A stretch of DNA of 64,000 nucleotides from Paeniglutamicibacter kerguelensis (GTDB lineage Bacteria; Actinomycetota; Actinomycetes; Actinomycetales; Micrococcaceae). Under the pieces are notes generated by a model, which ran no database searches, was not told the origin of the DNA, and saw nothing but the letters and a program-made list of their open reading frames with translations. Shown piece by piece: positions 1 to 64,000 of the stretch (its first letter is position 1; every line of letters starts with the position of its first letter). A program made the translations under genes and the position numbers. Location of the stretch: NCBI RefSeq assembly GCF_017876535.1, contig NZ_JAGIOF010000001.1, positions 3,410,001-3,474,000 on the forward strand. Direction: 5' to 3'.

Positions 1-45
1 AAGTATTTCCTGAAGCAGCTGTACATCCGCGCTGAGCTCTGTCAT
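1..45 (-). CDS. 5' end of a divergent gene, product unknown (partial)
   Basis: Reading leftwards, an ATG at 45 follows a strong ribosome binding site (AAGGAGG, four bases before the start) and opens a frame that runs off the window: MTELSADVQLLQEIL. Only 15 codons are visible, too few to assign a family. It is divergent from the LysR gene at 172 and shares with it a 126-bp intergenic region carrying an inverted repeat, so it is a plausible target of that regulator. The strong Shine-Dalgarno is the main support. Confidence 0.6.
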   Translation of the reverse strand, partial: MTELSADVQLLQEIL

Positions 46-109
46 TGGTCCTCCTTGGTGGCTGGTCGCCCGGTGCCCTCGCCGTTTGCGACCTCGACGT
101 TGTGAAAAC

Positions 110-136
110 TATGCAACACTTTGCGAGTGCTGCATA
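110..136. promoter_or_regulatory. inverted repeat, candidate LysR operator
   Basis: TATGCAACAC and GTGCTGCATA form ten-base arms with one mismatch around a seven-base spacer (TTTGCGA). The dyad lies between the divergent gene starting at 45 and the LysR gene starting at 172, the usual place for autoregulation and control of a divergent gene by a LysR-type regulator. The function is inferred from position and symmetry. The spacer resembles that of the dyad at 1155-1171. Confidence 0.55.
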
Positions 137-171
137 TCACATGAATTCGAAGGAAGGTATCGGAATAATCG

Positions 172-1107
172 ATGGCTGAAATAACCCTCAAGCAACTCGA
201 ATACTTGCTGGCGGCGGCCGAGGCCGGCAGTGTCACAGGTGCGGCCACGAAGCTGTTTCTCAGCCAATCTGCCGTCTCGACGGCACTCGCCGACCTGGAA
301 CAGTCGCTCGGCGCGCAACTGTTTGTTCGCCACCCTCGAGGAATGAGCCTCACCACGGTGGGCCGCGAGGTGGTGGCCGACAGCAGGCGGATCATTATGG
401 GCATTGAGGAAATGCATGAGTCCGCCAGAAGTAGCGTCGATTCTCTAGCAGGCAAGCTCCGCGTCGGCTGCTACTCGTCCCTGGCTCCCGTGCTGCTGCC
501 CATGGTGATCGATGAATTCCTGCGGAAGAACCCGCGGGTCGAGCTTTCGTTCATGGAAGGCGACCAGAAGACTCTCGCCGATTCTCTTGCAAACGGGGCA
601 TTGGATCTGATCATCGTCTACGACTACCAGCTGCACGAACTCAAGCAATCCGGAACATTTACCCTGACCCGGGTCTATGCGTCCAAGCCCTACGTGGTCC
701 TGCCTGTCGACCACCCATTGGCAGAACACCGCCGAGTCTCCCTGCGCGAGCTTGCCCCTGAACCGATGATCCTGTTCGACCTTGCTCCCGGCGGGGAGTA
801 CTTCCTGTCGTTCTTCCAGCTTGAGGGGCTAGAGCCGACCGTCCGCTTTCAGACAACCAGTTTCGAGATGGTTCGCGCGCTTGTCGCGCGCGGCCTCGGA
901 TACTCCATCCTGAGCCAGCGCACCGCAATCTCCATGAGCTACGAAGGGTTGCAGGTGGCCACGCGCGAACTTGCGGCGGACATCCCGCCACTGGGCATTG
1001 CCACTGCGCATCTATCCAGGGTGCGGCCGACTGCACGCGTGCGGGCGTTCATGGAACAGGTCGAAACCAGCCTCGCGCTCTGGAGTGGAATGCATGAACC
1101 TCGATGA
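172..1107 (+). CDS. LysR-family transcriptional regulator
   Basis: A 311-residue protein of normal length for the LysR family. An N-terminal winged helix-turn-helix (about residues 3-62, with the characteristic AATKLFLSQSAVSTALADLE stretch) is followed by a substrate-binding-like effector domain (about 90-300). The start has a GAAGGAAGG sequence about 14 bases upstream. It is transcribed towards, and is probably the regulator of, the flavin reductase/HpaB/DUF1028/M20/aspartase genes that follow on the same strand. It is also divergent from the partial gene at the window edge. The inducer cannot be read from sequence; by context it would be an aromatic amide or a breakdown product. Confidence 0.9.
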   Translation: MAEITLKQLEYLLAAAEAGSVTGAATKLFLSQSAVSTALADLEQSLGAQLFVRHPRGMSLTTVGREVVADSRRIIMGIEEMHESARSSVDSLAGKLRVGCYSSLAPVLLPMVIDEFLRKNPRVELSFMEGDQKTLADSLANGALDLIIVYDYQLHELKQSGTFTLTRVYASKPYVVLPVDHPLAEHRRVSLRELAPEPMILFDLAPGGEYFLSFFQLEGLEPTVRFQTTSFEMVRALVARGLGYSILSQRTAISMSYEGLQVATRELAADIPPLGIATAHLSRVRPTARVRAFMEQVETSLALWSGMHEPR

Positions 1108-1154
1108 ATTGGGTTTCGATTTTTTAGATGGATAACTAAGAAATAATCTGCTTG

Positions 1155-1171
1155 TTCAATTGCGACTTGAA
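1155..1171. promoter_or_regulatory. inverted repeat upstream of the monooxygenase operon
   Basis: TTCAA and TTGAA are perfect five-base arms around a seven-base spacer (TTGCGAC). The site lies in the 130-bp gap between the LysR gene and the flavin reductase gene. The spacer shares TTGCGA with the dyad at 110-136, so both may be sites for the same LysR regulator. A further short repeat, GTTC-TTGT-GAAC, is at 1181-1192. Assignment is tentative. Confidence 0.4.
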
Positions 1172-1237
1172 TCACAGACTGTTCTTGTGAACATTCAGAC
1201 CGGCACCATTTCCGGTCGATCCAAGGAGGTTGATTCA

Positions 1238-1822
1238 ATGTCTACGTCAGTCAAGCCAGCTGTCACCGTTGGCCTCAAGAGCAATCCAGAAGCGTTGCGG
1301 AACTCGTTCGTTGAGGCAATGGGGCGCGCCGCCACCGGCGTGACGATTGTTGGCACCGATGGCCCCAGCGGCAGGTATGCCCAGACGGTCAGCGCCATGT
1401 GCTCGGTGACAGCCGATCCAACCACCCTGCTGGTATGTGTGAACCGAAAAAGCCCGCTCAACGAGGCCATCGTCAAGCACGGCGTTTTCTCCGTCTCGTT
1501 ACTGGGACGCCAGCATGACCATGTGGCCGACACCTTTGCCGGCCGGCCTTGGCCCGGCAAGGAACGGTGGGATTTCACCTGCGGAGAATGGGCGCCGCTG
1601 CCTTCGGGCTGCCCCACGCTGGTGGACGCGCTGGCTTCATTTGACTGCATCCTACGGCAGGTCGTCGAATGCGGCACCCACTACATCTATTTCGGAAACG
1701 TCACCGCGGTAGGAGGCCAACCGGGAGAACCCTTGACCTATCACGCGCGCACCTATGGCAAACCAGAACCTGTTGAGCCGTCGGTGTTTCCCGACTACCC
1801 GGGTTCGGGCCCGGTGCGCTAA
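1238..1822 (+). CDS. flavin reductase, HpaC-like small component
   Basis: A 194-residue flavin-reductase-like protein. The start is the ATG at 1238, preceded by AAGGAGG. The longer upstream frame lacks such a site. The AATGVTIVGT and YAQTVSAMCSVTADP motifs, followed by NRKSPLNEAI, are typical of the FMN-binding split-barrel reductases that supply reduced flavin to two-component monooxygenases. It lies 48 bp upstream of an HpaB-type oxygenase, so the two form a reductase-oxygenase pair: NAD(P)H reduces FAD here, and free FADH2 passes to the oxygenase. Pairing is inferred from adjacency and from known HpaBC systems. Confidence 0.88.
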   Translation: MSTSVKPAVTVGLKSNPEALRNSFVEAMGRAATGVTIVGTDGPSGRYAQTVSAMCSVTADPTTLLVCVNRKSPLNEAIVKHGVFSVSLLGRQHDHVADTFAGRPWPGKERWDFTCGEWAPLPSGCPTLVDALASFDCILRQVVECGTHYIYFGNVTAVGGQPGEPLTYHARTYGKPEPVEPSVFPDYPGSGPVR

Positions 1823-1870
1823 GACGCCAGCATTATCCAACTAATTTTCATGCGAGAAAGGTAGAGGCAA

Positions 1871-3358
1871 ATGCTTCGTACTGGTGAAGAATACCGCGAG
1901 TCCATTCGAGACGGCCGCAAGGTCTACGTCAACGGCGAGCAGGTGGACGACGTAACCACGCACCCCATGTTCAAGCCCATCGTTGATCAGCGAGCCATGA
2001 TCTTCGACATGGCCCATCAAGAGTCGACCCAGGCGACGATGACCTACGTCGATGAAAAGAATGGGGAACTCAACGCGATCGGCAATCGCCTTCCACGGAC
2101 CCAGGAAGACTGGTCGGACAAGCGTCGCGCAGTGGACCTGACGCTTCGCGAGGCCGGCGGCGTCGTTACCCGAGTCGGCGACGAGACCATTGGTGAAATG
2201 TGGTCGCTCTTTGACGGCCAGGATGTCCTCAACGAAGTCGACCCGCGCTTTTCGGACAACATCCGGCGACACATCGAGCGCTCCATCACCGCCGACACCT
2301 TCCACATATCGGCCAACACGGATCCCAAGGGCGACAGGTCCAAGGCGCCCCAGGACCAGGATCCGGACATGCTGCTGCATGTGGTCCGCGAAACCGACAA
2401 CGGGATCGTGGTTCGCGGCGCCAAGTACGAAACCGCTGCGGCCTACGCCAACCAGGCATTCACCAAGCCAACCATCGCCAATTGGGGCAACGACAAACTC
2501 TCCAACTATGCCGTTGGGTTCGTCGCGAACCTTTCCAGCCCGGGATTGAAGTTCATCTCCCGCACGGGCTTTGCCGGCCGGGCCTCGGCCAAGGACTACC
2601 CGCTGTCCAACCGGGTGGACGAAGTCGAATCACTGGTCATCTTCGACGACGTGGAAATCCCTTGGGAGGATGTGCTCTTCTACCGCCACACGCGTGCTGC
2701 GGCGTTCATTCGCTCCACCCTGCACCGCTACAGTGCGTTCCCGTTCGTCCAGCGCACCCAGCATCTCGCCGACTTGATGATCGGGGCTGCCCTGTGGAAC
2801 GTCAAGCAGACCGGCTTGGAGAAGCAGCCAGCCGTTCAGGAGAAGCTGGCCCAGCTCGCCTGCTACCGCGAAAACATCAATGCGCATCTGACCGCATCCA
2901 TCGCCATGGCAGAGAAGAGCCCCGGCGGGCTGCTCATGCCGAATCAATCCTTGCTCTACACCGGCCGGGTAACGGCCTTGTCGCAGCTCCCCACGATGAT
3001 GCACATCGCTCGTGAACTGTGCGGCGGCCAGATCTGCATCACTCCCGATGCAGCCTCGTTCGAACACCCGGACACCAAGGACTGGCTGGACAAGTACTAC
3101 AACGTCAATGAGAACTGGATTGCCGACGATCGCCGCAAGCTCCTGGCATTCGCCCGCGACCTGCTCAACAGCGACTACGCCGGGCACCGGCTGACCTTCC
3201 AGCTCTTTGCCCAGTCGCCGCCGTTTGCCCAGCTCGGTGCCATCTACCGGAACTTCGACTTCGAAGGGCCGCTCGACCTTGTACGCAAGGCTGCCGACCT
3301 CTCCGACCGGGTCACCGGTGAAACAAACGACGCGGCCAAGCTTGCCACCCGAGTTTGA
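1871..3358 (+). CDS. HpaB-family FADH2-dependent aromatic monooxygenase (large component)
   Basis: A 495-residue protein of the 4-hydroxyphenylacetate 3-monooxygenase large-subunit family, which has an acyl-CoA dehydrogenase fold. The N-terminal HpaB_N region covers about residues 1-270 and the C-terminal HpaB region about 275-480. The segments DPDMLLHVVRETDNGIVVRG and ESLVIFDDVEIPWEDV are family hallmarks. Family members use free FADH2 and O2 to hydroxylate phenols and related rings. The substrate here is unknown; it need not be 4-hydroxyphenylacetate because no meta-cleavage genes are nearby. AAAGG and GAGG lie before the ATG. It sits between its likely reductase and a DUF1028 gene 29 bp downstream, all on one strand. 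Confidence 0.88.
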   Translation: MLRTGEEYRESIRDGRKVYVNGEQVDDVTTHPMFKPIVDQRAMIFDMAHQESTQATMTYVDEKNGELNAIGNRLPRTQEDWSDKRRAVDLTLREAGGVVTRVGDETIGEMWSLFDGQDVLNEVDPRFSDNIRRHIERSITADTFHISANTDPKGDRSKAPQDQDPDMLLHVVRETDNGIVVRGAKYETAAAYANQAFTKPTIANWGNDKLSNYAVGFVANLSSPGLKFISRTGFAGRASAKDYPLSNRVDEVESLVIFDDVEIPWEDVLFYRHTRAAAFIRSTLHRYSAFPFVQRTQHLADLMIGAALWNVKQTGLEKQPAVQEKLAQLACYRENINAHLTASIAMAEKSPGGLLMPNQSLLYTGRVTALSQLPTMMHIARELCGGQICITPDAASFEHPDTKDWLDKYYNVNENWIADDRRKLLAFARDLLNSDYAGHRLTFQLFAQSPPFAQLGAIYRNFDFEGPLDLVRKAADLSDRVTGETNDAAKLATRV

Positions 3359-3387
3359 GCAGCCAAGACAACCCCTAGGACACTGAC

Positions 3388-4065
3388 ATGACATTTTCAC
3401 TGGTTGCCCGTGATCCCCGCACCGGAGCGTTCGGCATGGTGGTCACCTCCTCCAGCCCATCGGTGGCCGCCCGGTGCGTCCATCTGCGGTCGGATGTGGG
3501 AGGCGTTGCCTCCCAGAACGTGACCGACCCTGGACTGGGCGAACGGATTCTCAACGCGCTTGAGTCCGGTTCCAACGCGCAGGTCGCGCTTGACAGCGTT
3601 GCCCGGGATGCGGAGCACATGGATTTTCGGCAGGTCGCCGTCGTTGACAAGGACGGCAACGTGGCTTCGTTCTCCGGATCGGGGACGCTTGGAACCAACC
3701 GTGTCGTTGCCCTTGATGGAGCCGTGGCTGCGGGTAATTTGCTCTCCGACCCGGGAGTTCCCGCCGCCATCATGGCTGCTTACCAAAATTCGGCGGCAAG
3801 TGCCTTCGAACGACGGCTACTGGACGGCCTGGTTGCCGGGTTGAACGCCGGGGGCGAGGAAGGCACCGTCCACTCGGCCGGTCTCGTGGTTGTGGATGGA
3901 CATTCCTGGGCCTCCACCGACCTACGCGTCGATTGGGACGATGAGGACCCGATCGGGGTCTTGGAGGATCTCTGGGAGCGTTGGGCACCCGAAAAGGAAG
4001 CCTACCGTTCCCGCGCGATCAACCCAACGGTTGCCCCGTCCTACGGGGTCCCCGGGGATCTCTGA
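3388..4065 (+). CDS. DUF1028 family protein
   Basis: A 225-residue protein matching DUF1028 over its full length: MTFSLVARDP at the N terminus, then VVTSSSPSVAARC and SQNVTDPGLGERIL. These proteins are uncharacterised but have an Ntn-hydrolase-like fold. After removal of Met1 the first residue would be Thr2, a potential N-terminal nucleophile; this is inference. DUF1028 genes frequently accompany amidohydrolases in catabolic operons. Here it lies between the HpaB oxygenase and an M20 hydrolase, consistent with a role in amide handling. AGGA lies seven bases before the start. Confidence 0.88.
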   Translation: MTFSLVARDPRTGAFGMVVTSSSPSVAARCVHLRSDVGGVASQNVTDPGLGERILNALESGSNAQVALDSVARDAEHMDFRQVAVVDKDGNVASFSGSGTLGTNRVVALDGAVAAGNLLSDPGVPAAIMAAYQNSAASAFERRLLDGLVAGLNAGGEEGTVHSAGLVVVDGHSWASTDLRVDWDDEDPIGVLEDLWERWAPEKEAYRSRAINPTVAPSYGVPGDL

Positions 4066-4165
4066 CAATCAAGCGCCAATGGGTTCCAGATCGTCGGTCT
4101 GGGACCCATTGCGTTATCAGGTTCCCGAATGCGCCTCGTGATTGAGAAGGAAGTTGGACCCGACA

Positions 4166-5320
4166 GTGCACAAGCATGTTGTACGCCGCGTTAGAGAAAT
4201 ACAGCATGAACTCGTCGAGCTATCGGAGAAGATTCATGCCAACCCCGAGCTGGGCTGGAAAGAGTTCAAGGCTGCCGAATGGACTGCGCAATTCCTGGAG
4301 CGCCACGGCTTCGAGGTGGAACGCGGATACCTTGGATTCCCCACTGCGTTGCGCGCGGTGTTTGGATCAGGACGTTTCCGAATCGGACTTTGTGCTGAAT
4401 ATGACGCACTGCCCGAATTGGGGCACGCATGCGGACACAACCTGATTACCGCAATGTCCTGCGGGACCGCCGTTGCGTTGGCCGATCTGGCAGATCAATA
4501 CGACCTGACGGTCGAGGTCTATGGCACCCCCGCCGAAGAAGGCGGCGGCGGCAAGATTGAAATGCTCAAACGAGGCGCGTTCCAGGGTTTGGACCTGGCC
4601 ATGATGGCCCACCCCGGACCCGTTGATTCCGCGGAGGCCCGACCCTTCGCGGTGGGACACCACCATATTTCCTATCGAGGGAAGTCGGCCCATGCCGCCG
4701 CCTACCCCGAACAGGGAGTGAATGCGAATGACGCGTTTGTTGTAGCCCAGGTTGCACTTGGATTGTTGCGACAGCAACTGCCTGGCAGCACTAGGGTGCA
4801 CGGCATCCAGACACGCGGAGGTCAGGCACCCAACGCCATCCCGGAACATACAGAAGGACGCTGGTATGTCCGCGCCGAAACCCTTGATGAGCTGGCACTG
4901 GCCGAGGCCCGCGTGCGCCGCTGCTTTGAGGCGGGTGCGCTGGCCACGGGATGCGACCTCGAAATGACCCCGGAGTCCGAACCATACTCCGAGTTCAGGA
5001 CCGACGCGCGGGCACTGGAAATGTATGTCCACCACGCACAAAAACTTGGGCGCCGCTTTGACGCGCCCGCGGAGCACGCAACCATGAACAGGGCCTCGAC
5101 CGACATGGGCAATGTGTCGCAACTCGTTCCGGCCATTCACCCCTACATAGGACTGAACTGCTATCCGGATTCCAACCATCAAGTGCAATTCGCCGAGCAT
5201 TGCGTCGGGGCCGCAGCCGAAAACGCAATTCATGATGGGGCCGCGGCCCTGGCTTTGACGGCATTGGACTATGTAGGTAGCCATCTCCAAAACGAAAGGA
5301 ACGAGTATGTTGGGCAATGA
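4166..5320 (+). CDS. M20-family amidohydrolase (AbgB/PM20D2-like)
   Basis: A metal-dependent M20 amidohydrolase of about 384 residues. CAEYDALPELGHACGHN holds metal-ligand and catalytic positions, and YGTPAEEGGGGKIEML carries the Glu-Glu pair. The whole resembles the AbgB / N-acyl-amino-acid hydrolase branch rather than true exopeptidases. A GTG at 4166 with GAAGGAAG upstream is preferred; a TTG at 4142 would add eight residues. Its end overlaps the start of the aspartase gene by 14 bp, indicating co-translation. The product is therefore probably aspartate released from an N-acyl conjugate. The acyl group is unknown; an aromatic acid fits the upstream monooxygenase. Alternative substrates such as aminobenzoyl-glutamate cannot be excluded. 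Confidence 0.85.
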   Translation: MHKHVVRRVREIQHELVELSEKIHANPELGWKEFKAAEWTAQFLERHGFEVERGYLGFPTALRAVFGSGRFRIGLCAEYDALPELGHACGHNLITAMSCGTAVALADLADQYDLTVEVYGTPAEEGGGGKIEMLKRGAFQGLDLAMMAHPGPVDSAEARPFAVGHHHISYRGKSAHAAAYPEQGVNANDAFVVAQVALGLLRQQLPGSTRVHGIQTRGGQAPNAIPEHTEGRWYVRAETLDELALAEARVRRCFEAGALATGCDLEMTPESEPYSEFRTDARALEMYVHHAQKLGRRFDAPAEHATMNRASTDMGNVSQLVPAIHPYIGLNCYPDSNHQVQFAEHCVGAAAENAIHDGAAALALTALDYVGSHLQNERNEYVGQ

Positions 5321-6740
5321 GCCGGCAAGATCGCTTTCCACCCGTCGGGAACATGATTCCATGGGGGAGGTCGAAGTACCGGGCTGCGCCTACTACGGGA
5401 TCAGTACCGAGAGGGCCCGCCAAAACTTCCCGATCAGTGGTCGAACCGTTGGAGATTTCCGTCATCTGGTCTGGGCTTTTGGTGCGGTCAAGGCGGCCGC
5501 CGCGCGGGCAAATGAGTCCACGGGCCTGCTCAGCGCCAAGCATTCCATGGTCATTCAAGCCGCAGCCGCCGAAGTCATGGATGGCATATACGATGACCAA
5601 TTCGTGGTTGACCGCATTCAGGGCGGCGCTGGAACCAGCACCAACATGAATGCCAACGAGGTCATTGCCAACCGGGCACTGGAACTACTGGGACATGAAA
5701 AAGGCCAGTATCAGCATCTGGATCCTATCGACCACGTCAATCGCAGCCAGAGCACCAACGACACCTATCCGACGGCCGTAAAGATTGCGCTGCGCCGCTC
5801 TCTGGATGAGCTCGTCGAGGAACACGGCAAGCTGGCGGCAGCATTCGCCACGAAATCCTTGGAATTCGCCGACATCCTCAAGATCGGACGCACTCAGTTG
5901 CAGGATGCCGTCCCGATGACCCTCGGACAAGAATTCGGCGCCTTTGCCGAAACATTGCGAGAGGACAATGACCGCATGTGTGAAATGCGGTTGCATCTGG
6001 CCGAAATCAACTTGGGCGCCACCGCAATCGGCACCGGCATCACGGCCTCGGCCGAGTACCGGGCACGCGTGGTCCCGGAGCTCGCCAAAATCACCGGGCT
6101 GCCCCTGGTTGCGGCGGTCAACCTCGTGGAAGCGACATCTGACACCGGTGTGTTTCTGTTGCTTTCCGGCATGGTCAAGCGGGCAGCGGTCAAGCTGTCC
6201 AAGGTCTGCAACGACTTGCGGTTGCTGTCGTCGGGACCCCAGTCCGGTTTCGGTGAAATATATCTTCCAGCGGTCCAAGCCGGATCCTCAATCATGCCCG
6301 GAAAGGTAAACCCAGTGATCCCGGAAATGGTGAACCAGGTGGCGTTCCGAATCGTCGGCTCCGACATGACCGTGACCATGGCAGTGGAAGCAGGGCAGCT
6401 GCAGCTCAATGCCTTCGAACCGGTGATGGCTGATGCATTGCTGGAATCCATTCAGTGGCTGACTCACGCGAGCGAGACATTGAGGGAACGTTGCGTGGTG
6501 GGAATTGAAGCAAATGAAAGCCTTCTCAAACAGCGTGTTGAGGGTTCCCTCGCCGTAATCACGGGGCTGACCCCACTGTTGGGATATGCCGTATCCGCTG
6601 AATTGGCGAAGGAAGCCTTGCACGGAAAAAAGAGTCTCTCTGAGCTGATCCTTGAACGCGGGTTGCTTAGTGAATCCGAGTTGGCGGAAGCCATCTCACC
6701 GCAGAATCTCACGGGAGCGACGCAATCGGTATCTAGCTAG
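5307..6740 (+). CDS. aspA: aspartate ammonia-lyase
   Basis: A 477-residue member of the fumarase/aspartase superfamily. It carries the signature GSSIMPGKVNPVIPE, the GGAGTSTNMNANEV and RSQSTNDTYPTA active-site regions, and GRTQLQDAVPMTLGQEF, all typical of true aspartases. It would deaminate L-aspartate to fumarate and ammonia. The start at 5307 has AAAGGA seven bases upstream, and the N-terminal STRREHDSMGEVEVP matches aspartase N termini, so the long start is right. It overlaps the M20 gene and is the last gene of the operon. In context it feeds aspartate released by the M20 enzyme into the TCA cycle. Confidence 0.9.
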   Translation: MLGNEPARSLSTRREHDSMGEVEVPGCAYYGISTERARQNFPISGRTVGDFRHLVWAFGAVKAAAARANESTGLLSAKHSMVIQAAAAEVMDGIYDDQFVVDRIQGGAGTSTNMNANEVIANRALELLGHEKGQYQHLDPIDHVNRSQSTNDTYPTAVKIALRRSLDELVEEHGKLAAAFATKSLEFADILKIGRTQLQDAVPMTLGQEFGAFAETLREDNDRMCEMRLHLAEINLGATAIGTGITASAEYRARVVPELAKITGLPLVAAVNLVEATSDTGVFLLLSGMVKRAAVKLSKVCNDLRLLSSGPQSGFGEIYLPAVQAGSSIMPGKVNPVIPEMVNQVAFRIVGSDMTVTMAVEAGQLQLNAFEPVMADALLESIQWLTHASETLRERCVVGIEANESLLKQRVEGSLAVITGLTPLLGYAVSAELAKEALHGKKSLSELILERGLLSESELAEAISPQNLTGATQSVSS

Positions 6741-7087
6741 CTCGAAATACGAGGACGAAGTGTCTCCTCCGAACGGACAGCGAAACGGCAGGCACGTTGG
6801 CTCGTGGGTCGTTGAACAGCAAGACGTCGGCAGTTCAACGACCCCGTACCACTCCGTTGGAGGATCATGACCGCACTGCCTTCCCGACGCCCCTGTTCGT
6901 GTACGGGCCGGCCAGACCTCCTCGGCGGTGGCCTGCGGGCAGCAGGAAATGGGCTTTGCTGTCCCCCATTCCGCACCGCACTGTGTAGGCTCGTCGGCAA
7001 GGGCGAAGCCGGACAATACGTTGCGCCGCAACCATCTCCCGGTTGAGCCAAGCGCTCTATTGTCCATGGACGAAAGCAGGCACCACC
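6741..7087. other. intergenic region, no gene recognised
   Basis: About 350 bp between aspA and the next plus-strand gene. Frames here are short, have atypical codon use and show no recognisable family. I see no clear hairpin terminator or operator. It presumably holds the aspA terminator and the promoter for the gene at 7088. Confidence 0.5.
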
Positions 7088-7744
7088 ATGAAGGTCACCA
7101 TCATCGGCGGACACGGCAAGATCGCGTTGCTCGCAGCAAGGATCCTGGCAAGCCGCGGGGACGAGGTCACCTCGGTCATCCGCAATCCCGACCACGTCGC
7201 GGATGTCGCTGACACCGGCGCGCTCGCCCTGGTGTTGGACGTGGAAACGGCAACCGCCACCGAGCTGGCGGAGGCCTTCGCCGGCGCCGACGCGATCGTC
7301 TGGTCAGCGGGGGCCGGCGGCGGAAACCCGGAGCGGACCTATGCGGTGGACAGGGACGCGGCGATCCGCTCCATGAACGCCGCCGAGCTGGCCGGCGTCA
7401 AGAGGTACGTCATGGTCTCGTTCCTGACCGCGGACGCCGAGCATCTGGTGCCGCTGGACGACCCCTTCTACCCCTACATGGCCGCCAAGATCGCCGCCGA
7501 CGAGCACCTGCGCGCCAGCGGACTCGCTTACACGATCCTGGGCCCCGGGGCGCTGACACTCCGGGAGCCCAGCGGGCTGCTCGATCCCACGCCGGACGCC
7601 TCCGGCGACACCGGCACCTCGCGGGGCAACGTCGCGCTGGCGATCGCGGCCACCCTTGACGACCCGTCGACGATCGGGCGCACCATCAACTTCACCGACG
7701 GCACGGTTCCGGTGGCCCGGGCCATCGCCGCGCCCCGGGCCTGA
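7088..7744 (+). CDS. NAD(P)H-binding Rossmann-fold protein (atypical SDR)
   Basis: A 218-residue protein starting MKVTIIGGHGKIALLAARIL, the glycine-rich dinucleotide-binding loop of the NAD(P)-binding/NmrA-like atypical short-chain dehydrogenases. ADAIVWSAGAGG and the YMAAKIAADEHLRASGL region (a Y-x3-K arrangement) fit this group. The ATG at 7088 is preferred because the longer frame adds residues ahead of a Rossmann strand that normally opens the protein. The substrate is unknown. It is convergent with the NodB-fold hydrolase and ends inside a shared hairpin terminator. Confidence 0.8.
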   Translation: MKVTIIGGHGKIALLAARILASRGDEVTSVIRNPDHVADVADTGALALVLDVETATATELAEAFAGADAIVWSAGAGGGNPERTYAVDRDAAIRSMNAAELAGVKRYVMVSFLTADAEHLVPLDDPFYPYMAAKIAADEHLRASGLAYTILGPGALTLREPSGLLDPTPDASGDTGTSRGNVALAIAATLDDPSTIGRTINFTDGTVPVARAIAAPRA

Positions 7745-7771
7745 CGGCAGACCCGGCGACGGGTCCGTCAG
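7741..7771. terminator. hairpin terminator between convergent genes
   Basis: CTGACGG/CCGTCAG outer arms and ACCCG/CGGGT inner arms enclose a GCGA tetraloop, with a three-base bulge (CAG), followed by GTTTCT. The hairpin spans the stop codons of the convergent genes ending at 7744 and 7768, so it can serve both. Confidence 0.7.
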
Positions 7772-8655
7772 GTTTCTAGGCGCGGGTTCCGCCGGGCGAA
7801 GTCACGGGCGAGATCTTCCATGCGGGCGAACTCGACGCCGTCATGGGACTGGATGTGGTCAAAGAGCCGCTCGAGCATGAGCAGGTTCTGCGGCTTGCCC
7901 GAGACATCGGGGTGGATGGTGATCGGGAAGACTGCATAGTCCATTTCGCGGTAGACCCAGTCGAACTGGTCCCGCCAGAGCTGTTCGACGACGTTCGGGG
8001 ACACGAACCCGTGGCTGTTGGGGCTGGACTTGATGAACATCATCGGCGGCAGGTCGTCGAGGTACCACGAAGCGGGGATCTCGATCAGGTCGGTTTCCCC
8101 GCCGCGCACCAGCGGCTTCATCCATTCCTTGGCGGAGTCGGCCTCGTAGTCGATATTGGTCCAGGAGTCCCCGACCCGCACGTAGTAGGGGGTGAAGTCG
8201 TCGTGCATCAGGGAGTGGTCGTAGAGGAACCCGCGTTCAAGCAGGATCTCGTTGGTCACCGGGGAGAACTCCCACCACGGCGCCACGTAGCCCACCGGCT
8301 TGCGCCCGGAACGCTTCTCGATGAGGTCGGTGCAGTAATCGAGGACCTCGGTTTCCTGCGAGCGGGTCATGGCGATCGGATTCTCGTGGCTGTAGCCGTG
8401 CACCCCGATTTCGTGTCCGGCAGCCACGACCGCGTCGAACTGCGCCGGGAACGTCTCCACCGAGTGTCCCGGCCAGAACCAGGTCACGGGTATCTGGCGG
8501 CGCTGGGCGAGCTGGAGCAGCCGCGGCACGCCGACCTCGCCGGCGAACATGCCGCGGGAGATGTCGCCCGGGGAACCTTCCCCGCCGTAGGAGCCCAGCC
8601 AGCCGCCGACCGCGTCGACGTGGATGCCGACCGAGACGTAGATTTTCTTGGACAT
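7768..8655 (-). CDS. polysaccharide deacetylase-like (NodB fold) hydrolase, possible cyclic-imide hydrolase
   Basis: A 295-residue NodB-fold protein. [13 protein letters not shown] carries the first Asp, and [15 protein letters not shown] carries the H-x3-H metal ligands. The sequence is of the Helicobacter PgdA type, a branch that also contains bacterial cyclic-imide hydrolases, so peptidoglycan deacetylation is not the only option. No signal peptide or membrane segment is seen, which favours a cytoplasmic hydrolase. The ATG at 8655 lies five bases after GGAG; the ATG one codon earlier is too close to it. It is downstream of, and probably cotranscribed with, an asparaginase-like gene (29-bp gap). 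Confidence 0.82.
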
Positions 8656-8684
8656 CATGTCTCCTCTGTGAGAGGTGGGTGTTT

Positions 8685-9653
8685 TTAGCAGTAGGTCTTG
8701 AATGCTGCCGGGAATTCTTCCGTCCCGGTGCCGCAGGAGAGCAGGACGGCGGCGAGAATGCGCGCCTGGAACGGGTTGAGGTCGCCCGCGGGAATGGCGC
8801 CTGCCGCAACCAGGTCGATGCCTCCGCCGTTGCCGTAGGTCGGGACGATGGGTCCCCACGGCGCCCGGGTGCTGAGCACGACGATGCAACCGTTCTCCGT
8901 CGCCCGTTTCACGGCGTCGGCGAATCCGGGCCCCGCGTTGCCGACCCCGGTGCCGGCCAGCACGACGACGCGGCTCCCGAGCCGCACCGCGTAATCCATG
9001 AGCTCCGGCGTCGCCCCGGGATACGCCGTGATGATTTCCGCGCGGACGCCATCGAACGCCACCTTCGGCATCGGCATCGGCGGGTAACGGCGGGGCGCGG
9101 CAACAACCACGAGCCGGTCGCCCGCCATGTGGGCCACCTCGATGCCGCCCCCGAAGGCGCTGCCCGCGGTGGTATGCACCTTGCGAGCGCCGCGGGCTGA
9201 ACGGACCGTCCCGTTGAAGGAGATCAGCGCCCCGGACTCTCGCAAATGCTCGTTGGCCGCCGCTCGCACCGCCTCCGCGACGTTGCGCGGACCGTCGGCG
9301 TCGGGGCTGTCCGCAGTGCGCTGGGCGCCGGTGAGCACCACGGGCTTGGGCGAGGCGTGCACGAGGTCAAGCAGGAATGCCGTCTCCTCGAGGGTGTCGG
9401 TTCCGTGGGTGACCACCACGCCGTCGATGCCCGGATCGGCGAGCGCCTCCCCGACCTCCTCGGCAATCCGGCGCAGGTCGGCCAGACCGAGGAGGTAGCT
9501 GCCGGTGGTAAGTACGTCGCGTGCGCTGACAGTGACATCGCCATACTGCGTCTGGACCAGCGAGGAGGATGCGTCGGTGGCAACGGATCCGCCGGGCCCA
9601 TGTCCACGCGAGGCGATGGTGCCTCCAGTGCCCAACAGCTGGATGTGGGCCAC
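8685..9653 (-). CDS. L-asparaginase family amidohydrolase
   Basis: A 322-residue asparaginase-family protein. [10 protein letters not shown] near the N terminus carries the first catalytic Thr (about residue 12), and [14 protein letters not shown] carries the second Thr and the Asp of the catalytic set. The GTG at 9653 is chosen because GGAGG lies seven bases upstream and the asparaginase fold begins immediately. No signal peptide is visible, so the enzyme is probably cytoplasmic. It hydrolyses asparagine or another omega-amide. Because the next gene may be a cyclic-imide hydrolase, it could act on the half-amide product; this is inference. Confidence 0.88.
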
Positions 9654-10076
9654 TGTGCGCCTCCATTTCGAGCGGGGCCGAGCCCGCAGAGGGCGGGCCA
9701 TCCATGAGGAAGAGAGCTGCAACTGCTTGTCCAATATGACTCACATGGAAGCAGAAAGAAAGGTCTGCGAACCACGTACTTTCCCGGCGGCGGTGCGACC
9801 ACGAATATCCGGTGTCCGGGTCGGGGCCAGCGGCCCGCCCCGATCCCCGAAACCCTCATCCATCTGCCTCTCTTACGATGGCGAAGTTGGCGCCGGATGG
9901 ATGCCGGCGGGTCGATTCAAGCCACACGCTGTCGGGGTCGGACCGCTTCGGCCCGCCTGCCTCGTGGCGTCCGCGGAGCCGAACGCCCGGCAATGGAACC
10001 CAGTTCCTTGACATGAGCCCGAGTCTCACGAAAGACTAACGTGACACAGGTCATATCAACCCACGGAGCCGCACCA
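9654..10076. other. divergent intergenic region
   Basis: About 420 bp between the divergent asparaginase and acyl-CoA synthetase genes. It holds a recognisable promoter for the rightward gene (10008-10037). No other gene or RNA is supported; frames in it are shadows with poor codon use. Confidence 0.5.
10008..10037 (+). promoter_or_regulatory. sigma-70 type promoter for the acyl-CoA synthetase gene
   Basis: TTGACA at 10008-10013 and AAGACT at 10032-10037 are separated by 18 bp. Transcription would start near 10044. That excludes a start at the GTG at 10041 and supports the GTG at 10077, which has its own CGGAG site. Confidence 0.5.
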
Positions 10077-11630
10077 GTGAATACGCCCGCAGCAAACGCA
10101 ACCCTGTCAGTCGCAGCAATCCTGGTCGAATCGGCACGGCGCCACACCGACCGCCCGGCCATCACCTTCGGCGGCGTGAGCACCAGCTACGGGGAATTGT
10201 GGGACCAGACCCGCGCCTACGCTGGCGCCCTGCGCGACGCGGGAATCGGCGAGGGCGACCGCGTTGCCGTGCTCATCCCCAACGTCACGGACTTCGCCCG
10301 CGTCTACTACGCGATCCTGTCACTGGGCGCCGTTGCCGTGCCGATCCACGCGCTGCTCAAGCGCCACGAGATCGAGTACATGCTCGCCGACGCCGAGGTG
10401 AAGACGATGGTCTGCGCGGCCCCGCTGCTGGGCGAGGGCGCACCCGGTGCCCAGGCCGCAGGGGCCGAGGTGCTCACCGTACTTTCCCCGGAGGCCGGGC
10501 AATTCCCGCGCCTGGAGGACCTTGCCGCGACGGCGATGCCGATCGAGACCTACCTGCCGCGCAACCCGCTGGACATCGCCACCATCCTCTACACCTCCGG
10601 CACCACCGGCAAGCCCAAGGGCGCCCTCGGCACCCATCTGGCGCTGGTGGAGCAGGTCAACGTCATCCTGCTCAACACCCTGGACATCCGCGTGGGCGAC
10701 AAGATCTTCGGCGGCCTGCCGCTCTTCCACACCTTCGGGCAGACGGTGGTGCTCAACGCGGGCCTGCGCGCCGGCGCCGAACTGCTGCTGATGCCCAAGT
10801 TCAGCGGCGAGGCAGCACTGTCCATGGTGCTCGACGAGGGCGTGCACATCTTCGCGGGCGTCCCCACCATGTACGTGGGACTCTTGGAGGCCGCAAAGTC
10901 GCGCCCGGAAGCCGCCCCGGAACTGCGCTACGCGGTCTCCGGCGGCGCCTCGCTCCCCCTGACCGTACTCGAGGGATTCAACGCACGCTTCGGTGCGCTC
11001 ATCCACGAGGGCTACGGGCTGACCGAGACATCCCCGGTCGCCAGCTTCAACCACGTCGGCAAGGAACCGCGCCCCGGGACCATCGGCCAGCCGATCTGGG
11101 GCGTCGAGGTGGAGATCGCCCGCGCCGAGGTCCACGACGCCATCGAGCTGCTGCCGCGCGGAGAACTCGGGGAGCTCGTGGTGCGCGGGCACCTGCTCTT
11201 CTCGGGCTACCTCAACCGCCCGGCGGCCACAGCGGAGGCGGTCGTCGACGGCTGGTTCCGGACTGGGGACCTGGGCACCAAGGACGCGGACGACTACGTG
11301 ACCATCGTCGACCGCAAGAAGGACATGATCCTGCGCAACGGCTACAACGTGTACCCGCGCGAGGTCGAGGAAGCTCTGATCACCCACCCGGACATCGTCA
11401 ACGTCGCCGTCTTCGGCGTGCACGACGACAAGCACGGCCAGGAGGTCGCCGCAGCGGTCACCCTGGTTGCCGGAAGCACGCTGACCGGGCAGGAAATCAG
11501 TGCGTACGGGGAATCGCGCCTGGCGGCCTACAAGTACCCGCGCCGCATCGAGATCCTCACCGAGTTCCCGCTGGGCCCCAGCGGGAAGATCCTCAAGCGT
11601 GAGCTCGTCGCCAGGTACCAGGAGTCCTAG
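10077..11630 (+). CDS. AMP-dependent acyl-CoA synthetase / fatty-acid-CoA ligase
   Basis: An ANL-superfamily ligase of about 517 residues: P-loop-like ILYTSGTTGKPKG, GYGLTETSP, DGWFRTGDLG, the hinge DRKKDMI, and a C-terminal catalytic Lys in GPSGKILKREL. It would activate a carboxylic acid with ATP to an acyl-adenylate and then a CoA thioester. The chain length is not readable; the closest feel is long- or medium-chain fatty acid ligase. The GTG at 10077 (CGGAG eight bases upstream) is preferred over the GTG at 10041. Monocistronic, closed by a strong hairpin. Confidence 0.88.
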   Translation: MNTPAANATLSVAAILVESARRHTDRPAITFGGVSTSYGELWDQTRAYAGALRDAGIGEGDRVAVLIPNVTDFARVYYAILSLGAVAVPIHALLKRHEIEYMLADAEVKTMVCAAPLLGEGAPGAQAAGAEVLTVLSPEAGQFPRLEDLAATAMPIETYLPRNPLDIATILYTSGTTGKPKGALGTHLALVEQVNVILLNTLDIRVGDKIFGGLPLFHTFGQTVVLNAGLRAGAELLLMPKFSGEAALSMVLDEGVHIFAGVPTMYVGLLEAAKSRPEAAPELRYAVSGGASLPLTVLEGFNARFGALIHEGYGLTETSPVASFNHVGKEPRPGTIGQPIWGVEVEIARAEVHDAIELLPRGELGELVVRGHLLFSGYLNRPAATAEAVVDGWFRTGDLGTKDADDYVTIVDRKKDMILRNGYNVYPREVEEALITHPDIVNVAVFGVHDDKHGQEVAAAVTLVAGSTLTGQEISAYGESRLAAYKYPRRIEILTEFPLGPSGKILKRELVARYQES

Positions 11631-11670
11631 GCGCCGGTGTCCCGGGTACCCTGCTCCCCTGCCCATCGGT

Positions 11671-11699
11671 CCGCGCGCGACGCATTCAGTCGCGCGCGG
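11671..11699. terminator. perfect hairpin between convergent genes
   Basis: CCGCGCGCGAC and GTCGCGCGCGG are perfect 11-base arms around a seven-base loop. The hairpin lies between the convergent acyl-CoA synthetase and methyltransferase genes and overlaps the stop codon of the latter. No long T run follows. Confidence 0.65.
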
Positions 11700-12306
11700 C
11701 CGTCCCCAGGCTGAACGCCCCCTCGAAACGCGGCACACCGGGCTGGTAGAAGGTTTCCAGCTTGGTGATGCGGAATCCCGCCTCGCGCAGCATTTCGACA
11801 TTCGACCGGGTCAGGTGGCAACCGCCGGCCAGGGCCTTCTGCACGGGTTCAATCCGGTGCTGCCACCGCGCAACGCGCTCGTCGGGCGCCAGCCCGTGTT
11901 CCAGGAAGTGGAGTTCCCCTCCGGGCTTCAGCACGCGGCGCAACTCGGCCAGTGCCGCTGCCGGGTCAGGGATGGTGCACAGCGTGAAGGTGCTCAGCGC
12001 GGCCTCGAAGCTCCCGTCCGCCTCGGCCAGCCACTGCCCGTCCAGGGAACCGCGCACCACCTTGACCGCCGAGGCATCCCGGGCCATGGTCGACAGCTTC
12101 CAGGCCGCGTCGGACGGTTCGACCGCCACAACGCAATCCACCGCAGACGGGTAGTGCCCGACGTTGCTGCCCGAGCCGAAGCCGATTTCCACGACATTTC
12201 CGTACAGGGACGCGCAGACCAGCTCTCGCAGCGGCACCAGGCTCTTGTTGCCGCAGGAAACCGCGATCAAGCGGGGCAGCACCAGCCGTTCGTAGATGTT
12301 GGGCAT
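11686..12306 (-). CDS. class I SAM-dependent methyltransferase
   Basis: A 206-residue methyltransferase. VVEIGFGSGSNVGHYP is motif I, ALSTFTLCTIPD the post-II region and LRRVLKPGGELHFLEH motif III, all typical of the UbiE/small-molecule group. The start at 12306 is set by homology; the frame extends upstream without family similarity. The substrate is unknown. A perfect 32-bp palindrome lies 43 bp upstream of the start. Confidence 0.85.
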   Translation of the reverse strand: MPNIYERLVLPRLIAVSCGNKSLVPLRELVCASLYGNVVEIGFGSGSNVGHYPSAVDCVVAVEPSDAAWKLSTMARDASAVKVVRGSLDGQWLAEADGSFEAALSTFTLCTIPDPAAALAELRRVLKPGGELHFLEHGLAPDERVARWQHRIEPVQKALAGGCHLTRSNVEMLREAGFRITKLETFYQPGVPRFEGAFSLGTAARD

Positions 12307-12668
12307 TTTGCGCTCCGTTCTTTGGCCTCGGCACCGCTTTAAGTGTGGCCGCCCGCCGTTGCCCGGGCAACGGCGGGCGGACGGTTCGAGCGCGACAGGA
12401 GCAGCATGCAGATCCGAAGCCGTGACCCGGCGACGCCGGGTTGGAGTCCAGGCTCCCGGCTGCGTGGCGAGCACCTCCAGCAAGGTGCGCGCGAAAATCC
12501 GGACATGTCCATTGGGGTCTCCCGCCGAGAAGCCGCGTTCGCCGTACACAGGGACTTCGGGATCGCTGGTGATCCCGACAGCGGCATCACGTGCACGCAG
12601 CCGGAGCGCGTCGACGCGGTCGACCTGGGCATGCACGCTTGGGTGTCAGTGCTGGCGGTTCCCTGATT
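12307..12668. other. intergenic region with a perfect palindrome
   Basis: About 360 bp between the DUF2231 gene and the methyltransferase gene. Apart from the palindrome at 12349-12380 I recognise no gene. Minus-strand frames upstream of the methyltransferase are open but match nothing I know. Confidence 0.45.
12349..12380. repeat. perfect 32-bp palindrome
   Basis: A perfectly self-complementary 32-base sequence, beginning CCGCCCGCCG and ending CGGCGGGCGG, centred between 12364 and 12365 on GCCC/GGGC. It lies 43 bp upstream of the methyltransferase start and about 290 bp past the DUF2231 stop. It could be a terminator stem without T tract, an operator, or a cruciform-prone element. Confidence 0.6.
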
Positions 12669-13271
12669 TCACAGGGGAGGCAGAGGGGACTGCTCTCGGC
12701 TTGGTTGATTTGCCGGGCTGATGGTTCCTTGGCCGGCAGTGGTCCGGCGTGCGGTTCCGCGGTTGAGCGCCAGATGTCCACCCAGGAAGCCCGCTCCTGC
12801 AACGATCGCGTTTCCTGCGAGGCCGAGCCGCACGCCGAGGGTATGGCGGCCGCGCATGCGCGCGATCAAGGAGCCAAGGAGAAGAAAGGCGGCGACGTCG
12901 GTGCCCAGTGCGTGCACCGCGCCGATCCGGCGCTCGGCGCCCGTCAATTCCGCCCAGTCACCGGCACCTGCGATAGCGGTCGGTCCAGCCGCCGCCAACC
13001 CGGCCCCGACCAAGAGCGTGGCGCTGCGACGCGCCTGGGATCCTCCGGCTACATCGAGGATGGATGCGCTGACCCAGCACCCGAGCGTCAGGTCGGTGAG
13101 TAGCGGATGCACCGAGTGGCCGAGGACGCTGGTGTGAAATGGGCTGCGCCGTGCCCAGTCGATAACCGGCCCGTAGACGAATTCTTGGACGACAGCCACC
13201 TGTTCCGAGAGTGGACTCTCGCCCACGGCCCGGGCCACCCGTTGCGGCAGAGACAATTCACTCATGCTCAT
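12669..13271 (-). CDS. DUF2231 membrane protein
   Basis: A 200-residue membrane protein of the DUF2231 type. GHSVHPLLTDLTLGCWVSAS is the characteristic first membrane segment, followed by roughly three more hydrophobic helices. The C terminus is a short polar Pro/Thr-rich tail. DUF2231 proteins have no established function; some are fused to or near Rieske proteins, but none is seen here. Two in-frame ATGs (13271, 13265) are possible; neither has a strong ribosome binding site. Monocistronic on the minus strand. Confidence 0.75.
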   Translation of the reverse strand: MSMSELSLPQRVARAVGESPLSEQVAVVQEFVYGPVIDWARRSPFHTSVLGHSVHPLLTDLTLGCWVSASILDVAGGSQARRSATLLVGAGLAAAGPTAIAGAGDWAELTGAERRIGAVHALGTDVAAFLLLGSLIARMRGRHTLGVRLGLAGNAIVAGAGFLGGHLALNRGTARRTTAGQGTISPANQPSREQSPLPPL

Positions 13272-13451
13272 TTACGGTACGCCGACGCTGCGCCGCTGTA
13301 TAGGGAGCGAGAACGGGTCGCCGGACAAGTCGGCGCCCGGGCGCGTTAACGGCAAAAGCCGCGGCCATCGGTTCCGCGCCTGCCCCGTGGCGGGGAAGGA
13401 TAAGGAACGATGCCGCGGCTTGATGCCCGGAACCGGGGTTCCGGTGAAACT

Positions 13452-14297
13452 CTAGGCGTTCCACAATCCGTAGGAGTCGGCCAGGTCGGCGATCTTCTGG
13501 GCACGCGCAAGACGCGGCAGGTAGGAGCCGTCACCGACGGAGGCGCCGGCCGCGTGGGCGTCGAGCATGTCGTGGGCCCAGTGCAGTTCATCGGCGCTCG
13601 GCGAGAGGCCGAGGTTGATCTCGTCGACCTGGGTGCGGGAAAGCGCCAGCTTTCCGGTCATGCCCATGGAGGCGGTGATGGCCGATTCCGCCAGGACCTC
13701 TTCGGCGCCTGCGCCCGGTGCGGGCGGGCCGTCGATGGCGCCCGGCAACTTGCCGACTCGGGATGCAACAACAAGCTTGCCGCGCGCATAGGCCAGGGCC
13801 AGCGGGTCACCGGATACGCCGGTGTCCTTGCGGAAGTCATTCACGCCGAAGGCCAGGCGGAAGGTACCCGGTGCCGAAGCGATGGCCGTTGCGTTTTCGA
13901 TGCCGACGGCCGACTCGACCAGTGCGAGCACCGGGGTGCCGGCCTGCAGACGCATGGCGGTGTAGGTGACCTGCTCGGGCTTTTCGGTCATGGCCAGCAT
14001 GACGCCGCGAAGCCCCGGCGTCTTGGAAAGCGCCGCAAGGTCCTTGGCCCAGAAATCGGTATCGATTCCGTTGACGCGGACCCATGCCGTCATGCCGGTG
14101 GAAAGGGCCTCCACGACGCTGTCGCGTGCCTCGTCCTTTTTGTCGTCCGGGACCGCTGCCTCCATGTCGAAAATGACGGAGTCGGCCTCGGAGGCCAGTG
14201 CCGGTGCGAAGTCTTCCGGCTTGGAAGCGTTTACGAGCAGCCAAGAGCGCGAAAGTTTGGCTGGAAGGGAAGCTGCGCGACGGTTACGGAATGCCAT
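13452..14297 (-). CDS. HpcH/HpaI-aldolase / CitE-like CoA-ester lyase
   Basis: A 281-residue TIM-barrel protein of the citrate-lyase beta-subunit-like family. The N-terminal RSWLLVNASKPEDF, the metal-site region DSVIFDMEAAVPDDKKDEAR, VRVNGIDTDFW, ALVESAVGIENA and LAFGVNDFRKDTG match CitE-like lyases. Such enzymes cleave or form C-C bonds in malyl-CoA-type or related CoA esters, with Mg2+. Citrate lyase alpha and gamma subunits are absent, so citrate fermentation is unlikely. Start at 14297; the longer frame upstream has no family similarity. Divergent from the amino-acid permease. Confidence 0.85.
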   Translation of the reverse strand: MAFRNRRAASLPAKLSRSWLLVNASKPEDFAPALASEADSVIFDMEAAVPDDKKDEARDSVVEALSTGMTAWVRVNGIDTDFWAKDLAALSKTPGLRGVMLAMTEKPEQVTYTAMRLQAGTPVLALVESAVGIENATAIASAPGTFRLAFGVNDFRKDTGVSGDPLALAYARGKLVVASRVGKLPGAIDGPPAPGAGAEEVLAESAITASMGMTGKLALSRTQVDEINLGLSPSADELHWAHDMLDAHAAGASVGDGSYLPRLARAQKIADLADSYGLWNA

Positions 14298-14504
14298 ATC
14301 AGATAGCCTACCGAGTTCTTTACCCAACCTTCCACCTAGCGTCGCTTCCAAGACTCGCCCTGGAGCCCTCGGATTCGACGTCGTCCCAAGCGGGCGTAAT
14401 CTTTTGGTGTAGGAAACCACCTTGGTGGTTGATTGCGTGCACCAAACCGTAGGGCCGCAGAGTGGACATCTGAGCACGGCCCGCCAGCAGGAAGCTCGAC
14501 CAAC

Positions 14505-15971
14505 ATGCCCGAAATTAGTACGGCGGAGCAATCGTCTCCGCACCTAGAGCGCGGGCTTACGAACCGCCATATTCAACTCATTGCCATCAGCGGTGCAATC
14601 GGCACCGGACTGTTCATGGGGTCGGGAAAAACCATTTCGGTTGCCGGACCCTCTGTGATATTTGTCTACATGATCATCGGCTTCATGCTGTATTTCGTCA
14701 TGCGGGCCATGGGTGAATTGTTACTGAGCAATCTCGACTACAAGAACTTCTCTGACTTCGCAGGCGACCTTCTGGGGCCCTGGGCGGCATTCTTCACCGG
14801 CTGGACCTACTGGTTCTGCTGGGTGGTCACGGGCATCGCCGACGTCGTCGCCATCGCCCATTACGTGGCCTTCTGGTGGGGCGATCTGTCCCTCTGGATT
14901 CCGGCCCTCATCGCCATCGTTCTGCTGCTCGGATTGAACCTTCCGACAGTCAAGGCCTTCGGCGAAACCGAATTCTGGTTCTCGCTGGTCAAGATCGTTG
15001 CGATTGCCGCGCTGATCATCATCGGCCTGACCATGATCCTCACCGGGTTCGAGCACAACGGCACCCAGGCCTCGTTCTCCAACCTCTGGGAACACGGGGG
15101 CATGTTCCCCACAGGGATCACCGGCTTCATTGCAGGCTTCCAGATCGCCGTCTTCGCCTTTGTAGGCATCGAACTGGTCGGCACCACCGCGGCCGAGACC
15201 AAAGACCCGACCAAGACCCTGCCCAAGGCGATCAACTCGATTCCCGTGCGCGTTCTGCTCTTCTACGTGGGCTCGCTGGTCATCCTCATGGCAGTGCAGC
15301 CATGGGACATGTTCGACGCCGAGAACTCCCCGTTCGTGGGAATGTTCGCCCTGGCGGGGCTGGCCGGTGCGGCGGGCATCGTGAACTTCGTGGTGCTCAC
15401 CTCCGCCGCCTCGAGCGCGAACTCGGGCATCTACTCGACCTCCCGAATGATCTACGGACTGGCCAACGAGGGCTCGGCTCCGAAGGCGTTCAGGAAGCTC
15501 TCGAGCAGCAGGGTCCCGCGCAACGCGCTGGTGTTCTCCTGCATGTTCCTGCTGGCGGCGGTCGTGCTGCTCTACGCGGGCGGCTCGGTGTCGCAGGCGT
15601 TCACGCTTGTCACCACGGTCTCCGCGCTGTGCTTCATGTTCGTGTGGTCGATCATCCTCATCAGCTACATCGTGTTCCGGCGCCGACGCCCCGAGCTGCA
15701 CCGGGCAAGCGATTTCAAGGTTCCCGGCGGTTCGTTCATGCCGTACGTGGTGTTGGCGTTCTTCGTCTTCGTGCTGTGGTCGCTGACGACCCAGGCCGAT
15801 ACGTTGCAGGCGCTCATCTTCACCCCCATCTGGTTTGCCCTGGTGGGAATCGGCTACCTGGTGCTGCGGCGCAACCCGGCGCACCTTCGCCTGCGCGAAG
15901 CGCACCGCGAAAAGGTCATTGCGGAGTACGCGGCGCTCAAGGAGCGCGAGGCGGAAAAGGTCTCCCTCTGA
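14505..15971 (+). CDS. amino-acid permease (APC family, CycA/GABA-permease type)
   Basis: A 488-residue transporter with twelve predicted membrane helices. LTNRHIQLIAISGAIGTGLF is the signature N terminus of the amino-acid transporter family, and GIELVGTTAAETKDPTKTLP is the conserved helix-loop motif. It is closest in feel to D-serine/D-alanine/glycine or GABA permeases. The ATG at 14505 opens the protein at MPEISTAEQ; the longer frame adds unrelated residues. It is divergent from the CitE-like lyase and ends before a strong bidirectional terminator. Substrate assignment is uncertain. Confidence 0.88.
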   Translation: MPEISTAEQSSPHLERGLTNRHIQLIAISGAIGTGLFMGSGKTISVAGPSVIFVYMIIGFMLYFVMRAMGELLLSNLDYKNFSDFAGDLLGPWAAFFTGWTYWFCWVVTGIADVVAIAHYVAFWWGDLSLWIPALIAIVLLLGLNLPTVKAFGETEFWFSLVKIVAIAALIIIGLTMILTGFEHNGTQASFSNLWEHGGMFPTGITGFIAGFQIAVFAFVGIELVGTTAAETKDPTKTLPKAINSIPVRVLLFYVGSLVILMAVQPWDMFDAENSPFVGMFALAGLAGAAGIVNFVVLTSAASSANSGIYSTSRMIYGLANEGSAPKAFRKLSSSRVPRNALVFSCMFLLAAVVLLYAGGSVSQAFTLVTTVSALCFMFVWSIILISYIVFRRRRPELHRASDFKVPGGSFMPYVVLAFFVFVLWSLTTQADTLQALIFTPIWFALVGIGYLVLRRNPAHLRLREAHREKVIAEYAALKEREAEKVSL

Positions 15972-16003
15972 CGCCGAGGCGTTGATGCAAGTCTCCGCAG
16001 CGC

Positions 16004-16055
16004 AAACGTCCGTGGCTGGCAGCCGGTTGTTCCCGGCCGCCAGCCACGGGCGTTT
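16004..16055. terminator. strong bidirectional terminator
   Basis: Arms 16004-16026 and 16033-16055 pair as AAACG, CCGTGGCTGGC and GCCGG against their complements, with two one-base mismatches and a six-base loop, followed by T residues. It separates the convergent permease (ends 15971) and malic enzyme (ends 16102) genes. Confidence 0.85.
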
Positions 16056-16101
16056 TGTCGTTACTTGCCGTTCGCCGTCCATGGAGGCGAACCAGGCGTC
16101 G

Positions 16102-17271
16102 TTACTCGGCGGCTGCCCCGACTGCCGCAGCGACGGCAGGCATGACGCGCGGGTCCAGCGGGGAGGGAACGATGTAGTCGCTCGAAAGCTTGTCCTCGGC
16201 CAGTGCGGCGATTGCGTGGGCCGCAGCGATCTTCATTTCCGGGGTGATGCGGCGGGCGCCGGCGTCCAGCGCGCCGCGGAATATGCCCGGGAACGCCAGG
16301 ACGTTGTTGATCTGGTTCGGGAAATCCGAGCGGCCGGTGGCGACCACCGCGGCGTACTTGCGGGCAACCTCCGGCATGACCTCCGGGTCCGGGTTGGACA
16401 GGGCGAAGATGATTGCGTCGTCGTTCATCTGGGCCAGGTCTTCCTCGGCGAACTTGGAAGAGGAGACACCGACAACGGCGTCGGCACCGTCAAGGGCCTC
16501 GCGGATACCGCCGATGATTCCGTCCTTGTTGGTCAGGGCCGCGTACTTTGCCTTGATGTTGTTCAGGTCGTCGCGGTCGCGGTGGATGGTGCCCTTGGAA
16601 TCAACCAGGACCACGTCTCCGATGCCTGCCCGGATGAGGATCTCGGCCACCGCGATGCCCGCAGCCCCGGCACCCGAGACGACGACGCGCATCTGCCCGA
16701 ACGTCTTGCCCGCGACCTTGGCCGCGTTGATGAGGGCCGCAAGGACCACGACGGCGGTGCCGTGCTGGTCATCGTGCATGACCGGGCAATCGAGGGCCTC
16801 GATGAGGCGTTCCTCGAGCTCGAAGCAGCGCGGGGCCGAGATGTCTTCCAGGTTCACCGCGCCGAAGCTGGGGCGCAGGCGCACGAGCGTCTCGATGATT
16901 TCATCGACGTTGGTGGTGTTCAGGACCAGCGGGATCGAGTCGAGGCCGCCGAATTCCTTGAAGAGCGCGCTTTTCCCTTCCATGACGGGAAGCGATGCGG
17001 CGGCGCCGATGTCGCCGAGGCCCAGCACCGCGGTGCCGTCGGAGACGACAACCACCAGGCGCGAGGCCCAGGTGTGGGTTGCGTGCATGGCCGGATCCGC
17101 CGCGATGGCGCGGGAAACCTGGGCGACGCCCGGGGTGTAGGCGATGGACAGATCGCGCTTGGAGGTCAGCGGCATCGTGCTCTGGACGGTGAGCTTGCCG
17201 CCGATGTGGGCGTCGAAGATATCGGCGTCGGTGATGGTGGCGGCAGCGTTGAAAGAGGTGTCGACAGACAT
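16102..17271 (-). CDS. NAD(P)-dependent malic enzyme
   Basis: A 389-residue malic enzyme of the short bacterial type. SIAYTPGVAQVSRAI holds the catalytic Tyr, VMEGKSALFKEFGG the Lys region, AVNLEDISAPRCFELEERL the metal site, and VVVSGAGAAGIAVAEIL the NAD(P)-binding Rossmann loop. It converts malate to pyruvate and CO2, linking the TCA cycle (and fumarate from aspartase) to pyruvate. Start at 17271 with AAGGAG eight bases upstream. The cofactor (NAD or NADP) is not decided from sequence. Monocistronic. Confidence 0.93.
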   Translation of the reverse strand: MSVDTSFNAAATITDADIFDAHIGGKLTVQSTMPLTSKRDLSIAYTPGVAQVSRAIAADPAMHATHTWASRLVVVVSDGTAVLGLGDIGAAASLPVMEGKSALFKEFGGLDSIPLVLNTTNVDEIIETLVRLRPSFGAVNLEDISAPRCFELEERLIEALDCPVMHDDQHGTAVVVLAALINAAKVAGKTFGQMRVVVSGAGAAGIAVAEILIRAGIGDVVLVDSKGTIHRDRDDLNNIKAKYAALTNKDGIIGGIREALDGADAVVGVSSSKFAEEDLAQMNDDAIIFALSNPDPEVMPEVARKYAAVVATGRSDFPNQINNVLAFPGIFRGALDAGARRITPEMKIAAAHAIAALAEDKLSSDYIVPSPLDPRVMPAVAAAVGAAAE

Positions 17272-17600
17272 GTGTGTCTCCTTGAAAGTTCTGAACGAAG
17301 AGGAAGCGAGGAAACGAACCAAATAGTCGTTGGGCTTGGAGAGCTGGGTTCACACGTCGTCGTGTCGAACGCTCTTTCTTCGCCTCGCTGCGCGTGTGCC
17401 GGCCCGGGGTGGGGGCTGACGGCAGTGCCGCGCTGGTCAGTACTTTCTTTAGACCGTGAGGCCCACACTACGGCACAACTGCGTTCATTGGCCACCCGAA
17501 TTCGTAACATTTTGTGGCCCGTGCCACATCCGTTGTTGCTGCCAAGGGCAACAGGGGTGGCGCTCCGCCGCCGGGTTTCCGGGTCGCGTTGGCTCCGAAC
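17272..17600. other. intergenic region
   Basis: About 330 bp between two minus-strand genes. It should contain the malic enzyme promoter and the end of the siderophore ATPase transcript. I see no additional gene or convincing structured element. Confidence 0.45.
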
Positions 17601-18386
17601 CTAGCGGCTTGCTGACCCCAGCGGTATCACCAGGGGCGTGTGGGAGACGGGATCGGGGATGATCATGCACGGCAGCCCAAAGACCTCCTCGACCAGCTCG
17701 GCCGTCACGATTTCCGAGGGATTGCCCGCGGCGACAACGTTTCCGTCCTTCATCGCGATCAGGTGCGTTGCGTAGCGGCAGGCATGGTTCAGGTCGTGCA
17801 AGACCGCGACCATCGTTTGGTTGTTTTCGCGGTTGAGCCTGCTGAAAAGTTCCATCAGTTCAATTTGGTGGGCGATGTCCAGGTACGTCGTCGGTTCGTC
17901 CAACAGCAGCGTCGGTGTCTGCTGGGCCAGTGCCATGGCCACCCAGACTCGCTGGCGTTGGCCCCCGGAGAGCTCGTCGACCTGCCGTCCGGAAAGCGAG
18001 GTGACATTCGTGGCCGCCATGGCATCCACGACGGCCGCCTCGTCGTGTTTGGACCACTGGCGAATCAGTGACTGGTGCGGGTACCGGCCACGTGCCACCA
18101 GGTCTGCGACCGAGATTCCGTCCGGTGCCGTCGAAGTTTGTGGAAGCAGCCCGAGTTTCCTCGCCACTTCCTTGGCCTTGTAGGAATGGATCGTGCGCCC
18201 GTCGAGCAGGATCGATCCGAGCTTGGGCTTGAGCAGCCGGGAGAGGGCACGAAGCAGCGTCGACTTTCCACACGCGTTGGGCCCCACGATGACGGTGAAG
18301 GCCCCCTCGGGAATCTCGATGCTCAGATCCCGGGAGATCACCCGCTCGTCGTAGCCCAGGGTGATGGTCTCTGCTGCAAGTGCCAT
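17601..18386 (-). CDS. iron-siderophore ABC transporter ATP-binding protein (FecE/FepC type)
   Basis: A 261-residue ABC ATPase: Walker A GPNACGKSTLL, Q-loop region LGLLPQ, signature ELSGGQRQRVWVAMAL, Walker B LLLDEPTTYLDI and switch His in VAVLHDLNHA. DEPTTYLDIAHQ is typical of siderophore/B12 importers. It would energise the two FecCD-type permeases encoded at 22303-24527. Unusually, the ATPase is separated from them by a plus-strand exporter-type pair and has its own promoter in the 200-bp divergent gap with that pair. Monocistronic. Confidence 0.92.
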   Translation of the reverse strand: MALAAETITLGYDERVISRDLSIEIPEGAFTVIVGPNACGKSTLLRALSRLLKPKLGSILLDGRTIHSYKAKEVARKLGLLPQTSTAPDGISVADLVARGRYPHQSLIRQWSKHDEAAVVDAMAATNVTSLSGRQVDELSGGQRQRVWVAMALAQQTPTLLLDEPTTYLDIAHQIELMELFSRLNRENNQTMVAVLHDLNHACRYATHLIAMKDGNVVAAGNPSEIVTAELVEEVFGLPCMIIPDPVSHTPLVIPLGSASR

Positions 18387-18584
18387 GGATCGTTACTTTC
18401 ACATTTGATCGGCCCATCCGTGGGACGGCCGGCTCGGTGCCGGGGCGATGGTGCTGGTCCCGGCGTTGCGTACAACACAAGCAAAGCAGGAAATATCGCC
18501 AATTCATGCCGATTTTCGCCGATGTGTCCGTCTGGCGATACAGCATGTCCAGCCCGCCCCACGGGCATTGCATAGGCTCTTGGA

Positions 18585-20270
18585 GTGGCCCCAACAAAAA
18601 CCAACAACCATCGCCCCGTTGATCGGGACTTGTCCCCGGATTTCTCCGCTATAACCCTGGGCAAACATGCCTTGCGCCACGGCGCATTCGCCGAGGGGCG
18701 CGGCCTTCAACTGGGGGCCTCGACTGCCCTGCTCATGATCCACCAGATCTGCGAGGCCCTGGTGCCGGTGCTGATTGGCGTGAGCATCGACAAGGCAATC
18801 GGCCCCTCGGACCTGGGTGCCCTGCTCTGGGCCCTTGGCGGACTGGTAGGCCTCTTCCTGATGCTGACCTACAGCTGGCGGCACGGCTACCGGCTGACCA
18901 GCCGGGTCTATGGATACGGCGACCATTCCCTGCGCCAGATGGTCATCGCCAAGGTGCTTGATCCGCGGGCCACCGGCAAACAATTCGGTGCCGGGCGGAC
19001 GCTGAACATCGCCACCTCCGACACTGCGATCACCGCAGGGCTGAGCTGGGTGGTCTCCCAGATGAGCGCGAGCCTCGCGGCACTGATCACGGCCGCGACC
19101 TCGCTGCTGCTGATCTCCTGGCAGCTGGGCTTGTTGGTCCTGGTTGCCACCGTGGTGTTTCTGGTGCTCATGCACTTCATCACCGCACCGCTGGAACGGC
19201 GCACGCACCTCCAGCAGGAACGCGCGGCCGAGGCGACGGGCCTGGCCACCGACCTGGTCACCGGGTTGCGCGTGCTCCAGGGGCTGGGCGCCACCCGCAC
19301 GGCCACCGAACGCTACAAGGAAACCAGCCGGGCCTCGCTGCAAGCTGCCCTGGGCACGGCAAAGTCCGAGGCCCTCTTTTCCACGGTCACCCTCGGATTG
19401 AGCGCCACATTCCTGGCCGCGATCACCTGGGTGGCCGCATCCATGACCCTGGCCGGCGAGATCAGCATCGGCCAGCTGGTCACCGTGGTGGGCCTGGCCC
19501 AATTCATCCAGGAGCCGCTGAGTTCGCTGGCGTACTACCCGGCCGCCCTTGCGCAAAAGCGTGCCGCGGCCAAACGCATCGCCACGCTACTGAACACCGA
19601 GGCCGGTGCCGATGCGCCCGAACTTGCCACGGATTCCATGGCCACCGGCCCTGCGACCTTCCGCGAAATGCTGGTGCGCGGTGAGGGAAGCCACCCCGAT
19701 TTCCGGCTGCTCCCCGGGACCATCACGGGTCTGCGCACCGATGCGAAAACCGCGCGCGAACTGACCATGCTGCTTGCCGGGCGCATCGAGGACTCCAACC
19801 AACGCCTGCACATCAACGGTGTTCCCGCCGCCGTCCGCGGGCTTGCGGAGCTGCGCTCAACGGTGTTTGTCTCCGATCACGACGCGGCGATCTTCACGGG
19901 TTCCATCCGGGAGAACCTGTATGCGCACGAGCCGTTGGACAGCGTGATGACAGCCTCGGGCCTGGCCGCGATTTGCGCCAGGCTTCCACTGGGATTGGAC
20001 GCACGGGTCGGCGAACAGGGCAGTGCGCTCTCAGGTGGCCAGCGCCAGCGGCTGTTACTGGCCCGGGCGCTGCACCAACAGCAGCCGGTCATCGTGCTCA
20101 CGGATCCAACCACGGCCCTGGACTCGGTCAGCGAGGCACGCATTGCTTCGGCACTTGGCGGTTTCCGTGCCGCCGCGCTGCTGGTCGTCTCCGATTCCCC
20201 GTTGTTGCTGGGCGCCTGTGACACGGTCATCGACGCCATCTCCCTACACACCGCAGGAGTGAACCCATGA
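18585..20270 (+). CDS. ABC exporter-type half-transporter with degenerate ATPase site
   Basis: A 561-residue type-IV (exporter-fold) half transporter: six membrane helices in about 40-320, then a nucleotide-binding domain. The domain is atypical: the Walker A region reads GLRTDAKT (residues 382-389), Walker B is LTDPT (Thr506, Asp507) in place of LDEPT, and the switch-loop His is missing (VVSDS). The ABC signature LSGGQRQR (482-489) is intact. It thus donates a good signature motif to its partner but cannot form a normal ATPase site itself. The GTG start may be leaderless: TAGGCT lies at 18573-18578. The stop overlaps the start of the partner gene by four bases. Confidence 0.88.
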   Translation: MAPTKTNNHRPVDRDLSPDFSAITLGKHALRHGAFAEGRGLQLGASTALLMIHQICEALVPVLIGVSIDKAIGPSDLGALLWALGGLVGLFLMLTYSWRHGYRLTSRVYGYGDHSLRQMVIAKVLDPRATGKQFGAGRTLNIATSDTAITAGLSWVVSQMSASLAALITAATSLLLISWQLGLLVLVATVVFLVLMHFITAPLERRTHLQQERAAEATGLATDLVTGLRVLQGLGATRTATERYKETSRASLQAALGTAKSEALFSTVTLGLSATFLAAITWVAASMTLAGEISIGQLVTVVGLAQFIQEPLSSLAYYPAALAQKRAAAKRIATLLNTEAGADAPELATDSMATGPATFREMLVRGEGSHPDFRLLPGTITGLRTDAKTARELTMLLAGRIEDSNQRLHINGVPAAVRGLAELRSTVFVSDHDAAIFTGSIRENLYAHEPLDSVMTASGLAAICARLPLGLDARVGEQGSALSGGQRQRLLLARALHQQQPVIVLTDPTTALDSVSEARIASALGGFRAAALLVVSDSPLLLGACDTVIDAISLHTAGVNP

Positions 20271-22030
20271 GCGAGCCAACCACCGGGATCCAGGCGGCCG
20301 TCGACAGGTTACCCATCGCCGACGGCCGGACCACCTGGCGCCACGTGATCCGGATCTTCGGGGCCAGGCGCTGGCTGGTGGCGTTAACGACGTTCACGCT
20401 GCTGTGCGTTGCGGTGACGGGGCTGGCGATTCCCGCGCTGCTTGGCGTGATCGTGGATGTTGTCTCCGCAAAAGGGGGTTCGCAGGCGCTGCTGAATTCC
20501 TTGGGGCTCTTGTTCATTGCGGCGATGGCCACCGGGATCCTGACCGGCATCTCCCAGGTTTTGCTGGCCAAGATGGGGCAGAGCGGCCTGGCCCAGCTGC
20601 GCGAGGAAGTCTTCGAATCCGCCATGGAGCTGCCCCAGGAACGTCTGGAGCGTGCCGGCAGCGGGGACCTGATTTCGCGGGTTTCCCGCGACGTGGACGC
20701 CACCAATGAGGCCATCGGCGGAATCCTGCCAACCTTCATTTCCGCCCTGTTCACCATTGCGCTCACTCTGCTGGGCCTCGGCGTACTTGACTGGCGGTTC
20801 GCCGCCGTCACCCTGTTGTGTGTTCCGATCCACGCCCTGGCGTTGCGTTCCTTCCTGCGCCGCAGTGGTCCTATCTACCGGGCGATGCGCGTGGCGGAGG
20901 CCGAACGTGGCCAGCACCTGCTTGAGGCCACCAGCGGTGCGGACACCATCAGGGCGTTGGGTACGGAGAAGCACCACGTGTCCGCTGTCGCTTCTTCCAG
21001 CCGCGGCGCCATTGGTCTGATGCTGAAGGCGGTGGTGGTTTCCTCGCGTTTCTACGGGTGGCTGAACATGGCCGAGCTTCTGGGCATGGCCGCGATCCTG
21101 TCCACCGGTTTCTTCCTGGTACGTGCCGATGCCGTCACCATTGGTGCGGCAACCGCGGCCGCGCTGTTCTTCCACCGACTATTCGGCCCGATCGGCGCCC
21201 TGCTGGCAAACGTCGATGAATTGCAAAAGGCGGGCGCCGGGCTTGCGCGTTTGGTCGGCTTGATCGATTCGGATCGCGAGCAACAAGCGCCCGGGCCCGA
21301 CGCAGTTTCGGGAACCGCCCCCGGCGTGGTGGTCCGCGGGCTTTCCGCCGGATACCGGGATTCCCCGGCCGTGATCACGGACTTCGAATTGAGCATTGCC
21401 CCGGGCGAGCTCGTGGCCTTGGTGGGTTCGAGCGGGGCCGGAAAGACCACGCTCGCACGGGTGCTGGCCGGAAACCTGGACCCCAGCGCGGGAACGGTGC
21501 TACTCGATGCATCCGCGGCCCCGAAGCTGGGTCACAGCACCCTGCTGGTCAGCCAGGAGGTGCATGTCTTCAGCGGCACCATCGCCGAAAACCTGCTGTT
21601 GGCCGCCCCCGCAAGCACCACGGAGGAATTGACCCGGGCCATACTCGAGGCCGAGGCCCACTGGGTCCTGGCGTTGCCCGAGGGGCTGGACACCGTGGTG
21701 GGTCACGGGGCGCTGCACCTGACCGGCGAGCAAACACAGCACCTGGCCCTGGTCCGGGCGCTGCTGAACAAGGCGGGCATGGTGGTGCTCGATGAGGCGA
21801 CTGCGGAGGCGGGATCGGCAAGCGCCGCCCTGATGGAACGCGTGGCCATGCGCATCACCCGCGGCCGCACCGGGGTGGTGGTGGCCCACCGGCTGTCCCA
21901 GGCGGCCCAGGCGGACCGCATCCTGGTCATGGAGGACGGGCGGATCGTGGAGCAGGGCAGCCACGCGGAACTGCTCGCATCGGCCGGCACCTACGCCACC
22001 TTGTGGGAGGCCTGGAGCGCCCGAGGCTAG
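20267..22030 (+). CDS. ABC exporter-type half-transporter, catalytic partner
   Basis: A 587-residue half transporter with six membrane helices and a nucleotide-binding domain. Walker A GSSGAGKTT (Lys393), Walker B VVLDEAT (Asp509, Glu510) and the switch His in VVAHR are intact, but the signature is LTGEQ (485-489) rather than LSGGQ. Combined with the preceding gene, this gives one consensus and one degenerate site, as in known heterodimeric exporters. Being embedded in a siderophore uptake locus with a SIP gene, the pair resembles mycobacterial IrtAB, an exporter-fold siderophore importer. Siderophore or other export is the alternative. Ends before a strong terminator. Confidence 0.88.
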   Translation: MSEPTTGIQAAVDRLPIADGRTTWRHVIRIFGARRWLVALTTFTLLCVAVTGLAIPALLGVIVDVVSAKGGSQALLNSLGLLFIAAMATGILTGISQVLLAKMGQSGLAQLREEVFESAMELPQERLERAGSGDLISRVSRDVDATNEAIGGILPTFISALFTIALTLLGLGVLDWRFAAVTLLCVPIHALALRSFLRRSGPIYRAMRVAEAERGQHLLEATSGADTIRALGTEKHHVSAVASSSRGAIGLMLKAVVVSSRFYGWLNMAELLGMAAILSTGFFLVRADAVTIGAATAAALFFHRLFGPIGALLANVDELQKAGAGLARLVGLIDSDREQQAPGPDAVSGTAPGVVVRGLSAGYRDSPAVITDFELSIAPGELVALVGSSGAGKTTLARVLAGNLDPSAGTVLLDASAAPKLGHSTLLVSQEVHVFSGTIAENLLLAAPASTTEELTRAILEAEAHWVLALPEGLDTVVGHGALHLTGEQTQHLALVRALLNKAGMVVLDEATAEAGSASAALMERVAMRITRGRTGVVVAHRLSQAAQADRILVMEDGRIVEQGSHAELLASAGTYATLWEAWSARG

Positions 22031-22212
22031 CCCTCGTTGCGTGGCTACTCCCACGGCAGAAAACCCCGAAGTCAAGGGAACCGGGGCGTTGGCCGGCTAC
22101 CGCTGGGTCCGTGGGCCCGGCGAAACCGTTGCGGGCCCGGGTCTGGTGCTGGATTCAACGCCTGCCCCGGCTGTCCCCAGTGCACCCCATGTGGGTCGAG
22201 GGCAATGGAAAC

Positions 22213-22256
22213 GGCAAGGGGGTCCGCCCACCGTTAGGTGGGCAGACCCCCTTGCC
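22213..22256. terminator. bidirectional terminator, 20-bp stem
   Basis: GGCAAGGGGGTCCGCCCACC (22213-22232) pairs with 22237-22256, with a single mismatch and a GTTA loop. It lies between the convergent ABC pair (ends 22030) and FecCD permease operon (ends 22303). Confidence 0.85.
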
Positions 22257-22302
22257 TGTGCCCTGAGGCAGGTCGTTGCTTGGCGACCGCCTCCGATTCC
22301 GG

Positions 22303-23454
22303 TCAGCTGCGCTTGGCCTCGCGGAAGAGCAGCCACACCAGGTACATCCCGCCGAGGCTGACGGTGACTACGCCGACAGGCATCTGGACCGGCGCCAGCG
22401 CATGCTGGGCGATCAGGTCGCTGGCCAGCAGCAACAGGGCGCCAAAGACCCCTGCGGAGAGCATCGACACGCGCCCGCTTCCGGTCATGCGCCGGGCGAT
22501 CTGCGGGGCGGCGAGCGCCACGAATGCGATGGGCCCGGCGGCGGCGGTGCAGATCGCGGTCAGGCACACACCGATGACCAGCAGCCACAGCTTGGCAGGT
22601 TCGGTGCTGATGCCCTGCGCCGCGGCGGCGTCGTCGCCCATTTCCAGGCCCTGCAGCGGGCGCGAGAGCAGCATCAGCGCAGGGACCATGAGCACGGCGA
22701 TCAGCAGCAGCGGGACCGCACGTTCCCAGCCCGCGGTGTTCAGCGTGCCCGAACCCCAGATCGCCGCCATCATGGCCAGGTGCAGGTCCGCCTTGATGAT
22801 CAGCCAGGTGTTGATGGATCCGAGCATGGCACTGATGCCGATGCCGACGATGATCAGCCGGAAGCCCTGGATGCCGCGCTTGAACGCCAGCAGGTACACC
22901 ACCGCGGCGGTCACCAGTCCCCCGGCAAAGGAGCCGATGGTGGTGGACACGAATCCTCCGCCGAGCAGCAACATGGAAACGAGCGCGCCGGTGTAGGCGC
23001 CTACGTTGAAGCCGATGATGTCGGGACTGCCCAGCGGGTTGCGGGTCAGCGACTGGAAGATCGCCCCGCTGATGCCCAGCGCCCCGCCGATCACGATCGC
23101 CATGAGCACCCGCGGCAGGCGCCAGGAGATGACCACCAGCTCGGTCTTGGCCGTGCCCTGCCCCAGCAGCGCCTGGAGGACCTCGGAGGGGCTGAGCACA
23201 AAGCTGCCCATGGACATGCCGGCCACGGCCAGTGCCGCGATGGCCAGCACGGCGGCGGCCCCGGTCAGCGCCGGGCGCGCCCTGATGACTATGGAAGGGC
23301 CGTGTGCGCCCACGCGCAGCCGCCAGACGCGTTCCCCGAAGTCGATCTTGGGAATTTCTGCGGGCGGCACTGGTGCAGGGGAATCCCGCCGGCCCTCTTG
23401 CGTCGCGGGATCTTCCGCCAGGTCCGTGAGCATGAGCGTGTTCTCTCTTTTCAT
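22303..23454 (-). CDS. iron-siderophore ABC transporter permease (FecCD family)
   Basis: A 383-residue FecCD-family permease with about ten membrane helices. RLPRVLMAIVIGGALGISGA is the family hallmark and is followed by QSLTRNPLGSPDIIGF; AAPQIARRMTGSGR is the ATPase-coupling region. The first 70 residues are a hydrophilic extension. Its ATG overlaps the stop of the upstream permease as ATGA, showing translational coupling. It is the last gene of the operon binding protein, SIP, permease, permease, all reading leftwards. An internal ATG at 23433 is a possible alternative start. Confidence 0.92.
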   Translation of the reverse strand: MKRENTLMLTDLAEDPATQEGRRDSPAPVPPAEIPKIDFGERVWRLRVGAHGPSIVIRARPALTGAAAVLAIAALAVAGMSMGSFVLSPSEVLQALLGQGTAKTELVVISWRLPRVLMAIVIGGALGISGAIFQSLTRNPLGSPDIIGFNVGAYTGALVSMLLLGGGFVSTTIGSFAGGLVTAAVVYLLAFKRGIQGFRLIIVGIGISAMLGSINTWLIIKADLHLAMMAAIWGSGTLNTAGWERAVPLLLIAVLMVPALMLLSRPLQGLEMGDDAAAAQGISTEPAKLWLLVIGVCLTAICTAAAGPIAFVALAAPQIARRMTGSGRVSMLSAGVFGALLLLASDLIAQHALAPVQMPVGVVTVSLGGMYLVWLLFREAKRS

Positions 23455-24527
23455 AGGGTGCTCGCCGACTTCCGGCGCACCAGCCAGATGAGTACCGGGG
23501 CACCGATGAATGCGGTGACGATGCCGACCTGCAACTCGTCTGGGCGGATGACGAGCCGGCCCACGATGTCCGCGCCGACCAGCAGGCTGGGGGCCAGCAG
23601 GATCGTGTAGAGCAGGATCCAGCGTTGGTCCGGGCCGGTGATCCAACGCGCCACGTGCGGGACCATCAACCCGATGAAACCGATGGGGCCGGCCGCCGCG
23701 GTCGCCGCGCCGCACAGCAGCGTGACGGCAATGACCACCAGCACGCGGGTGCGGCCCAGGCTCGCGCCCATGGCCGCGGCCTGGTCGTCGCCCAGCGAGG
23801 TGGCATTCAGCGACCTGGAAACCAGCAGCGAGATCACCACGCCCGCCGCCACGCATCCGGACAGCCAGCCCAGCGCGTCGCCGGGGGTTGCTGCCAGCGA
23901 GCCGGCACCCCAGAAGCGCATGGCATTGAACGTGGATTCATCGAGCAGGATGAAGCCCTGGGTGATGCCGGAAAGCACGGCGCCAAAGGCGATGCCCGCC
24001 AAGGTGAGCTTGATCGGCGTTCCGCCGGAACGGCCACGGGATCCCAGGAAGTAGACGACGGAGACCGCCATCAGCGCACCGGCGAAGGAGTAGAAGACGA
24101 ATTCGCCCATCTCCCGGGCGCCGAAGAAGGCAACGCCCATGACCACGGCGAAGGCCGCGCCCGAGTTGACGCCCAGGATGCCGGGATCCGCCAGCGGGTT
24201 TCGGGTCAGCGCCTGGATGAGTGCTCCGGAGATGCCCAGCGCGATGCCCACCAGCAGGCCGGCCAGGGTCCGCGGGGCCCTGAAGTCGATGATCGCCGCA
24301 TGGTCCGGGGTTGAACCCTGGCCCGTCAGCGCCTCGATGATGCTCATGGGGTTGACCTCGCGAGATCCGAGCAGCAGGCTGGCAGTCAGGACGACCGCCA
24401 AGAGCGCCAGGGCGGCCACCGCCCCGGCGATGCGGCGCGAATTCACGCGCATCAACCCCGGTGCGGCGGCCTGCCCGGTCTTTTCGGCAGGAGAAGCAGT
24501 CTCAGAGACCGTGGGCGTCGAAGGCAT
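23451..24527 (-). CDS. iron-siderophore ABC transporter permease (FecCD family)
   Basis: A 358-residue FecCD-family permease: FRAPRTLAGLLVGIALGISG, IQALTRNPLADPGILGVN and VPHVARWITGPDQRW are diagnostic. It pairs with the permease encoded just downstream to make the membrane channel of the siderophore importer; the two are paralogues, as usual for FepDG-type systems. The start at 24527 lies 26 bp inside the end of the SIP gene, so the genes are cotranslated. Confidence 0.92.
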   Translation of the reverse strand: MPSTPTVSETASPAEKTGQAAAPGLMRVNSRRIAGAVAALALLAVVLTASLLLGSREVNPMSIIEALTGQGSTPDHAAIIDFRAPRTLAGLLVGIALGISGALIQALTRNPLADPGILGVNSGAAFAVVMGVAFFGAREMGEFVFYSFAGALMAVSVVYFLGSRGRSGGTPIKLTLAGIAFGAVLSGITQGFILLDESTFNAMRFWGAGSLAATPGDALGWLSGCVAAGVVISLLVSRSLNATSLGDDQAAAMGASLGRTRVLVVIAVTLLCGAATAAAGPIGFIGLMVPHVARWITGPDQRWILLYTILLAPSLLVGADIVGRLVIRPDELQVGIVTAFIGAPVLIWLVRRKSASTL

Positions 24528-25413
24528 CGGCTACTTCATCCTGAATGATTTCCGGGTCCTTGTCGGCGGACCACAATTCTTCGAGCCACTTCTTGAAGTC
24601 CTCGCCGAGGGCCTCGTAGCGTTCGTTCCAGTCCTCGGCCTTGTCCGTCCAGTAACCGACGACCTTGAAGCTGGTGACGGGGAGCTTGCGTTCCCTGCGC
24701 AGGTACCTGCGGGCCTCGCGGGTCACCCGGGCCTCGCCGGCAACCCAGATGTAGCCCGGGCCTTCCGGCAGGTCCATCTCGCGCAGCACCTGAGCGAGGC
24801 GGCTGGGTGAATATCCGTTGCCTCCGTGGAGCCAACGCACCCTTGTTTCGTTCCCGAGTTCCAGCGCCTGTTCGTGGTCCGGGCCAGAGACCTCAAGGAT
24901 GGCGGTGGTGGGGGTGCCGGCCGGGACGTCCTCCAGCAGACGCGCCGCGGCGGGCAGGCCTGTGGCGTCCGCCAGCAGCACCTGCCAGGTGGCGTCCGCG
25001 GGCAGTTCGTAGAGCCCTGTGGGGGTGTTGAATCCGACCTCGGATCCGGTCTCGACCGAGAGCGCCCAGTCCGCGGCGATCCCGCCGGGGTGGACCACGA
25101 AGTCGACGCTGATCTCGCCTGCCTGCGGGTCGACGGAGCGGATGGTGTAGGTGCGCATGGGGCCGGCAACCTGGTCGGCCGTGTACTCCCAGTAGTCGCC
25201 CTCCGGGTGAGGGTACACGGGAATCGTCTCGCCGCGCTCCGGGAGGAAGAGGCGGATGTACTCGTCGCCAATCCCGGTGGAGATGAAGGTTGCCAGGTCC
25301 GGGCCGCCCAGCACGATGCGCATCATGCCTTCGGTGAGGCGTTCGGTGCGCATCACCACCGCGCGATAGATGCGGTTGGGCAGCTTGGTCTCGTTCAGCG
25401 TGGTTTCACTCAT
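24502..25413 (-). CDS. siderophore-interacting protein (SIP, FAD-dependent ferric-siderophore reductase)
   Basis: A 303-residue SIP-family flavoprotein. The N-terminal FAD-binding barrel includes RTYTIRSVDPQAGEISVDFV, and the C-terminal SIP domain includes VAGEARVTREARRYLRRER. These cytoplasmic enzymes reduce the ferric siderophore with NAD(P)H and so release iron. It is placed between the binding protein (four-base overlap at 25410-25413) and the permeases. In mycobacterial IrtA a related domain is fused to an exporter-fold ABC protein; here it is free-standing, which makes the neighbouring ABC pair more interesting. Confidence 0.93.
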   Translation of the reverse strand: MSETTLNETKLPNRIYRAVVMRTERLTEGMMRIVLGGPDLATFISTGIGDEYIRLFLPERGETIPVYPHPEGDYWEYTADQVAGPMRTYTIRSVDPQAGEISVDFVVHPGGIAADWALSVETGSEVGFNTPTGLYELPADATWQVLLADATGLPAAARLLEDVPAGTPTTAILEVSGPDHEQALELGNETRVRWLHGGNGYSPSRLAQVLREMDLPEGPGYIWVAGEARVTREARRYLRRERKLPVTSFKVVGYWTDKAEDWNERYEALGEDFKKWLEELWSADKDPEIIQDEVADAFDAHGL

Positions 25414-26384
25414 GGCAACAGGGCCTTCTCTACCTCATCCAGGAAGGCCATCTGGCCGCTCGGGGAACCGTAGACCATTTCCATGTTGATGTTGGTGATC
25501 TGGTCGTTCTTGACGAAGTCGAGGCCCTTCCAGACGCTGCTGGCGTTGAGCTTGTCCGAGGTCTGCAGCAGTGAGCGTTCCTCGCCGACTCCCACGGTGG
25601 TGAACGCCTCGTCGATGTCCTTGAGCTGGTCGAGCTGCTCGAGGCTCAGGTTCGTGACGCCTTCGTCGTTGGCCCGTGCCAGCTTGCTGATCTTCAGCCC
25701 CAGGTCGTCGAACACCAGGCAGGCGATGCCGTAGCAGTCAACGCCGACCTTGCCGTCGTAGAAGGAGACGCTGGCGACCACCGGGTCGATTCCTGCGGCC
25801 TTGATCTTGCCCTTGATCTCGTCGACGCGCGCCTGGTACTTGTCCGTCCAGGCCTGGTACTGCTCGGTGCGGTTCAGCGTCTCGGCGGTCTTCTTGAAGT
25901 GCTCGCGCCAGTCGCCGCCGTCGAAGGCGTTGTAGTTGTAGGTCGGCGCGATCGGGTTCAGCTTCTTGGGGATCTCGGTGTCGTAAGACAGTCCGTTGAG
26001 GATGAAGTCGGGGTTGGATTCAAGGACCTTCTCGTAGTTGAATTCCGGGTAGTTCGCAAACGGCTTCACGTTCGCCAGGGCTTCCTGCGGGAAGAAGTCG
26101 GGGAAGGTGGTGAATCCGTTGTCACCCCGGATGGGCTGCTGGTCGGCCAGCTTGATGCCCAGGGTGATCAGGATGTCGGTGTCGGTGGTGTAGAAACCCA
26201 GGGCGCGCTGCGGATCCGCGGGAACCTCGGCCGCGCCGAATTCATTGCTGATCGAGATCGTCTGCGCTTCGGCCGAGGCCGGCGCCTGGTCCTTGGCTGC
26301 CGCACCGGCGCTGCAGGAGGTGAGCAGGAGTGAGGCCCCGAGGGCCGCAACGACGCCGAGGTACTTGGTCGACATGGTTTTCAT
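25410..26384 (-). CDS. iron-siderophore ABC transporter substrate-binding lipoprotein
   Basis: A 324-residue FepB/FhuD-type binding protein. A signal peptide with lipobox LLTSC places the mature protein on the outer face of the membrane. VPADPQRALGFYTTDTDILITLGIK is the typical family beginning and VLESNPDFIL a conserved core. The ATG at 26384 is preferred over a TTG four codons earlier. It is the first gene of the uptake operon, and an IdeR/DtxR-like box lies 78-96 bp upstream, predicting iron repression. Confidence 0.92.
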   Translation of the reverse strand: MKTMSTKYLGVVAALGASLLLTSCSAGAAAKDQAPASAEAQTISISNEFGAAEVPADPQRALGFYTTDTDILITLGIKLADQQPIRGDNGFTTFPDFFPQEALANVKPFANYPEFNYEKVLESNPDFILNGLSYDTEIPKKLNPIAPTYNYNAFDGGDWREHFKKTAETLNRTEQYQAWTDKYQARVDEIKGKIKAAGIDPVVASVSFYDGKVGVDCYGIACLVFDDLGLKISKLARANDEGVTNLSLEQLDQLKDIDEAFTTVGVGEERSLLQTSDKLNASSVWKGLDFVKNDQITNINMEMVYGSPSGQMAFLDEVEKALLP

Positions 26385-26461
26385 GGGGGAATCCAATTCT
26401 GCGAGTGACGTGGAGGGAAGGCATTCGGCAACCCCGGCGTTTCAAAATGTTCGCCAGGGAG

Positions 26462-26480
26462 TTAGGGTTGCCTACCTTGT
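26462..26480. promoter_or_regulatory. DtxR/IdeR-like iron box
   Basis: TTAGGGTTGCCTACCTTGT resembles the actinobacterial iron-box consensus (TTAGGTTAGSCTAACCTWA), with the central GCCTA core and both half-sites recognisable. Its place upstream of the binding-protein operon fits iron-dependent repression. Confidence 0.6.
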
Positions 26481-26565
26481 ATCTCCACAGTAAATCGCCC
26501 TTATGCCGCGAATCGGACAGGCTGTGGCTCGCAAGCGACATACTCCGATGGATAAACCGGCGAGC

Positions 26566-27390
26566 CTAGGCCTCGAGAAGCTCCCCTTGGACGGCGCCCG
26601 GCGTCTGACCAACCTCTTTGCGGAATGCCGCCACAAAAGCGCTCACCGAAAGGTATCCGACTCGTCGGGCAACCTGTCCGACCGGAAGGCCATCAAGCAA
26701 CAGGTTCATGGCGATGCGCAGCCTGGCCTGCAGGCGCCACTGGGCGAATGTCATGCCCGTTTCCCGGATAAAAAGGCGCGAGAGATTGCGCGGGCTGGCT
26801 CCCACGCGGAAACCCCACAGTTCGAGCGTGCAGTCCTCCGCAGGGTCGTCGAGGATGCCTCGGGCGACCGTGCGCAACCGGTCATCTTCCGGCAGCACAA
26901 TGTCCACGACGCGCAGGTCGGTCGGGCGCAGCATGCGGAATGCTACGCTCTCGGTGTCCCGCCGCAGCGAAAGATCGTCGTCGTTGCGCTCAAAATGCAG
27001 AAGAAGTTCCTGCAGCACGGTCGGCATGGCAATCGCGGTGGGGCCGGTTCCCGGCGCGGCACCCAGTTGGGCATGGAAATAGGTGCAACGGAATTCCGCG
27101 CGGGGCCCGGCCAGAACCGCATGGTCCTCGCCCGCCGGCACGAACAGGCCGAGCCCCGGGGGAACCATGAATACGCCGTGGCCGGTTTCCACTGTCAGCA
27201 CGCCCCGGCTCCCCCACAGCACCTCGTGAAAGTTCTGGTGCCAATGCGATTCCCAGGCTTGGCCGGAGGGCGTGGTGAAGAGGCTGGTGTGCACGCGATA
27301 GAAGCGCGGGCAGGAGCTATCGAAGCACGTCGCAGACGCATCGGTTGGTGCTTGACGCTCGGCCATGACGGCCAGGGGTGCAGATGCCAT
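26566..27390 (-). CDS. AraC-family transcriptional regulator
   Basis: A 274-residue regulator with an N-terminal cupin-like sensor region (about 30-130) and two C-terminal AraC helix-turn-helices (about 190-270), including GQVARRVGYLSVSAFVAAFR. The ATG at 27390 is chosen over a TTG four codons upstream. It lies just upstream of the siderophore uptake operon on the same strand, with iron-box-like sequences before it. It may activate uptake when the siderophore is bound, as AraC-type siderophore regulators do; the effector is not readable. Confidence 0.88.
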   Translation of the reverse strand: MASAPLAVMAERQAPTDASATCFDSSCPRFYRVHTSLFTTPSGQAWESHWHQNFHEVLWGSRGVLTVETGHGVFMVPPGLGLFVPAGEDHAVLAGPRAEFRCTYFHAQLGAAPGTGPTAIAMPTVLQELLLHFERNDDDLSLRRDTESVAFRMLRPTDLRVVDIVLPEDDRLRTVARGILDDPAEDCTLELWGFRVGASPRNLSRLFIRETGMTFAQWRLQARLRIAMNLLLDGLPVGQVARRVGYLSVSAFVAAFRKEVGQTPGAVQGELLEA

Positions 27391-27407
27391 TGGGACCGCC
27401 AATTTAG

Positions 27408-27460
27408 GAAGGATAGCCTTGCGTTATTGATACTAACAGCAGCAGGGTTGCCTAATAATG
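27408..27460. promoter_or_regulatory. two weak DtxR/IdeR-like boxes
   Basis: 27408-27426 (core AAGGATAGCCTTGCG) and 27442-27460 (core AGGGTTGCCTAA) each match about two thirds of the iron-box consensus, including the GCCT centre. They lie between the AraC regulator and the divergent Xis-like gene, so the regulator may be iron-repressed. Confidence 0.45.
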
Positions 27461-27511
27461 TGTTGCGTGGTGTTCAAAGTTGCTGCTCCGTGCGACGGAT
27501 ACGATGGAAGC

Positions 27512-27922
27512 ATGCCTTCTCCGACCACGTCTCTAGCCAAGGCCGCTTCGTTCCCCGCCTTGGAGCCGAAGCTCGCCACCAAGCTGGCAGCAGCCCTCGA
27601 CGAATCCGCCGACACGACGATTTTCGTCAACGGCACTGCCCTGCAACTGCCGGACACGGCCCACACGGCACTCATCGAGGTCCTGCACAGGATGTCTCGC
27701 GGGGATGAGGTGAGCATCAGCACCGTCGAGTCCCTGCTCAATACGTCCCAGGCGGCCCACATGGCAGGCATCTCGCCGAGCTACCTGCGCAAGCTCACCG
27801 ATTCCGGAGTCATCCCGGTTGAGTACCGCGGCACGCACCGACGCATCCGCCCCGCGGCGATCGAGGCGTGGCTGGAAACCCGCGAACATCCCCAGGACGG
27901 CAACGTGGAAAACGTGGAATAG
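27512..27922 (+). CDS. small excisionase-like helix-turn-helix protein
   Basis: A 136-residue protein. The C-terminal half (about 70-125) holds a MerR/excisionase-type HTH: STVESLLNTSQAAHMAGISP then YLRKLTDSGVIPVEYRGTHR. The N-terminal half looks like an antitoxin-type dimerisation region. Such proteins are often antitoxins next to a PIN-domain toxin, but no toxin gene follows; the next gene is a lipoprotein. It could be an orphan antitoxin or a stand-alone regulator. ATG at 27512 with a weak GGAAG upstream. Confidence 0.7.
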   Translation: MPSPTTSLAKAASFPALEPKLATKLAAALDESADTTIFVNGTALQLPDTAHTALIEVLHRMSRGDEVSISTVESLLNTSQAAHMAGISPSYLRKLTDSGVIPVEYRGTHRRIRPAAIEAWLETREHPQDGNVENVE

Positions 27923-28014
27923 GCCAAAACGCAACTTTTCCGCGCTTCACTCCGCAGGCCCGGAATCCCTACCGTGGGCACAAGTGTCCGCGAATCCCGA
28001 CCCAGGAGGTCAAC

Positions 28015-28656
28015 GTGTTTCTCCACCACAGGTCCGCGCGCCATGCGACGGTTTTGCTCGCCGGTTTGCTCGGCTTGGCCTTGAGCGGCTGCGCGCCCGC
28101 AGAGCCTCCGGTGCCGGGGAGCACCTCCGCCATCCAGTCCCCGAGCGACACCGCCATCGCGAGTCCGGCACCGACCGTGAGCGCAAGCGCTTCCAGCCCA
28201 GTAGCATCGTCGAGCCCCTCCAGCCCGTCGGCATCGCCCAGCACCACGACGGCGAAGCTCACGGTGTTCTACGTGGAGGTGGATGACCCAGAGGGGGCCT
28301 CGGGACCGACGATCGGCTGCGGGGACACCCTGGTGGCCACCGAGACCGGCCCGGTCGCATTCACCAACAAGGTCGAGGCGGCAATGAACGCCCTGCTGAA
28401 GGACAACGCCGCGACCCACGGGGAGTCGGGACTCAAGAACGCCGTGGCCGCATCCGACCTGCGCTACAAGTCCTCCTCAGTGAAGGGCGACCAGGTCACG
28501 GTCAACCTCACGGGAACCGTGATGTCGGGCGGCACCTGCGATGACCCGCGCATCATCGAGCAGCTGAAATACACGGCAAAGGTCGCCGCGGGCGTGGGCA
28601 GCGCGAGGATCCTGGTCAATGGATCGAACATTGAAGAATTGCTGAGCCAAAAATAG
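28015..28656 (+). CDS. GerMN-domain lipoprotein
   Basis: A 213-residue secreted lipoprotein. The GTG at 28015 is set by AGGAGG five bases upstream. The signal peptide ends in lipobox LSGC, followed by a Ser/Pro/Ala-rich linker of about 60 residues and a GerMN-like domain (about 85-210) with FTNKVEAAMNALL and DQVTVNLTGTV. GerMN domains are found in envelope proteins, for example next to two-component LpqB systems; the exact role here is unknown. Monocistronic by spacing. Confidence 0.75.
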   Translation: MFLHHRSARHATVLLAGLLGLALSGCAPAEPPVPGSTSAIQSPSDTAIASPAPTVSASASSPVASSSPSSPSASPSTTTAKLTVFYVEVDDPEGASGPTIGCGDTLVATETGPVAFTNKVEAAMNALLKDNAATHGESGLKNAVAASDLRYKSSSVKGDQVTVNLTGTVMSGGTCDDPRIIEQLKYTAKVAAGVGSARILVNGSNIEELLSQK

Positions 28657-28661
28657 AAAAC

Positions 28662-28694
28662 TGTTGACTCACAGACAACAAATGTTGATAGGGT
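28662..28694 (+). promoter_or_regulatory. promoter with overlapping dyad
   Basis: TTGACT (28664-28669) and TAGGGT (28689-28694) could be -35 and -10 hexamers with a 19-bp spacer; GATAGG at 28687 gives 17 bp. The expected transcription start falls at or next to the GTG at 28701, so the mRNA may be leaderless. TGTTG (28662) and CAACA (28676) form a repeat across the -35 region, a possible operator. Confidence 0.45.
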
Positions 28695-28700
28695 GCGGGT

Positions 28701-29987
28701 GTGAAGTCACAACTTGAAGCAGACATGAGCGGCGAATCCGAGCTGGCGCTTGCACGCGCCGAGTCCCTTTCACGCCATGAGACGTTGTTCTCCGAACGCG
28801 CCTCCCACATCAAGCAGTCGGCAGTGCGAGACGTCTTTGAACTCTCGCTCGACCCGACGCTTGTCTCGCTGGCCGGCGGCAACCCATACCTGCAATCGCT
28901 GCCGCTGGCCAAGCTCGGCGAGATGGCCAACCGGCTGATCGTCGAAGAGGGCATGAGCGCCCTCCAGTACGGCAGCGGCCAGGGCACCGAGGAATTGCGC
29001 GCGCAGATCTGCGAGGTGATGGCGGAGGAAGGCATCACCGACGCGCACCCCGACAACATCGTGATCACCACCGGGTCCCAGTCCGCCCAGGACGTCGCCT
29101 GCAAGGTGTTCTGCAACCCGGGCGACACCGTGCTCTGCGAGGACCCCACCTATGTGGGTGCGCTGAACACCTTCGAGGCCTACCAGGCCAAGGTCGAGCC
29201 GATCGCCACCGACGAACACGGGCTGATCCCCTCGGCCCTGACCGAGCGCATCGCGGAACTGCGCCAGGCCGGCGCCAACATCAAGTTCCTCTACACGATC
29301 CCCAACTTCAACAACCCCTCCGGCATCACGCTGGCCGCCGAACGCCGCCAGGAAATCGTGGACATCTGCGCCGCCGAGAACATCCTGGTGCTGGAGGACA
29401 ACCCCTACGGCATGCTGCGCTACTCCGGCGAGCCCATCAAGCCGCTGCGGGCAGGCAACCCGAACCACGTGATCTACATGGGCTCGTTCTCCAAGATCCT
29501 GGCCCCCGGCCTGCGCATCGGCTGGGCACTGGTTCCGGAGCACCTTTTCCGCCGCTTCTACCTTGCGGCCGAAGCCGTCTCGCTCTGCCCCGCAACGCTG
29601 AACCAGATGCTGATCAGCGAATACCTCAAGGGCCACGACTGGCGCGGACAGATCGACGAGTACCGCGCGCTCTACTCGGCACGCTGCGAGGCGATGCTTG
29701 AGGCGCTCGATGAGCACATGCCGGAGGGTGTCCAGTACACCCGCCCGGAGGGCGGCTTCTTCATCTGGGTGACGCTGCCGGAGGGAATCGACACCTACTC
29801 GCTGCTGGCCAAGGGCATCGAGGCCGGAGTGGTGTTCATCCCGGGTGCCGCCTTCAGCCCGCACGACGCACCGAGCCACCGGCTGCGCCTTGCCTTCAGC
29901 GCCGTGCCCGAGGAAAAGATCCGCGAGGGCGTCAGGCGCTTGGCGCCGGTGCTCGAACGAGCCATCGCCGAGAACGACGCGCGCTAG
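28701..29987 (+). CDS. PLP-dependent aminotransferase, class I/II (LysN/MocR-like)
   Basis: A 428-residue fold-type I aminotransferase. The PLP lysine lies in YMGSFSKILAPGLRIGW, the conserved Asn in YTIPNFNNPSG and the Asp in EDNPYGMLRYSG. The sequence resembles the 2-aminoadipate/aromatic aminotransferase branch without a GntR domain. The GTG at 28701 may be used leaderlessly; an ATG at 28725 is the alternative. The amino-donor range is unknown. Monocistronic or with the following DUF503 gene (59-bp gap). Confidence 0.88.
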   Translation: MKSQLEADMSGESELALARAESLSRHETLFSERASHIKQSAVRDVFELSLDPTLVSLAGGNPYLQSLPLAKLGEMANRLIVEEGMSALQYGSGQGTEELRAQICEVMAEEGITDAHPDNIVITTGSQSAQDVACKVFCNPGDTVLCEDPTYVGALNTFEAYQAKVEPIATDEHGLIPSALTERIAELRQAGANIKFLYTIPNFNNPSGITLAAERRQEIVDICAAENILVLEDNPYGMLRYSGEPIKPLRAGNPNHVIYMGSFSKILAPGLRIGWALVPEHLFRRFYLAAEAVSLCPATLNQMLISEYLKGHDWRGQIDEYRALYSARCEAMLEALDEHMPEGVQYTRPEGGFFIWVTLPEGIDTYSLLAKGIEAGVVFIPGAAFSPHDAPSHRLRLAFSAVPEEKIREGVRRLAPVLERAIAENDAR

Positions 29988-30046
29988 GAACGGCCCACAG
30001 CCCGGTCCGCGCAGCAATGCTACGGCGTATGACGCATGCTGTATCC

Positions 30047-30343
30047 ATGTGGTTTGGATGGATCGAGTTCGACCTGTTGCTGGGCGAGGTTCACTCGCTC
30101 AAGGGCAAGCGCTCCGTCGTGCGCCCGATCATGGCCGAGATCAAGCGCCGGTTCGAGGTTTCCGTTGCGGAGACCGGAGAGTTGGAGCTGCACCGGCGCG
30201 CCGGGGTGGCAGCGGGACTTGTCGCTGCCGACGCCGCGCACGTGATCGAGGTGCTCGACGGCATCGAGCGGCTGGTCGCGGCGCGACCGGACGTGGAATT
30301 GCTCAATGCCCGGCGTCGGCTGCATTCCTCCGAGGACGAATAG
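30047..30343 (+). CDS. DUF503 family protein (YlxP-like)
   Basis: A 98-residue protein beginning MWFGWIEFDLLLGEVHSLKG, then KRSVVRPIMAEIKRRF: the full DUF503 domain. The start is placed at MWFGW by family comparison; upstream in-frame ATGs lack a ribosome binding site and family similarity. Bacillus YlxP/RbfA-region relatives have been linked to ribosome function, but the role is not firmly established. Here it stands alone after an aminotransferase gene. Confidence 0.85.
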   Translation: MWFGWIEFDLLLGEVHSLKGKRSVVRPIMAEIKRRFEVSVAETGELELHRRAGVAAGLVAADAAHVIEVLDGIERLVAARPDVELLNARRRLHSSEDE

Positions 30344-30354
30344 CCGCTCCAGTA

Positions 30355-30383
30355 CACGGCCGGGGGCCTGTCTGCCGGCCGTG
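30355..30383. terminator. hairpin between convergent genes
   Basis: CACGGCCGG (30355-30363) and CCGGCCGTG (30375-30383) are perfect nine-base arms around an 11-base loop, located between the DUF503 gene and the end of the lactate permease gene. Confidence 0.7.
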
Positions 30384-30385
30384 GG

Positions 30386-31849
30386 CTAATGGATCACCCA
30401 GGTGACCACGCCCAGCAGGGTGCACACGCACGCCAGCAGCGCGGCGATCTTCGGGGCGACCCACGCGGTGACCTCCTGCTCTCCGGGGTGTTCGGCGTCC
30501 GGATCCGAGTCCCGTCCCGGGTCCAGCGCGGCCATTTCGTAGGCCAGCAGGATCCGCGAGGGGGCCAGCATGGTCGCCATGGATGCGGCCACGTTGGAGG
30601 CCGCCACCAGCTGCAGCACCGAGGATCCCATGGCCAGCGCCGCCTGCGCCTGGGTGGCGGCCAGCATCGAGTTCGCCCCGGTGTTGGAGCCGGAGATGAA
30701 GCCCGCGAACCCGCCGGCGATGGGCCCCAGCACCAGGTAGGCGGGGCCCATCGCGGCAAGGGTCGAGCCCAGTTCCTGCCCCATGCCCGAAAGCGCCAGG
30801 ATTGCGCCGAGCACCGTGAAGGCGCCGGTGGTCACCCCGACGGGGATCCACGAACGGTAGGCAGCATGCATCCGGCTTCCCAGGGGACGTGCATTGGTTC
30901 CCCGTTCCGGGGCGAGGTGGTGCGCGACCAGGCAGGCAATCAGCAGCCACACTCCTCCGCTGGCCAGTGCCCGCTTGGACAGCGAAGCGTCCATTCCCAT
31001 GGTGGCAAGCCTGGCCAGCAAGAGGCCGGCGGTGAGCACGCCGTAGGGCAGCAACGAGCGCAGCACCTGCGGCCCGGCCGGAACCAGGCTGCCGGCGATC
31101 TTGAAGGCAGCCAGGTGCACCAGAATCACCACCAGCGAGCCGACGATTCCGGCCGGGGGCGTGCCCATGAGCAGGTTCGCGGCAAGGATTCCGCAGTTGA
31201 GCAGCAGCGCGGCGGCAACCAGGTGGGCCAGCAGGCGGCCGGGGCGTTCGGCCCCGCGGCGCAGCACCAGCCAACAGGTGAGTGCCGAACCCAGCATGAC
31301 GGGCGGGCTCAGCAGCGCGGAGCGGACACCCATGTCTTGCAGGCTCAGGCCGGCCAGGTCCGCGGCCACCAGCGTGCCCGGGCCCAGTGCTCCCCACGGA
31401 ACCGCCACCAGGCCCAGCAGGCTGAGGACCGCGGCGCGCCGCACGTCGTGGCCCAGCCGCAGCAGCAACGGGACACCCACCGTCACACCGATCCCGAACC
31501 CTGTCACGGATTCTGCGAAGGGCACCAGCCCGAACACCACCAGCACCGTGCCGGCCTGCGGGTGCGAGGCGCTGCGACCCAGCCAACCGGAGATGCTGGC
31601 CATGGCACCGGTCTCCGTGGTGATGCGGGAGAGCAGCACGCCGCCAAAGAGGATCAGCAGCACCTCGATGATGGTCGGCCCGAAGAGCACCCCCGCGTCC
31701 AGCCACTTTCCGGGGCCGGCGGGGAAGAACACCAGGGCCACGGCCAGCCCCGTGGCCAGGGACCAGAGCGCCATGTTGACGGCCTTCGCCCGGGCAAGGA
31801 ACAGTGCCATGGCCACCACGATGGGCAGGGCGGCTGCGATGGCCAACAT
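30386..31849 (-). CDS. lctP: L-lactate permease family transporter
   Basis: A 487-residue integral membrane protein with about twelve helices. GLVPFAESVTGFGIGVTVGV, LGLVAVPWGALGPGT and SGSNTGANSMLAATQ are hallmark stretches of the LctP/LldP family, which imports L-lactate and related 2-hydroxy acids with protons. No lactate dehydrogenase genes are adjacent, so the substrate may be lactate, glycolate or another hydroxy acid. Start at 31849. Monocistronic, ending in the hairpin shared with DUF503. Confidence 0.87.
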   Translation of the reverse strand: MLAIAAALPIVVAMALFLARAKAVNMALWSLATGLAVALVFFPAGPGKWLDAGVLFGPTIIEVLLILFGGVLLSRITTETGAMASISGWLGRSASHPQAGTVLVVFGLVPFAESVTGFGIGVTVGVPLLLRLGHDVRRAAVLSLLGLVAVPWGALGPGTLVAADLAGLSLQDMGVRSALLSPPVMLGSALTCWLVLRRGAERPGRLLAHLVAAALLLNCGILAANLLMGTPPAGIVGSLVVILVHLAAFKIAGSLVPAGPQVLRSLLPYGVLTAGLLLARLATMGMDASLSKRALASGGVWLLIACLVAHHLAPERGTNARPLGSRMHAAYRSWIPVGVTTGAFTVLGAILALSGMGQELGSTLAAMGPAYLVLGPIAGGFAGFISGSNTGANSMLAATQAQAALAMGSSVLQLVAASNVAASMATMLAPSRILLAYEMAALDPGRDSDPDAEHPGEQEVTAWVAPKIAALLACVCTLLGVVTWVIH

Positions 31850-32071
31850 GTCTTGGTTACCCCTTTGGATTGCTCGTGGCGGTTCTAAGAAGCACGCCCT
31901 CCGGGCTGATTCCTTCGAGGCCGAGACTACCCGTGCAGCTGGATTCTGGCCGATTCCGGGGCTGCCGTCGGCTTCACATCCATGACACGGGGCCCGAAAC
32001 CCGTCGGCCTGTTTGATGGAGGTGAACAGATCGGCGGATTCCGGGCCCCTGGTTCGGGGTGGAGTGATCTC

Positions 32072-32542
32072 CTAGGCCATGCGGCGGGCGGGGGCCGTGC
32101 TCCTGCCCAGGATCAGCCCGAGTGCTGCCATGCCCACGCCGAGGGCAAAGTGCAGCACGTTGTCCGCGGAGTTGACGGGGACGAAGTTGGCGGCACTGGC
32201 CTGGTCGATGAAAACTCCGTAGAACCCGAGAACCAGGTAGATCACGCCTCCGATGACCAGGAAACGCTTGGCCGCCACCGCGCTGCGCCAGAGCGTCAGT
32301 CCTGCGATCCCGAAGACCAGGTGCACGATGTTGTGCAGCACCGAGACCTGGAAGATCCCCAGCAGCATGGAGCCGGAGTGGTGTCCGGCCATGCCGAGGT
32401 GCTCCGTGTTGCTGGTGATTCCCGGAATGAATCCCAGGATGCCGACCAGCAGGAAAACCGCGCCCACGACCAGCGCCGCGTATTGCACGAGGCTGTGGCG
32501 GGTCGGTGTGTGATGGGCCGAGCTGGCATGTGCCGTAGCCAT
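32072..32542 (-). CDS. DUF4383 membrane protein
   Basis: A 156-residue protein with four membrane segments. LHNIVHLVFGIAGLTLW and NSADNVLHFALGVGMAALG are characteristic of DUF4383. The function is unknown. Start at 32542 with AAGGAG seven bases upstream; the longer open frame lacks such support. It has 30 to 50 N-terminal polar, His-rich residues. Confidence 0.82.
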   Translation of the reverse strand: MATAHASSAHHTPTRHSLVQYAALVVGAVFLLVGILGFIPGITSNTEHLGMAGHHSGSMLLGIFQVSVLHNIVHLVFGIAGLTLWRSAVAAKRFLVIGGVIYLVLGFYGVFIDQASAANFVPVNSADNVLHFALGVGMAALGLILGRSTAPARRMA

Positions 32543-32670
32543 GGTTGACTCCTTGAATCCCTTGGTTGTCCAACGCCGGTTGCGTTGCAGACACAGGGTA
32601 TTCGGAGTGCCGCGCCCCACGGATTGGGCGCCGGGAACAAAACTTTCCGGGGCGGGCGCCGCTCCACCGC

Positions 32671-33975
32671 CTACGGGCGGATGCCGTCGATGTCCATCTC
32701 CAGGTGCAGCGGGCCGCGCAGGATCGGGCTGATCCGGTACGGCGGCGGGTCGGTGACAAGCCGCGGGTTCTGCAGCCGCCTGGCCATCTCGGTGAGCGCG
32801 ACCTGGGCCTCCAACCGGGCAAGGGGTGCACCGAAGCACATGTGGATGCCGCCGCCGAAGCCGAGGTGCTCGTTGTTTTCCCGCTCCGGCACAAAGTTGT
32901 CCGGGTCGGAAACATGGCCGGGGTCGCGGTTGCCGGCACCCAGGACCAGCGTGATGGCGGATCCCTCGGGGATGGTGGTGCCGGCGACCTCGATGTCGGC
33001 GAGCGCCGTGCGGAAGGGCACGAAGTGCACCGGGGGTTCGTAGCGCAGCAGTTCCTCAACCATCGGAATGGCAAGGTCCGGATCGTCGCGCAGCCGCTGG
33101 AGCACCTCGGGGTGGCGCAGCAGGGTCAGCGCGCCGTTGGAGATCAGGTTGACCGTGGTCTCGTGGCCCGCGATGAGCAGCAGCAGCCCGACGCTGACCA
33201 GTTCCTCGGTGGTCATCCGGCCTTCGGGGCCGTCGTCGGTGGCCATGGCGGAGAGCATGTCGGTGCCGGGGTTTTCCTGGTGCGCAGCGACGAGCTCGCT
33301 CATGAAGGCGTTCAGTTCCTTGCCCGCCTCCTCGCCGCGCGCCTTCTGCGTTTCGGGGTCCAGGCTGGGGTCCGTGGATTGCAGTGCCATGTCCACCCAC
33401 ACACGGAAGCGGGCTTTGTCTTCGTCGGGGACCCCCAGCAGCTCGCAGATCACCGACACGGGGAACGGGTAGGCCAGGTCCTCGACGAAGTCGATCCGCT
33501 CCTTTCCCTCCATGGCGTCGATCAAATCGGTGACCAGCTGCAGCATCTTGGGTTCCAGGTCCGCGATTCGCCGCGGCGAATTCGGCGGCCCGAAATGCCG
33601 CATGGCCAGACGCCTCATGCGGTCATGGTCGGGCGGATCCATCAGCAGGAAGGTCTTGGACATCGGCCGCCCGCCTTCCCCTTCCACTTCCCCGTCCCCC
33701 TCGGCTTCTGCTGCAGCCGCGGCTTCGATGCTCTCCTCGGCGCCGCGCACCCCGGCCGCTTCGGCCGCCATCGCCAACGCGTGGGGGTTGTTGGACAGGT
33801 CCGAGCTGACCCTTGGGTCGTGCAACAGCGAGACGATTTCCGCGTAGGTGCTCACCAGATAGGCGCCGTCCGGCAACTGGCTCACCGGCGTCTTGCGCAT
33901 CTCCTGATACAGCGGATAGGGGTTGGGCCTGTGGGAGTAGTCGAGGACCTGGTCCCAGATGCTTGACTCGGTCAT
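32671..33975 (-). CDS. cytochrome P450
   Basis: A 434-residue bacterial class P450. The I-helix is LLIAGHETT, the K-helix E-x-x-R is EELLRYEPP, and the heme loop is FGGGIHMCFGAPLAR with the proximal Cys. DPPDHDRMRRL is the C-helix. An unusual Ala/Glu/Gly-rich acidic insertion occupies about residues 68-103, before the C-helix. Substrate unknown. The ferredoxin-reductase fusion encoded 67 bp upstream is the obvious redox partner, so the two form a self-sufficient oxidation module (class I electron chain). Confidence 0.93.
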   Translation of the reverse strand: MTESSIWDQVLDYSHRPNPYPLYQEMRKTPVSQLPDGAYLVSTYAEIVSLLHDPRVSSDLSNNPHALAMAAEAAGVRGAEESIEAAAAAEAEGDGEVEGEGGRPMSKTFLLMDPPDHDRMRRLAMRHFGPPNSPRRIADLEPKMLQLVTDLIDAMEGKERIDFVEDLAYPFPVSVICELLGVPDEDKARFRVWVDMALQSTDPSLDPETQKARGEEAGKELNAFMSELVAAHQENPGTDMLSAMATDDGPEGRMTTEELVSVGLLLLIAGHETTVNLISNGALTLLRHPEVLQRLRDDPDLAIPMVEELLRYEPPVHFVPFRTALADIEVAGTTIPEGSAITLVLGAGNRDPGHVSDPDNFVPERENNEHLGFGGGIHMCFGAPLARLEAQVALTEMARRLQNPRLVTDPPPYRISPILRGPLHLEMDIDGIRP

Positions 33976-34042
33976 GATGCTGGCTCCTTGGTTCGTGCGG
34001 AGGATTGGCGGGCACCGGCCCTCAACGGCCGGCAGGGGGAAG

Positions 34043-35674
34043 TTAGCGCAGTGGCGTGCGATTCAGCGTGGCGCGGCGCTCGCCCGGGTCGTGTCCGGTC
34101 ACCACGACCGTCGCGTCCTGGGTGGGGCTGGCCATTGCCTGGAACCCGGCGGGGACCGGGTCCGCGTGCGTGGGTTCGTCAACGAGGGCGAGCGGCGGCG
34201 GGAAGGGGGCGGCGCGCTCGATCAGCGGTTCGTAGAATTCCACCCACTTGTTCTGGTTGAAGGCCACGGCCGCGACGATGCGGCCCTTGTAGCCGTAGAC
34301 CGCCAGAAACCGGCGCTGGGCCACGGAACCCTGGGTGATGACAACCTCGTCCGCGACCGACGGCACGCCCACGCTCTTGATTTCGTGGCCGAACTGGACA
34401 GACCAGAACTTCGGGACGGCCAGGTGCGGCCAACGCCCCGCCTGTCCGTTGACCATGTTGTGCGCGGCCACCTCCGCCTGGGTGACGACGTTGCCCCAGT
34501 GCTCGATGGCCAGGAATTGGTAGCCGAACATCGGCTGCGGGGCCCGGGCCACGTCGCCTGCAACGAAGATGTCGTCGGTGACAAGCCCGTTCGCGTCGAT
34601 GACGCGGCAGCCGGCGTCGCAGGCAACGCCCCAGGGGCCGCAGGCCAGCCCGGAGTCCTCCAGCCAGTCGACGTTGCGGATCACGCCGAGGGCCGCAACT
34701 GCGACGTCGACCTCGAGGGTCGTGCCGTCGGACAGTCGGACTCTGCACAGCTGCCCGGATGCGTCCCCTTCCAGGGCCGTGACCCGGACCCCGCAGCGCA
34801 GGTCGACGCCGTTCTCCTTCTGGATCTCCCCGGCGATTGCCCCGACCACCCCGCCCAGCGCGGCCCCGAGCGGGGCCGGCCCGGCCTCGGCGACCGTCAC
34901 GTCCAGGCCTAGCTCGACGCATACGGAGGCGATCTCAGATCCGATGAACCCGGCGCCGATGACCAGCACCCGCCGGGGGCGGGCCGCCAGCAGCTCCTGC
35001 AGCCGGGCGCCGTCCTCGCGGGTGCGCAGGGTCAGCACGCCCTTCAGCGCCGCTTCCTCCGGGTTCGGCCAGGGCCTGGCCCGCACCCCCGTACTGATCA
35101 GCAGCTTGTCGAAGTCGAGTGCCGTGCCGTCGGCAAGACGCACCTGCTTGCCTTGCAGGTCCAGCCCCGTGGCGGCGACTCCCAGCTTCCAGTCCGCGTC
35201 GATCTCGCGCTGCCGGGGCAGGTCCGTGTGCTCAGGGGCAACCACCCCGGCCGGGACCTGCTTGGACAGCGGCGGCCTGTCGTAGGGCTCGTGAGGCTCG
35301 TCGCCAACCAGGGTCAAGGATCCCGAGAACCCCTCCTCACGCAGTTTCTCGGCCGCACGCAGTCCGGCCAGCGAGGCGCCGACGATGACGATCCGTCCGG
35401 TCTGCATGAAGGCGTCCTGGCTGCCGTCGCCGGAACCCTCTTCCTCCGGCGGTTCGCCGGGCACGGGCGGAACGGCGGCCCTATCCACCCTGTCCAGCTT
35501 GATGGCCTGGACCGGGCACGCGGCGGCGGCGCGCAGCACGCGCCGGCGCTGTTCCTCGGACGGGTTCGGGTCATAGACCAGTGCCTCGTCGCCCTGGATG
35601 GAAAAGACATCCGGCGCGAGGAAGGCGCATTGTGCGTAGCCTTGGCATTTGGTGAGGTCGACGACTAGTCGCAT
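34043..35674 (-). CDS. fused [3Fe-4S] ferredoxin / FAD-dependent ferredoxin reductase
   Basis: A 543-residue fusion. Residues 1-62 are a P450-type ferredoxin with CQGYAQC and a later ACPV, the C-x5-C...CP pattern of [3Fe-4S] proteins. After an acidic linker, about 120-520 is a pyridine-nucleotide oxidoreductase: FAD loop GRIVIVGASLAGLRAAEKL, NAD(P) loop VLVIGAGFIGSEIASV and FAD motif TDDIFVAGDVAR. It would carry electrons from NAD(P)H to the P450 encoded next to it. Free-standing ferredoxin and reductase are the norm in actinobacteria; this fusion is less common. Start at 35674. Confidence 0.92.
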   Translation of the reverse strand: MRLVVDLTKCQGYAQCAFLAPDVFSIQGDEALVYDPNPSEEQRRRVLRAAAACPVQAIKLDRVDRAAVPPVPGEPPEEEGSGDGSQDAFMQTGRIVIVGASLAGLRAAEKLREEGFSGSLTLVGDEPHEPYDRPPLSKQVPAGVVAPEHTDLPRQREIDADWKLGVAATGLDLQGKQVRLADGTALDFDKLLISTGVRARPWPNPEEAALKGVLTLRTREDGARLQELLAARPRRVLVIGAGFIGSEIASVCVELGLDVTVAEAGPAPLGAALGGVVGAIAGEIQKENGVDLRCGVRVTALEGDASGQLCRVRLSDGTTLEVDVAVAALGVIRNVDWLEDSGLACGPWGVACDAGCRVIDANGLVTDDIFVAGDVARAPQPMFGYQFLAIEHWGNVVTQAEVAAHNMVNGQAGRWPHLAVPKFWSVQFGHEIKSVGVPSVADEVVITQGSVAQRRFLAVYGYKGRIVAAVAFNQNKWVEFYEPLIERAAPFPPPLALVDEPTHADPVPAGFQAMASPTQDATVVVTGHDPGERRATLNRTPLR

Positions 35675-35978
35675 ATCGAACTCTTTCCTTGCTCCGACCC
35701 TGGGGCATCATTTTGAGTCTAGGCCTGGCACCGGGGCAGGGAAAGGGCGGTAGCTGGCAGTACCGTGTGAGAGCCTTGCAGCAGTCGCAGGGGCTCCATC
35801 CGTGTGACCCGCGAGCCGATGAAAATCATGGGAACAGTCCCGGAGCGAGGGCGGTAACGGACGGGTCCATCGACCCCGCGAAATCGATCCGATCCGGTCG
35901 CCTTCCCTGTATTGACCGGCCTTCCTGGTGGGCGCAAACTTAAGGCGAGCCTGGGGGAAGATCCGGAAGGAGCCCACC
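35675..35978. other. divergent intergenic region
   Basis: About 300 bp between the divergent ferredoxin-reductase and DUF1326 genes. It presumably holds both promoters. The only clear element is the GGAAGGAG ribosome binding site at 35965-35972 for the rightward gene. No additional gene is supported. Confidence 0.45.
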
Positions 35979-36584
35979 ATGGGCTGGCATATTGAAGGCA
36001 CATACTTCGAAAACTGCAATTGCGATTCCATCTGTCCCTGCGCGACCTCGGGGCTGACCGCACCGGCCGACTACGAACGCTGCCAGGTTGAGTTGGCGTT
36101 CCACGTCGACACCGGGGAGATCAACGGCATCCAAGTCGGCGGGCTTACGGTTTGCCTGATCGGCGACGCCCCGCAGCAGATGAGTGACGGTGGCTGGAAG
36201 ATCGGCGTCCTGATGGACGCGGCAGCCTCCCCCGAGCAGGCCGAGGCCCTCGGCTCCGTGTTCGGAGGCCAAGCCGGCGGTCCGATGGCGGGCTTGGCCC
36301 CGCTGATCGGCGAGATGGTCGGCATGGAGTCCCACGAGATCAACTATTCCGACGACGGACGCCGCCACCGGATCCAGGTGGGTGACGCGGTCAACGTCGA
36401 CGTCGAGGACTTCGTTTCCCCGCTCGATCCCACGGAGCTGGGGGTCCGGGTCAGCGGCATCGGATTCCCCGCGGACACCCTGGCCGCCGGCACCGGCACC
36501 ACCGCCACCGTCGATGTCTTCGGAATGGAATGGGACAATGCCGGCAAGAACTCCTTCTCGGCACCCTTCGCCTGGGCAGCCTGA
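35979..36584 (+). CDS. DUF1326 family protein
   Basis: A 201-residue protein of the DUF1326 family: WHIEGTYFENCNCDSICPC at the N terminus with a Cys cluster (CNCDSICPC), and VTVCL/IGDAP-like segments after it. The Cys cluster suggests metal binding. It is followed after 28 bp by a DUF2182 membrane protein, a pairing seen in other bacteria. Function is unknown; the pair may act in metal handling. The start has a GGAAGGAG site six bases upstream. Confidence 0.85.
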   Translation: MGWHIEGTYFENCNCDSICPCATSGLTAPADYERCQVELAFHVDTGEINGIQVGGLTVCLIGDAPQQMSDGGWKIGVLMDAAASPEQAEALGSVFGGQAGGPMAGLAPLIGEMVGMESHEINYSDDGRRHRIQVGDAVNVDVEDFVSPLDPTELGVRVSGIGFPADTLAAGTGTTATVDVFGMEWDNAGKNSFSAPFAWAA

Positions 36585-36612
36585 CGCGGCCGGGCGCACC
36601 GCCCTGGCGGTC

Positions 36613-37407
36613 ATGCCCCTTCCGGGGCTGCTCGTTTTGCTGGCGTGCGCCCTGGTTGCCTGGTATTTCACCATCCTGGCCGCAGCCCGCATGCCCGTTG
36701 GCCCGGGCACGATGGGTTTGGGCCTGTTCGGGTACCTGGTCGGCTGGGAACTGATGATGTCGGCGATGATGTTGCCGGCGCTGGCGCCCCTCTTGGGCGT
36801 GTATCTCAGGTCCCTCCGGTCGGTGCCCAACGGATGGATCAGGACGGCCCGCACCGTGGCCCTCGTCGCCGGCTATCTGGCGGTCTGGGCGTTGTTCGGC
36901 ATTCTGGCCTACGGTGCCGCGGCACTCGGCGGGACCTTGGCCGCGCGGGCACCGGCGGCCGCGCCGTGGGTGGGCGCCGTCCTGCTGGCAGCGGCCGGGG
37001 CCTACCAGCTCACGCCGCTGAAGAATTTCTGCCTCCGGCACTGCAGGTCCCCCGTGACGTTGCTTTTGCATGTATCGGGTTACAAGGGTCCGTTGCGCGA
37101 CGTGCGGACAGGCATCTACCACGGGGCGTACTGCACCGGGTGTTGCTGGGGCCTGATGCTCGTGCTGATCGTCGTCGGCACCATGAACCTGGCGTGGATG
37201 GCCGTCATTGCGGCGGTGGTCCTTTTGGAAAAGACCTGGCGGCACGGGGTCGCCTTCAGCCGCGTCGTCGGCGTCTGCGTGATCGTCTTCGCCCTCGTCG
37301 CTCCGTTCTTCCCCGAGCTGTTGCCGGGGCTGCACCTCGGCCCTGTCATGGACCCGGATATGGATCCCGGCATGACTCCCGACATGGACCCCGGAATCGA
37401 TATGTAG
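36613..37407 (+). CDS. DUF2182 membrane protein with Met/Asp-rich tail
   Basis: A 264-residue membrane protein with about seven helices. MSAMMLPALAPLL, NFCLRHCRSP and HGAYCTGCCWGLM are typical DUF2182 stretches, rich in Met and Cys. The C terminus ends in a repeated M-D-P pattern, MDPDMDPGMTPDMDPGIDM (37348-37404), which suits copper or other soft-metal binding. DUF2182 proteins are predicted metal-binding membrane proteins of unknown function. The start at 36613 is the first ATG ahead of the first helix, with only a weak ribosome binding site. Paired with DUF1326. Confidence 0.8.
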   Translation: MPLPGLLVLLACALVAWYFTILAAARMPVGPGTMGLGLFGYLVGWELMMSAMMLPALAPLLGVYLRSLRSVPNGWIRTARTVALVAGYLAVWALFGILAYGAAALGGTLAARAPAAAPWVGAVLLAAAGAYQLTPLKNFCLRHCRSPVTLLLHVSGYKGPLRDVRTGIYHGAYCTGCCWGLMLVLIVVGTMNLAWMAVIAAVVLLEKTWRHGVAFSRVVGVCVIVFALVAPFFPELLPGLHLGPVMDPDMDPGMTPDMDPGIDM

Positions 37408-37478
37408 CAGCGGGCCTGGCGCATCAACGAAGCATCCCGGCCGCTTTCAGGGAACGGGCGAGTGTCCGTGCGAAGGGT

Positions 37479-37856
37479 CTAGGCGTCGTTGCGCTCGTCG
37501 TAGTCGTCACGGGCCTGCAGGATCAGGGAGGCGTGGTCCTGCGACCATGCCCTAATGACCTCCAGCGGGCCGAGCACCGTGTGGCCCAGCTCGGTGAGCT
37601 CGTACTCCACGCGCGGCGGGACCTCGGGGTAGATCGTGCGGTTCAACAATCCGTCACGTTCTAGGGAGCGCAGCGTCTGGGTGAGAACCTTGGGGGTGAC
37701 GCCGCCGATGTCGTTGCGTAAGTGGGAGAATCGGCGCGGCCCGTCCTTCAGGGCCAGGAACACCAGCGGCGTCCACTTGTCACCGAGCCGCTGCATGATG
37801 ACCCGCGACGGGCAGCCGAGGGTCATCACGTCGAAATCCTGGGCCTCAGTATCCAT
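37479..37856 (-). CDS. HxlR-family transcriptional regulator
   Basis: A 125-residue winged-helix regulator. CPSRVIMQRLGDKWTPLVFL is the HxlR signature with a conserved Cys (residue 15), and RFSHLRNDIGGVTPKVLTQT, then LRSLERDGL, is the recognition region. Members often sense electrophiles or aldehydes through this Cys. It is divergent from the NAD(P)-binding oxidoreductase at 37966, which is its likely target. Start at 37856. Confidence 0.9.
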   Translation of the reverse strand: MDTEAQDFDVMTLGCPSRVIMQRLGDKWTPLVFLALKDGPRRFSHLRNDIGGVTPKVLTQTLRSLERDGLLNRTIYPEVPPRVEYELTELGHTVLGPLEVIRAWSQDHASLILQARDDYDERNDA

Positions 37857-37885
37857 TCGGTAACCCTATTACTTTGAGGTACTCG

Positions 37886-37900
37886 GTATCAAATAGATAC
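37886..37900. promoter_or_regulatory. inverted repeat between divergent genes, candidate HxlR operator
   Basis: GTATC-AAATA-GATAC is a perfect five-base repeat with a five-base spacer. It lies 30 bp upstream of the HxlR start and 66 bp upstream of the oxidoreductase start, within a short AT-rich patch. It is the best candidate operator in this intergenic region. Confidence 0.5.
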
Positions 37901-37965
37901 TATTGAGACACTTACCCGGTGAGGGCCGCCCAGAACCCGCACCAACAAACCGAAGGGAACGCATC

Positions 37966-38571
37966 ATGAAATTTGCCGTCTACGGAGCAACCGGCATGGT
38001 TGGCAGCCAGATCGTTGCCGAAGCATTGACCCGCGGCCACCAGGTCACGGCCGTTTCGCACTCGGGCAAGACCGTCGAGGGAACAACCAGCGCCGCGGCC
38101 GACCTGACGGACATCTCGGCATACCGCAAGCTCGCCGCAGAGAACGACGTCGTGGTCCTGTCGATCCCGCCATCGCGCACGGGCGAGGACCACCAGGCAT
38201 TCATCGACGCCCACGAGGAAATCTCCGAGACCCTCGTCCCGGCACGCCTCTTTGTTGTCGGCGGAGCCGGCGCCACCGAGATCGACGGCGTCCGCCTGGT
38301 CGACACCCCGGGCTTCCCCGAGGCCTACATGCCCGAGGCCCGCACCATGGGCACCGTCCTGGACTTCTACACCTCGGCCTCCGGCCTGGACTGGACCATG
38401 CTGGCACCGGCACCGGAAATCGCACCGGGACCGGCCACCGGCTCGATTGTCCTGGGCAACGATTCGCCGGCCGGCGAGCGCGTGAGCACCGGTGACTTCG
38501 CCGTGGCCGCCCTTGACGAGATCGAGGACCCGAAGCACCTGCACCGCCGATTCACGGTGGCCAGCGCCTAA
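37966..38571 (+). CDS. NAD(P)H-binding oxidoreductase (atypical SDR)
   Basis: A 201-residue protein opening MKFAVYGATGMVGSQIVAEA, a Rossmann NAD(P)-binding loop of the NAD(P)H-binding/YwnB-like group. LFVVGGAGATEIDGVRLVDT is characteristic of this group. The ATG at 37966 has AAGGGA upstream. Its control by the divergent HxlR regulator suggests a role in handling reactive carbonyls, quinones or oxidants; the substrate is unknown. A strong hairpin closes the gene. Confidence 0.85.
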   Translation: MKFAVYGATGMVGSQIVAEALTRGHQVTAVSHSGKTVEGTTSAAADLTDISAYRKLAAENDVVVLSIPPSRTGEDHQAFIDAHEEISETLVPARLFVVGGAGATEIDGVRLVDTPGFPEAYMPEARTMGTVLDFYTSASGLDWTMLAPAPEIAPGPATGSIVLGNDSPAGERVSTGDFAVAALDEIEDPKHLHRRFTVASA

Positions 38572-38588
38572 CCAGGGCGCAGCTCCGC

Positions 38589-38628
38589 TGCGTGTGCCGC
38601 ACCCCCGAACGCGGGCGCGGCACACGCA
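38589..38628 (+). terminator. hairpin terminator of the oxidoreductase gene
   Basis: TGCGTGTGCCGC (38589-38600) pairs perfectly with GCGGCACACGCA (38617-38628) around a 16-base loop that can itself extend the stem. It sits directly before the IS110-type element, so the insertion lies downstream of the terminator and does not disrupt the gene. Confidence 0.75.
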
Positions 38629-38657
38629 CGTTGACTCTTCTATGTCTGTCAACCGTC

Positions 38658-39737
38658 TTACTGGACCTTTTGCGCCTCAGCTGCAGCATTCAAGATCCTG
38701 AACACACGACGGGCCAAATAGCGCTTCACGCAGCGGCGGATCTCCCTGTCGCTTTTGCCCTCGGCGCGACGCTTCTCGACGTAGTCACAGGTCTCAGCGT
38801 CGTGGGTCATCCTGGTGAGCGCAGCTAGGTGAAGAGCGCTGTTGAGCCTTCTGTCGCCACCCCGGTTCAACCGATGCCGCACCGTGTTACCCGAGGACGC
38901 GGGGATGGGATTCACGCCCGCCAGACAGGCAAAAGCAGCTTCGCTACGGACCCGACCCTCATGCGACCACGCCACCAAACACTTCGCTGCGGTCACCGCC
39001 CGGAAGCCCTTGACCTCAAGTAAAGGGGCCGCCTCGCTGGCCCGCACCAGCTCATCCAGCTTCTGTTCGTTGGACTGCAGCGCCTCCGCCAAGTCCAGGA
39101 TGTGTTTTGCCAGCCGGACCGCCTCGGCCCGGGCGATACTCAACGCCAGCTCTTCGTCACGTTCACGCCACCGAGAGATTTCCCCTATCTGAGAGGTTGT
39201 GAGCTTCTTGCGGGCATCGATATCGATGTCGTTGCTGCGTACCACGGCGTTCAGGGCGTTGACCGCACGGGTGCGGTCCTTGGACATGGATTCACGGGCC
39301 GTGGACAAGATCCGCAAGCCCTGGCGGATCCCCTCGTTCAGGCGGGGACGACGCAGTTTCTCCACCGGCAAAGGCAGCACGGCCATGGCCATCCGGTGGG
39401 CATCCAGGGCGTCGGTTTTGCCGACTCCGCGACGGCTCTTTGCATCCATGCGGGGAGCCTCGGCAACAGCGAATCCCTGAGCGGCCACGGTGCCGGCAAG
39501 GACCGCGCCGTAGGACGCAGCGCCTTCGATCACCCAGAGGGCGTCTGCGTCGGCGTTGGTACGACGTGCCACCCATTTGATGGCCCGGTTGATGCCGACT
39601 GCGGTGCTCGGGAATGACTGCGTATCCAGGAGTGCCCCGTTGGCGGCATCGAGGATGGCATAGACGTGGTTGCGGGCGTGCGTGTCGACACCCACGACAA
39701 AGGGGTGAGAATGCGCGACGATAGACATGGCGGTCAC
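38658..39737 (-). CDS. IS110-family transposase
   Basis: A 359-residue full-length transposase. VVGVDTHARNH carries the first Asp, LWVIEGAAS the Glu and KTDALDAHRMA the two Asp of the DEDD RuvC-like domain. The C-terminal Transposase_20 domain carries PASSGNTVRHRLNRGG with the candidate nucleophilic Ser. These recombinases act with a bridge RNA encoded in the element. The GTG at 39737 has AGGA nine bases upstream; an ATG at 39728 is the alternative. No frameshift or truncation, so it may be active. Confidence 0.92.
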   Translation of the reverse strand: MTAMSIVAHSHPFVVGVDTHARNHVYAILDAANGALLDTQSFPSTAVGINRAIKWVARRTNADADALWVIEGAASYGAVLAGTVAAQGFAVAEAPRMDAKSRRGVGKTDALDAHRMAMAVLPLPVEKLRRPRLNEGIRQGLRILSTARESMSKDRTRAVNALNAVVRSNDIDIDARKKLTTSQIGEISRWRERDEELALSIARAEAVRLAKHILDLAEALQSNEQKLDELVRASEAAPLLEVKGFRAVTAAKCLVAWSHEGRVRSEAAFACLAGVNPIPASSGNTVRHRLNRGGDRRLNSALHLAALTRMTHDAETCDYVEKRRAEGKSDREIRRCVKRYLARRVFRILNAAAEAQKVQ

Positions 39738-40040
39738 CGTACTTTTCCTCTTGTGATGGACTTGGTTGGTGGCCGTGAAAGGCCGGTACCGGTCCGGGTA
39801 GGAATCACTACGGAACAGAACTGTGATGGGTCACGCCCGTAAGGGTGGACAATCTTCTAATGAAGCTACCGTGGTGGGCCGGACGGGTACCGGCCGACCC
39901 ACCCCTGTTGGACGGACAGGTCAAGCGAAGGACACCTGAGGGTCAGTCATTTAATGAGTCACATCCACGGGGAAGAACAGCCGGTACCTATCCTGCCAGC
40001 CAGTCCCAGACCAGCTGGATCGAGTCTCACAGCATTTAAC
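39738..40040 (-). ncRNA. candidate IS110 bridge-RNA region
   Basis: About 300 bp of non-coding sequence upstream of the transposase. It contains strong hairpins, including GGTGGGCCGG/CCGACCCACC (39873-39903) with an 11-base loop, and GGCCGGTACCGG-type repeats. In IS110 elements of the IS621 type the non-coding left end encodes the structured bridge RNA that specifies donor and target DNA. Position, length and structure fit; the RNA itself is inferred. It could also extend beyond the stated ends. Confidence 0.45.
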
Positions 40041-40183
40041 CGCCCCTCGAACGCACGCCGGCGACTATGACCTCGCACACAGAGCCTGCCCCGCCCCCAA
40101 CGACTGTTCTATGGTGGATTCGGTGTGCGCACATCGGAGTGCGCATCCTCGCTCGACATCATCTGCATGCAGGAAGTTGTTCC

Positions 40184-41887
40184 ATGACCCACGCCCGCAC
40201 CCTGGCACCCCGCGTTCTCACCACGAGCGCCATGGTCGCCGCCGCCCTTGTCCTGGCAGGCTGCACCTCCACCCCCGCCCCAGCCCCGGGAGCCGGCAAC
40301 GACGCCGGAACCCCGGTAACCGGCGGCACCCTGGTCTACGCCTCCGGCGACGCCGAGCCCAGCTGCCTGGACCCCCATGTGGGCGGCAACTACCCGCAGG
40401 CCCTCGTCTCCTCCCAGTACCTTGAGACGCTCTACACCAAGGACGCCAAGGGCGAATTGGTCCCGTGGCTGGCCACCGGCTCCACCGTTTCCGACGACGG
40501 CCTCACGCGCACCGTGAAAATCCGCGAAGGCATCAAGTTCACCGACGGCACTGCGCTTGACGCCGCCGCCGTGAAGGCCAACTTCGAACACCTGCGCGAC
40601 CCGAAGACCGCTTCCTCCACCGGCTACCTGGCCCTGGGCAAGATCAAGACCATGAAGGCGGTCGACGCCTCGACCCTGGAGCTGAAGCTCTCGACGCCGG
40701 ACAACGCGCTGCTCGAGTCCTTCTCCATGCCGTGGGTTGCCATCGAGTCCCCCACCGCGCTGAAGCGCTCCCAGGAAGAAAACTGCGCCGCCCCGGTGGG
40801 CACCGGCCCGTTCAAGGTCGAATCCTGGAAGAAGCAGGACTCGGTGAACCTGGTCCGCAACGCCGACTACGTCCAGCCGACCGACTCCCCGAGCCACGCT
40901 GGCGCGGCCTACCTGGACGGCATCACCTGGCGCTTCATCCCGGAGGCGGCAACCCGCTACGCGGCCCTGCAGGCCGGCGAGGTCAACATCATCGACAACG
41001 CGCAGCCGGACACCATTGCCGCCGCCGCGAAGAACGAGGCCATCAAGCACCTCGACGCACCGCGCCCCGGCGCCTCCAACCGCATCGAGCTGAACTCCTC
41101 CAAGGCGCCGTTTGACGACGTGCGCGTGCGCGAGGCCTTCATCCATGCGGTGAACGTGAATGCGGGTGTCGATTCGCTCTTCTTCGGCACTGCCAAGCGC
41201 TCCTACTCCCCGCTCTCCAGCGTCGAGCCGCTGGGCTTCAGCGAGGAATCGCTCTTTGCCTACGACCCGGCCAAGGCGGGCCAGCTGCTGGATGCCGCCG
41301 GCTACACCCAGCGCGATGCCGAGGGTTACCGGACCAAGGACGGCAAGCGCCTGTCCCTGGTCTTCCCGGTGAGCACCAGCCAGTCGATCCCCGCCGAACA
41401 GTCGCTCTTCCAGCAGCTGCAGGCGACCGCCAAGGAATCGGGCATCGAGGTCAAGATCAACCTGCTGGACCTGTCCAGCTGGTACGGCGAGTTGTTCCAG
41501 CACAAGTACAACCTGGTCTCGGCCCCGTACACCAAGGTGGGCCCGAGCGTGCTGAGCATCCTCTTCCACTCGGATTCCACGATCCCCGCCCCGTCGGGCT
41601 ACTTCGCGAACCTGTCCCAGGTGAAGAACCCGGAACTGGACAAGCTGCTGGAAACCGCGGGTTCCACCAAGGACGAGGCAGAGCGCAAGGACCTGTACGC
41701 CAAGGCGCAGAAGCTGGTGCTGGAGGGCTACTACCTGCTGCCGTTGTACGATCAGCAGAACCACTTCCTGTACTCGGCCAAGACCCAGGGCGTGGGAACC
41801 ACCACCTACTCGGCCAAGACCCAGGGCGTGGGAACCACCACCGCGGTTGCCTCGCCGACGTTCTTCGACACCTGGCTGGGCAAGTAA
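40184..41887 (+). CDS. ABC transporter substrate-binding lipoprotein, family 5 (peptide type)
   Basis: A 567-residue SBP_bac_5 protein. The signal peptide ends in lipobox LAGC, and TVKIREGIKFTDGTALDAAA is the family hallmark. It should bind peptides, nickel chelates or other oligomeric solutes and deliver them to the permeases encoded downstream. AGGAAG lies seven bases before the ATG at 40184. Near the C terminus a 36-bp tandem duplication gives two copies of YSAKTQGVGTTT in frame. Operon partners: two permeases and a double ATPase. Confidence 0.92.
   Translation: MTHARTLAPRVLTTSAMVAAALVLAGCTSTPAPAPGAGNDAGTPVTGGTLVYASGDAEPSCLDPHVGGNYPQALVSSQYLETLYTKDAKGELVPWLATGSTVSDDGLTRTVKIREGIKFTDGTALDAAAVKANFEHLRDPKTASSTGYLALGKIKTMKAVDASTLELKLSTPDNALLESFSMPWVAIESPTALKRSQEENCAAPVGTGPFKVESWKKQDSVNLVRNADYVQPTDSPSHAGAAYLDGITWRFIPEAATRYAALQAGEVNIIDNAQPDTIAAAAKNEAIKHLDAPRPGASNRIELNSSKAPFDDVRVREAFIHAVNVNAGVDSLFFGTAKRSYSPLSSVEPLGFSEESLFAYDPAKAGQLLDAAGYTQRDAEGYRTKDGKRLSLVFPVSTSQSIPAEQSLFQQLQATAKESGIEVKINLLDLSSWYGELFQHKYNLVSAPYTKVGPSVLSILFHSDSTIPAPSGYFANLSQVKNPELDKLLETAGSTKDEAERKDLYAKAQKLVLEGYYLLPLYDQQNHFLYSAKTQGVGTTTYSAKTQGVGTTTAVASPTFFDTWLGK
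41771..41842 (+). repeat. 36-bp exact tandem duplication
   Basis: 41771-41806 and 41807-41842 are identical 36-base units, so the protein has two consecutive copies of YSAKTQGVGTTT in the C-terminal part of the binding protein. The reading frame is kept. Exact identity suggests a recent slippage event. Confidence 0.95.
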
Positions 41888-41952
41888 CCATCCCCGTCTA
41901 GGCACCCCGCATCAGCAACCGCACCACCAGCGAACGAAGATCCCGCCCACCG

Positions 41953-42918
41953 ATGAAGCACCCTCCGCGACCCGGCATGCGACTTGGGAAAGTCGCCTAC
42001 TGGACGCTGGGCAAAATCGGCGGCGGGATCTTTGTGCTGTGGGCCGTTGCCACGGCGATCTTCTTCGGGATCCGGATGATTCCTGGCGATCCGGCCGAGG
42101 CGATCATGGGCGGCCCCGGTTCACAGGCCTCGGCCGAGGCGCTGGCCGCGGCGCGCGCCGAATACAGGCTTGACCAGCCGCTGTTGGCCCAATACTTCGG
42201 CCAGCTGTGGCGGCTGGCCACCGGCGACCTCGGCACCTCCTATTCGCTGAAGGTCCCCGTGGCCGAGGTGCTCGGCGAACTGGTGCCGCCCACGCTCACC
42301 CTGGCGGTGCTGTCCCTGCTGGTGGCCTGGGTGCTGGCACTTGCCGTGGCCACCGCATCCATCCGCAGCGGCGCCGTGGGACGCGCGCTGGCCTCCGGGC
42401 TGGAAATCGTCTCCGCCGCGGTCCCACACTTTTGGCTGGCCAGCGTGCTCATCCTGCTCTTTTCCACTTCGCTGGGCTGGCTGCCGCCGGTGAGCACGCA
42501 AACCCCCGCCGGGCTGGTGCTGCCCGTGGCCACCCTGGCACTTCCGCTGGCTGGGTTCCTGGGCCAAGTCATGCGCGATTCGATGCTCGATGCCCACATC
42601 TCCTCCTTTGCTCTCTCCGCGCGGGCGCGCGGCGAGAGCGAGAACGGGGTGCTGCTGCGCCATGCCCTGCGCCACGCTGCGCTGCCCGGCATCGCGCTCT
42701 CCGGCTGGGCGTTCGGTTCCCTGCTCTCCGGCGCGGTGGTGGTCGAGTCGATCTTTGCCCGCCCGGGACTGGGCCGCAGCCTGCTCTCCGCCGTGACCGC
42801 GCGCGACATCCCGATGGTCACCGGCGTCGCGCTGCTTTCGGCAGCCGCCTACGTGGTGATCATGGCGTTCTCCGACATCGCCGAACGCCTCGCCGACCCC
42901 CGGGTGCGTGCGGCATGA
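41953..42918 (+). CDS. ABC transporter permease (DppB type)
   Basis: A 321-residue permease with six helices. RMIPGDPAEAIMGG near the N terminus is typical of DppB/OppB, and FALSARARGESENGVLLRHA, then LRHAALP, is the EAA loop. It pairs with the DppC-type permease that starts within its stop codon (ATGA overlap at 42915). It imports the solute captured by the lipoprotein encoded at 40184. Confidence 0.92.
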   Translation: MKHPPRPGMRLGKVAYWTLGKIGGGIFVLWAVATAIFFGIRMIPGDPAEAIMGGPGSQASAEALAAARAEYRLDQPLLAQYFGQLWRLATGDLGTSYSLKVPVAEVLGELVPPTLTLAVLSLLVAWVLALAVATASIRSGAVGRALASGLEIVSAAVPHFWLASVLILLFSTSLGWLPPVSTQTPAGLVLPVATLALPLAGFLGQVMRDSMLDAHISSFALSARARGESENGVLLRHALRHAALPGIALSGWAFGSLLSGAVVVESIFARPGLGRSLLSAVTARDIPMVTGVALLSAAAYVVIMAFSDIAERLADPRVRAA

Positions 42919-43817
42919 GCCTGGCCAAACACGAACTGCCGCACGAGCTGCCAGCCGGCGACCCGGTGCTCGCCGGGCACAGCGCGAATCCGCGGGCCCT
43001 CGGCGGTTCGCACGCGTGGGCCACCCGGCTGCAGCTGGCCTTCCCGGTGCTGGTGCTCGGCTTCTTTGTGCTCGCCGCCATCGTTCCTTCCTGGCTGGCC
43101 CCCTTCGACCCGCTGGCCATCAACCCCGCCGACGCGTTTTCTCCCCCGGGCCCCGGACACCTGCTGGGCACCGACGAGTCGGGGCGCGACATCTATTCGC
43201 GCATCATCTACGGCTCGCGGCCCTCGCTGCTGATCGGCGCCGCTGCAACGGCCATCGGGCTGGGCCTGGCGCTGGTCCTGGGCACGGTTGCCGGCTTCGG
43301 CGGCCGCTGGCTGGACGCCGGGGTCGGGCGCATCCTCGAGGTGCTCTTCGCGCTGCCCGGGCTGCTGCTGGCCCTCGTGTTCATCGCCCTGGCTGGGCCA
43401 GGCGTGGGCACCACCGTCATCGCCGTCGGGCTGACCACTGCGCCCGGGTACGCGCGGCTGATCCGCGGCCAGCTGGTCGCGCTGCGCAACTCGCCCATGG
43501 TGGAGGCCGCCACGGTGCTGGGACGCAGCCGCGCAGGGATCCTCACCACGCACCTGCTGCCCAATGCGCTGGCCCCGATCGCGGTGCTCGGCACGCTGGG
43601 CCTGGGCCAGGCCGTTCTCTGGGCCGCCTCGCTGAGCTTCCTGGGCCTCGGAGCCCCGCCGCCGGCACCCGAATGGGGCGCGATGCTCTCCGCCGGGCGC
43701 ACCTACCTGTCCCTGGCGTGGTGGATGACGTTCTTCCCCGGCCTGGCCATCGTGCTGGTCGCCGCGGCCGCCACGGTGCTCTCGCGCCTGCTGAACAAGG
43801 GCGGCGGCAAGCGATGA
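42915..43817 (+). CDS. ABC transporter permease (DppC type)
   Basis: A 300-residue permease. HLLGTDESGRDIYSRIIYGS is the classic DppC/OppC N-terminal domain signature, and MVEAATVLGRSRAGILTTHL, then LPNALAP, is the EAA loop. The start at 42915 overlaps the upstream stop, and its stop overlaps the ATPase start (43814), so all three genes are translationally coupled. Confidence 0.92.
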   Translation: MSLAKHELPHELPAGDPVLAGHSANPRALGGSHAWATRLQLAFPVLVLGFFVLAAIVPSWLAPFDPLAINPADAFSPPGPGHLLGTDESGRDIYSRIIYGSRPSLLIGAAATAIGLGLALVLGTVAGFGGRWLDAGVGRILEVLFALPGLLLALVFIALAGPGVGTTVIAVGLTTAPGYARLIRGQLVALRNSPMVEAATVLGRSRAGILTTHLLPNALAPIAVLGTLGLGQAVLWAASLSFLGLGAPPPAPEWGAMLSAGRTYLSLAWWMTFFPGLAIVLVAAAATVLSRLLNKGGGKR

Positions 43818-45475
43818 GCGAAGAACCCTTGCCCCTGATCGAGGTGCGCAACCTCAACGTCTCCTTCGGCACCAACCACGTGGTTCGCGACGTGTCCTTC
43901 TCCCTGCAGCCCGGGGCCTGCCTGGCGCTGGTCGGGGAATCCGGTTCCGGAAAATCCGTCACGGCGCGCTCGCTGATCGGGCTGGCCGGTCCCCGCTCGA
44001 CGGTGCGGGCCGAGACCATGTCGCTGGCCGGCCGCGACGTCCGAGCACTGGGCCAACGTGCGTGGCGCAGGCTGCGCGGCAAGGACGTCGGATTCATCCT
44101 GCAGGACGCGCTGACCTCCCTGGACCCGCTGCGCAAGATCGGCCGGGAAATCGACGATGCACTGCGCCTGCACATCGGCGGTTCCCCCGCCCAACGCGCC
44201 GCGCGCGTCATGGAGCTGCTGGAAGCCGTGGGGCTCGATGACCCGGCGTTGCGGGCCGGACAGCTCTCCGGGGAACTGTCCGGGGGCATGCGCCAGCGCG
44301 CTCTGATAGCCTCCGCCATCGCCCTGGACCCGGCGCTGCTCATCGCCGACGAGCCCACCACCGCCCTTGACGCAACGATCGCCGCTCAGGTGCTGGACCT
44401 GCTGGGCCAGTTGCGCCAACAGGGTTCGGCCATGCTCATGATCAGCCACGACCTGGCCGCGGTGTCCCGGGTGGCCGACGCGATCGCCGTCATGCAGTCC
44501 GGGCGCATCGTGGAAACCGGTCCCGCCGAACAGGTCCTCGGCGACCCACAACACGAATACACCAAGCGCCTGCTGCGCGCGGTGCCGGCCGGCAAGCCGC
44601 GCCACACCCGGCTCTCCCCCGCCGTCGAGCCACCGGAATGCATCGCGGCGCCCGCAAGCATCAAGGCACCGGCGGAACCGGGGACCGACCAAAGGCCCGC
44701 ACCGGTGCTCACCGCTCGGTCGCTGTCCAAGGCATTCCGGACCCCGGGCCGTGAGGACTTCACGGCGGTGTCGGATGTCGAGTTCGAGCTGCTGCCGGGG
44801 CAAACCCTCGGCGTGGTCGGCGAATCCGGGTCGGGCAAGACCACCACGGCGCGCATGGTGCTGGGGCTGTTGGCCCCGGAGCGCGGGTCGGTCGAGCTCT
44901 TCGGCGAACCGTGGAGCGCCCTGCGCGAATCGGAGCGCCGGGCAACGCGTCCCAAGCTCGGGGCCATCTACCAGGACCCGCTCTCCTCCTTCGACCCGCG
45001 CATGAGCGTGGAACGGCTGCTGGCCGATGCACTCAGCGCCGGGGCGACACGCAACCCGCGGGCCTACCGGGCGCGCATCGACGGGTTGCTCGGGTTGGTG
45101 GGGCTTGAGACCTCGCTGGCATCCCGGAACCCCGCAACGCTCTCCGGCGGGCAGCGACAGCGGCTGGCCATCGCCCGGGCGTTGGCCCCGGAGCCGCGCG
45201 TGCTCATCTGCGACGAGCCGGTTTCCGCGCTGGATGTCTCCATCCAGGCACAGGTACTTGACCTGCTCGATGACCTGCAACGGAAGCTGGGGCTCAGCTA
45301 CCTGTTCATCTCCCACGACCTGGCCGTGATCAGGCACATGAGCGATCGCGTGCTGGTCATGCGGGGCGGTGCCATCGTGGAATCCGGGCCCGTCGAGTCG
45401 GTGTTCAACAACCCGCAGCACCCCTACACCCGGGCGCTGCTCAGCGCCTCGCCGAGGATCTTCGCCGGCGAATGA
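43814..45475 (+). CDS. ABC transporter fused double ATPase (DppD-DppF type)
   Basis: A 553-residue protein with two complete nucleotide-binding domains. The first has Walker A GESGSGKSVT, signature LSGGMRQRA and Walker B LLIADEPTTALD. The second has GESGSGKTTT, LSGGQRQRL and VLICDEPVSALDV. Each is followed by the oligopeptide-transporter C-terminal extension (PQHEYTKRLL and PQHPYTRALL). It energises the importer alone, replacing separate DppD and DppF. Ends the operon, before a hairpin. Confidence 0.93.
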   Translation: MSEEPLPLIEVRNLNVSFGTNHVVRDVSFSLQPGACLALVGESGSGKSVTARSLIGLAGPRSTVRAETMSLAGRDVRALGQRAWRRLRGKDVGFILQDALTSLDPLRKIGREIDDALRLHIGGSPAQRAARVMELLEAVGLDDPALRAGQLSGELSGGMRQRALIASAIALDPALLIADEPTTALDATIAAQVLDLLGQLRQQGSAMLMISHDLAAVSRVADAIAVMQSGRIVETGPAEQVLGDPQHEYTKRLLRAVPAGKPRHTRLSPAVEPPECIAAPASIKAPAEPGTDQRPAPVLTARSLSKAFRTPGREDFTAVSDVEFELLPGQTLGVVGESGSGKTTTARMVLGLLAPERGSVELFGEPWSALRESERRATRPKLGAIYQDPLSSFDPRMSVERLLADALSAGATRNPRAYRARIDGLLGLVGLETSLASRNPATLSGGQRQRLAIARALAPEPRVLICDEPVSALDVSIQAQVLDLLDDLQRKLGLSYLFISHDLAVIRHMSDRVLVMRGGAIVESGPVESVFNNPQHPYTRALLSASPRIFAGE

Positions 45476-45614
45476 GCCGGATGCGAACCTGAATTGCTGC
45501 GGGGCGAAAATGCGCCCGAATGCCGGCGGCAACCGCTCTCGCACGGTCGATGCAATCCACGACCCTGACGGCTACGAACATCAATAAACAGAGGCATAAA
45601 AACTTTAGCCAAGC

Positions 45615-45649
45615 CGCCCGATCCGGGAGCAAACTGTCGGATCGTGGCG
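45615..45649 (+). terminator. hairpin after the peptide importer operon
   Basis: CGCC-CGATCCG (45615-45625) pairs with CGGATCG-GGCG (45638-45649) with a single bulged T and a 12-base loop. It lies 140 bp past the last gene of the importer operon. Confidence 0.5.
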
Positions 45650-45738
45650 AGATGCTTTAAGCAAAACCCGGACCCGCCAAACCGGCCCGCAAACCGATCC
45701 CAACCCCCATAAGCCGCAGGACCTCAAAGGACCCCGAA

Positions 45739-45999
45739 ATGCGCACCCAAGTAGCCGCCGAAACCCTATCCATCGGCAGCGTAACCGCCACCATCACCGA
45801 CCGCACCCCGGCAGGCGCCCCGGTTGCCACGCATTTTGTGGTCATGGTCCCCACCACGGTCTTGCCGGCCGACCGGCTGGGATGGGCCATGTGGCACCTG
45901 CGCCGATTCCTTGAGGACCACGCCCCGGCGGTTGTCCCGGCAGTGGTCCACTACGAGGTCAAGTCGTTCACCGCCGCCGTCTCGTTCATCTTCAGTTAG
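45739..45999 (+). CDS. hypothetical small protein
   Basis: An 86-residue frame with AAAGGA ten bases before the ATG, good codon use and a strong intrinsic terminator just past the stop. The sequence, with DRTPAGAPVATHFVVMVPTT and WHLRRFLEDHAPA, does not match a family I recognise. No signal peptide. It may be an orphan single-gene unit; a genuine gene is likely but not certain. Confidence 0.5.
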   Translation: MRTQVAAETLSIGSVTATITDRTPAGAPVATHFVVMVPTTVLPADRLGWAMWHLRRFLEDHAPAVVPAVVHYEVKSFTAAVSFIFS

Positions 46000-46021
46000 C
46001 CCGCTCCCAACCAAGTCCCTC

Positions 46022-46046
46022 GGCCCTCGCATCGGCGGGGGCCTTT
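46022..46046 (+). terminator. intrinsic terminator
   Basis: GGCCCTCGC (46022-46030) pairs with GCGGGGGCC (46035-46043), with one G-T wobble and an ATCG loop, followed by TTT. It closes the small gene at 45739 and faces the end of trpF. Confidence 0.75.
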
Positions 46047-46074
46047 CGCTGTCCCGTCGCGAGGACGTGGCGGA

Positions 46075-46698
46075 TCATTCGGCCGAACGCGCCGCCCGGA
46101 TGAAGTCGGCGATCAGCCCGTTGTCCTTGACGCCGCGGCTTGATTCGACGCCGCTTGAGACATCAACGCCGCTCGGGTTGAGGGTCTTGACCAGTCCCGC
46201 GACATTGCCCGGGTTGAGCCCGCCGGCCAAGAGCCACATGCCCGCAGGCGGTTCGGCCAGCACGTTCGTGGCGTCAAAAGTGACACCAGCCCCCGGCTCC
46301 ACGGCGTCGATCAGGATGCGTTCCGCGTCCCACAGCAGACGTTCCGCTTCCGGCAGGGCCTCGAATGCGTCCACGGAGAAGGCCCGCAGTGTCTTGAAAC
46401 CCGCGTCCCGCAGCGCCCGGATGTCGGCGAGCGGCTCGTCCCCGTGCAGCTGCACGGTGCTCACGGCCGCGCTCGTCGCGATGTCCATGACCTCGGCCAG
46501 CGGTTGGTTCCGGAAGACGCCGACGGTCTCAACGTCCGCGGGAACGGCCTGACCCAAGGAGGCGGCCAGTTCCGCGTCAACGGTGCGCGGGCTGCCCGGC
46601 GCAAAGACGAACCCCACGGCGTCGGCCCCGGCCGCCACGGCAGCGGCGACCGACTCGGGGGTGCTCAACCCGCAGATCTTGATGTACAGCTGTGGCAT
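46075..46698 (-). CDS. trpF: phosphoribosylanthranilate isomerase
   Basis: A 207-residue TIM-barrel protein with the TrpF motifs in order: KICGLSTPE with the catalytic Cys, VGFVFAPGSPR, VQLHGDEPL, ILIDAVEPGAGVTFD, LAGGLNPGNV and DVSSGVESSRGVKD. It isomerises phosphoribosylanthranilate in tryptophan synthesis. It is not next to other trp genes. Many actinobacteria lack trpF and use the bifunctional PriA, so a stand-alone copy is worth noting. ATG at 46698 with GGGGAAG upstream; the longer frame is not family-like. Confidence 0.92.
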   Translation of the reverse strand: MPQLYIKICGLSTPESVAAAVAAGADAVGFVFAPGSPRTVDAELAASLGQAVPADVETVGVFRNQPLAEVMDIATSAAVSTVQLHGDEPLADIRALRDAGFKTLRAFSVDAFEALPEAERLLWDAERILIDAVEPGAGVTFDATNVLAEPPAGMWLLAGGLNPGNVAGLVKTLNPSGVDVSSGVESSRGVKDNGLIADFIRAARSAE

Positions 46699-46813
46699 TG
46701 GTGTTCTTCCCCGTCGCGAGTCCTTGGTTACCCTATCCATGGTATCCAGTGGCGACGGGTCCGAGGCCCCGCGGATGGCTCCGTGGCCGGCACCCGGCCT
46801 TGCGGTGCGGCCG

Positions 46814-47593
46814 CTACTCCTGCGGCACCGCCTTGACGCTGAGCATAAGTGCCACCATGTTCCGGTACCCGGTTGTGTCCATCATCTTGATGGCGTCTCC
46901 GAGGCTGACGTCCTGCGCCGTGAACCCCAGGCTCTTGGGGAAGCCGTTGGTGGTTTCCAGCATCGCGGCAACGCCCTTGCGCGGGCGGAAATAGGCAAGC
47001 TGCGGAAATTCGTCGCGTTCGGCGGCCAGGACCGCATCGTCCACCATGAGGGCCGCGGTCCGGTAGTTGTCCCTGGTGGGAGTGTTTGCCAACGAGTGTT
47101 CGAAGAGAACCACGGTGGGAGTCGACATGTTGGAGTCCAGCTCGATCGTTTCAAGCCGTGTCCGCACGTAGGTGGCGTCCCCGTCGTTGTCCTCGGCCGA
47201 GTCGGCACTGAACTCGGCGATTTCGATGCCGTCCGCGTCCAGAACGTTCCACTTGGCATACGGGTTCTTCCTGGGGTCCCCCGCAGGTTCACACCCTTGG
47301 CACTCTTTTTTGGCAACGACCTTCCACTCGGCCGGGTACTTGAAACCCACGCCGAAAGTTTCAAACGATTTCCAGTCGGAGGTGTCGACCTGCGGCGCTT
47401 GGGTAAGGAAGGGCGTCGGGGAGCCGACCGCGGCGGCCGGCACTTGCTGTCCGGTCCCGTCCGGGACGGCTCCGGGTGCGGGCGAGACCGCGCAGCCGGC
47501 CACAAGGGCCATCGCCGCGGCCACACCGAGCCATGCAACAAGGGGCTTGCGGCGCATGGGAAAGCGGACCGGGCGTTCGTTTGCGACGGGCAT
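46814..47593 (-). CDS. putative lipoprotein of unknown function
   Basis: A 259-residue secreted lipoprotein: charged N terminus, hydrophobic helix and lipobox LVAGC (about residue 34). The mature part carries FGVGFKYPAEWKVV, which resembles PsbP-like/lipoprotein beta domains, and a CQGC pair. No known family is firmly recognised. GAGGAG lies seven bases before the ATG at 47593; an internal ATG at 47557 would still give a signal peptide. It stands alone between trpF and the 2-oxoacid dehydrogenase operon. Confidence 0.7.
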   Translation of the reverse strand: MPVANERPVRFPMRRKPLVAWLGVAAAMALVAGCAVSPAPGAVPDGTGQQVPAAAVGSPTPFLTQAPQVDTSDWKSFETFGVGFKYPAEWKVVAKKECQGCEPAGDPRKNPYAKWNVLDADGIEIAEFSADSAEDNDGDATYVRTRLETIELDSNMSTPTVVLFEHSLANTPTRDNYRTAALMVDDAVLAAERDEFPQLAYFRPRKGVAAMLETTNGFPKSLGFTAQDVSLGDAIKMMDTTGYRNMVALMLSVKAVPQE

Positions 47594-47673
47594 AGACGTT
47601 CTCCTCGAGCAAGAGGGCCTTGGTGAAAACCTGCTTGCCACAAATCTGCCCGATCCGCTCCTTAAAACCAATA

Positions 47674-47716
47674 GACCGGGTCCAACTGCCCTGTTTCCAG
47701 GGTGTTGGACTCGGTC
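47674..47716 (-). terminator. terminator of the branched-chain 2-oxoacid dehydrogenase operon
   Basis: GACCGGGTCCAAC (47674-47686) pairs with 47704-47716 as a 13-bp stem with one wobble, and the loop contains a second CCCTG/CAGGG stem. It lies just past the E2 stop codon (47737) in the direction of transcription. Confidence 0.75.
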
Positions 47717-47736
47717 TCTTGGATCGCACTTCCGGA

Positions 47737-49164
47737 TCAGTCGAGCAGCAGCGCCGGCTCCTGCATGATGGAGGCGACGTCTGCCATGAAGCGGGCGGAC
47801 AGGTCCCCGTCGACCACGCGGTGGTCGAAGGAGCCGCCGAGGGTGGTGATCCAACGCGGAACCACCTGGCCGTCGACGACCCACGGCTTCTGGCGGATGG
47901 TGCCGAAGGCGACGATCGCGACCTCGCCCGGGTTGATGATCGGGGTTCCCGTGTCGATGCCCAGCACACCGATGTTGGTCACGGTCAGGGTGCCGCCGGT
48001 CATGGCGGCGGGGCTGGTCTTGCCGGCGCGCGCGGTCTCGGCAAGGTCGTTCAGGGCGATGGCCAGCTCGCGCATGGACAGGTCCTGGGCTTCCTTGATG
48101 TTCGGCACCATCAGTCCGCGCGGGGTGGCCGCGGCGATGCCCAGGTTCATGAAGTGCTTGACCTGGATCTCGGCACCGTTCTCGGTCTCCACCCAGGAAG
48201 CGTTGACCGAGGGGTTGCGGGCGGCGGCCCAGATGACGGCCTTGGCCAGCACCAGCAGCGGGGAGACCTTGATGCCCTCGAAGTCGCGGCTCTTCTTCAG
48301 GCGCGCCACGTATTCCATGGTGCGGCTGGCATCCACGTCGACGAAGATCGACACGTGCGGCGCGGTGAACGCCGAGTCGACCATGGCCTTGGCCGTGGCC
48401 TTCCGGACGCCGCGCACCGGGGTGCGGATGATGCGGTGGTCCAGCTCCACGCCCTTCGGGGACCAGAACGTCGGTGCCGCGTCGCGTTCGGCCTCGCGCT
48501 GCGCCTTGTAGGAGAGCACGTCCTCGCGGGTGATCTCGCCCTTGCCGCCGGTGCCGATGACCTCGGTCAAATCGATGCCGAGTTCCTTGGCGACCTTCCG
48601 GACCGGCGGCTTGGCCAGCACGCGGTTCACGAGGGCCGCGACCGCCGGCTTGGCGGCGGCGGTCAGCCGGGTGGAGGCCTGGCCGATCTCGGCGGCGCGG
48701 CGGGAAATGGTGTCGGCCAGCGCTGCGGGGGTGGTTGGGGCCGGGGCCGCCGGTGCCGGGCGGCTTGCGGCAGCCGGTTCGGGGCGCGAAACGCGGGCAC
48801 GGCGCTTCACGGCGTCAGCCTTCGGGCCGGAGCCGACCAGCGGGCCCGGCTCCTCGCTGGCCACCGGGGTGTCCGCCTCCGCGATGTCCGCCACCGCGGG
48901 CACGTTGGTCAACGGTTCGGGCTGGCTGCCGACCTCGTCCACGGTGAACAGCGGTGCGCCCACGGCAAGGGTTTCGCCCTCGGCCGCATGCAGGGCCTTG
49001 ACCACGCCGGCGTACGGGCTCGGCAGTTCCACGAGCGACTTGGCCGTTTCGATCTCGGCAAAGACCTGGTTGATGGCCACGGTGTCCCCTGGCTTGACTT
49101 TCCAGCTGACGATTTCCGCCTCGGTGAGGCCTTCGCCTACGTCGGGAAGATTAAAGGTGCTCAT
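47737..49164 (-). CDS. bkdB: 2-oxoacid dehydrogenase E2 (dihydrolipoamide acyltransferase)
   Basis: A 475-residue E2. One lipoyl domain (1-77) has the lipoylated Lys in [10 protein letters not shown] linker rich in Ala/Pro is followed by a subunit-binding domain (about 180-215, [19 protein letters not shown]) and the catalytic domain ending in [15 protein letters not shown] with the His and Asp. It transfers the acyl group to CoA. The gene order with E1 alpha and E1 beta points to branched-chain 2-oxoacids rather than pyruvate, as actinobacterial PDH E1 is single-chain. No E3 gene is present here, so E3 is shared from elsewhere. Confidence 0.9.
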
Positions 49165-49239
49165 CGTCTGACTCCTTAAGGGGACGTTGATGGGTCTGTG
49201 GCGCGCAAACGCACCGGTTGAGGTGGGGGCGGCCGAAGG

Positions 49240-50220
49240 TTAGTAGGCGAAGGAGCGGTCGAGTGCCTCGAGGACCTTGTCGATGTCCGGCAGGTACTGT
49301 TCCTCGACCTTGGCCACCGGGTAGGGCATGTGGAAGCCGCCCACGCGGATGACCGGCGCCTCCAGGGACAGGAAGGAACGCTCGGTGATGCGGGCGGCGA
49401 TTTCTCCGCCAAGCCCGCCGAAGGTCGGGGCCTCGTGGGTGACAATGAGGCGTCCGGTCTTCTCCACCGACTCGGTGATGGTGTCGAAGTCGATCGGGGA
49501 CACCGAGCGCAGGTCGATGACCTCCACGGATCGCCCGTCCTCCCGCGCGGCCTCCGCCGCGGCCAGCGCCACGGGCACCAGCGGGCCGTAGGTGACGATG
49601 GTGGCGTCCTCGCCGGGGCGGATGACCTGTGCCTTGAAGGCGTCGGCGGCCGGGTTTTCCGTGTCAACTTCGCCCTTGAGCCAGTAGCGGCGCTTGGGTT
49701 CGAAGAAGATCACCGGGTCCTGGCATGCGGCGGCCTGCTGGATCATCCAGTAGGCGTCGTGGGCGTTGGACGGTGCCATGATGCGCAGGCCGGCGGTGTG
49801 TGCGAAGAGCGCCTCCGGGGATTCGGAGTGGTGCTCGATGGAACCGATGCCGCCGCCGTACGGGATGCGGATGACCACCGGGGCGCCGAAGCGGCCCTCC
49901 GAGCGGGCGCGCATCTTGGCCAGCTGCGTGGTGATCTGGTTGAACGCGGGGAACACGAAGCCGTCGAACTGGATCTCGGCGATCGGCGAGTAGCCACGGA
50001 TGGCCATGCCGATGCTGGTGCCGATGATTCCGGCCTCGCCCAGCGGGGAGTCAATGACGCGATCCGGCCCGTAGGTGTCGATCAGCCCGTCGGTGACGCG
50101 GTAGACGCCGCCAAGTCGTCCGATGTCCTCGCCGATGAGCAGGGACTTCGGGTTGTCAGCCAGGACCTTGTCCAGTCCGGCGGTGATGGCCTTGGCCAGG
50201 GTCATGGTGGTGGTGCTCAT
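49240..50220 (-). CDS. bkdA2: 2-oxoacid dehydrogenase E1 beta
   Basis: A 326-residue E1 beta subunit with LLIGEDIGRLGGVYRVTDGL, DSPLGEAGIIGTSIGMA, EIQFDGFVFPAFNQI and VIDLRSVSPIDFDTI, all conserved in the family. With E1 alpha it forms the thiamine-diphosphate enzyme that decarboxylates branched-chain 2-oxoacids. Its start overlaps the stop of E1 alpha by four bases. The E2 gene follows 75 bp downstream. Confidence 0.92.
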   Translation of the reverse strand: MSTTTMTLAKAITAGLDKVLADNPKSLLIGEDIGRLGGVYRVTDGLIDTYGPDRVIDSPLGEAGIIGTSIGMAIRGYSPIAEIQFDGFVFPAFNQITTQLAKMRARSEGRFGAPVVIRIPYGGGIGSIEHHSESPEALFAHTAGLRIMAPSNAHDAYWMIQQAAACQDPVIFFEPKRRYWLKGEVDTENPAADAFKAQVIRPGEDATIVTYGPLVPVALAAAEAAREDGRSVEVIDLRSVSPIDFDTITESVEKTGRLIVTHEAPTFGGLGGEIAARITERSFLSLEAPVIRVGGFHMPYPVAKVEEQYLPDIDKVLEALDRSFAY

Positions 50221-51365
50221 CGGGTGGCCCCTTCCTCGGTGTTCTCTGCGAAACCTGCCTCGTATTCCAGGTGCCACTTGAGCTCTTCCTGGATCAGCGG
50301 GTGCGCCTCGGCATACACGTTGGCGAAGGACTGTGCCAGTTCGGGTTCGGGGAACGCCATGGCTTCCTCGCGGACGCGGTTTGCCATCTCGTGGCCGTCG
50401 GCGACGACCTGTTCGAAGAACGCCTCGTCGGCCAGGTTGTTGTCGCGCAGGTGCTTTTCCAGCCGGGCGACCGGGTCGCGGTCGACCCAGGCTTCCTCGT
50501 CGGCGCTCATGCGGTACTTCGTGGGGTCATCCGCGGTGGTGTGTGCGCTCATGCGGTAGGTGACGGCCTCGATCAGGGCCGGACCCTCGCCGCGGCGGGC
50601 ACGATCCAGTGCCCAGCGGGTGACCGCCAGGACTGCAAGTACGTCGTTGCCGTCCACGCGGATTCCGGGGAATCCGTAGCCCGCGGCGCGCTCGGCCAAT
50701 GGAACCTTGGACTGCACGTGGAACGGAACGGAGATCGCCCACTGGTTGTTCTGGCAGAAGAAGACCACCGGGGCTTCGAAGCTTGCGGCGAAGACCATTG
50801 ATTCGTGAACTTCACCCTCGGTGGACGAGCCGTCGCCGAAGTAGGCGACAACCGCGGTCCCTTCCTTTTCCAGGCGTTCGGCGTCCCAGCCGGCCTGGTC
50901 GCGCTGCACGCCCATCGCATAACCTGTGGCGTGCGGCATCTGGGCCGCAAGCACCATGGTGTACATGTGGAAGTTGTTTTCCCGCGGGTCCCATCCGCCA
51001 TTGGAGATGCCGCGGAAAATGCGTAGCATCTGGGGGAAGTCGACGTTGCGGGTCAGCGCCACGCCGTGTTCCCGGTAGGTGGGGAAAATGTAGTCGTTGG
51101 GCCGGGTGGCCCGGCCGGACCCGATCTGGGCGGCTTCCTGGCCGCGCAGCGGCACCCACAGGGCCAACTGTCCCTGGCGCTGGAGCGCGGTGGCTTCCTG
51201 GTCGAATCGGCGGGTCAGCGCCATGTCGCGGTAGAAATCGCGAAGCATGGCGGCGTCTACGTCTTGGATGTAGCGGTCGTACTCGGCATGCGAGCGACGC
51301 TCACCTTCGGGGGTCAATAGCTGGATCAGCGTTTCGACCGAGGGCTCGTGCACGGTTTGGGTCAT
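50217..51365 (-). CDS. bkdA1: 2-oxoacid dehydrogenase E1 alpha
   Basis: A 382-residue E1 alpha subunit. The thiamine-diphosphate motif spans YFGDGSSTEGEVHESMVFAA and FFCQNNQWAIS (GDG...NN). RMSAHTTADDPTKYR is the phosphorylation-loop region. It begins the operon E1 alpha, E1 beta, E2. The ATG at 51365 has AAGGA eight bases upstream; the longer frame upstream includes the dyad at 51390 and is rejected. Branched-chain keto-acid use supports leucine/isoleucine/valine breakdown and branched fatty-acid primers. Confidence 0.92.
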   Translation of the reverse strand: MTQTVHEPSVETLIQLLTPEGERRSHAEYDRYIQDVDAAMLRDFYRDMALTRRFDQEATALQRQGQLALWVPLRGQEAAQIGSGRATRPNDYIFPTYREHGVALTRNVDFPQMLRIFRGISNGGWDPRENNFHMYTMVLAAQMPHATGYAMGVQRDQAGWDAERLEKEGTAVVAYFGDGSSTEGEVHESMVFAASFEAPVVFFCQNNQWAISVPFHVQSKVPLAERAAGYGFPGIRVDGNDVLAVLAVTRWALDRARRGEGPALIEAVTYRMSAHTTADDPTKYRMSADEEAWVDRDPVARLEKHLRDNNLADEAFFEQVVADGHEMANRVREEAMAFPEPELAQSFANVYAEAHPLIQEELKWHLEYEAGFAENTEEGATR

Positions 51366-51389
51366 ACCGAGGGTCCTTACATAAATGAA

Positions 51390-51427
51390 ATATGCCCCAA
51401 TTGGAATGCATTCCGCATGGGGCATAT
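51390..51427. promoter_or_regulatory. 38-bp hyphenated palindrome upstream of the bkd operon
   Basis: ATATGCCCC (51390-51398) and GGGGCATAT (51419-51427) flank, about the same centre, the perfect inner palindrome GGAATGCATTCC (51403-51414). It lies 25 bp before the E1 alpha start and 60 bp past the end of the HisC-like gene. It may be an operator of the bkd operon or the terminator of the HisC-like gene; the T-rich sequence on the minus strand past it permits the second view. Confidence 0.6.
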
Positions 51428-51485
51428 AGCGGGTTTATTAGTTCAAGCCTAACGGTGACAAGTCGCTGATTACGACTTATTCGCC

Positions 51486-52607
51486 CTAGGAAAGCGAAGA
51501 ACCTTTTGGATAGTTCCGACAAAGATCCACGAAGCGGGTGTTCGCCTCGATCTCGCCGATGCTCACACGAACGCCTTCACCGGCGAATCCGCGCACCGAA
51601 AGTGCCTGCACCTCGGCAAGGGCAACGAACTCGGCGGTATTCGCGCCCAGGGGCAGCCAGACGAAGTTTCCTTCGGCTTTCGGAATGTCCCATCCAAGCT
51701 CCTTGAGGGCATTCACGACACGGGTGCGTTCGTCGACAATCTTTTGTACCCTTTCCACAACCTGCCCGTAATTGGCCAGCGAGGCCACGGCTGCGTCCTC
51801 GGCCAGCGAGGAGACCGCGAACATGGTCGCCCCGACGCGCAGGAATTCGGTGACCTCGGGATGCGAGACCGAGTATCCAACCCGGAGATTTGCCAGCCCG
51901 TGGGCCTTGGAAAAGGTTCGCAGGACCACGACGTTGGTGTGCTCACGGTAGGTCTTGATACCGTCCACGGCGTTTTCGTCACGCACGAATTCCTGGTACG
52001 CCTCATCGACAACGATCAAGACGTTCTTGGGAACCTTCGCGATGAAGGCATCGACCTCGTCCTGCGTGAGGATCGGTCCCGTCGGGTTGTTGGGCGTGCA
52101 CAGCAGGATGACCGCGGTGCGCTCGTTGACCGCTTCTGCCATGGTGTCGAGGTCGTGGCGGCCGTCGGCCAGCAACGGCACCTCCACCGGCAGTGCGCCT
52201 GCGGTTTGGACCACGATCGGGTAGGCCTCAAATGAGCGCCAAGCGAAAATGACCTCGTCCTGCACGCCGTCGTCGTCCTGGCCGGCAAAAGTCGCCAGGA
52301 TCTGGGTCAGCGCACCGAGCGAACCGGCGCCCGTGACGATGTCGTCGGCCGGAACGTCCAGGAACCCGGCCAGCGCATTGCGCAGCTTGGTCGAGAGCGG
52401 GTCCGGGTAGCGGTTCAGCGAAACCTGTTCGCGGATTGCATCGAGCACCGCGGGGATGGGCGGCAACGGGTTCTCGTTGGAGGAAAGCTTGAAAGCCTCC
52501 AGTCCCGACACCTCGGTCGGCGGCTTCCCGGCAGCATACTTCGGCATCCGCCCAATGATGGTGCGGGGCTGGACCGGATCGTGGGATACAGGGTTTTGCG
52601 TGGTCAT
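51486..52607 (-). CDS. HisC-like aminotransferase (histidinol-phosphate / aromatic)
   Basis: A 373-residue class I/II aminotransferase of the HisC family. FKLSSNENPLPPIPAVLDAI, LCTPNNPTGPIL, VDEAYQEFV and RTFSKAHGLANLRVGY (PLP Lys) are diagnostic. It may act on histidinol phosphate or, in actinobacteria, on aromatic amino acids (Pat); other his genes are absent here, which favours the second. It lies upstream of the bkd operon on the same strand. ATG at 52607; a GTG at 52613 is equally possible. Confidence 0.85.
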   Translation of the reverse strand: MTTQNPVSHDPVQPRTIIGRMPKYAAGKPPTEVSGLEAFKLSSNENPLPPIPAVLDAIREQVSLNRYPDPLSTKLRNALAGFLDVPADDIVTGAGSLGALTQILATFAGQDDDGVQDEVIFAWRSFEAYPIVVQTAGALPVEVPLLADGRHDLDTMAEAVNERTAVILLCTPNNPTGPILTQDEVDAFIAKVPKNVLIVVDEAYQEFVRDENAVDGIKTYREHTNVVVLRTFSKAHGLANLRVGYSVSHPEVTEFLRVGATMFAVSSLAEDAAVASLANYGQVVERVQKIVDERTRVVNALKELGWDIPKAEGNFVWLPLGANTAEFVALAEVQALSVRGFAGEGVRVSIGEIEANTRFVDLCRNYPKGSSLS

Positions 52608-52699
52608 GGTCACAGCCTATCGAATTGGGTCGCTGAGAAGCGGCTGGAAAGTTTGCGTGTATGCCGACGGCACACATAAACCTATGTAATCATGGGGCC

Positions 52700-53092
52700 A
52701 TGATTGCGATTATTCTCCGTGTGGTTATCAATGCCCTGGGCTTGGCCGTTGCCGCGTGGATCGTGCCGGGCGTCGAAGTCACCCCGGCGCCAACCCACGA
52801 CAAGACGCTCGGCATAGTTGTTGGATACCTTACGGTGGGCCTGATTTTCGGTCTGGTCAACGCGCTGGTCCGCCCCATCGTGCAGCTCCTGTCGCTGCCC
52901 ATCACGTGCCTCACGCTGGGACTGTTTGCCATTGTCATCAACGCCGGCATGCTCATGTTGACCTCATGGATCACCACCTACATGCCGTTCGGCCTGCACG
53001 TGGACAAGTTCTTCTGGGATGCAATCATCGCTTCCCTGATCATTTCGCTGGTCTCCGCACTGATCGGTTGGCTCACCCCCAGCCGGAAGTAA
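52700..53092 (+). CDS. phage holin family 4 / YvlD-like small membrane protein
   Basis: A 130-residue protein with four membrane helices. GLVNALVRPIVQLLSLPITC followed by LTLGLFAIVINAGMLMLTSW is the hallmark of PF04020 (YvlD, holin family 4 superfamily), found widely outside phages. Function is unclear; it is a chromosomal envelope protein here, not a phage gene. ATG at 52700; no strong ribosome binding site. Its 3' end overlaps the convergent hydrolase gene by 20 bp. Confidence 0.85.
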   Translation: MIAIILRVVINALGLAVAAWIVPGVEVTPAPTHDKTLGIVVGYLTVGLIFGLVNALVRPIVQLLSLPITCLTLGLFAIVINAGMLMLTSWITTYMPFGLHVDKFFWDAIIASLIISLVSALIGWLTPSRK

Positions 53093-54548
53093 CCGGAGGA
53101 ACGCCTTTCGGCTTTTCCTTCAGCGGCCGGCCCCTCGGTGCGGGCTTAGGTTCCGCGGAGGCCTTGCCCGAGGGCACGACCCGCCTCAACTGGTAGGAAC
53201 GCACGGTCAGGCCGCCGGACCCGGCCAGCAGCGTCTCCAGCCGCCCCGTGGATTCGACGATGCCGGGGTCCGTGGCACCCCGGAGATCGCGGGCATGTTC
53301 CCGGTAGTTGGACAACTTGTGCGCCTGCCCGAATCCCGTGTTCGGCATTTCCTCCTCCTGGCCGGGGCCATCGAAATAGACGGTGACTCGGTTCCGTCCG
53401 GCTGGATTCGGTGAACCGTCGGTCCCCGGCACCATGTCCCGGCGGTCTTCCAGGTGAAGCGCCTTTGTCATTTTCGGCAGCGCCGCCAGCGCCACCGGGG
53501 ATCCCACCGTCAAGACATAGGACACGTCGAAGGTGTCGCTGAGCCGGCTGTCTCCGGCGAGGTTCGCCGCGTGGATCCCGCCCTGGCTGTATCCGCTGAG
53601 CACCACAGTGTCCCCCGGCTTGGCCCCCGCCTGCACCAGCGCTTCCCCCACCGCCACCGCGATGTGCTGGGACCCGAAGCCCATGCCCTCGGCGATGCCC
53701 GCGGTGTCCCAGGGGTTCATTCCGGCGGACACCGGCTGGACACCGCCGAGCCCCTTGATCGACTCGATGCCCTCGCGCAGCGGATCCGATTGGGTTCCGG
53801 GGATGGTGACGATGTGCACCGGCGGCCCGCTGCCTTGCACCGTGCTGACCAGGAGGCTGCCCGGCGGCTCGTGCTCGGCGATCTCCTGCAGGTCCAGCAT
53901 CGTGTCCAGTGCGCCCCGTGCTTCCACGGTGCGGGCCCCGTTGAGTGCCGCAACCTCTACGGGTCCCGTTTGGATCAGGCCGAGCCCGGAGAGCCCGGCC
54001 CCCAGCACCGGATACAACCGTTGGGCCACACTCGTGTCAAAGATCCCGCCGTGTTCCCGGTCCCGCAACAAGGCCACGCCGCCTGCGGGACCCGGCAGCA
54101 AGGCACCGAGCATGGCCGGGGCCTGGTTGATGAGGTCCTCCATGGTGTCGGTGCGCGGGCGGCCCTTGTTCGTGGCCAGGTCCCACATCAGGATCAATGG
54201 CAGCAGTGCACCGCGCACATCGTTGATTTGCCGTGTCGCAAGCGCCTCGGCCTGTTCATAGGCCTCGCGCGCGGTATGGACCCGAAGCGCCAGGCCGCCC
54301 GCCTCCGCCGCCCGGACCGAGCACAGCGCCGCCAGCTCGATGACGGTGCCGGCTGCCGCGAGCACCCGCTGGCGCATCAGGACGGTGCCCAGCAGCAAAA
54401 GGGCCGCGGGCGGCTGCGGTGAAAGCGCCAACTTCGCCGCCCCCTCAAGCAGTTCGGCACCCGCGGCCGCCAGCATTGCGGAACTCCGTTCAAGTTCATC
54501 CAGGGAAAACTCGGTCCCCGCCACTCCCCCGCGGCTTTCGTATCCCAT
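53073..54548 (-). CDS. alpha/beta-hydrolase-like protein with helical N terminus
   Basis: A 491-residue protein. About residues 1-150 are Ala-rich helices, with LDELERSSAMLAAAGAELLE resembling a WXG100-like helical pair. About 250-450 is an alpha/beta-hydrolase (lipase-like) region with the nucleophile elbow VLSGYSQGGIHAANLAGD (G-Y-S-Q-G). No signal peptide. It lies five bases downstream of a small WXG-like gene, so the pair is probably cotranscribed. No ESX core genes are in this window. A secreted effector or surface lipase is possible. Confidence 0.65.
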   Translation of the reverse strand: MGYESRGGVAGTEFSLDELERSSAMLAAAGAELLEGAAKLALSPQPPAALLLLGTVLMRQRVLAAAGTVIELAALCSVRAAEAGGLALRVHTAREAYEQAEALATRQINDVRGALLPLILMWDLATNKGRPRTDTMEDLINQAPAMLGALLPGPAGGVALLRDREHGGIFDTSVAQRLYPVLGAGLSGLGLIQTGPVEVAALNGARTVEARGALDTMLDLQEIAEHEPPGSLLVSTVQGSGPPVHIVTIPGTQSDPLREGIESIKGLGGVQPVSAGMNPWDTAGIAEGMGFGSQHIAVAVGEALVQAGAKPGDTVVLSGYSQGGIHAANLAGDSRLSDTFDVSYVLTVGSPVALAALPKMTKALHLEDRRDMVPGTDGSPNPAGRNRVTVYFDGPGQEEEMPNTGFGQAHKLSNYREHARDLRGATDPGIVESTGRLETLLAGSGGLTVRSYQLRRVVPSGKASAEPKPAPRGRPLKEKPKGVPPVTSGWG

Positions 54549-54553
54549 CGGCG

Positions 54554-54895
54554 TTACTGGTTCCCGCCGGGCAGCCCGAGTCCGCCCAGCAACCCGATCG
54601 GCAGCCCGCCCGGGATCGACACCGGCCCAAGAGTGGTCAGCCCCGACAGCATCGAAGCCTCGAGCTCGGCAAGGTCGGCGCGGGCGGCCCAGATTTCGCC
54701 GCGCGCCGTTTCCAGCCGCGCATCGAGGTCCGCGACCTTGGCGGCCAATTCCGCGGCCCGGTCCCTGAACGCCCGGCCTGCCGGCGATTCCCATTGCAGG
54801 TTGAGCACCTCGCCCAGTTGTTCCCGCGCCCGGTACACCACCGCCTGGGTGGCGACCACCCGCATCAGCATTTCGTCGGCAATTGCCTCCAACAT
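54554..54895 (-). CDS. small WXG100-like helical protein
   Basis: A 113-residue protein, mostly helical, with WESPAGRAFRDRAAELAAKV resembling the W-x-G turn of WXG100/ESX-type proteins, and a Gly/Leu/Pro-rich C terminus. A GGAGGAG sequence precedes the ATG at 54895; the longer frame is not supported. It is immediately upstream of a hydrolase with a helical N terminus, which suggests a partner or chaperone role for secretion. No ESX/type VII core gene is seen. Confidence 0.6.
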   Translation of the reverse strand: MLEAIADEMLMRVVATQAVVYRAREQLGEVLNLQWESPAGRAFRDRAAELAAKVADLDARLETARGEIWAARADLAELEASMLSGLTTLGPVSIPGGLPIGLLGGLGLPGGNQ

Positions 54896-55095
54896 CCTTG
54901 TTTCACTCCTCCCTCGCTTTGCGGTGCCTCGCCTTGTTACGCCGCCATTGCGTGCAACGGTAGAAGCCCGCCGGGCGCCGAACTCCCTGCGGGTCCCGGA
55001 TTGTGGATATCCTGCCCATGCGGGAGCAGACCCGCGAGCGTGTGCGGCGTCACTCTCCCGGCCGTAGTGAGGCAAAACATGAAAGAATGGGCATC

Positions 55096-56505
55096 ATGGC
55101 TGATTCCGCGCGCATTTCACTTGCATCCGAACCCCTCGCCCTTGGTGCCCTGGACGGTCGTTACCGTGCAGCAGTCGCCCCATTGGTCGACCACCTCTCC
55201 GAAGCGGCCCTGAACCGCGACCGCGTCCACGTTGAGGTCGAGTGGCTGATCCACCTGACCGACAACTCGGTGCTCCCGGGCACCTCCCCGCTGAGCGAGG
55301 AACAGCGTGCAGCGTTGCGCGCCATCGTCACCGACTTCAATGCAGCCTCCGTCGCCGAGCTGGCCGAGATCGAGGCCGTGACCGTTCACGACGTGAAGGC
55401 CGTCGAGTACTACATCGGCCGCCGCCTGGAGGCCATCGGCATCGCCGACCTCACCGCGCTGGTCCACTTCGGATGCACCTCCGAGGACATCAACAACCTC
55501 TCCTACGCCCTGGGCGTCAAGGATGCGGTCATGAACGTGTGGCTGCCGGCCGCACGCACGCTGGTCGCACAGATCACCGCCATGGCCGAGGAATCCCGCG
55601 ACGTGCCGATGCTCTCGCGCACCCACGGCCAGCCAGCCACCCCCACCACCCTGGGCAAGGAACTTGCCGTCCTGGCCTGGCGCCTGACCCGCCAGCTGGA
55701 CCGCATCGAGAAGACCGAGTTCCTGGGCAAGATCAACGGCGCCACCGGCACCTACGCCGCCCACTACGCCTCGGTGCCCGCCGCCGACTGGCAGGAAGTC
55801 TCGCGCACCTTCGTCGAGGGCCTGGGCCTGACCTGGAACCCGTTGACCACCCAGATCGAGTCGCACGACTGGCAGGCCGAGCTGTACGCCGACATGGCCC
55901 GCTTCAACCGCGTGCTGCACAACCTGTGCACCGACGTGTGGAGCTACATCTCCATCGGCTACTTCGCGCAGATCCCGGTTGCCGGCGCCACCGGCTCCTC
56001 GACCATGCCGCACAAGGTCAACCCGATCCGCTTCGAGAACGCCGAAGCGAACCTGGAGATCTCCAACGGCCTGCTCGACACCCTGGGCGCCACCCTTGTG
56101 ACCAGCCGCTGGCAGCGCGACCTCACCGACTCCTCGTCGCAGCGCAACATCGGCACCGCCTTCGGCCACTCGCTGCTGGCGATCTCCAACGTCGCCAAGG
56201 GCCTTGACCGCCTGGACGTTGCCGAGGCCGTGTTGGCCGACGACCTCGACCACAACTGGGAGGTGCTCGGCGAGGCCATCCAGATGGTCATGCGCGCCGA
56301 GGCCATCGCCGGCGTCGACGGCATGGAAAACCCGTACGAGCGCCTCAAGGACCTGACCCGCGGCCAGCGCGTGGATGCGGCCCGCATGCAGGAGTTCGTC
56401 TCCGAGCTGGGCCTGTCCGCCGAGGCCGAGGCACGCCTGCTGGCGCTGACCCCGGGTTCCTACAACGGCATCGCCTCGCAGCTGGTAGACCACCTCAAGA
56501 AGTAA
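55096..56505 (+). CDS. purB: adenylosuccinate lyase
   Basis: A 469-residue lyase with GSSTMPHKVNPIRFENAEAN as the signature loop, LSRTHGQPATPTTLGKEL, VHFGCTSEDINN and the N-terminal LGALDGRY. It acts in purine synthesis on adenylosuccinate and SAICAR, releasing fumarate. The ATG at 55096 (MADS) is preferred over the ATG at 55087. It is monocistronic and closed by a perfect 19-bp terminator. It belongs to the same superfamily as the aspartase at 5307 but is clearly PurB. Confidence 0.95.
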   Translation: MADSARISLASEPLALGALDGRYRAAVAPLVDHLSEAALNRDRVHVEVEWLIHLTDNSVLPGTSPLSEEQRAALRAIVTDFNAASVAELAEIEAVTVHDVKAVEYYIGRRLEAIGIADLTALVHFGCTSEDINNLSYALGVKDAVMNVWLPAARTLVAQITAMAEESRDVPMLSRTHGQPATPTTLGKELAVLAWRLTRQLDRIEKTEFLGKINGATGTYAAHYASVPAADWQEVSRTFVEGLGLTWNPLTTQIESHDWQAELYADMARFNRVLHNLCTDVWSYISIGYFAQIPVAGATGSSTMPHKVNPIRFENAEANLEISNGLLDTLGATLVTSRWQRDLTDSSSQRNIGTAFGHSLLAISNVAKGLDRLDVAEAVLADDLDHNWEVLGEAIQMVMRAEAIAGVDGMENPYERLKDLTRGQRVDAARMQEFVSELGLSAEAEARLLALTPGSYNGIASQLVDHLKK

Positions 56506-56536
56506 ACCCCGGCGGATTCTTCCGCTACGTGTTTTA

Positions 56537-56579
56537 AACAGCGATCGCCCCGACCCTTGCGGTCGGGGCGATCGCTGTT
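56537..56579. terminator. perfect 19-bp hairpin after purB
   Basis: AACAGCGATCGCCCCGACC (56537-56555) pairs without mismatch with 56561-56579 around a five-base loop, followed by T-rich sequence. It separates purB from the convergent CobW-type gene. Confidence 0.9.
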
Positions 56580-56646
56580 ATCCCCTGTAGCGGATGTTCA
56601 CGGGATTGCCCGTGTCCAAAATGGCCACCGTCGTGTTCGGACCGTT

Positions 56647-57597
56647 CTAGCGGCCGGGAACAGCCATCGGAACAACACCCACGGCATCAACCAGCTTTGC
56701 CCGGGCTTGCTCCAAGGATGCCGTTCGGTCGGCACCGGCCGATATCAATACCAGCCGGGCGCCATCGGGTGTCGGAGCACCCGATGAACGCTCCTTGACC
56801 TCGACCCGGCCGGCTGCCAGCTGCACCTCGTGCCAACGGTGGGCCGAATCCTGGACGATGCCCTTGGCGCGGACCAGCCTTTGAGACTGGGCAGACAAGG
56901 CCAGCCGAAGTGAATCGACGTCGATCGGTCCGGGCACCGCAACCGTGCAGGTGGAATGGACGTCGGTATGCGCATCTGCCACCACGGGACCTGCTGCCGC
57001 GGACGGGGGCACTTCGGCGGCAAAGACCAGAGCCGCGGTGAGTTGCGGGTCCAACGGGTCTTGCTGCACCACCAGTGCCTGCGGGGCTGCCGCTTCGCAA
57101 ACCGCCAGTGCCGCAGCAGCGTCCCCCGGCATGGCCAGGTCCGTCTTGATGATCAAGACCAGTTCGGCCGAACCCAACTGACGGCGAACAGTATCCCCCA
57201 CATACTGATCGCGCGACAATCGCACGATTGCCGTGGCATCGGCGCAGACGACCACGGGGCCGGCGCCGAACCCCGGGTAGCTTCGCCAGGCAGCCAGTTC
57301 TCCGGGGTCTCCCACCCCGCTGACCTCGCAAATGACGTTGTCGAGGTCCTCCCGTGCCGCCAACGCCGTCATGGTGCGTGCCACGTCGTCGTTGAGCTGG
57401 CAGCAAATGCACCCATTGCTCAACTCGATCGTGTCGCCGTCCGCCGACTGGATGAGATCTGCGTCGATGTTGACGCTGCCGAAGTCGTTGACCACCACGG
57501 CCGTGCGGCCCGGCAGGGCCCCGGATAGCAGCCGGTTGACCAGCGTGGACTTTCCGGAGCCCAGGTAGCCGCCGATCAGCCCCAGCTTGGGAGTCAC
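56647..57597 (-). CDS. COG0523/CobW-family GTPase, putative metallochaperone
   Basis: A 316-residue G3E-family GTPase. Walker A is GGYLGSGKSTLVN, Walker B region CEVSGVGDPGE, and the metal-binding CxCC is in ELSNGCICCQL. These proteins deliver metals (often Zn or Co) to enzymes. The GTG at 57597 overlaps the TGA of the amidohydrolase gene by four bases (GTGA), so the two are translationally coupled; the amidohydrolase is the likely client. It is the last gene of the unit. Confidence 0.9.
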   Translation of the reverse strand: MTPKLGLIGGYLGSGKSTLVNRLLSGALPGRTAVVVNDFGSVNIDADLIQSADGDTIELSNGCICCQLNDDVARTMTALAAREDLDNVICEVSGVGDPGELAAWRSYPGFGAGPVVVCADATAIVRLSRDQYVGDTVRRQLGSAELVLIIKTDLAMPGDAAAALAVCEAAAPQALVVQQDPLDPQLTAALVFAAEVPPSAAAGPVVADAHTDVHSTCTVAVPGPIDVDSLRLALSAQSQRLVRAKGIVQDSAHRWHEVQLAAGRVEVKERSSGAPTPDGARLVLISAGADRTASLEQARAKLVDAVGVVPMAVPGR

Positions 57598-59273
57598 GGC
57601 GTGCCGGCCAACGCCGGCGCGGCGACGTTGCTTGCGTGGTGTTGTCCGCCCACCATGGTGCCGTACACGTGGATCTCGCCGATCCGGGTGGCGGGCACGT
57701 CGAGGGGGTCCTCGGCCAAAACCGCGACGTCTGCAAACTTTCCGGCCTCGAGTGACCCTACCTCGTGGTCCATCTTCAGCATGTATGCGCCACCGAGGGT
57801 GACGGCTTCCAAGGCATCCTGGGCGCTGATTCGTTCGTGTTCGCCCATGACCCGGCCGGAGACGGTCAACCGGGTCGCCGCGTGCTTCATGGTGCGCAGC
57901 GGGCCCAGTGGTGTCACGGGGGAATCGGAGTGCAGCGAGATCGGGACCCCGTGGCGCAGCGCCGTGGCCGCCGCGTTCATCCGTGATGCGCGGTCCGGGC
58001 CGACGGTGAGATCCATGTGCTGGTCGCCCCAGGCCCAAATGTGGTTGGCGAAGATGTTGGCGCACGCGCCCAGCGCTGCCAGGCGACGGTACTGTGCGCT
58101 GGTGCTTAGCTGCGAGTGGGTGGCCGTGTGGCGGTGGTCCGGACGCGGGTACTTGGAGAGGATGGCCTCGAGCGTCTCGATGAACAGCTGGGTCGTCTGG
58201 TCGCCGTTGCAGTGGACATGGACCAGGATGCCCGCACGGTGGAACGTCTCGAAGGCCTCGCGGAACTCCTCCGGGCTGACGGCCCAGATCCCGTTGGGCT
58301 GGTCGCCGTAGTAGCCCGGCTCCAACAGCCTGGCCGTGAAGCCCTGGATCGTGCCGTCGAGCATGAGTTTCACGTTGCCGAATCGCAATTTGCTGCTGGA
58401 GCGCTCGCGCAAGTGCACCAATCGTTTGGCGGCATCCTCAAATGACAACGCCACCTTCCCGAGGCCCAAACCGAAGTGGAACACGTTGAGCCGGGCCGGG
58501 AAATCATCATCGACCGCGGATTCGTAGACACCCACGCCTGCGTCATCCATCAGGAGTTGTGAGCCCAGGTCGGTCAAGGTGGTGGTGCCCGTGTTCACTC
58601 CGTCCTGGGCGAAGGCCCGCAGCGCCGCCGGGTTCGTGTACATCACGCCGCGGCCTTCGGTCAGCGGCGCCACCAGGGCAATGGCCACCATTTCCTGGAG
58701 TTCTCCCGTGGGGTCGCCGTTCTCGTCCTTCACGACCCCGATGACGTTGGTGCCGGAATCAATTCCAAAGGCATCCATTGCCACCGAATTCACCGAACTA
58801 GAGTGTCCGCTGGAGTGCGTGATGTGGATGGGACGGGTGGTCGATACCCTGTCCAGATGCTTCGCCGAGAGTCTTTCTCCCGGGAAGTAGATGGGATCAA
58901 GTCCCCACGCCACCAGGGGTGCATCGGGGTCCTGGAGATCGCCGTCGGCCTCGATCAGACGTGCGATGACATCCTCTATGGTCAGGCAACCGGGCCAGCG
59001 CTTTCCGTTGGGGTCGGTGCGATCAACCATCCCCACATAGATGTCATTCCACATGTTTCCCGTTCCCGCGTGACTGTGGGATTCAACGAAGCCCGGAACC
59101 AATACGGCATCCGCATAGCGGTCATCACGAACCGACCCCGGGTAGGACATCAGTTCGGCCACGGTGCCAACCGCGCGGATCCGTTCGCCGCGCACGGCAA
59201 TTGCCTCCGCGGTGGGACGTGCGGGGTCCATCGTGCGGATCATGCGGGCGGGGTAGACAATGGTGGGTTCCAT
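57594..59273 (-). CDS. YtcJ-like metal-dependent amidohydrolase
   Basis: A 559-residue amidohydrolase-superfamily enzyme of the YtcJ/NfdA type: VLVPGFVESHSHAGTG near the N terminus with the metal ligands, HVHCNGDQTTQLF, and HSDSPVTPLGPLRTM as the metal-binding Asp region. The rest of the barrel is typical. It hydrolyses an amide or formamide; substrate unknown. It is coupled to the CobW GTPase, and its neighbours upstream are an amidase and two transporters. A weak AAAGG precedes the start. Confidence 0.85.
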   Translation of the reverse strand: MEPTIVYPARMIRTMDPARPTAEAIAVRGERIRAVGTVAELMSYPGSVRDDRYADAVLVPGFVESHSHAGTGNMWNDIYVGMVDRTDPNGKRWPGCLTIEDVIARLIEADGDLQDPDAPLVAWGLDPIYFPGERLSAKHLDRVSTTRPIHITHSSGHSSSVNSVAMDAFGIDSGTNVIGVVKDENGDPTGELQEMVAIALVAPLTEGRGVMYTNPAALRAFAQDGVNTGTTTLTDLGSQLLMDDAGVGVYESAVDDDFPARLNVFHFGLGLGKVALSFEDAAKRLVHLRERSSSKLRFGNVKLMLDGTIQGFTARLLEPGYYGDQPNGIWAVSPEEFREAFETFHRAGILVHVHCNGDQTTQLFIETLEAILSKYPRPDHRHTATHSQLSTSAQYRRLAALGACANIFANHIWAWGDQHMDLTVGPDRASRMNAAATALRHGVPISLHSDSPVTPLGPLRTMKHAATRLTVSGRVMGEHERISAQDALEAVTLGGAYMLKMDHEVGSLEAGKFADVAVLAEDPLDVPATRIGEIHVYGTMVGGQHHASNVAAPALAGTP

Positions 59274-59346
59274 GGAGGATTAGCTGCCTTTCATAAAAAC
59301 TGATCTATTGCGTGTAGCTGAAATGCCGGTCGGCCTGCCTAGACGC

Positions 59347-59383
59347 CTTGCACAAGCCGCAAACAAATTCGCGGCTGCGCAAG
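59347..59383 (-). terminator. hairpin past the first MFS gene
   Basis: CTTGC and AGCCGC on the left pair with GCGGCT and GCAAG on the right, with a small internal loop and a ten-base terminal loop. It lies between the MFS gene (ends 59417) and the amidohydrolase gene in the direction of transcription. Confidence 0.5.
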
Positions 59384-59416
59384 GGCCCAGTGATCTGGCC
59401 GACCGGACGAGTGGTG

Positions 59417-60772
59417 CTAGTGCTGGTTGACGAGTTCGGACTTCTCCAGGCGGGCTTTGCCAAGCAGCGGGTGGGTTTCCGGAACCCCGCCGAATCGAAC
59501 CACCAGGAACACGACGGCGGCATAAATGGCCAGGTACACGCCAGGCGAGACTGCCGAGCCGGTGGTCTCGACCAGCCAGGTGCCGACCAACGGGGCCGTG
59601 CCGCCAAGCAACGCGTAGCCGACGTTGTAGCTCACGGCGGCGGAGGTGAAACGGGTCTTGGTCTGGAAGATTTCCACAAAGATCGTGGCACTGCCCGCTC
59701 CGAAGACCAGCAGCGGCAGGATGTAGACCAGCTGGCCGAGCAAGGCGACCCAGACGTTTCCGCTGGTGATCAGCAGGAACGCTGGAATGACCAGAATCGC
59801 CAGGCCTGCCGAGCCCACCAGCAGCATCGGCCGGCGTCCCACCTTGTCGCTGATCAGCCCGGCGAACGGAGAGATTGTTGCCATGAGCGCCATGATTACC
59901 GCATTGAGTCCCAGTGACTGGCCGCGGCTGAGGCCGCCAACCGTCTGCAGGAAGGAGACGAAATAGCCGGCCAGGAAGTAGAAGGCCAATGCCGTCAGAC
60001 CGCAGACAAGCGCCACCTGGACCATGCGTCTCCCGTTGGTGCGGAAGGCCTCACGGATCGGGCTGTACTCCTTGCTGTCTGCCGACTGGAGCACCTTTTG
60101 GAATTCGGGCGATTCCTCGGTCCGTCGGCGGATCCAGAACCCGAACACCGACAGCGGCAATGCCAGCAGGAACGGAATGCGCCAGGCCCACTGTTCATAA
60201 CCCTCGGGGCCAAAGACCATATTCAGTCCCAGGATCAGCCCGCCGGCAAAGACCCCGGGAAGCGCCGTGGCGGCAATGGTGACGCCCAGCCAGAGTCCGC
60301 GCCGCTCCAGCGGCGCATGCTCCAGCACGAAGGCCGGCGCCCCGACGGATTCCCCGCCTGCGGAGAAACCCTGAACGAGGCGGAAGAACACCAGCAGGAC
60401 CGGTGCGGCGAACCCGATGGCCGCGTAGGAGGGCATGAGCCCGATTCCAACCGTCGCCAGGCCGATGCCCATCAGCGTGATGAACAGGACCGGCCTGCGG
60501 CCGATTCGGTCGCCCAATGCCCCGAAGAACAGTCCGCCGAGCGGGCGAATCAGGAAGGCCACACCGAAGGTGGCGAAGGTGGCGAGCATCGCGGTGAATG
60601 TCGACCCGGCGGGGAAGAAGTGCTTTGCCAGGATCAATGCACTCAGGCCGTAGAGGCTGAAGTCGTAGAACTCGATGAACTGTCCGACGGCGCCGCCGGC
60701 CAAGACCCGCTTCTGCATTGTTCCGGCCGGTTTGGGCCGGGAAGTGTCGTGCAGAGAGGTTGCTTGATCCAC
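59417..60772 (-). CDS. MFS transporter, metabolite:H+ symporter family (copy 1)
   Basis: A transporter of about 451 residues with twelve helices. GGAVGQFIEFYDFSLYG at the N terminus and FGALGDRIGRRPVLF (MFS loop 2-3) are characteristic of the MHS group, which takes up organic acids. It is nearly identical to the copy at 62630-63982 over most of its length. A GTG at 60772 with GGAG six bases upstream is preferred over the TTG at 60784. Substrate unknown; the neighbouring amidase and amidohydrolase suggest an amide compound or an organic acid. Confidence 0.88.
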   Translation of the reverse strand: MDQATSLHDTSRPKPAGTMQKRVLAGGAVGQFIEFYDFSLYGLSALILAKHFFPAGSTFTAMLATFATFGVAFLIRPLGGLFFGALGDRIGRRPVLFITLMGIGLATVGIGLMPSYAAIGFAAPVLLVFFRLVQGFSAGGESVGAPAFVLEHAPLERRGLWLGVTIAATALPGVFAGGLILGLNMVFGPEGYEQWAWRIPFLLALPLSVFGFWIRRRTEESPEFQKVLQSADSKEYSPIREAFRTNGRRMVQVALVCGLTALAFYFLAGYFVSFLQTVGGLSRGQSLGLNAVIMALMATISPFAGLISDKVGRRPMLLVGSAGLAILVIPAFLLITSGNVWVALLGQLVYILPLLVFGAGSATIFVEIFQTKTRFTSAAVSYNVGYALLGGTAPLVGTWLVETTGSAVSPGVYLAIYAAVVFLVVRFGGVPETHPLLGKARLEKSELVNQH

Positions 60773-61154
60773 TGTATTCTCCAAAAATAGTTCAGTTTCT
60801 TACTGTGATGACAGTCACGAGTTTGTAGTGGAATTCATATCACGTCCAATCAATGCTTCTTTGTACTAGCATTGAAAAAATCTATACGTTTCGCCGGGAG
60901 AGACGGTCTTGGTTGTTACCGTCTTCCGTCTCGGCTGCTTTTGTGCCGAGACTGGATTCGTCTGCACGGCGGGGCAATGGGCTCATTGAAAGACACCCAG
61001 CAGATCAAATTATTGGCCAGCCAGTTCCAGCAGCCGCAATATCTCCTTCAGTTGCGGCGCCAGCCTCTTAACGCCCGTGCACTGAACACGCGCAAACGCC
61101 GCGCCCGGGGTGGCATTGCCTCCACCTCGGGCACGGCGTTCGCGGATCATCGAA
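60773..61154. other. intergenic region
   Basis: About 380 bp between the amidase end and the copy 1 transporter. It holds the amidase terminator (61095-61140) and the promoter for copy 1. No gene is supported; frames on the plus strand are shadows. Confidence 0.5.
61095..61140 (-). terminator. strong hairpin past the amidase gene
   Basis: AACGCC and GCCCGGGGTGG pair with CCACCTCGGGC and GGCGTT (arms 61095-61113 and 61122-61140) with one mismatch in the inner stem and a two-base internal loop around an eight-base loop. It ends the transporter-amidase transcript. Confidence 0.75.
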
Positions 61155-62615
61155 TCAGCAACCGGCCGGGCGCCCCAACTGATCAGTCAGTGCCTCGACC
61201 GCGGCAGAGACCTTGAAGACGGTCGCCTCGCCGAAGGGGTGCCCGACGATCTGGACGCTGGTGGGCACGCCTACGCTGGACAGTCCCGTCGGCATGGCCA
61301 TGACCGGGCAGCGGTTGGCGATGTTGAACGGCATCGTCATGTGGGCTGCCATGTAGTTGTCAAAGTGGCGCCCCTCGAGTGTGATGCCCTCGACGAAGTT
61401 TCCGTCCGCCGGGAGCATCTCCGCACCCTGGGTCGGGGTCAGCAGCACGTCGCAACCCTCCATAATGCGTGCCAGTTCCTGTTGGATCGCGATGTCCTTG
61501 GTGAGCGAATCCACGATGGTTCCACTTCCGGCAGCCTCGGCGGCCTGCGCCACATACAGCTGCGCGTATGCGGACAGTTCCTCAAGGTTTCCATCTACTT
61601 GCTGAAGCAGCGCCCTGCCCATGATGGTGCCGAAGTGGGAGAAGATCGTGTCAAGGATCTGCTCCGTATCCCAACGCGGTTCGACGACCTCGACAATGGC
61701 GCCCTGCTCCGCCAACCGCGCGACGAGCGCCTCGGTGTTGGCGCGGATGCTGGCCGCCACCGGGAAATCTCCCAGCGTGGGACTGTAGGCGATGCGCACC
61801 CCGCGCAGCGACTGCGGCGTTCCTGCCTGCACATGAGAGAGGTAGTCGGCCCCGTGTTCGCCCCAGGAGCTATGATCCGAGGGGTGGCGGCCGGCCATCA
61901 CCGACTGCAACAGCGCAACGTCGGAGACACTGCGTGCCATCGGCCCGTCGCTGCGGTACCAGTCGGCGCTCAGCGGCGCGGCCCCGGGAACCCTACCGTA
62001 CGGGGCCTTGTAGCCGACCATCCCGTTGAAACCTGCGGGAATCCGGGTCGATCCACCGATGTCACTGGCCGTGGCCAACGTGCTCATGCCCGCGGCAAGG
62101 GCCGCGCCCGCACCGCCGGAGGATCCGCCGGGCCCCGCAGCCAGGTTCCACGGGTTCCGGGTCACGCCCCACTGCTTCGAATGGGTGACGGAAGCGCAGG
62201 AGAACTCCGGGGTGGTGGTTCGGGCATGCAGCAGCACCCCTGCATCCAGCACCCGCTGGACGATGGGTTGGTTCGCCGTCGGGAACTGCGCCCGCTCGTT
62301 GCCCAGCCCCTGGGTGACGGCCAGCCCTGCGATCGCGTGCTTTTCCTTGGTCACCAGCGGCACACCCAGCAGTGGTGGCAGGGAACCTCCGCGAACGTAT
62401 GCCTCGTCGGCGGCAAGGGCGGCCGACGTGGAGGTTTCGCGCATTTCTTCGGTCAGGGCATTCACGCCCAGCCCCGTGGCGGGGTTGGTGCGTTCGATCT
62501 GCGCAAAGTGGTCAGCGAGAACCTCGCTGGGTTTGTAGTCGCGGCGGCGGTATCCCTCCAGCAGCTCGGTGGCAGTTGCGAAACACAGCGTTGTGTCGGT
62601 GACAGGGGTGTTCAT
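61155..62615 (-). CDS. amidase signature family enzyme
   Basis: A 486-residue amidase. The Ser-cisSer-Lys triad lies in PLVTKEKHAIAG (Lys) and AAGPGGSSGGAGAAL with SDIGGSTRIPAGFNG (the two Ser). It hydrolyses an amide to acid and ammonia; substrate unknown. AAAGGA precedes the ATG at 62615; the open frame continues upstream into the transporter gene but is a shadow. It starts 14 bp past the stop of the copy 2 transporter, so it is cotranscribed with it. Confidence 0.9.
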   Translation of the reverse strand: MNTPVTDTTLCFATATELLEGYRRRDYKPSEVLADHFAQIERTNPATGLGVNALTEEMRETSTSAALAADEAYVRGGSLPPLLGVPLVTKEKHAIAGLAVTQGLGNERAQFPTANQPIVQRVLDAGVLLHARTTTPEFSCASVTHSKQWGVTRNPWNLAAGPGGSSGGAGAALAAGMSTLATASDIGGSTRIPAGFNGMVGYKAPYGRVPGAAPLSADWYRSDGPMARSVSDVALLQSVMAGRHPSDHSSWGEHGADYLSHVQAGTPQSLRGVRIAYSPTLGDFPVAASIRANTEALVARLAEQGAIVEVVEPRWDTEQILDTIFSHFGTIMGRALLQQVDGNLEELSAYAQLYVAQAAEAAGSGTIVDSLTKDIAIQQELARIMEGCDVLLTPTQGAEMLPADGNFVEGITLEGRHFDNYMAAHMTMPFNIANRCPVMAMPTGLSSVGVPTSVQIVGHPFGEATVFKVSAAVEALTDQLGRPAGC

Positions 62616-62629
62616 GGAGAAAATTCCTT

Positions 62630-63982
62630 TCACTGGTTTACAAGATCGGGTTCGTCCGCTGCGCGCTTTCCTAGCAGCGGGTGGGTTTCCGGAACCCCGC
62701 CGAAGCGGACCACCAGGAAGACGATGACCGCGTAGATACCCAGGTAGATACCCGGCGAGATCGACGAGCCCGTGGTCTCGACCAGCCAGGTGCCGACCAG
62801 CGGTGCGGTGCCGCCCAGCAATGCGTAGCCGACGTTGTAGCTCACGGCGGCGGAGGTGAAGCGGGTCTTGGTCTGGAAGATCTCGACGAAGATCGTGGCA
62901 CTGCCGGCACTGTAGACCAGCAGCGGCAGGACATAGATCAGCTGGCCAAGCAATGCCACCCAGACGTTGCCGCTGGTGATCAGCAGGAACGCGGGAATGA
63001 CCAGGACCACCACACCGGCCGAGCCCACCAGAAGCATCGGCCGTCGTCCGACCTTGTCGCTGATCATCCCAGCGAACGGCGTGGCCAACGCCACGACCGA
63101 CATGACCACCGCATTGAGTCCCAGCGATTGGGCCCGGGTCAGGCCGCCGGCCGTCTGCAGGAAGGAGACGAAGTAGCCGGCCAGGAAGTAGAAGGACAGT
63201 GCCGTCAGGCCACACACCAACGCCACCTGGACCATGCGCCTCCCATTGGTGCGGAAGGCCTCGCGGATCGGGCTGTATTCCTTGGCCTCGGCCGACTGGA
63301 GCACCTTCTGGAACTCCGGCGATTCCTCGGTCCGGCTGCGGATCCAGAACCCGAACACCGACAGCGGCAATGCCAGCAGGAACGGGATGCGCCAGGCCCA
63401 CTGCTCGTACCCGTCCGGGCCGAACACCAGGTTCAGACCCAGGATCAGCCCGCCGGCGAAGACGCCGGGCAGCGCCGTTGCCGCAATGGTGATGCATAGC
63501 CAGAGTCCGCGCCGCTCCACGGGTGCATGTTCCAGGACGAAGGCCGGTGCCCCGACCGATTCGCCGCCCGCGGAGAACCCCTGGATGAGCCGGAAGAACA
63601 CCAGCAGGACCGGTGCGGCGAACCCGATGGCAGCGTAGGACGGCATGAGCCCGATGCCGACCGTTGCCAGGCCGATGCCCATCAGGGTGATGAACAGAAC
63701 CGGCCTGCGGCCGATGCGGTCGCCCAGCGCACCGAAGAACAGCCCGCCGAGCGGGCGGATCAGGAACGCCACGCCGAAGGTGGCGAAGGTGGCCAGCATC
63801 GCGGTGAACGTCGATCCGGAGGGGAAGAAGTGCGTCGCCAGGATCAGGGCGCTGAGCCCATACAGGCTGAAATCGTAGAACTCGATGAACTGTCCGACGG
63901 CGCCGCCTGCCAGGACCCGCTTTTGCATCGATCCGGACCGCGCGGTCCGGGTATCGGCACGCGGTGAGGGTGATTGACCCAC
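62630..63982 (-). CDS. MFS transporter, metabolite:H+ symporter family (copy 2)
   Basis: A transporter of about 450 residues, complete within the window by a narrow margin. GTG at 63982 with GGAGG five bases upstream; a TTG at 63994 is possible. It is almost identical to copy 1: in the first 235 aligned residues I count about eleven substitutions. The ends differ more. It is the first gene visible in the unit and precedes the amidase. It is likely to be a recent duplicate, or to be kept similar by gene conversion. Confidence 0.88.
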   Translation of the reverse strand: MGQSPSPRADTRTARSGSMQKRVLAGGAVGQFIEFYDFSLYGLSALILATHFFPSGSTFTAMLATFATFGVAFLIRPLGGLFFGALGDRIGRRPVLFITLMGIGLATVGIGLMPSYAAIGFAAPVLLVFFRLIQGFSAGGESVGAPAFVLEHAPVERRGLWLCITIAATALPGVFAGGLILGLNLVFGPDGYEQWAWRIPFLLALPLSVFGFWIRSRTEESPEFQKVLQSAEAKEYSPIREAFRTNGRRMVQVALVCGLTALSFYFLAGYFVSFLQTAGGLTRAQSLGLNAVVMSVVALATPFAGMISDKVGRRPMLLVGSAGVVVLVIPAFLLITSGNVWVALLGQLIYVLPLLVYSAGSATIFVEIFQTKTRFTSAAVSYNVGYALLGGTAPLVGTWLVETTGSSISPGIYLGIYAVIVFLVVRFGGVPETHPLLGKRAADEPDLVNQ

Positions 63983-64000
63983 TAAAGCCTCCAAGGAATC

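Follow-up and report, generated by a model that had tools for sequence, protein, structure and literature searches.

The gene cluster at the edge of the analysed 64,000-nucleotide stretch of the Paeniglutamicibacter kerguelensis genome (the window) raises the question of which compound is degraded by its two-component HpaB-type oxygenase, DUF1028 protein, M20 hydrolase and aspartase. Profile and ORF typing confirmed, for all six genes between positions 172 and 6740, the families, positions and single strand given by the sequence-only reading, with five enzyme-type genes following a LysR regulator (Table 1); the overlap of the M20 3′ end with the aspartase 5′ end, also described there, is 14 nt. 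We propose, with a probability of about 75%, that the cluster catabolises imidazole-4-acetate, which arises from histamine by oxidation, to fumarate, with the HpaB-type monooxygenase standing in for HinF.

Table 1. Positions of the features of the cluster within the window.
Feature	Position	Strand	Remark
ArgE/DapE-type M20 hydrolase, 5′ end	1..45	-	divergent; rest beyond window edge (L003 13886-15046)
Inverted repeat TATGCAACACT-N5-AGTGCTGCATA	110..136		between divergent genes; possible LysR operator
LysR regulator, HinK type	172..1107	+	sequence kinship to HinK
NAD(P)H:flavin reductase, HpaC/RutF-like	1238..1822	+	ORF open from 1160; likely ATG 1238 after AAGGAGG
HpaB-type oxygenase (HpaB_N+HpaB)	1871..3358	+	proposed imidazole-acetate monooxygenase
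DUF1028 protein, HinH counterpart	3388..4065	+	proposed Ntn amidohydrolase, Thr2 nucleophile
Strong RNA hairpin, without T run	4072..4115	+	between DUF1028 and M20
M20 amidohydrolase, HmrA-like	4142..5320	+	HinG slot; proposed N-formyl-aspartate amidohydrolase
Aspartase, HinI counterpart	5307..6740	+	second copy in genome

The gap between the HpaB and DUF1028 genes is about 30 bp and holds no RidA gene, and the hairpin between the DUF1028 and M20 genes (−33 kcal/mol, z −4.2 by folding) bears on the putative cotranscription of the cluster. Beyond the window edge, the divergent ArgE-type M20 gene is followed by binding-protein-like and ABC permease–ATPase-like genes, of which the former looks like a polar amino-acid type and the latter looks fused; these labels, together with those of aminotransferases, aldehyde dehydrogenases, Rieske-type and TMADH-like proteins below, were read by eye and not assigned by family search. 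The divergent neighbours are identical in kind at the loci L014, L015 and L016, and the divergent M20 is 72–78% identical in L013–L016. The window gene order without an intact RidA gene recurs in Arthrobacter (L014 and L015, and L016 with a shortened RidA), but it is not the widespread form among the 85 HpaB loci.

HinK, the imidazole-acetate-sensing regulator of histamine catabolism in Pseudomonas, was clearly the best solved-structure match of the window LysR protein (36% identity), which is, judged by sequence, a HinK-type regulator. The inverted repeat upstream of its gene was expected 0.02 times in the window by shuffles, with a pattern drawn from the site itself. As a candidate LysR operator it is weak, because a scan of the regions preceding the LysR and reductase ORFs of the L014, L015 and L016 clusters found no such repeat.

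The hin pathway of P. putida U yields aspartate, according to the review PMC8231116; the key hin paper is de la Torre 2018, as cited in PMC8231116 and PMC6467879. The window shares with the hin genes of P. putida U and P. aeruginosa (hinFLHG, hinI and hinK) a HinK-type LysR regulator, a DUF1028 protein that takes the slot of HinH, an M20 protein in that of HinG and an aspartase equivalent to HinI, which converts aspartate to fumarate. It differs in having a two-component HpaB-type oxygenase in place of HinF, a single-component FAD monooxygenase, an M20 of another subfamily, and an extra divergent ArgE-type M20 with transporter genes. Neither HinC/HinD nor any hin-type aminotransferase or aldehyde dehydrogenase adjoins the P. 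kerguelensis cluster, and the genome contained neither a HinF match at 1e-20 nor a cognate RidA (HinL), its best RidA reaching 37%. The statement that no described pathway with exactly this gene set was known needs to be amended, since the hin pathway has been described, though with another oxygenase. No description of an HpaB-type imidazole-acetate monooxygenase was found in the literature searched, mostly without subscription papers.

The HpaB protein is a distant relative of 4-hydroxyphenylacetate hydroxylase, scoring 210.9 against the NCBIfam equivalog model (cut-off 480.2), and its partner flavin reductase is present in the cluster, with RutF as the best-scoring model (122.6, below the cut-off of 254.75). 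The window proteins resemble the 4-hydroxyphenylacetate 3-hydroxylase system HpaB/HpaC in protein family, flavin arginine and separate flavin reductase, whereas the phenol-site residues differ and no catechol-cleaving partner occurs among the 10 typed proteins. On comparison with the catalytic residues Arg100-Tyr104-His142 of 4HPA3H, Arg101 is present in the window protein, and Glu105 and Ser147 replace the phenol-binding Tyr and His. The flavin arginine is retained in the clade alignment, and Glu stands for Tyr and Ser for His in 89 of 89 rows, which contain a few duplicate loci from the same genome, leave out the Pseudomonas loci L105, L106 and L108 and disregard L107, read on the wrong strand. 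The clade is also altered at Ser197 and Thr198, besides Tyr104 and His142 (T. thermophilus numbers). A plain phenol or tyramine as substrate was rejected on the basis of these active-site residues.

RidA and DUF1028 each occur in 75 of the 85 HpaB loci and M20 in 45, and the conserved core HpaB-RidA-DUF1028, together with the M20 where present, parallels the known hinF-L-H-G operon in order. In two Pseudomonas strains, in which HinF was not found, HpaB precedes RidA-DUF1028-M20-LysR genes that share 76–87% identity with the genes following HinF in a sister strain; this Pseudomonas operon was named hin from gene order, family and HinK neighbour rather than from HinF, HinL, HinH or HinG sequences. 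The deposited HinH, HinG, HinF and HinL proteins carry the accessions AWA45227–AWA45230 (PMC6467879, Table 3). At L037/L027, HpaB stands in the position of HinF while the rest of the operon is unchanged, next to a HinK at 87–88%. The DUF1028 tree contained at least seven changes of partner oxygenase, where the partner is whichever HinF or HpaB lies closest, on the DUF1028 strand and no more than 5 kb away (L177/L178 were labelled HpaB, and L140 and L143, with HinF on the opposite strand, ‘none’). Furthermore, the window-type M20 subfamily follows HinF in L171 and L176. A HinF relative (≥59% identity) was found in 13 of the 85 HpaB genomes (9/45 and 4/40), which counts against our reading, and was not found in the other 72, so that HinF and HpaB acting in succession is unlikely. 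Since these 13 genomes also carry HinF, HpaB could there act on a substrate that is related yet not the same.

The window DUF1028 protein is 43% identical to a HinF-linked Pseudomonas copy. Thr2 is invariant in 17 of 17 sequences, the fold matches HslV, and residue 2 aligns with residue 1 of those rows whose numbering starts at Thr1; we propose that DUF1028 is a predicted Ntn amidohydrolase with Thr2 as nucleophile after removal of Met. DUF1028 is not confined to hin-like operons: 3 of 14 control genomes carry it, and 8 of 20 retrieved Pseudomonas DUF1028 loci are without HinF (four in an ABC-aldolase context, three by unrelated genes, and L137 by M20 and LysR). No paper in the open-access literature searched named DUF1028.

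The lyase scored 683.1 bits against the aspartase subfamily model PRK12273 (cut-off 510), 607.5 against the equivalog TIGR00839 (below its cut-off of 681.2) and 443.8 or less against FumC models, and its best solved match was an aspartase. The proposal that a dedicated aspartase burns the released aspartate agrees with a second aspartase-like copy, 57% identical, elsewhere in the genome, and with aspartate as the hin product (PMC8231116). The window M20 passes the TIGR01891 ‘amidohydrolase’ model (204.5, cut-off 153.75), with HmrA (2e-62) and Xaa-Arg dipeptidase (6e-62) as nearest solved relatives. Its match with the M20 in the Pseudomonas HinG slot covers 76 residues (E 0.05), indicating a different subfamily; the divergent ArgE-type M20 is 28% identical to that HinG-slot protein.

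We propose the following scenario for P. kerguelensis. The HinK-type regulator would detect the pathway substrate, and the reductase would supply reduced flavin to the HpaB-type oxygenase, which would hydroxylate the imidazole ring of imidazole-4-acetate, the task of HinF in Pseudomonas. DUF1028, as an N-terminal-threonine amidohydrolase, would open the imidazolone lactam to N-formimino-aspartate. Hydrolysis of the imine to N-formyl-aspartate, which RidA/HinL may perform in other loci, could here be due to another RidA or the divergent ArgE-type M20, or be spontaneous. The M20 would then free aspartate from N-formyl-aspartate, and the aspartase would convert it to fumarate and ammonia. The individual reactions, and the sequence in which the hydrolytic steps follow each other, are all inferred, while what was observed is the gene content, the synteny, the changed residues, the tree and the kinship to HinK. 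The missing cognate RidA, HinF match and adjoining hin-type aminotransferase and aldehyde dehydrogenase genes, the short match of the window M20 to the Pseudomonas HinG-slot protein and the DUF1028 genes outside hin-like operons also count against the proposal. Entry from histamine stays hypothetical, because the sole copper amine oxidase of the genome is nearest to phenylethylamine oxidase. Histidine breakdown by the Hut pathway also opens an imidazolone to a formimino amino acid and continues by a deiminase/deformylase or a direct formiminase branch, whereas its enzyme families differ and its product is glutamate. The Rut uracil pathway shares RidA and amidohydrolase partners with this kind of cluster, whereas its oxygenase is of another family and its ring another one.

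A more far-reaching version is possible but doubtful: the widespread HpaB clade, with Glu and Ser for Tyr and His, would be an imidazole-ring hydroxylase swapped repeatedly with HinF across phyla, and the actinobacterial branch of the window would have lost RidA, the divergent M20 cutting N-formimino-aspartate to aspartate and formamide. All four loci that have HpaB and DUF1028 yet lack RidA carry the divergent M20, as does a fifth with a shortened RidA; these five are related and represent few events. In the L013 and L016 genomes, an intact RidA sits in a separate HinF cluster, and in Streptomyces (L038, L044 and L052) an M20 of the divergent group lies further off, with RidA present nonetheless. 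A direct formamide branch beside a formyl branch would resemble the two routes by which histidine breakdown is known to end.

Use of HinF and HpaB as substrate alternatives, HpaB acting on a related imidazole such as N-methylimidazole acetate or another ring isomer with the same RidA-DUF1028-M20 steps, appears unlikely. It would suit the 13 genomes with both oxygenases, Rhizobium L177 and L178, in which one called ORF separates a divergent HinF from the nearby HpaB-reductase-RidA-DUF1028 genes, and the Rieske-type oxygenases (15/85) and TMADH-like flavoproteins (11/85) within 10 kb, families that include N-demethylases; however, the 72 genomes showing no HinF and the oxygenase exchange at L037/L027 argue against it. 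That exchange and the HinK-type regulator also favour imidazole acetate over some other nitrogen heterocycle hydroxylated by HpaB in a broader cluster for scavenging N-heterocycles or N-acyl amino acids. We regard such a cluster as improbable, even with the many amide hydrolases in and around it (D-aminoacylase, by eye, ArgE-type M20, M20 and asparaginase), the binding protein and the transporters varying among relatives (named by eye). Literature searches on homarine, betaine and Rut-like readings yielded nothing on point.

Least credible is the substrate class suggested by the sequence-only reading, in which the M20 frees aspartate from auxin or salicylate N-acyl-aspartates and HpaB/HpaC oxidises the separate aromatic half. 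HpaB, HpaC, an amidohydrolase-type M20 and aspartase are all present as it supposes, but the clade is devoid of the phenol-anchoring residues, and its usual partners RidA and DUF1028 are left unexplained. Furthermore, DUF1028 and the window-type M20 also stand behind the unrelated oxygenase HinF, the 10 proteins that were typed in the surroundings of the operon include no ring-cleavage dioxygenase, and aspartase lies near only seven of the 85 loci. The conjugates are unsupported as substrates, the auxin-conjugate hydrolase homologue ILR1-like 2 being remote from the window M20 (1.5e-9).

The review PMC8231116 repeats the statement that the Gram-positive bacteria sequenced up to that time had no hin genes; Brevibacterium homologues were reported in 2019 (PMC6467879). 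If our proposal is true, Actinobacteria, Alphaproteobacteria, Burkholderiaceae and further groups within the HpaB genomes that show no HinF (72 of 85) would also break down imidazole acetate, and a HinF-based genome search would overlook them. A large HpaB clade would gain a testable function, and DUF1028, a domain of unknown function, would gain a likely role and a catalytic residue.

Published passages describe the breakdown of histamine by Pseudomonas putida U through imidazole-4-acetate to aspartate and fumarate, with hin2 comprising hinF-L-H-G and the imidazole-4-acetate-responsive LysR regulator HinK activating hinFLHG in P. aeruginosa (excerpts of PMC8231116); HinF is there an FAD monooxygenase (EC 1.14.13.5), HinL an enamine deaminase, HinH an amidase, HinG an amidase (EC 3.5.1.8), and HinI an aspartase (excerpts of PMC6467879). 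Gene and family checks confirmed the six genes of the Paeniglutamicibacter kerguelensis cluster (LysR, flavin reductase, HpaB-type oxygenase, DUF1028, M20, and aspartase). The proposal of the sequence-only reading that auxin- or salicylate-aspartate conjugates are the substrates was not right. We conclude that the cluster most likely functions along the lines of the hin pathway, with the HpaB-type oxygenase in place of HinF, yet is no plain hinFLHG member, because HinF and HinL, both part of the Pseudomonas cluster, were looked for and missing.

Features in and around the cluster
Feature	Position in window	Remark
Divergent set upstream, mostly outside the window	first gene starts at 45	ArgE/DapE-type M20
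Near-perfect inverted repeat between divergent M20 and LysR genes	110-136	candidate operator
Flavin reductase, most likely start	1238	ATG, AAGGAGG ahead
RNA hairpin without T run, between DUF1028 and M20 genes	4072-4115	folding against shuffles
Polysaccharide-deacetylase/PuuE-like and asparaginase genes, directly behind the operon	7768-9734	minus strand
Pair of transporter-like ORFs	59417-60784; 62630-63994	minus strand

The M20 gene runs 14 nt into the aspartase gene. The hairpin (-33 kcal/mol, z -4.2; 0/200 shuffles as low) may split or attenuate the operon, and a single transcript covering all five enzymes is not assured because it separates DUF1028 from M20. The divergent M20 gene is followed by polar amino-acid binding protein-like and permease-ATPase fusion-like genes, and D-aminoacylase-like, FAH-family-like, and RraA-family-like genes lie beyond that set (all by eye). 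The inverted repeat is a possible operator; a scan upstream of the cluster LysR and reductase ORFs in three relatives (loci L014-L016) found no similar repeat. The two transporter-like ORFs have nearly identical starts, possibly reflecting a recent duplication. A profile search of the locus found no hin-type aminotransferase or aldehyde dehydrogenase beside the cluster, and the nearest solved structure to the genome's sole copper amine oxidase is phenylethylamine oxidase; the organism may begin with histamine or import imidazole acetate.

Among the organism's closer kin the HpaB clade is uncommon, occurring in 1/297 genomes of the order (1e-90) and 5/396 of the phylum (1e-70), the own genome counted in both. 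Among species-representative genomes, at least 443 stretches encode an HpaB relative (tblastn, 1e-3), clade membership not being certain for each; the best 80 were 73-85% identical and came from Actinomycetota, Pseudomonadota, and two Thermomicrobiales MAGs. Neighbours were counted over 85 loci (these 80, the own locus, and four from a separate search), some of them truncated where a contig ends. On the same strand and within 4 kb of HpaB, DUF1028 was present at 75/85 loci and a RidA-family gene likewise at 75/85; LysR lay within 6 kb at 70, flavin reductase within 4 kb at 54, M20 within 5 kb at 45 (Pseudomonas HinG type 21, the window's type 19, the window's type plus ArgE type 5), and aspartase within 6 kb at 7; within 10 kb, aminotransferase occurred at 20 and aldehyde dehydrogenase at 19. 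By these counts the common core is HpaB-RidA-DUF1028 instead of the conserved five-gene set expected earlier, and aspartase is an occasional neighbour. In Rhodococcus jostii (L021), the aspartase behind M20 appears as two ORFs, the listed match spanning only residues 7-349, and may be broken. At L045 and L069, an acetylpolyamine-amidohydrolase-like gene (by eye) adjoins the HpaB cluster or follows it closely, a possible pointer to N-acetylated amines as precursors.

In Thermus thermophilus HpaB, Arg100, Tyr104, and His142 bind the phenol and activate it, and Ser197 and Thr198 bind its carboxylate tail (excerpts of PMC10537072). At the first three sites, the alignment rows of the clade hold Arg, Glu, and Ser (89/89 each), and at the other two Thr (88/89) and Ile (86/89). 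An HpaB paralog in the window's own genome keeps all five residues, whereas in three Pseudomonas relatives Arg and His are retained and the Tyr site holds Tyr or Phe. The clade's glutamate, if turned towards the substrate, would suit an imidazole.

RidA is absent between HpaB and DUF1028 at the own locus and in relatives L013, L014, and L015, and internally shortened in L016; the best RidA of the window's genome is 37% identical. All five loci carry an ArgE-type M20 divergent from HpaB (72-78% identical). A bypass of the RidA step by this M20 is suggestive only, because the five loci are related to one another, a distinct HinF cluster elsewhere in the L013 and L016 genomes has an intact RidA, and three RidA-bearing Streptomyces loci have an M20 of the ArgE-type group further off.

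DUF1028 was present in 105/149 sampled Pseudomonas genomes and the HpaB clade in one, the seed, seven others matching at just 27-32%. Among 20 Pseudomonas DUF1028 loci fetched, 12 carried a flavoprotein monooxygenase, all from a single family (Pfam typing of two), ten of these in the one-strand order monooxygenase-RidA-DUF1028-M20, that of hinF-L-H-G. The other eight showed different contexts, and DUF1028 is therefore not confined to hin-type pathways. At four loci (L131, L132, L135, and L146), DUF1028 and M20 accompany ABC transporter genes and what looks by eye like a class II aldolase; RidA and HinF are absent from this second context.

That HpaB acts on a related second substrate, such as N-methylated imidazole acetate, is a live rival because the two oxygenases coexist: a HinF relative (at least 59% identity) also occurs in 13/85 HpaB genomes (9/45 and 4/40, sets searched at 1e-20 and 1e-120, respectively, the former also returning weaker flavoproteins at ≤44%), at L177 and L178 HinF lies near an HpaB cluster that has just one RidA-DUF1028 set, and HinF and HpaB clusters adjoin at L171.

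The proposed replacement of HinF by HpaB can be followed in Pseudomonas. Loci L037 and L027 carry a divergent reductase gene, HpaB-RidA-DUF1028-M20, divergent LysR, aldehyde dehydrogenase, and aminotransferase, and L138 carries HinF-RidA-DUF1028-M20, divergent LysR, and aldehyde dehydrogenase; the common genes are 76-87% identical, L037 and L027 carry a LysR with 87-88% identity to HinK, and neither of these two strains gave a HinF match at 1e-20. A DUF1028 tree (103 rows, bootstrap not fully settled, oxygenases labelled by same-strand proximity) grouped broadly along taxonomy, joined L037/L027 with L138 and L137 (support 100/99), and required at least seven changes of the HinF label on starred branches. 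In the actinobacterial strain of L171, the M20 of HinF-RidA-DUF1028-M20 is 74% identical to the window's M20 and that behind HpaB 58%; cluster parts thus mix between HinF and HpaB contexts in Actinobacteria. Such swapping and mixing is the pattern expected if the products of HinF and HpaB are identical or almost so.
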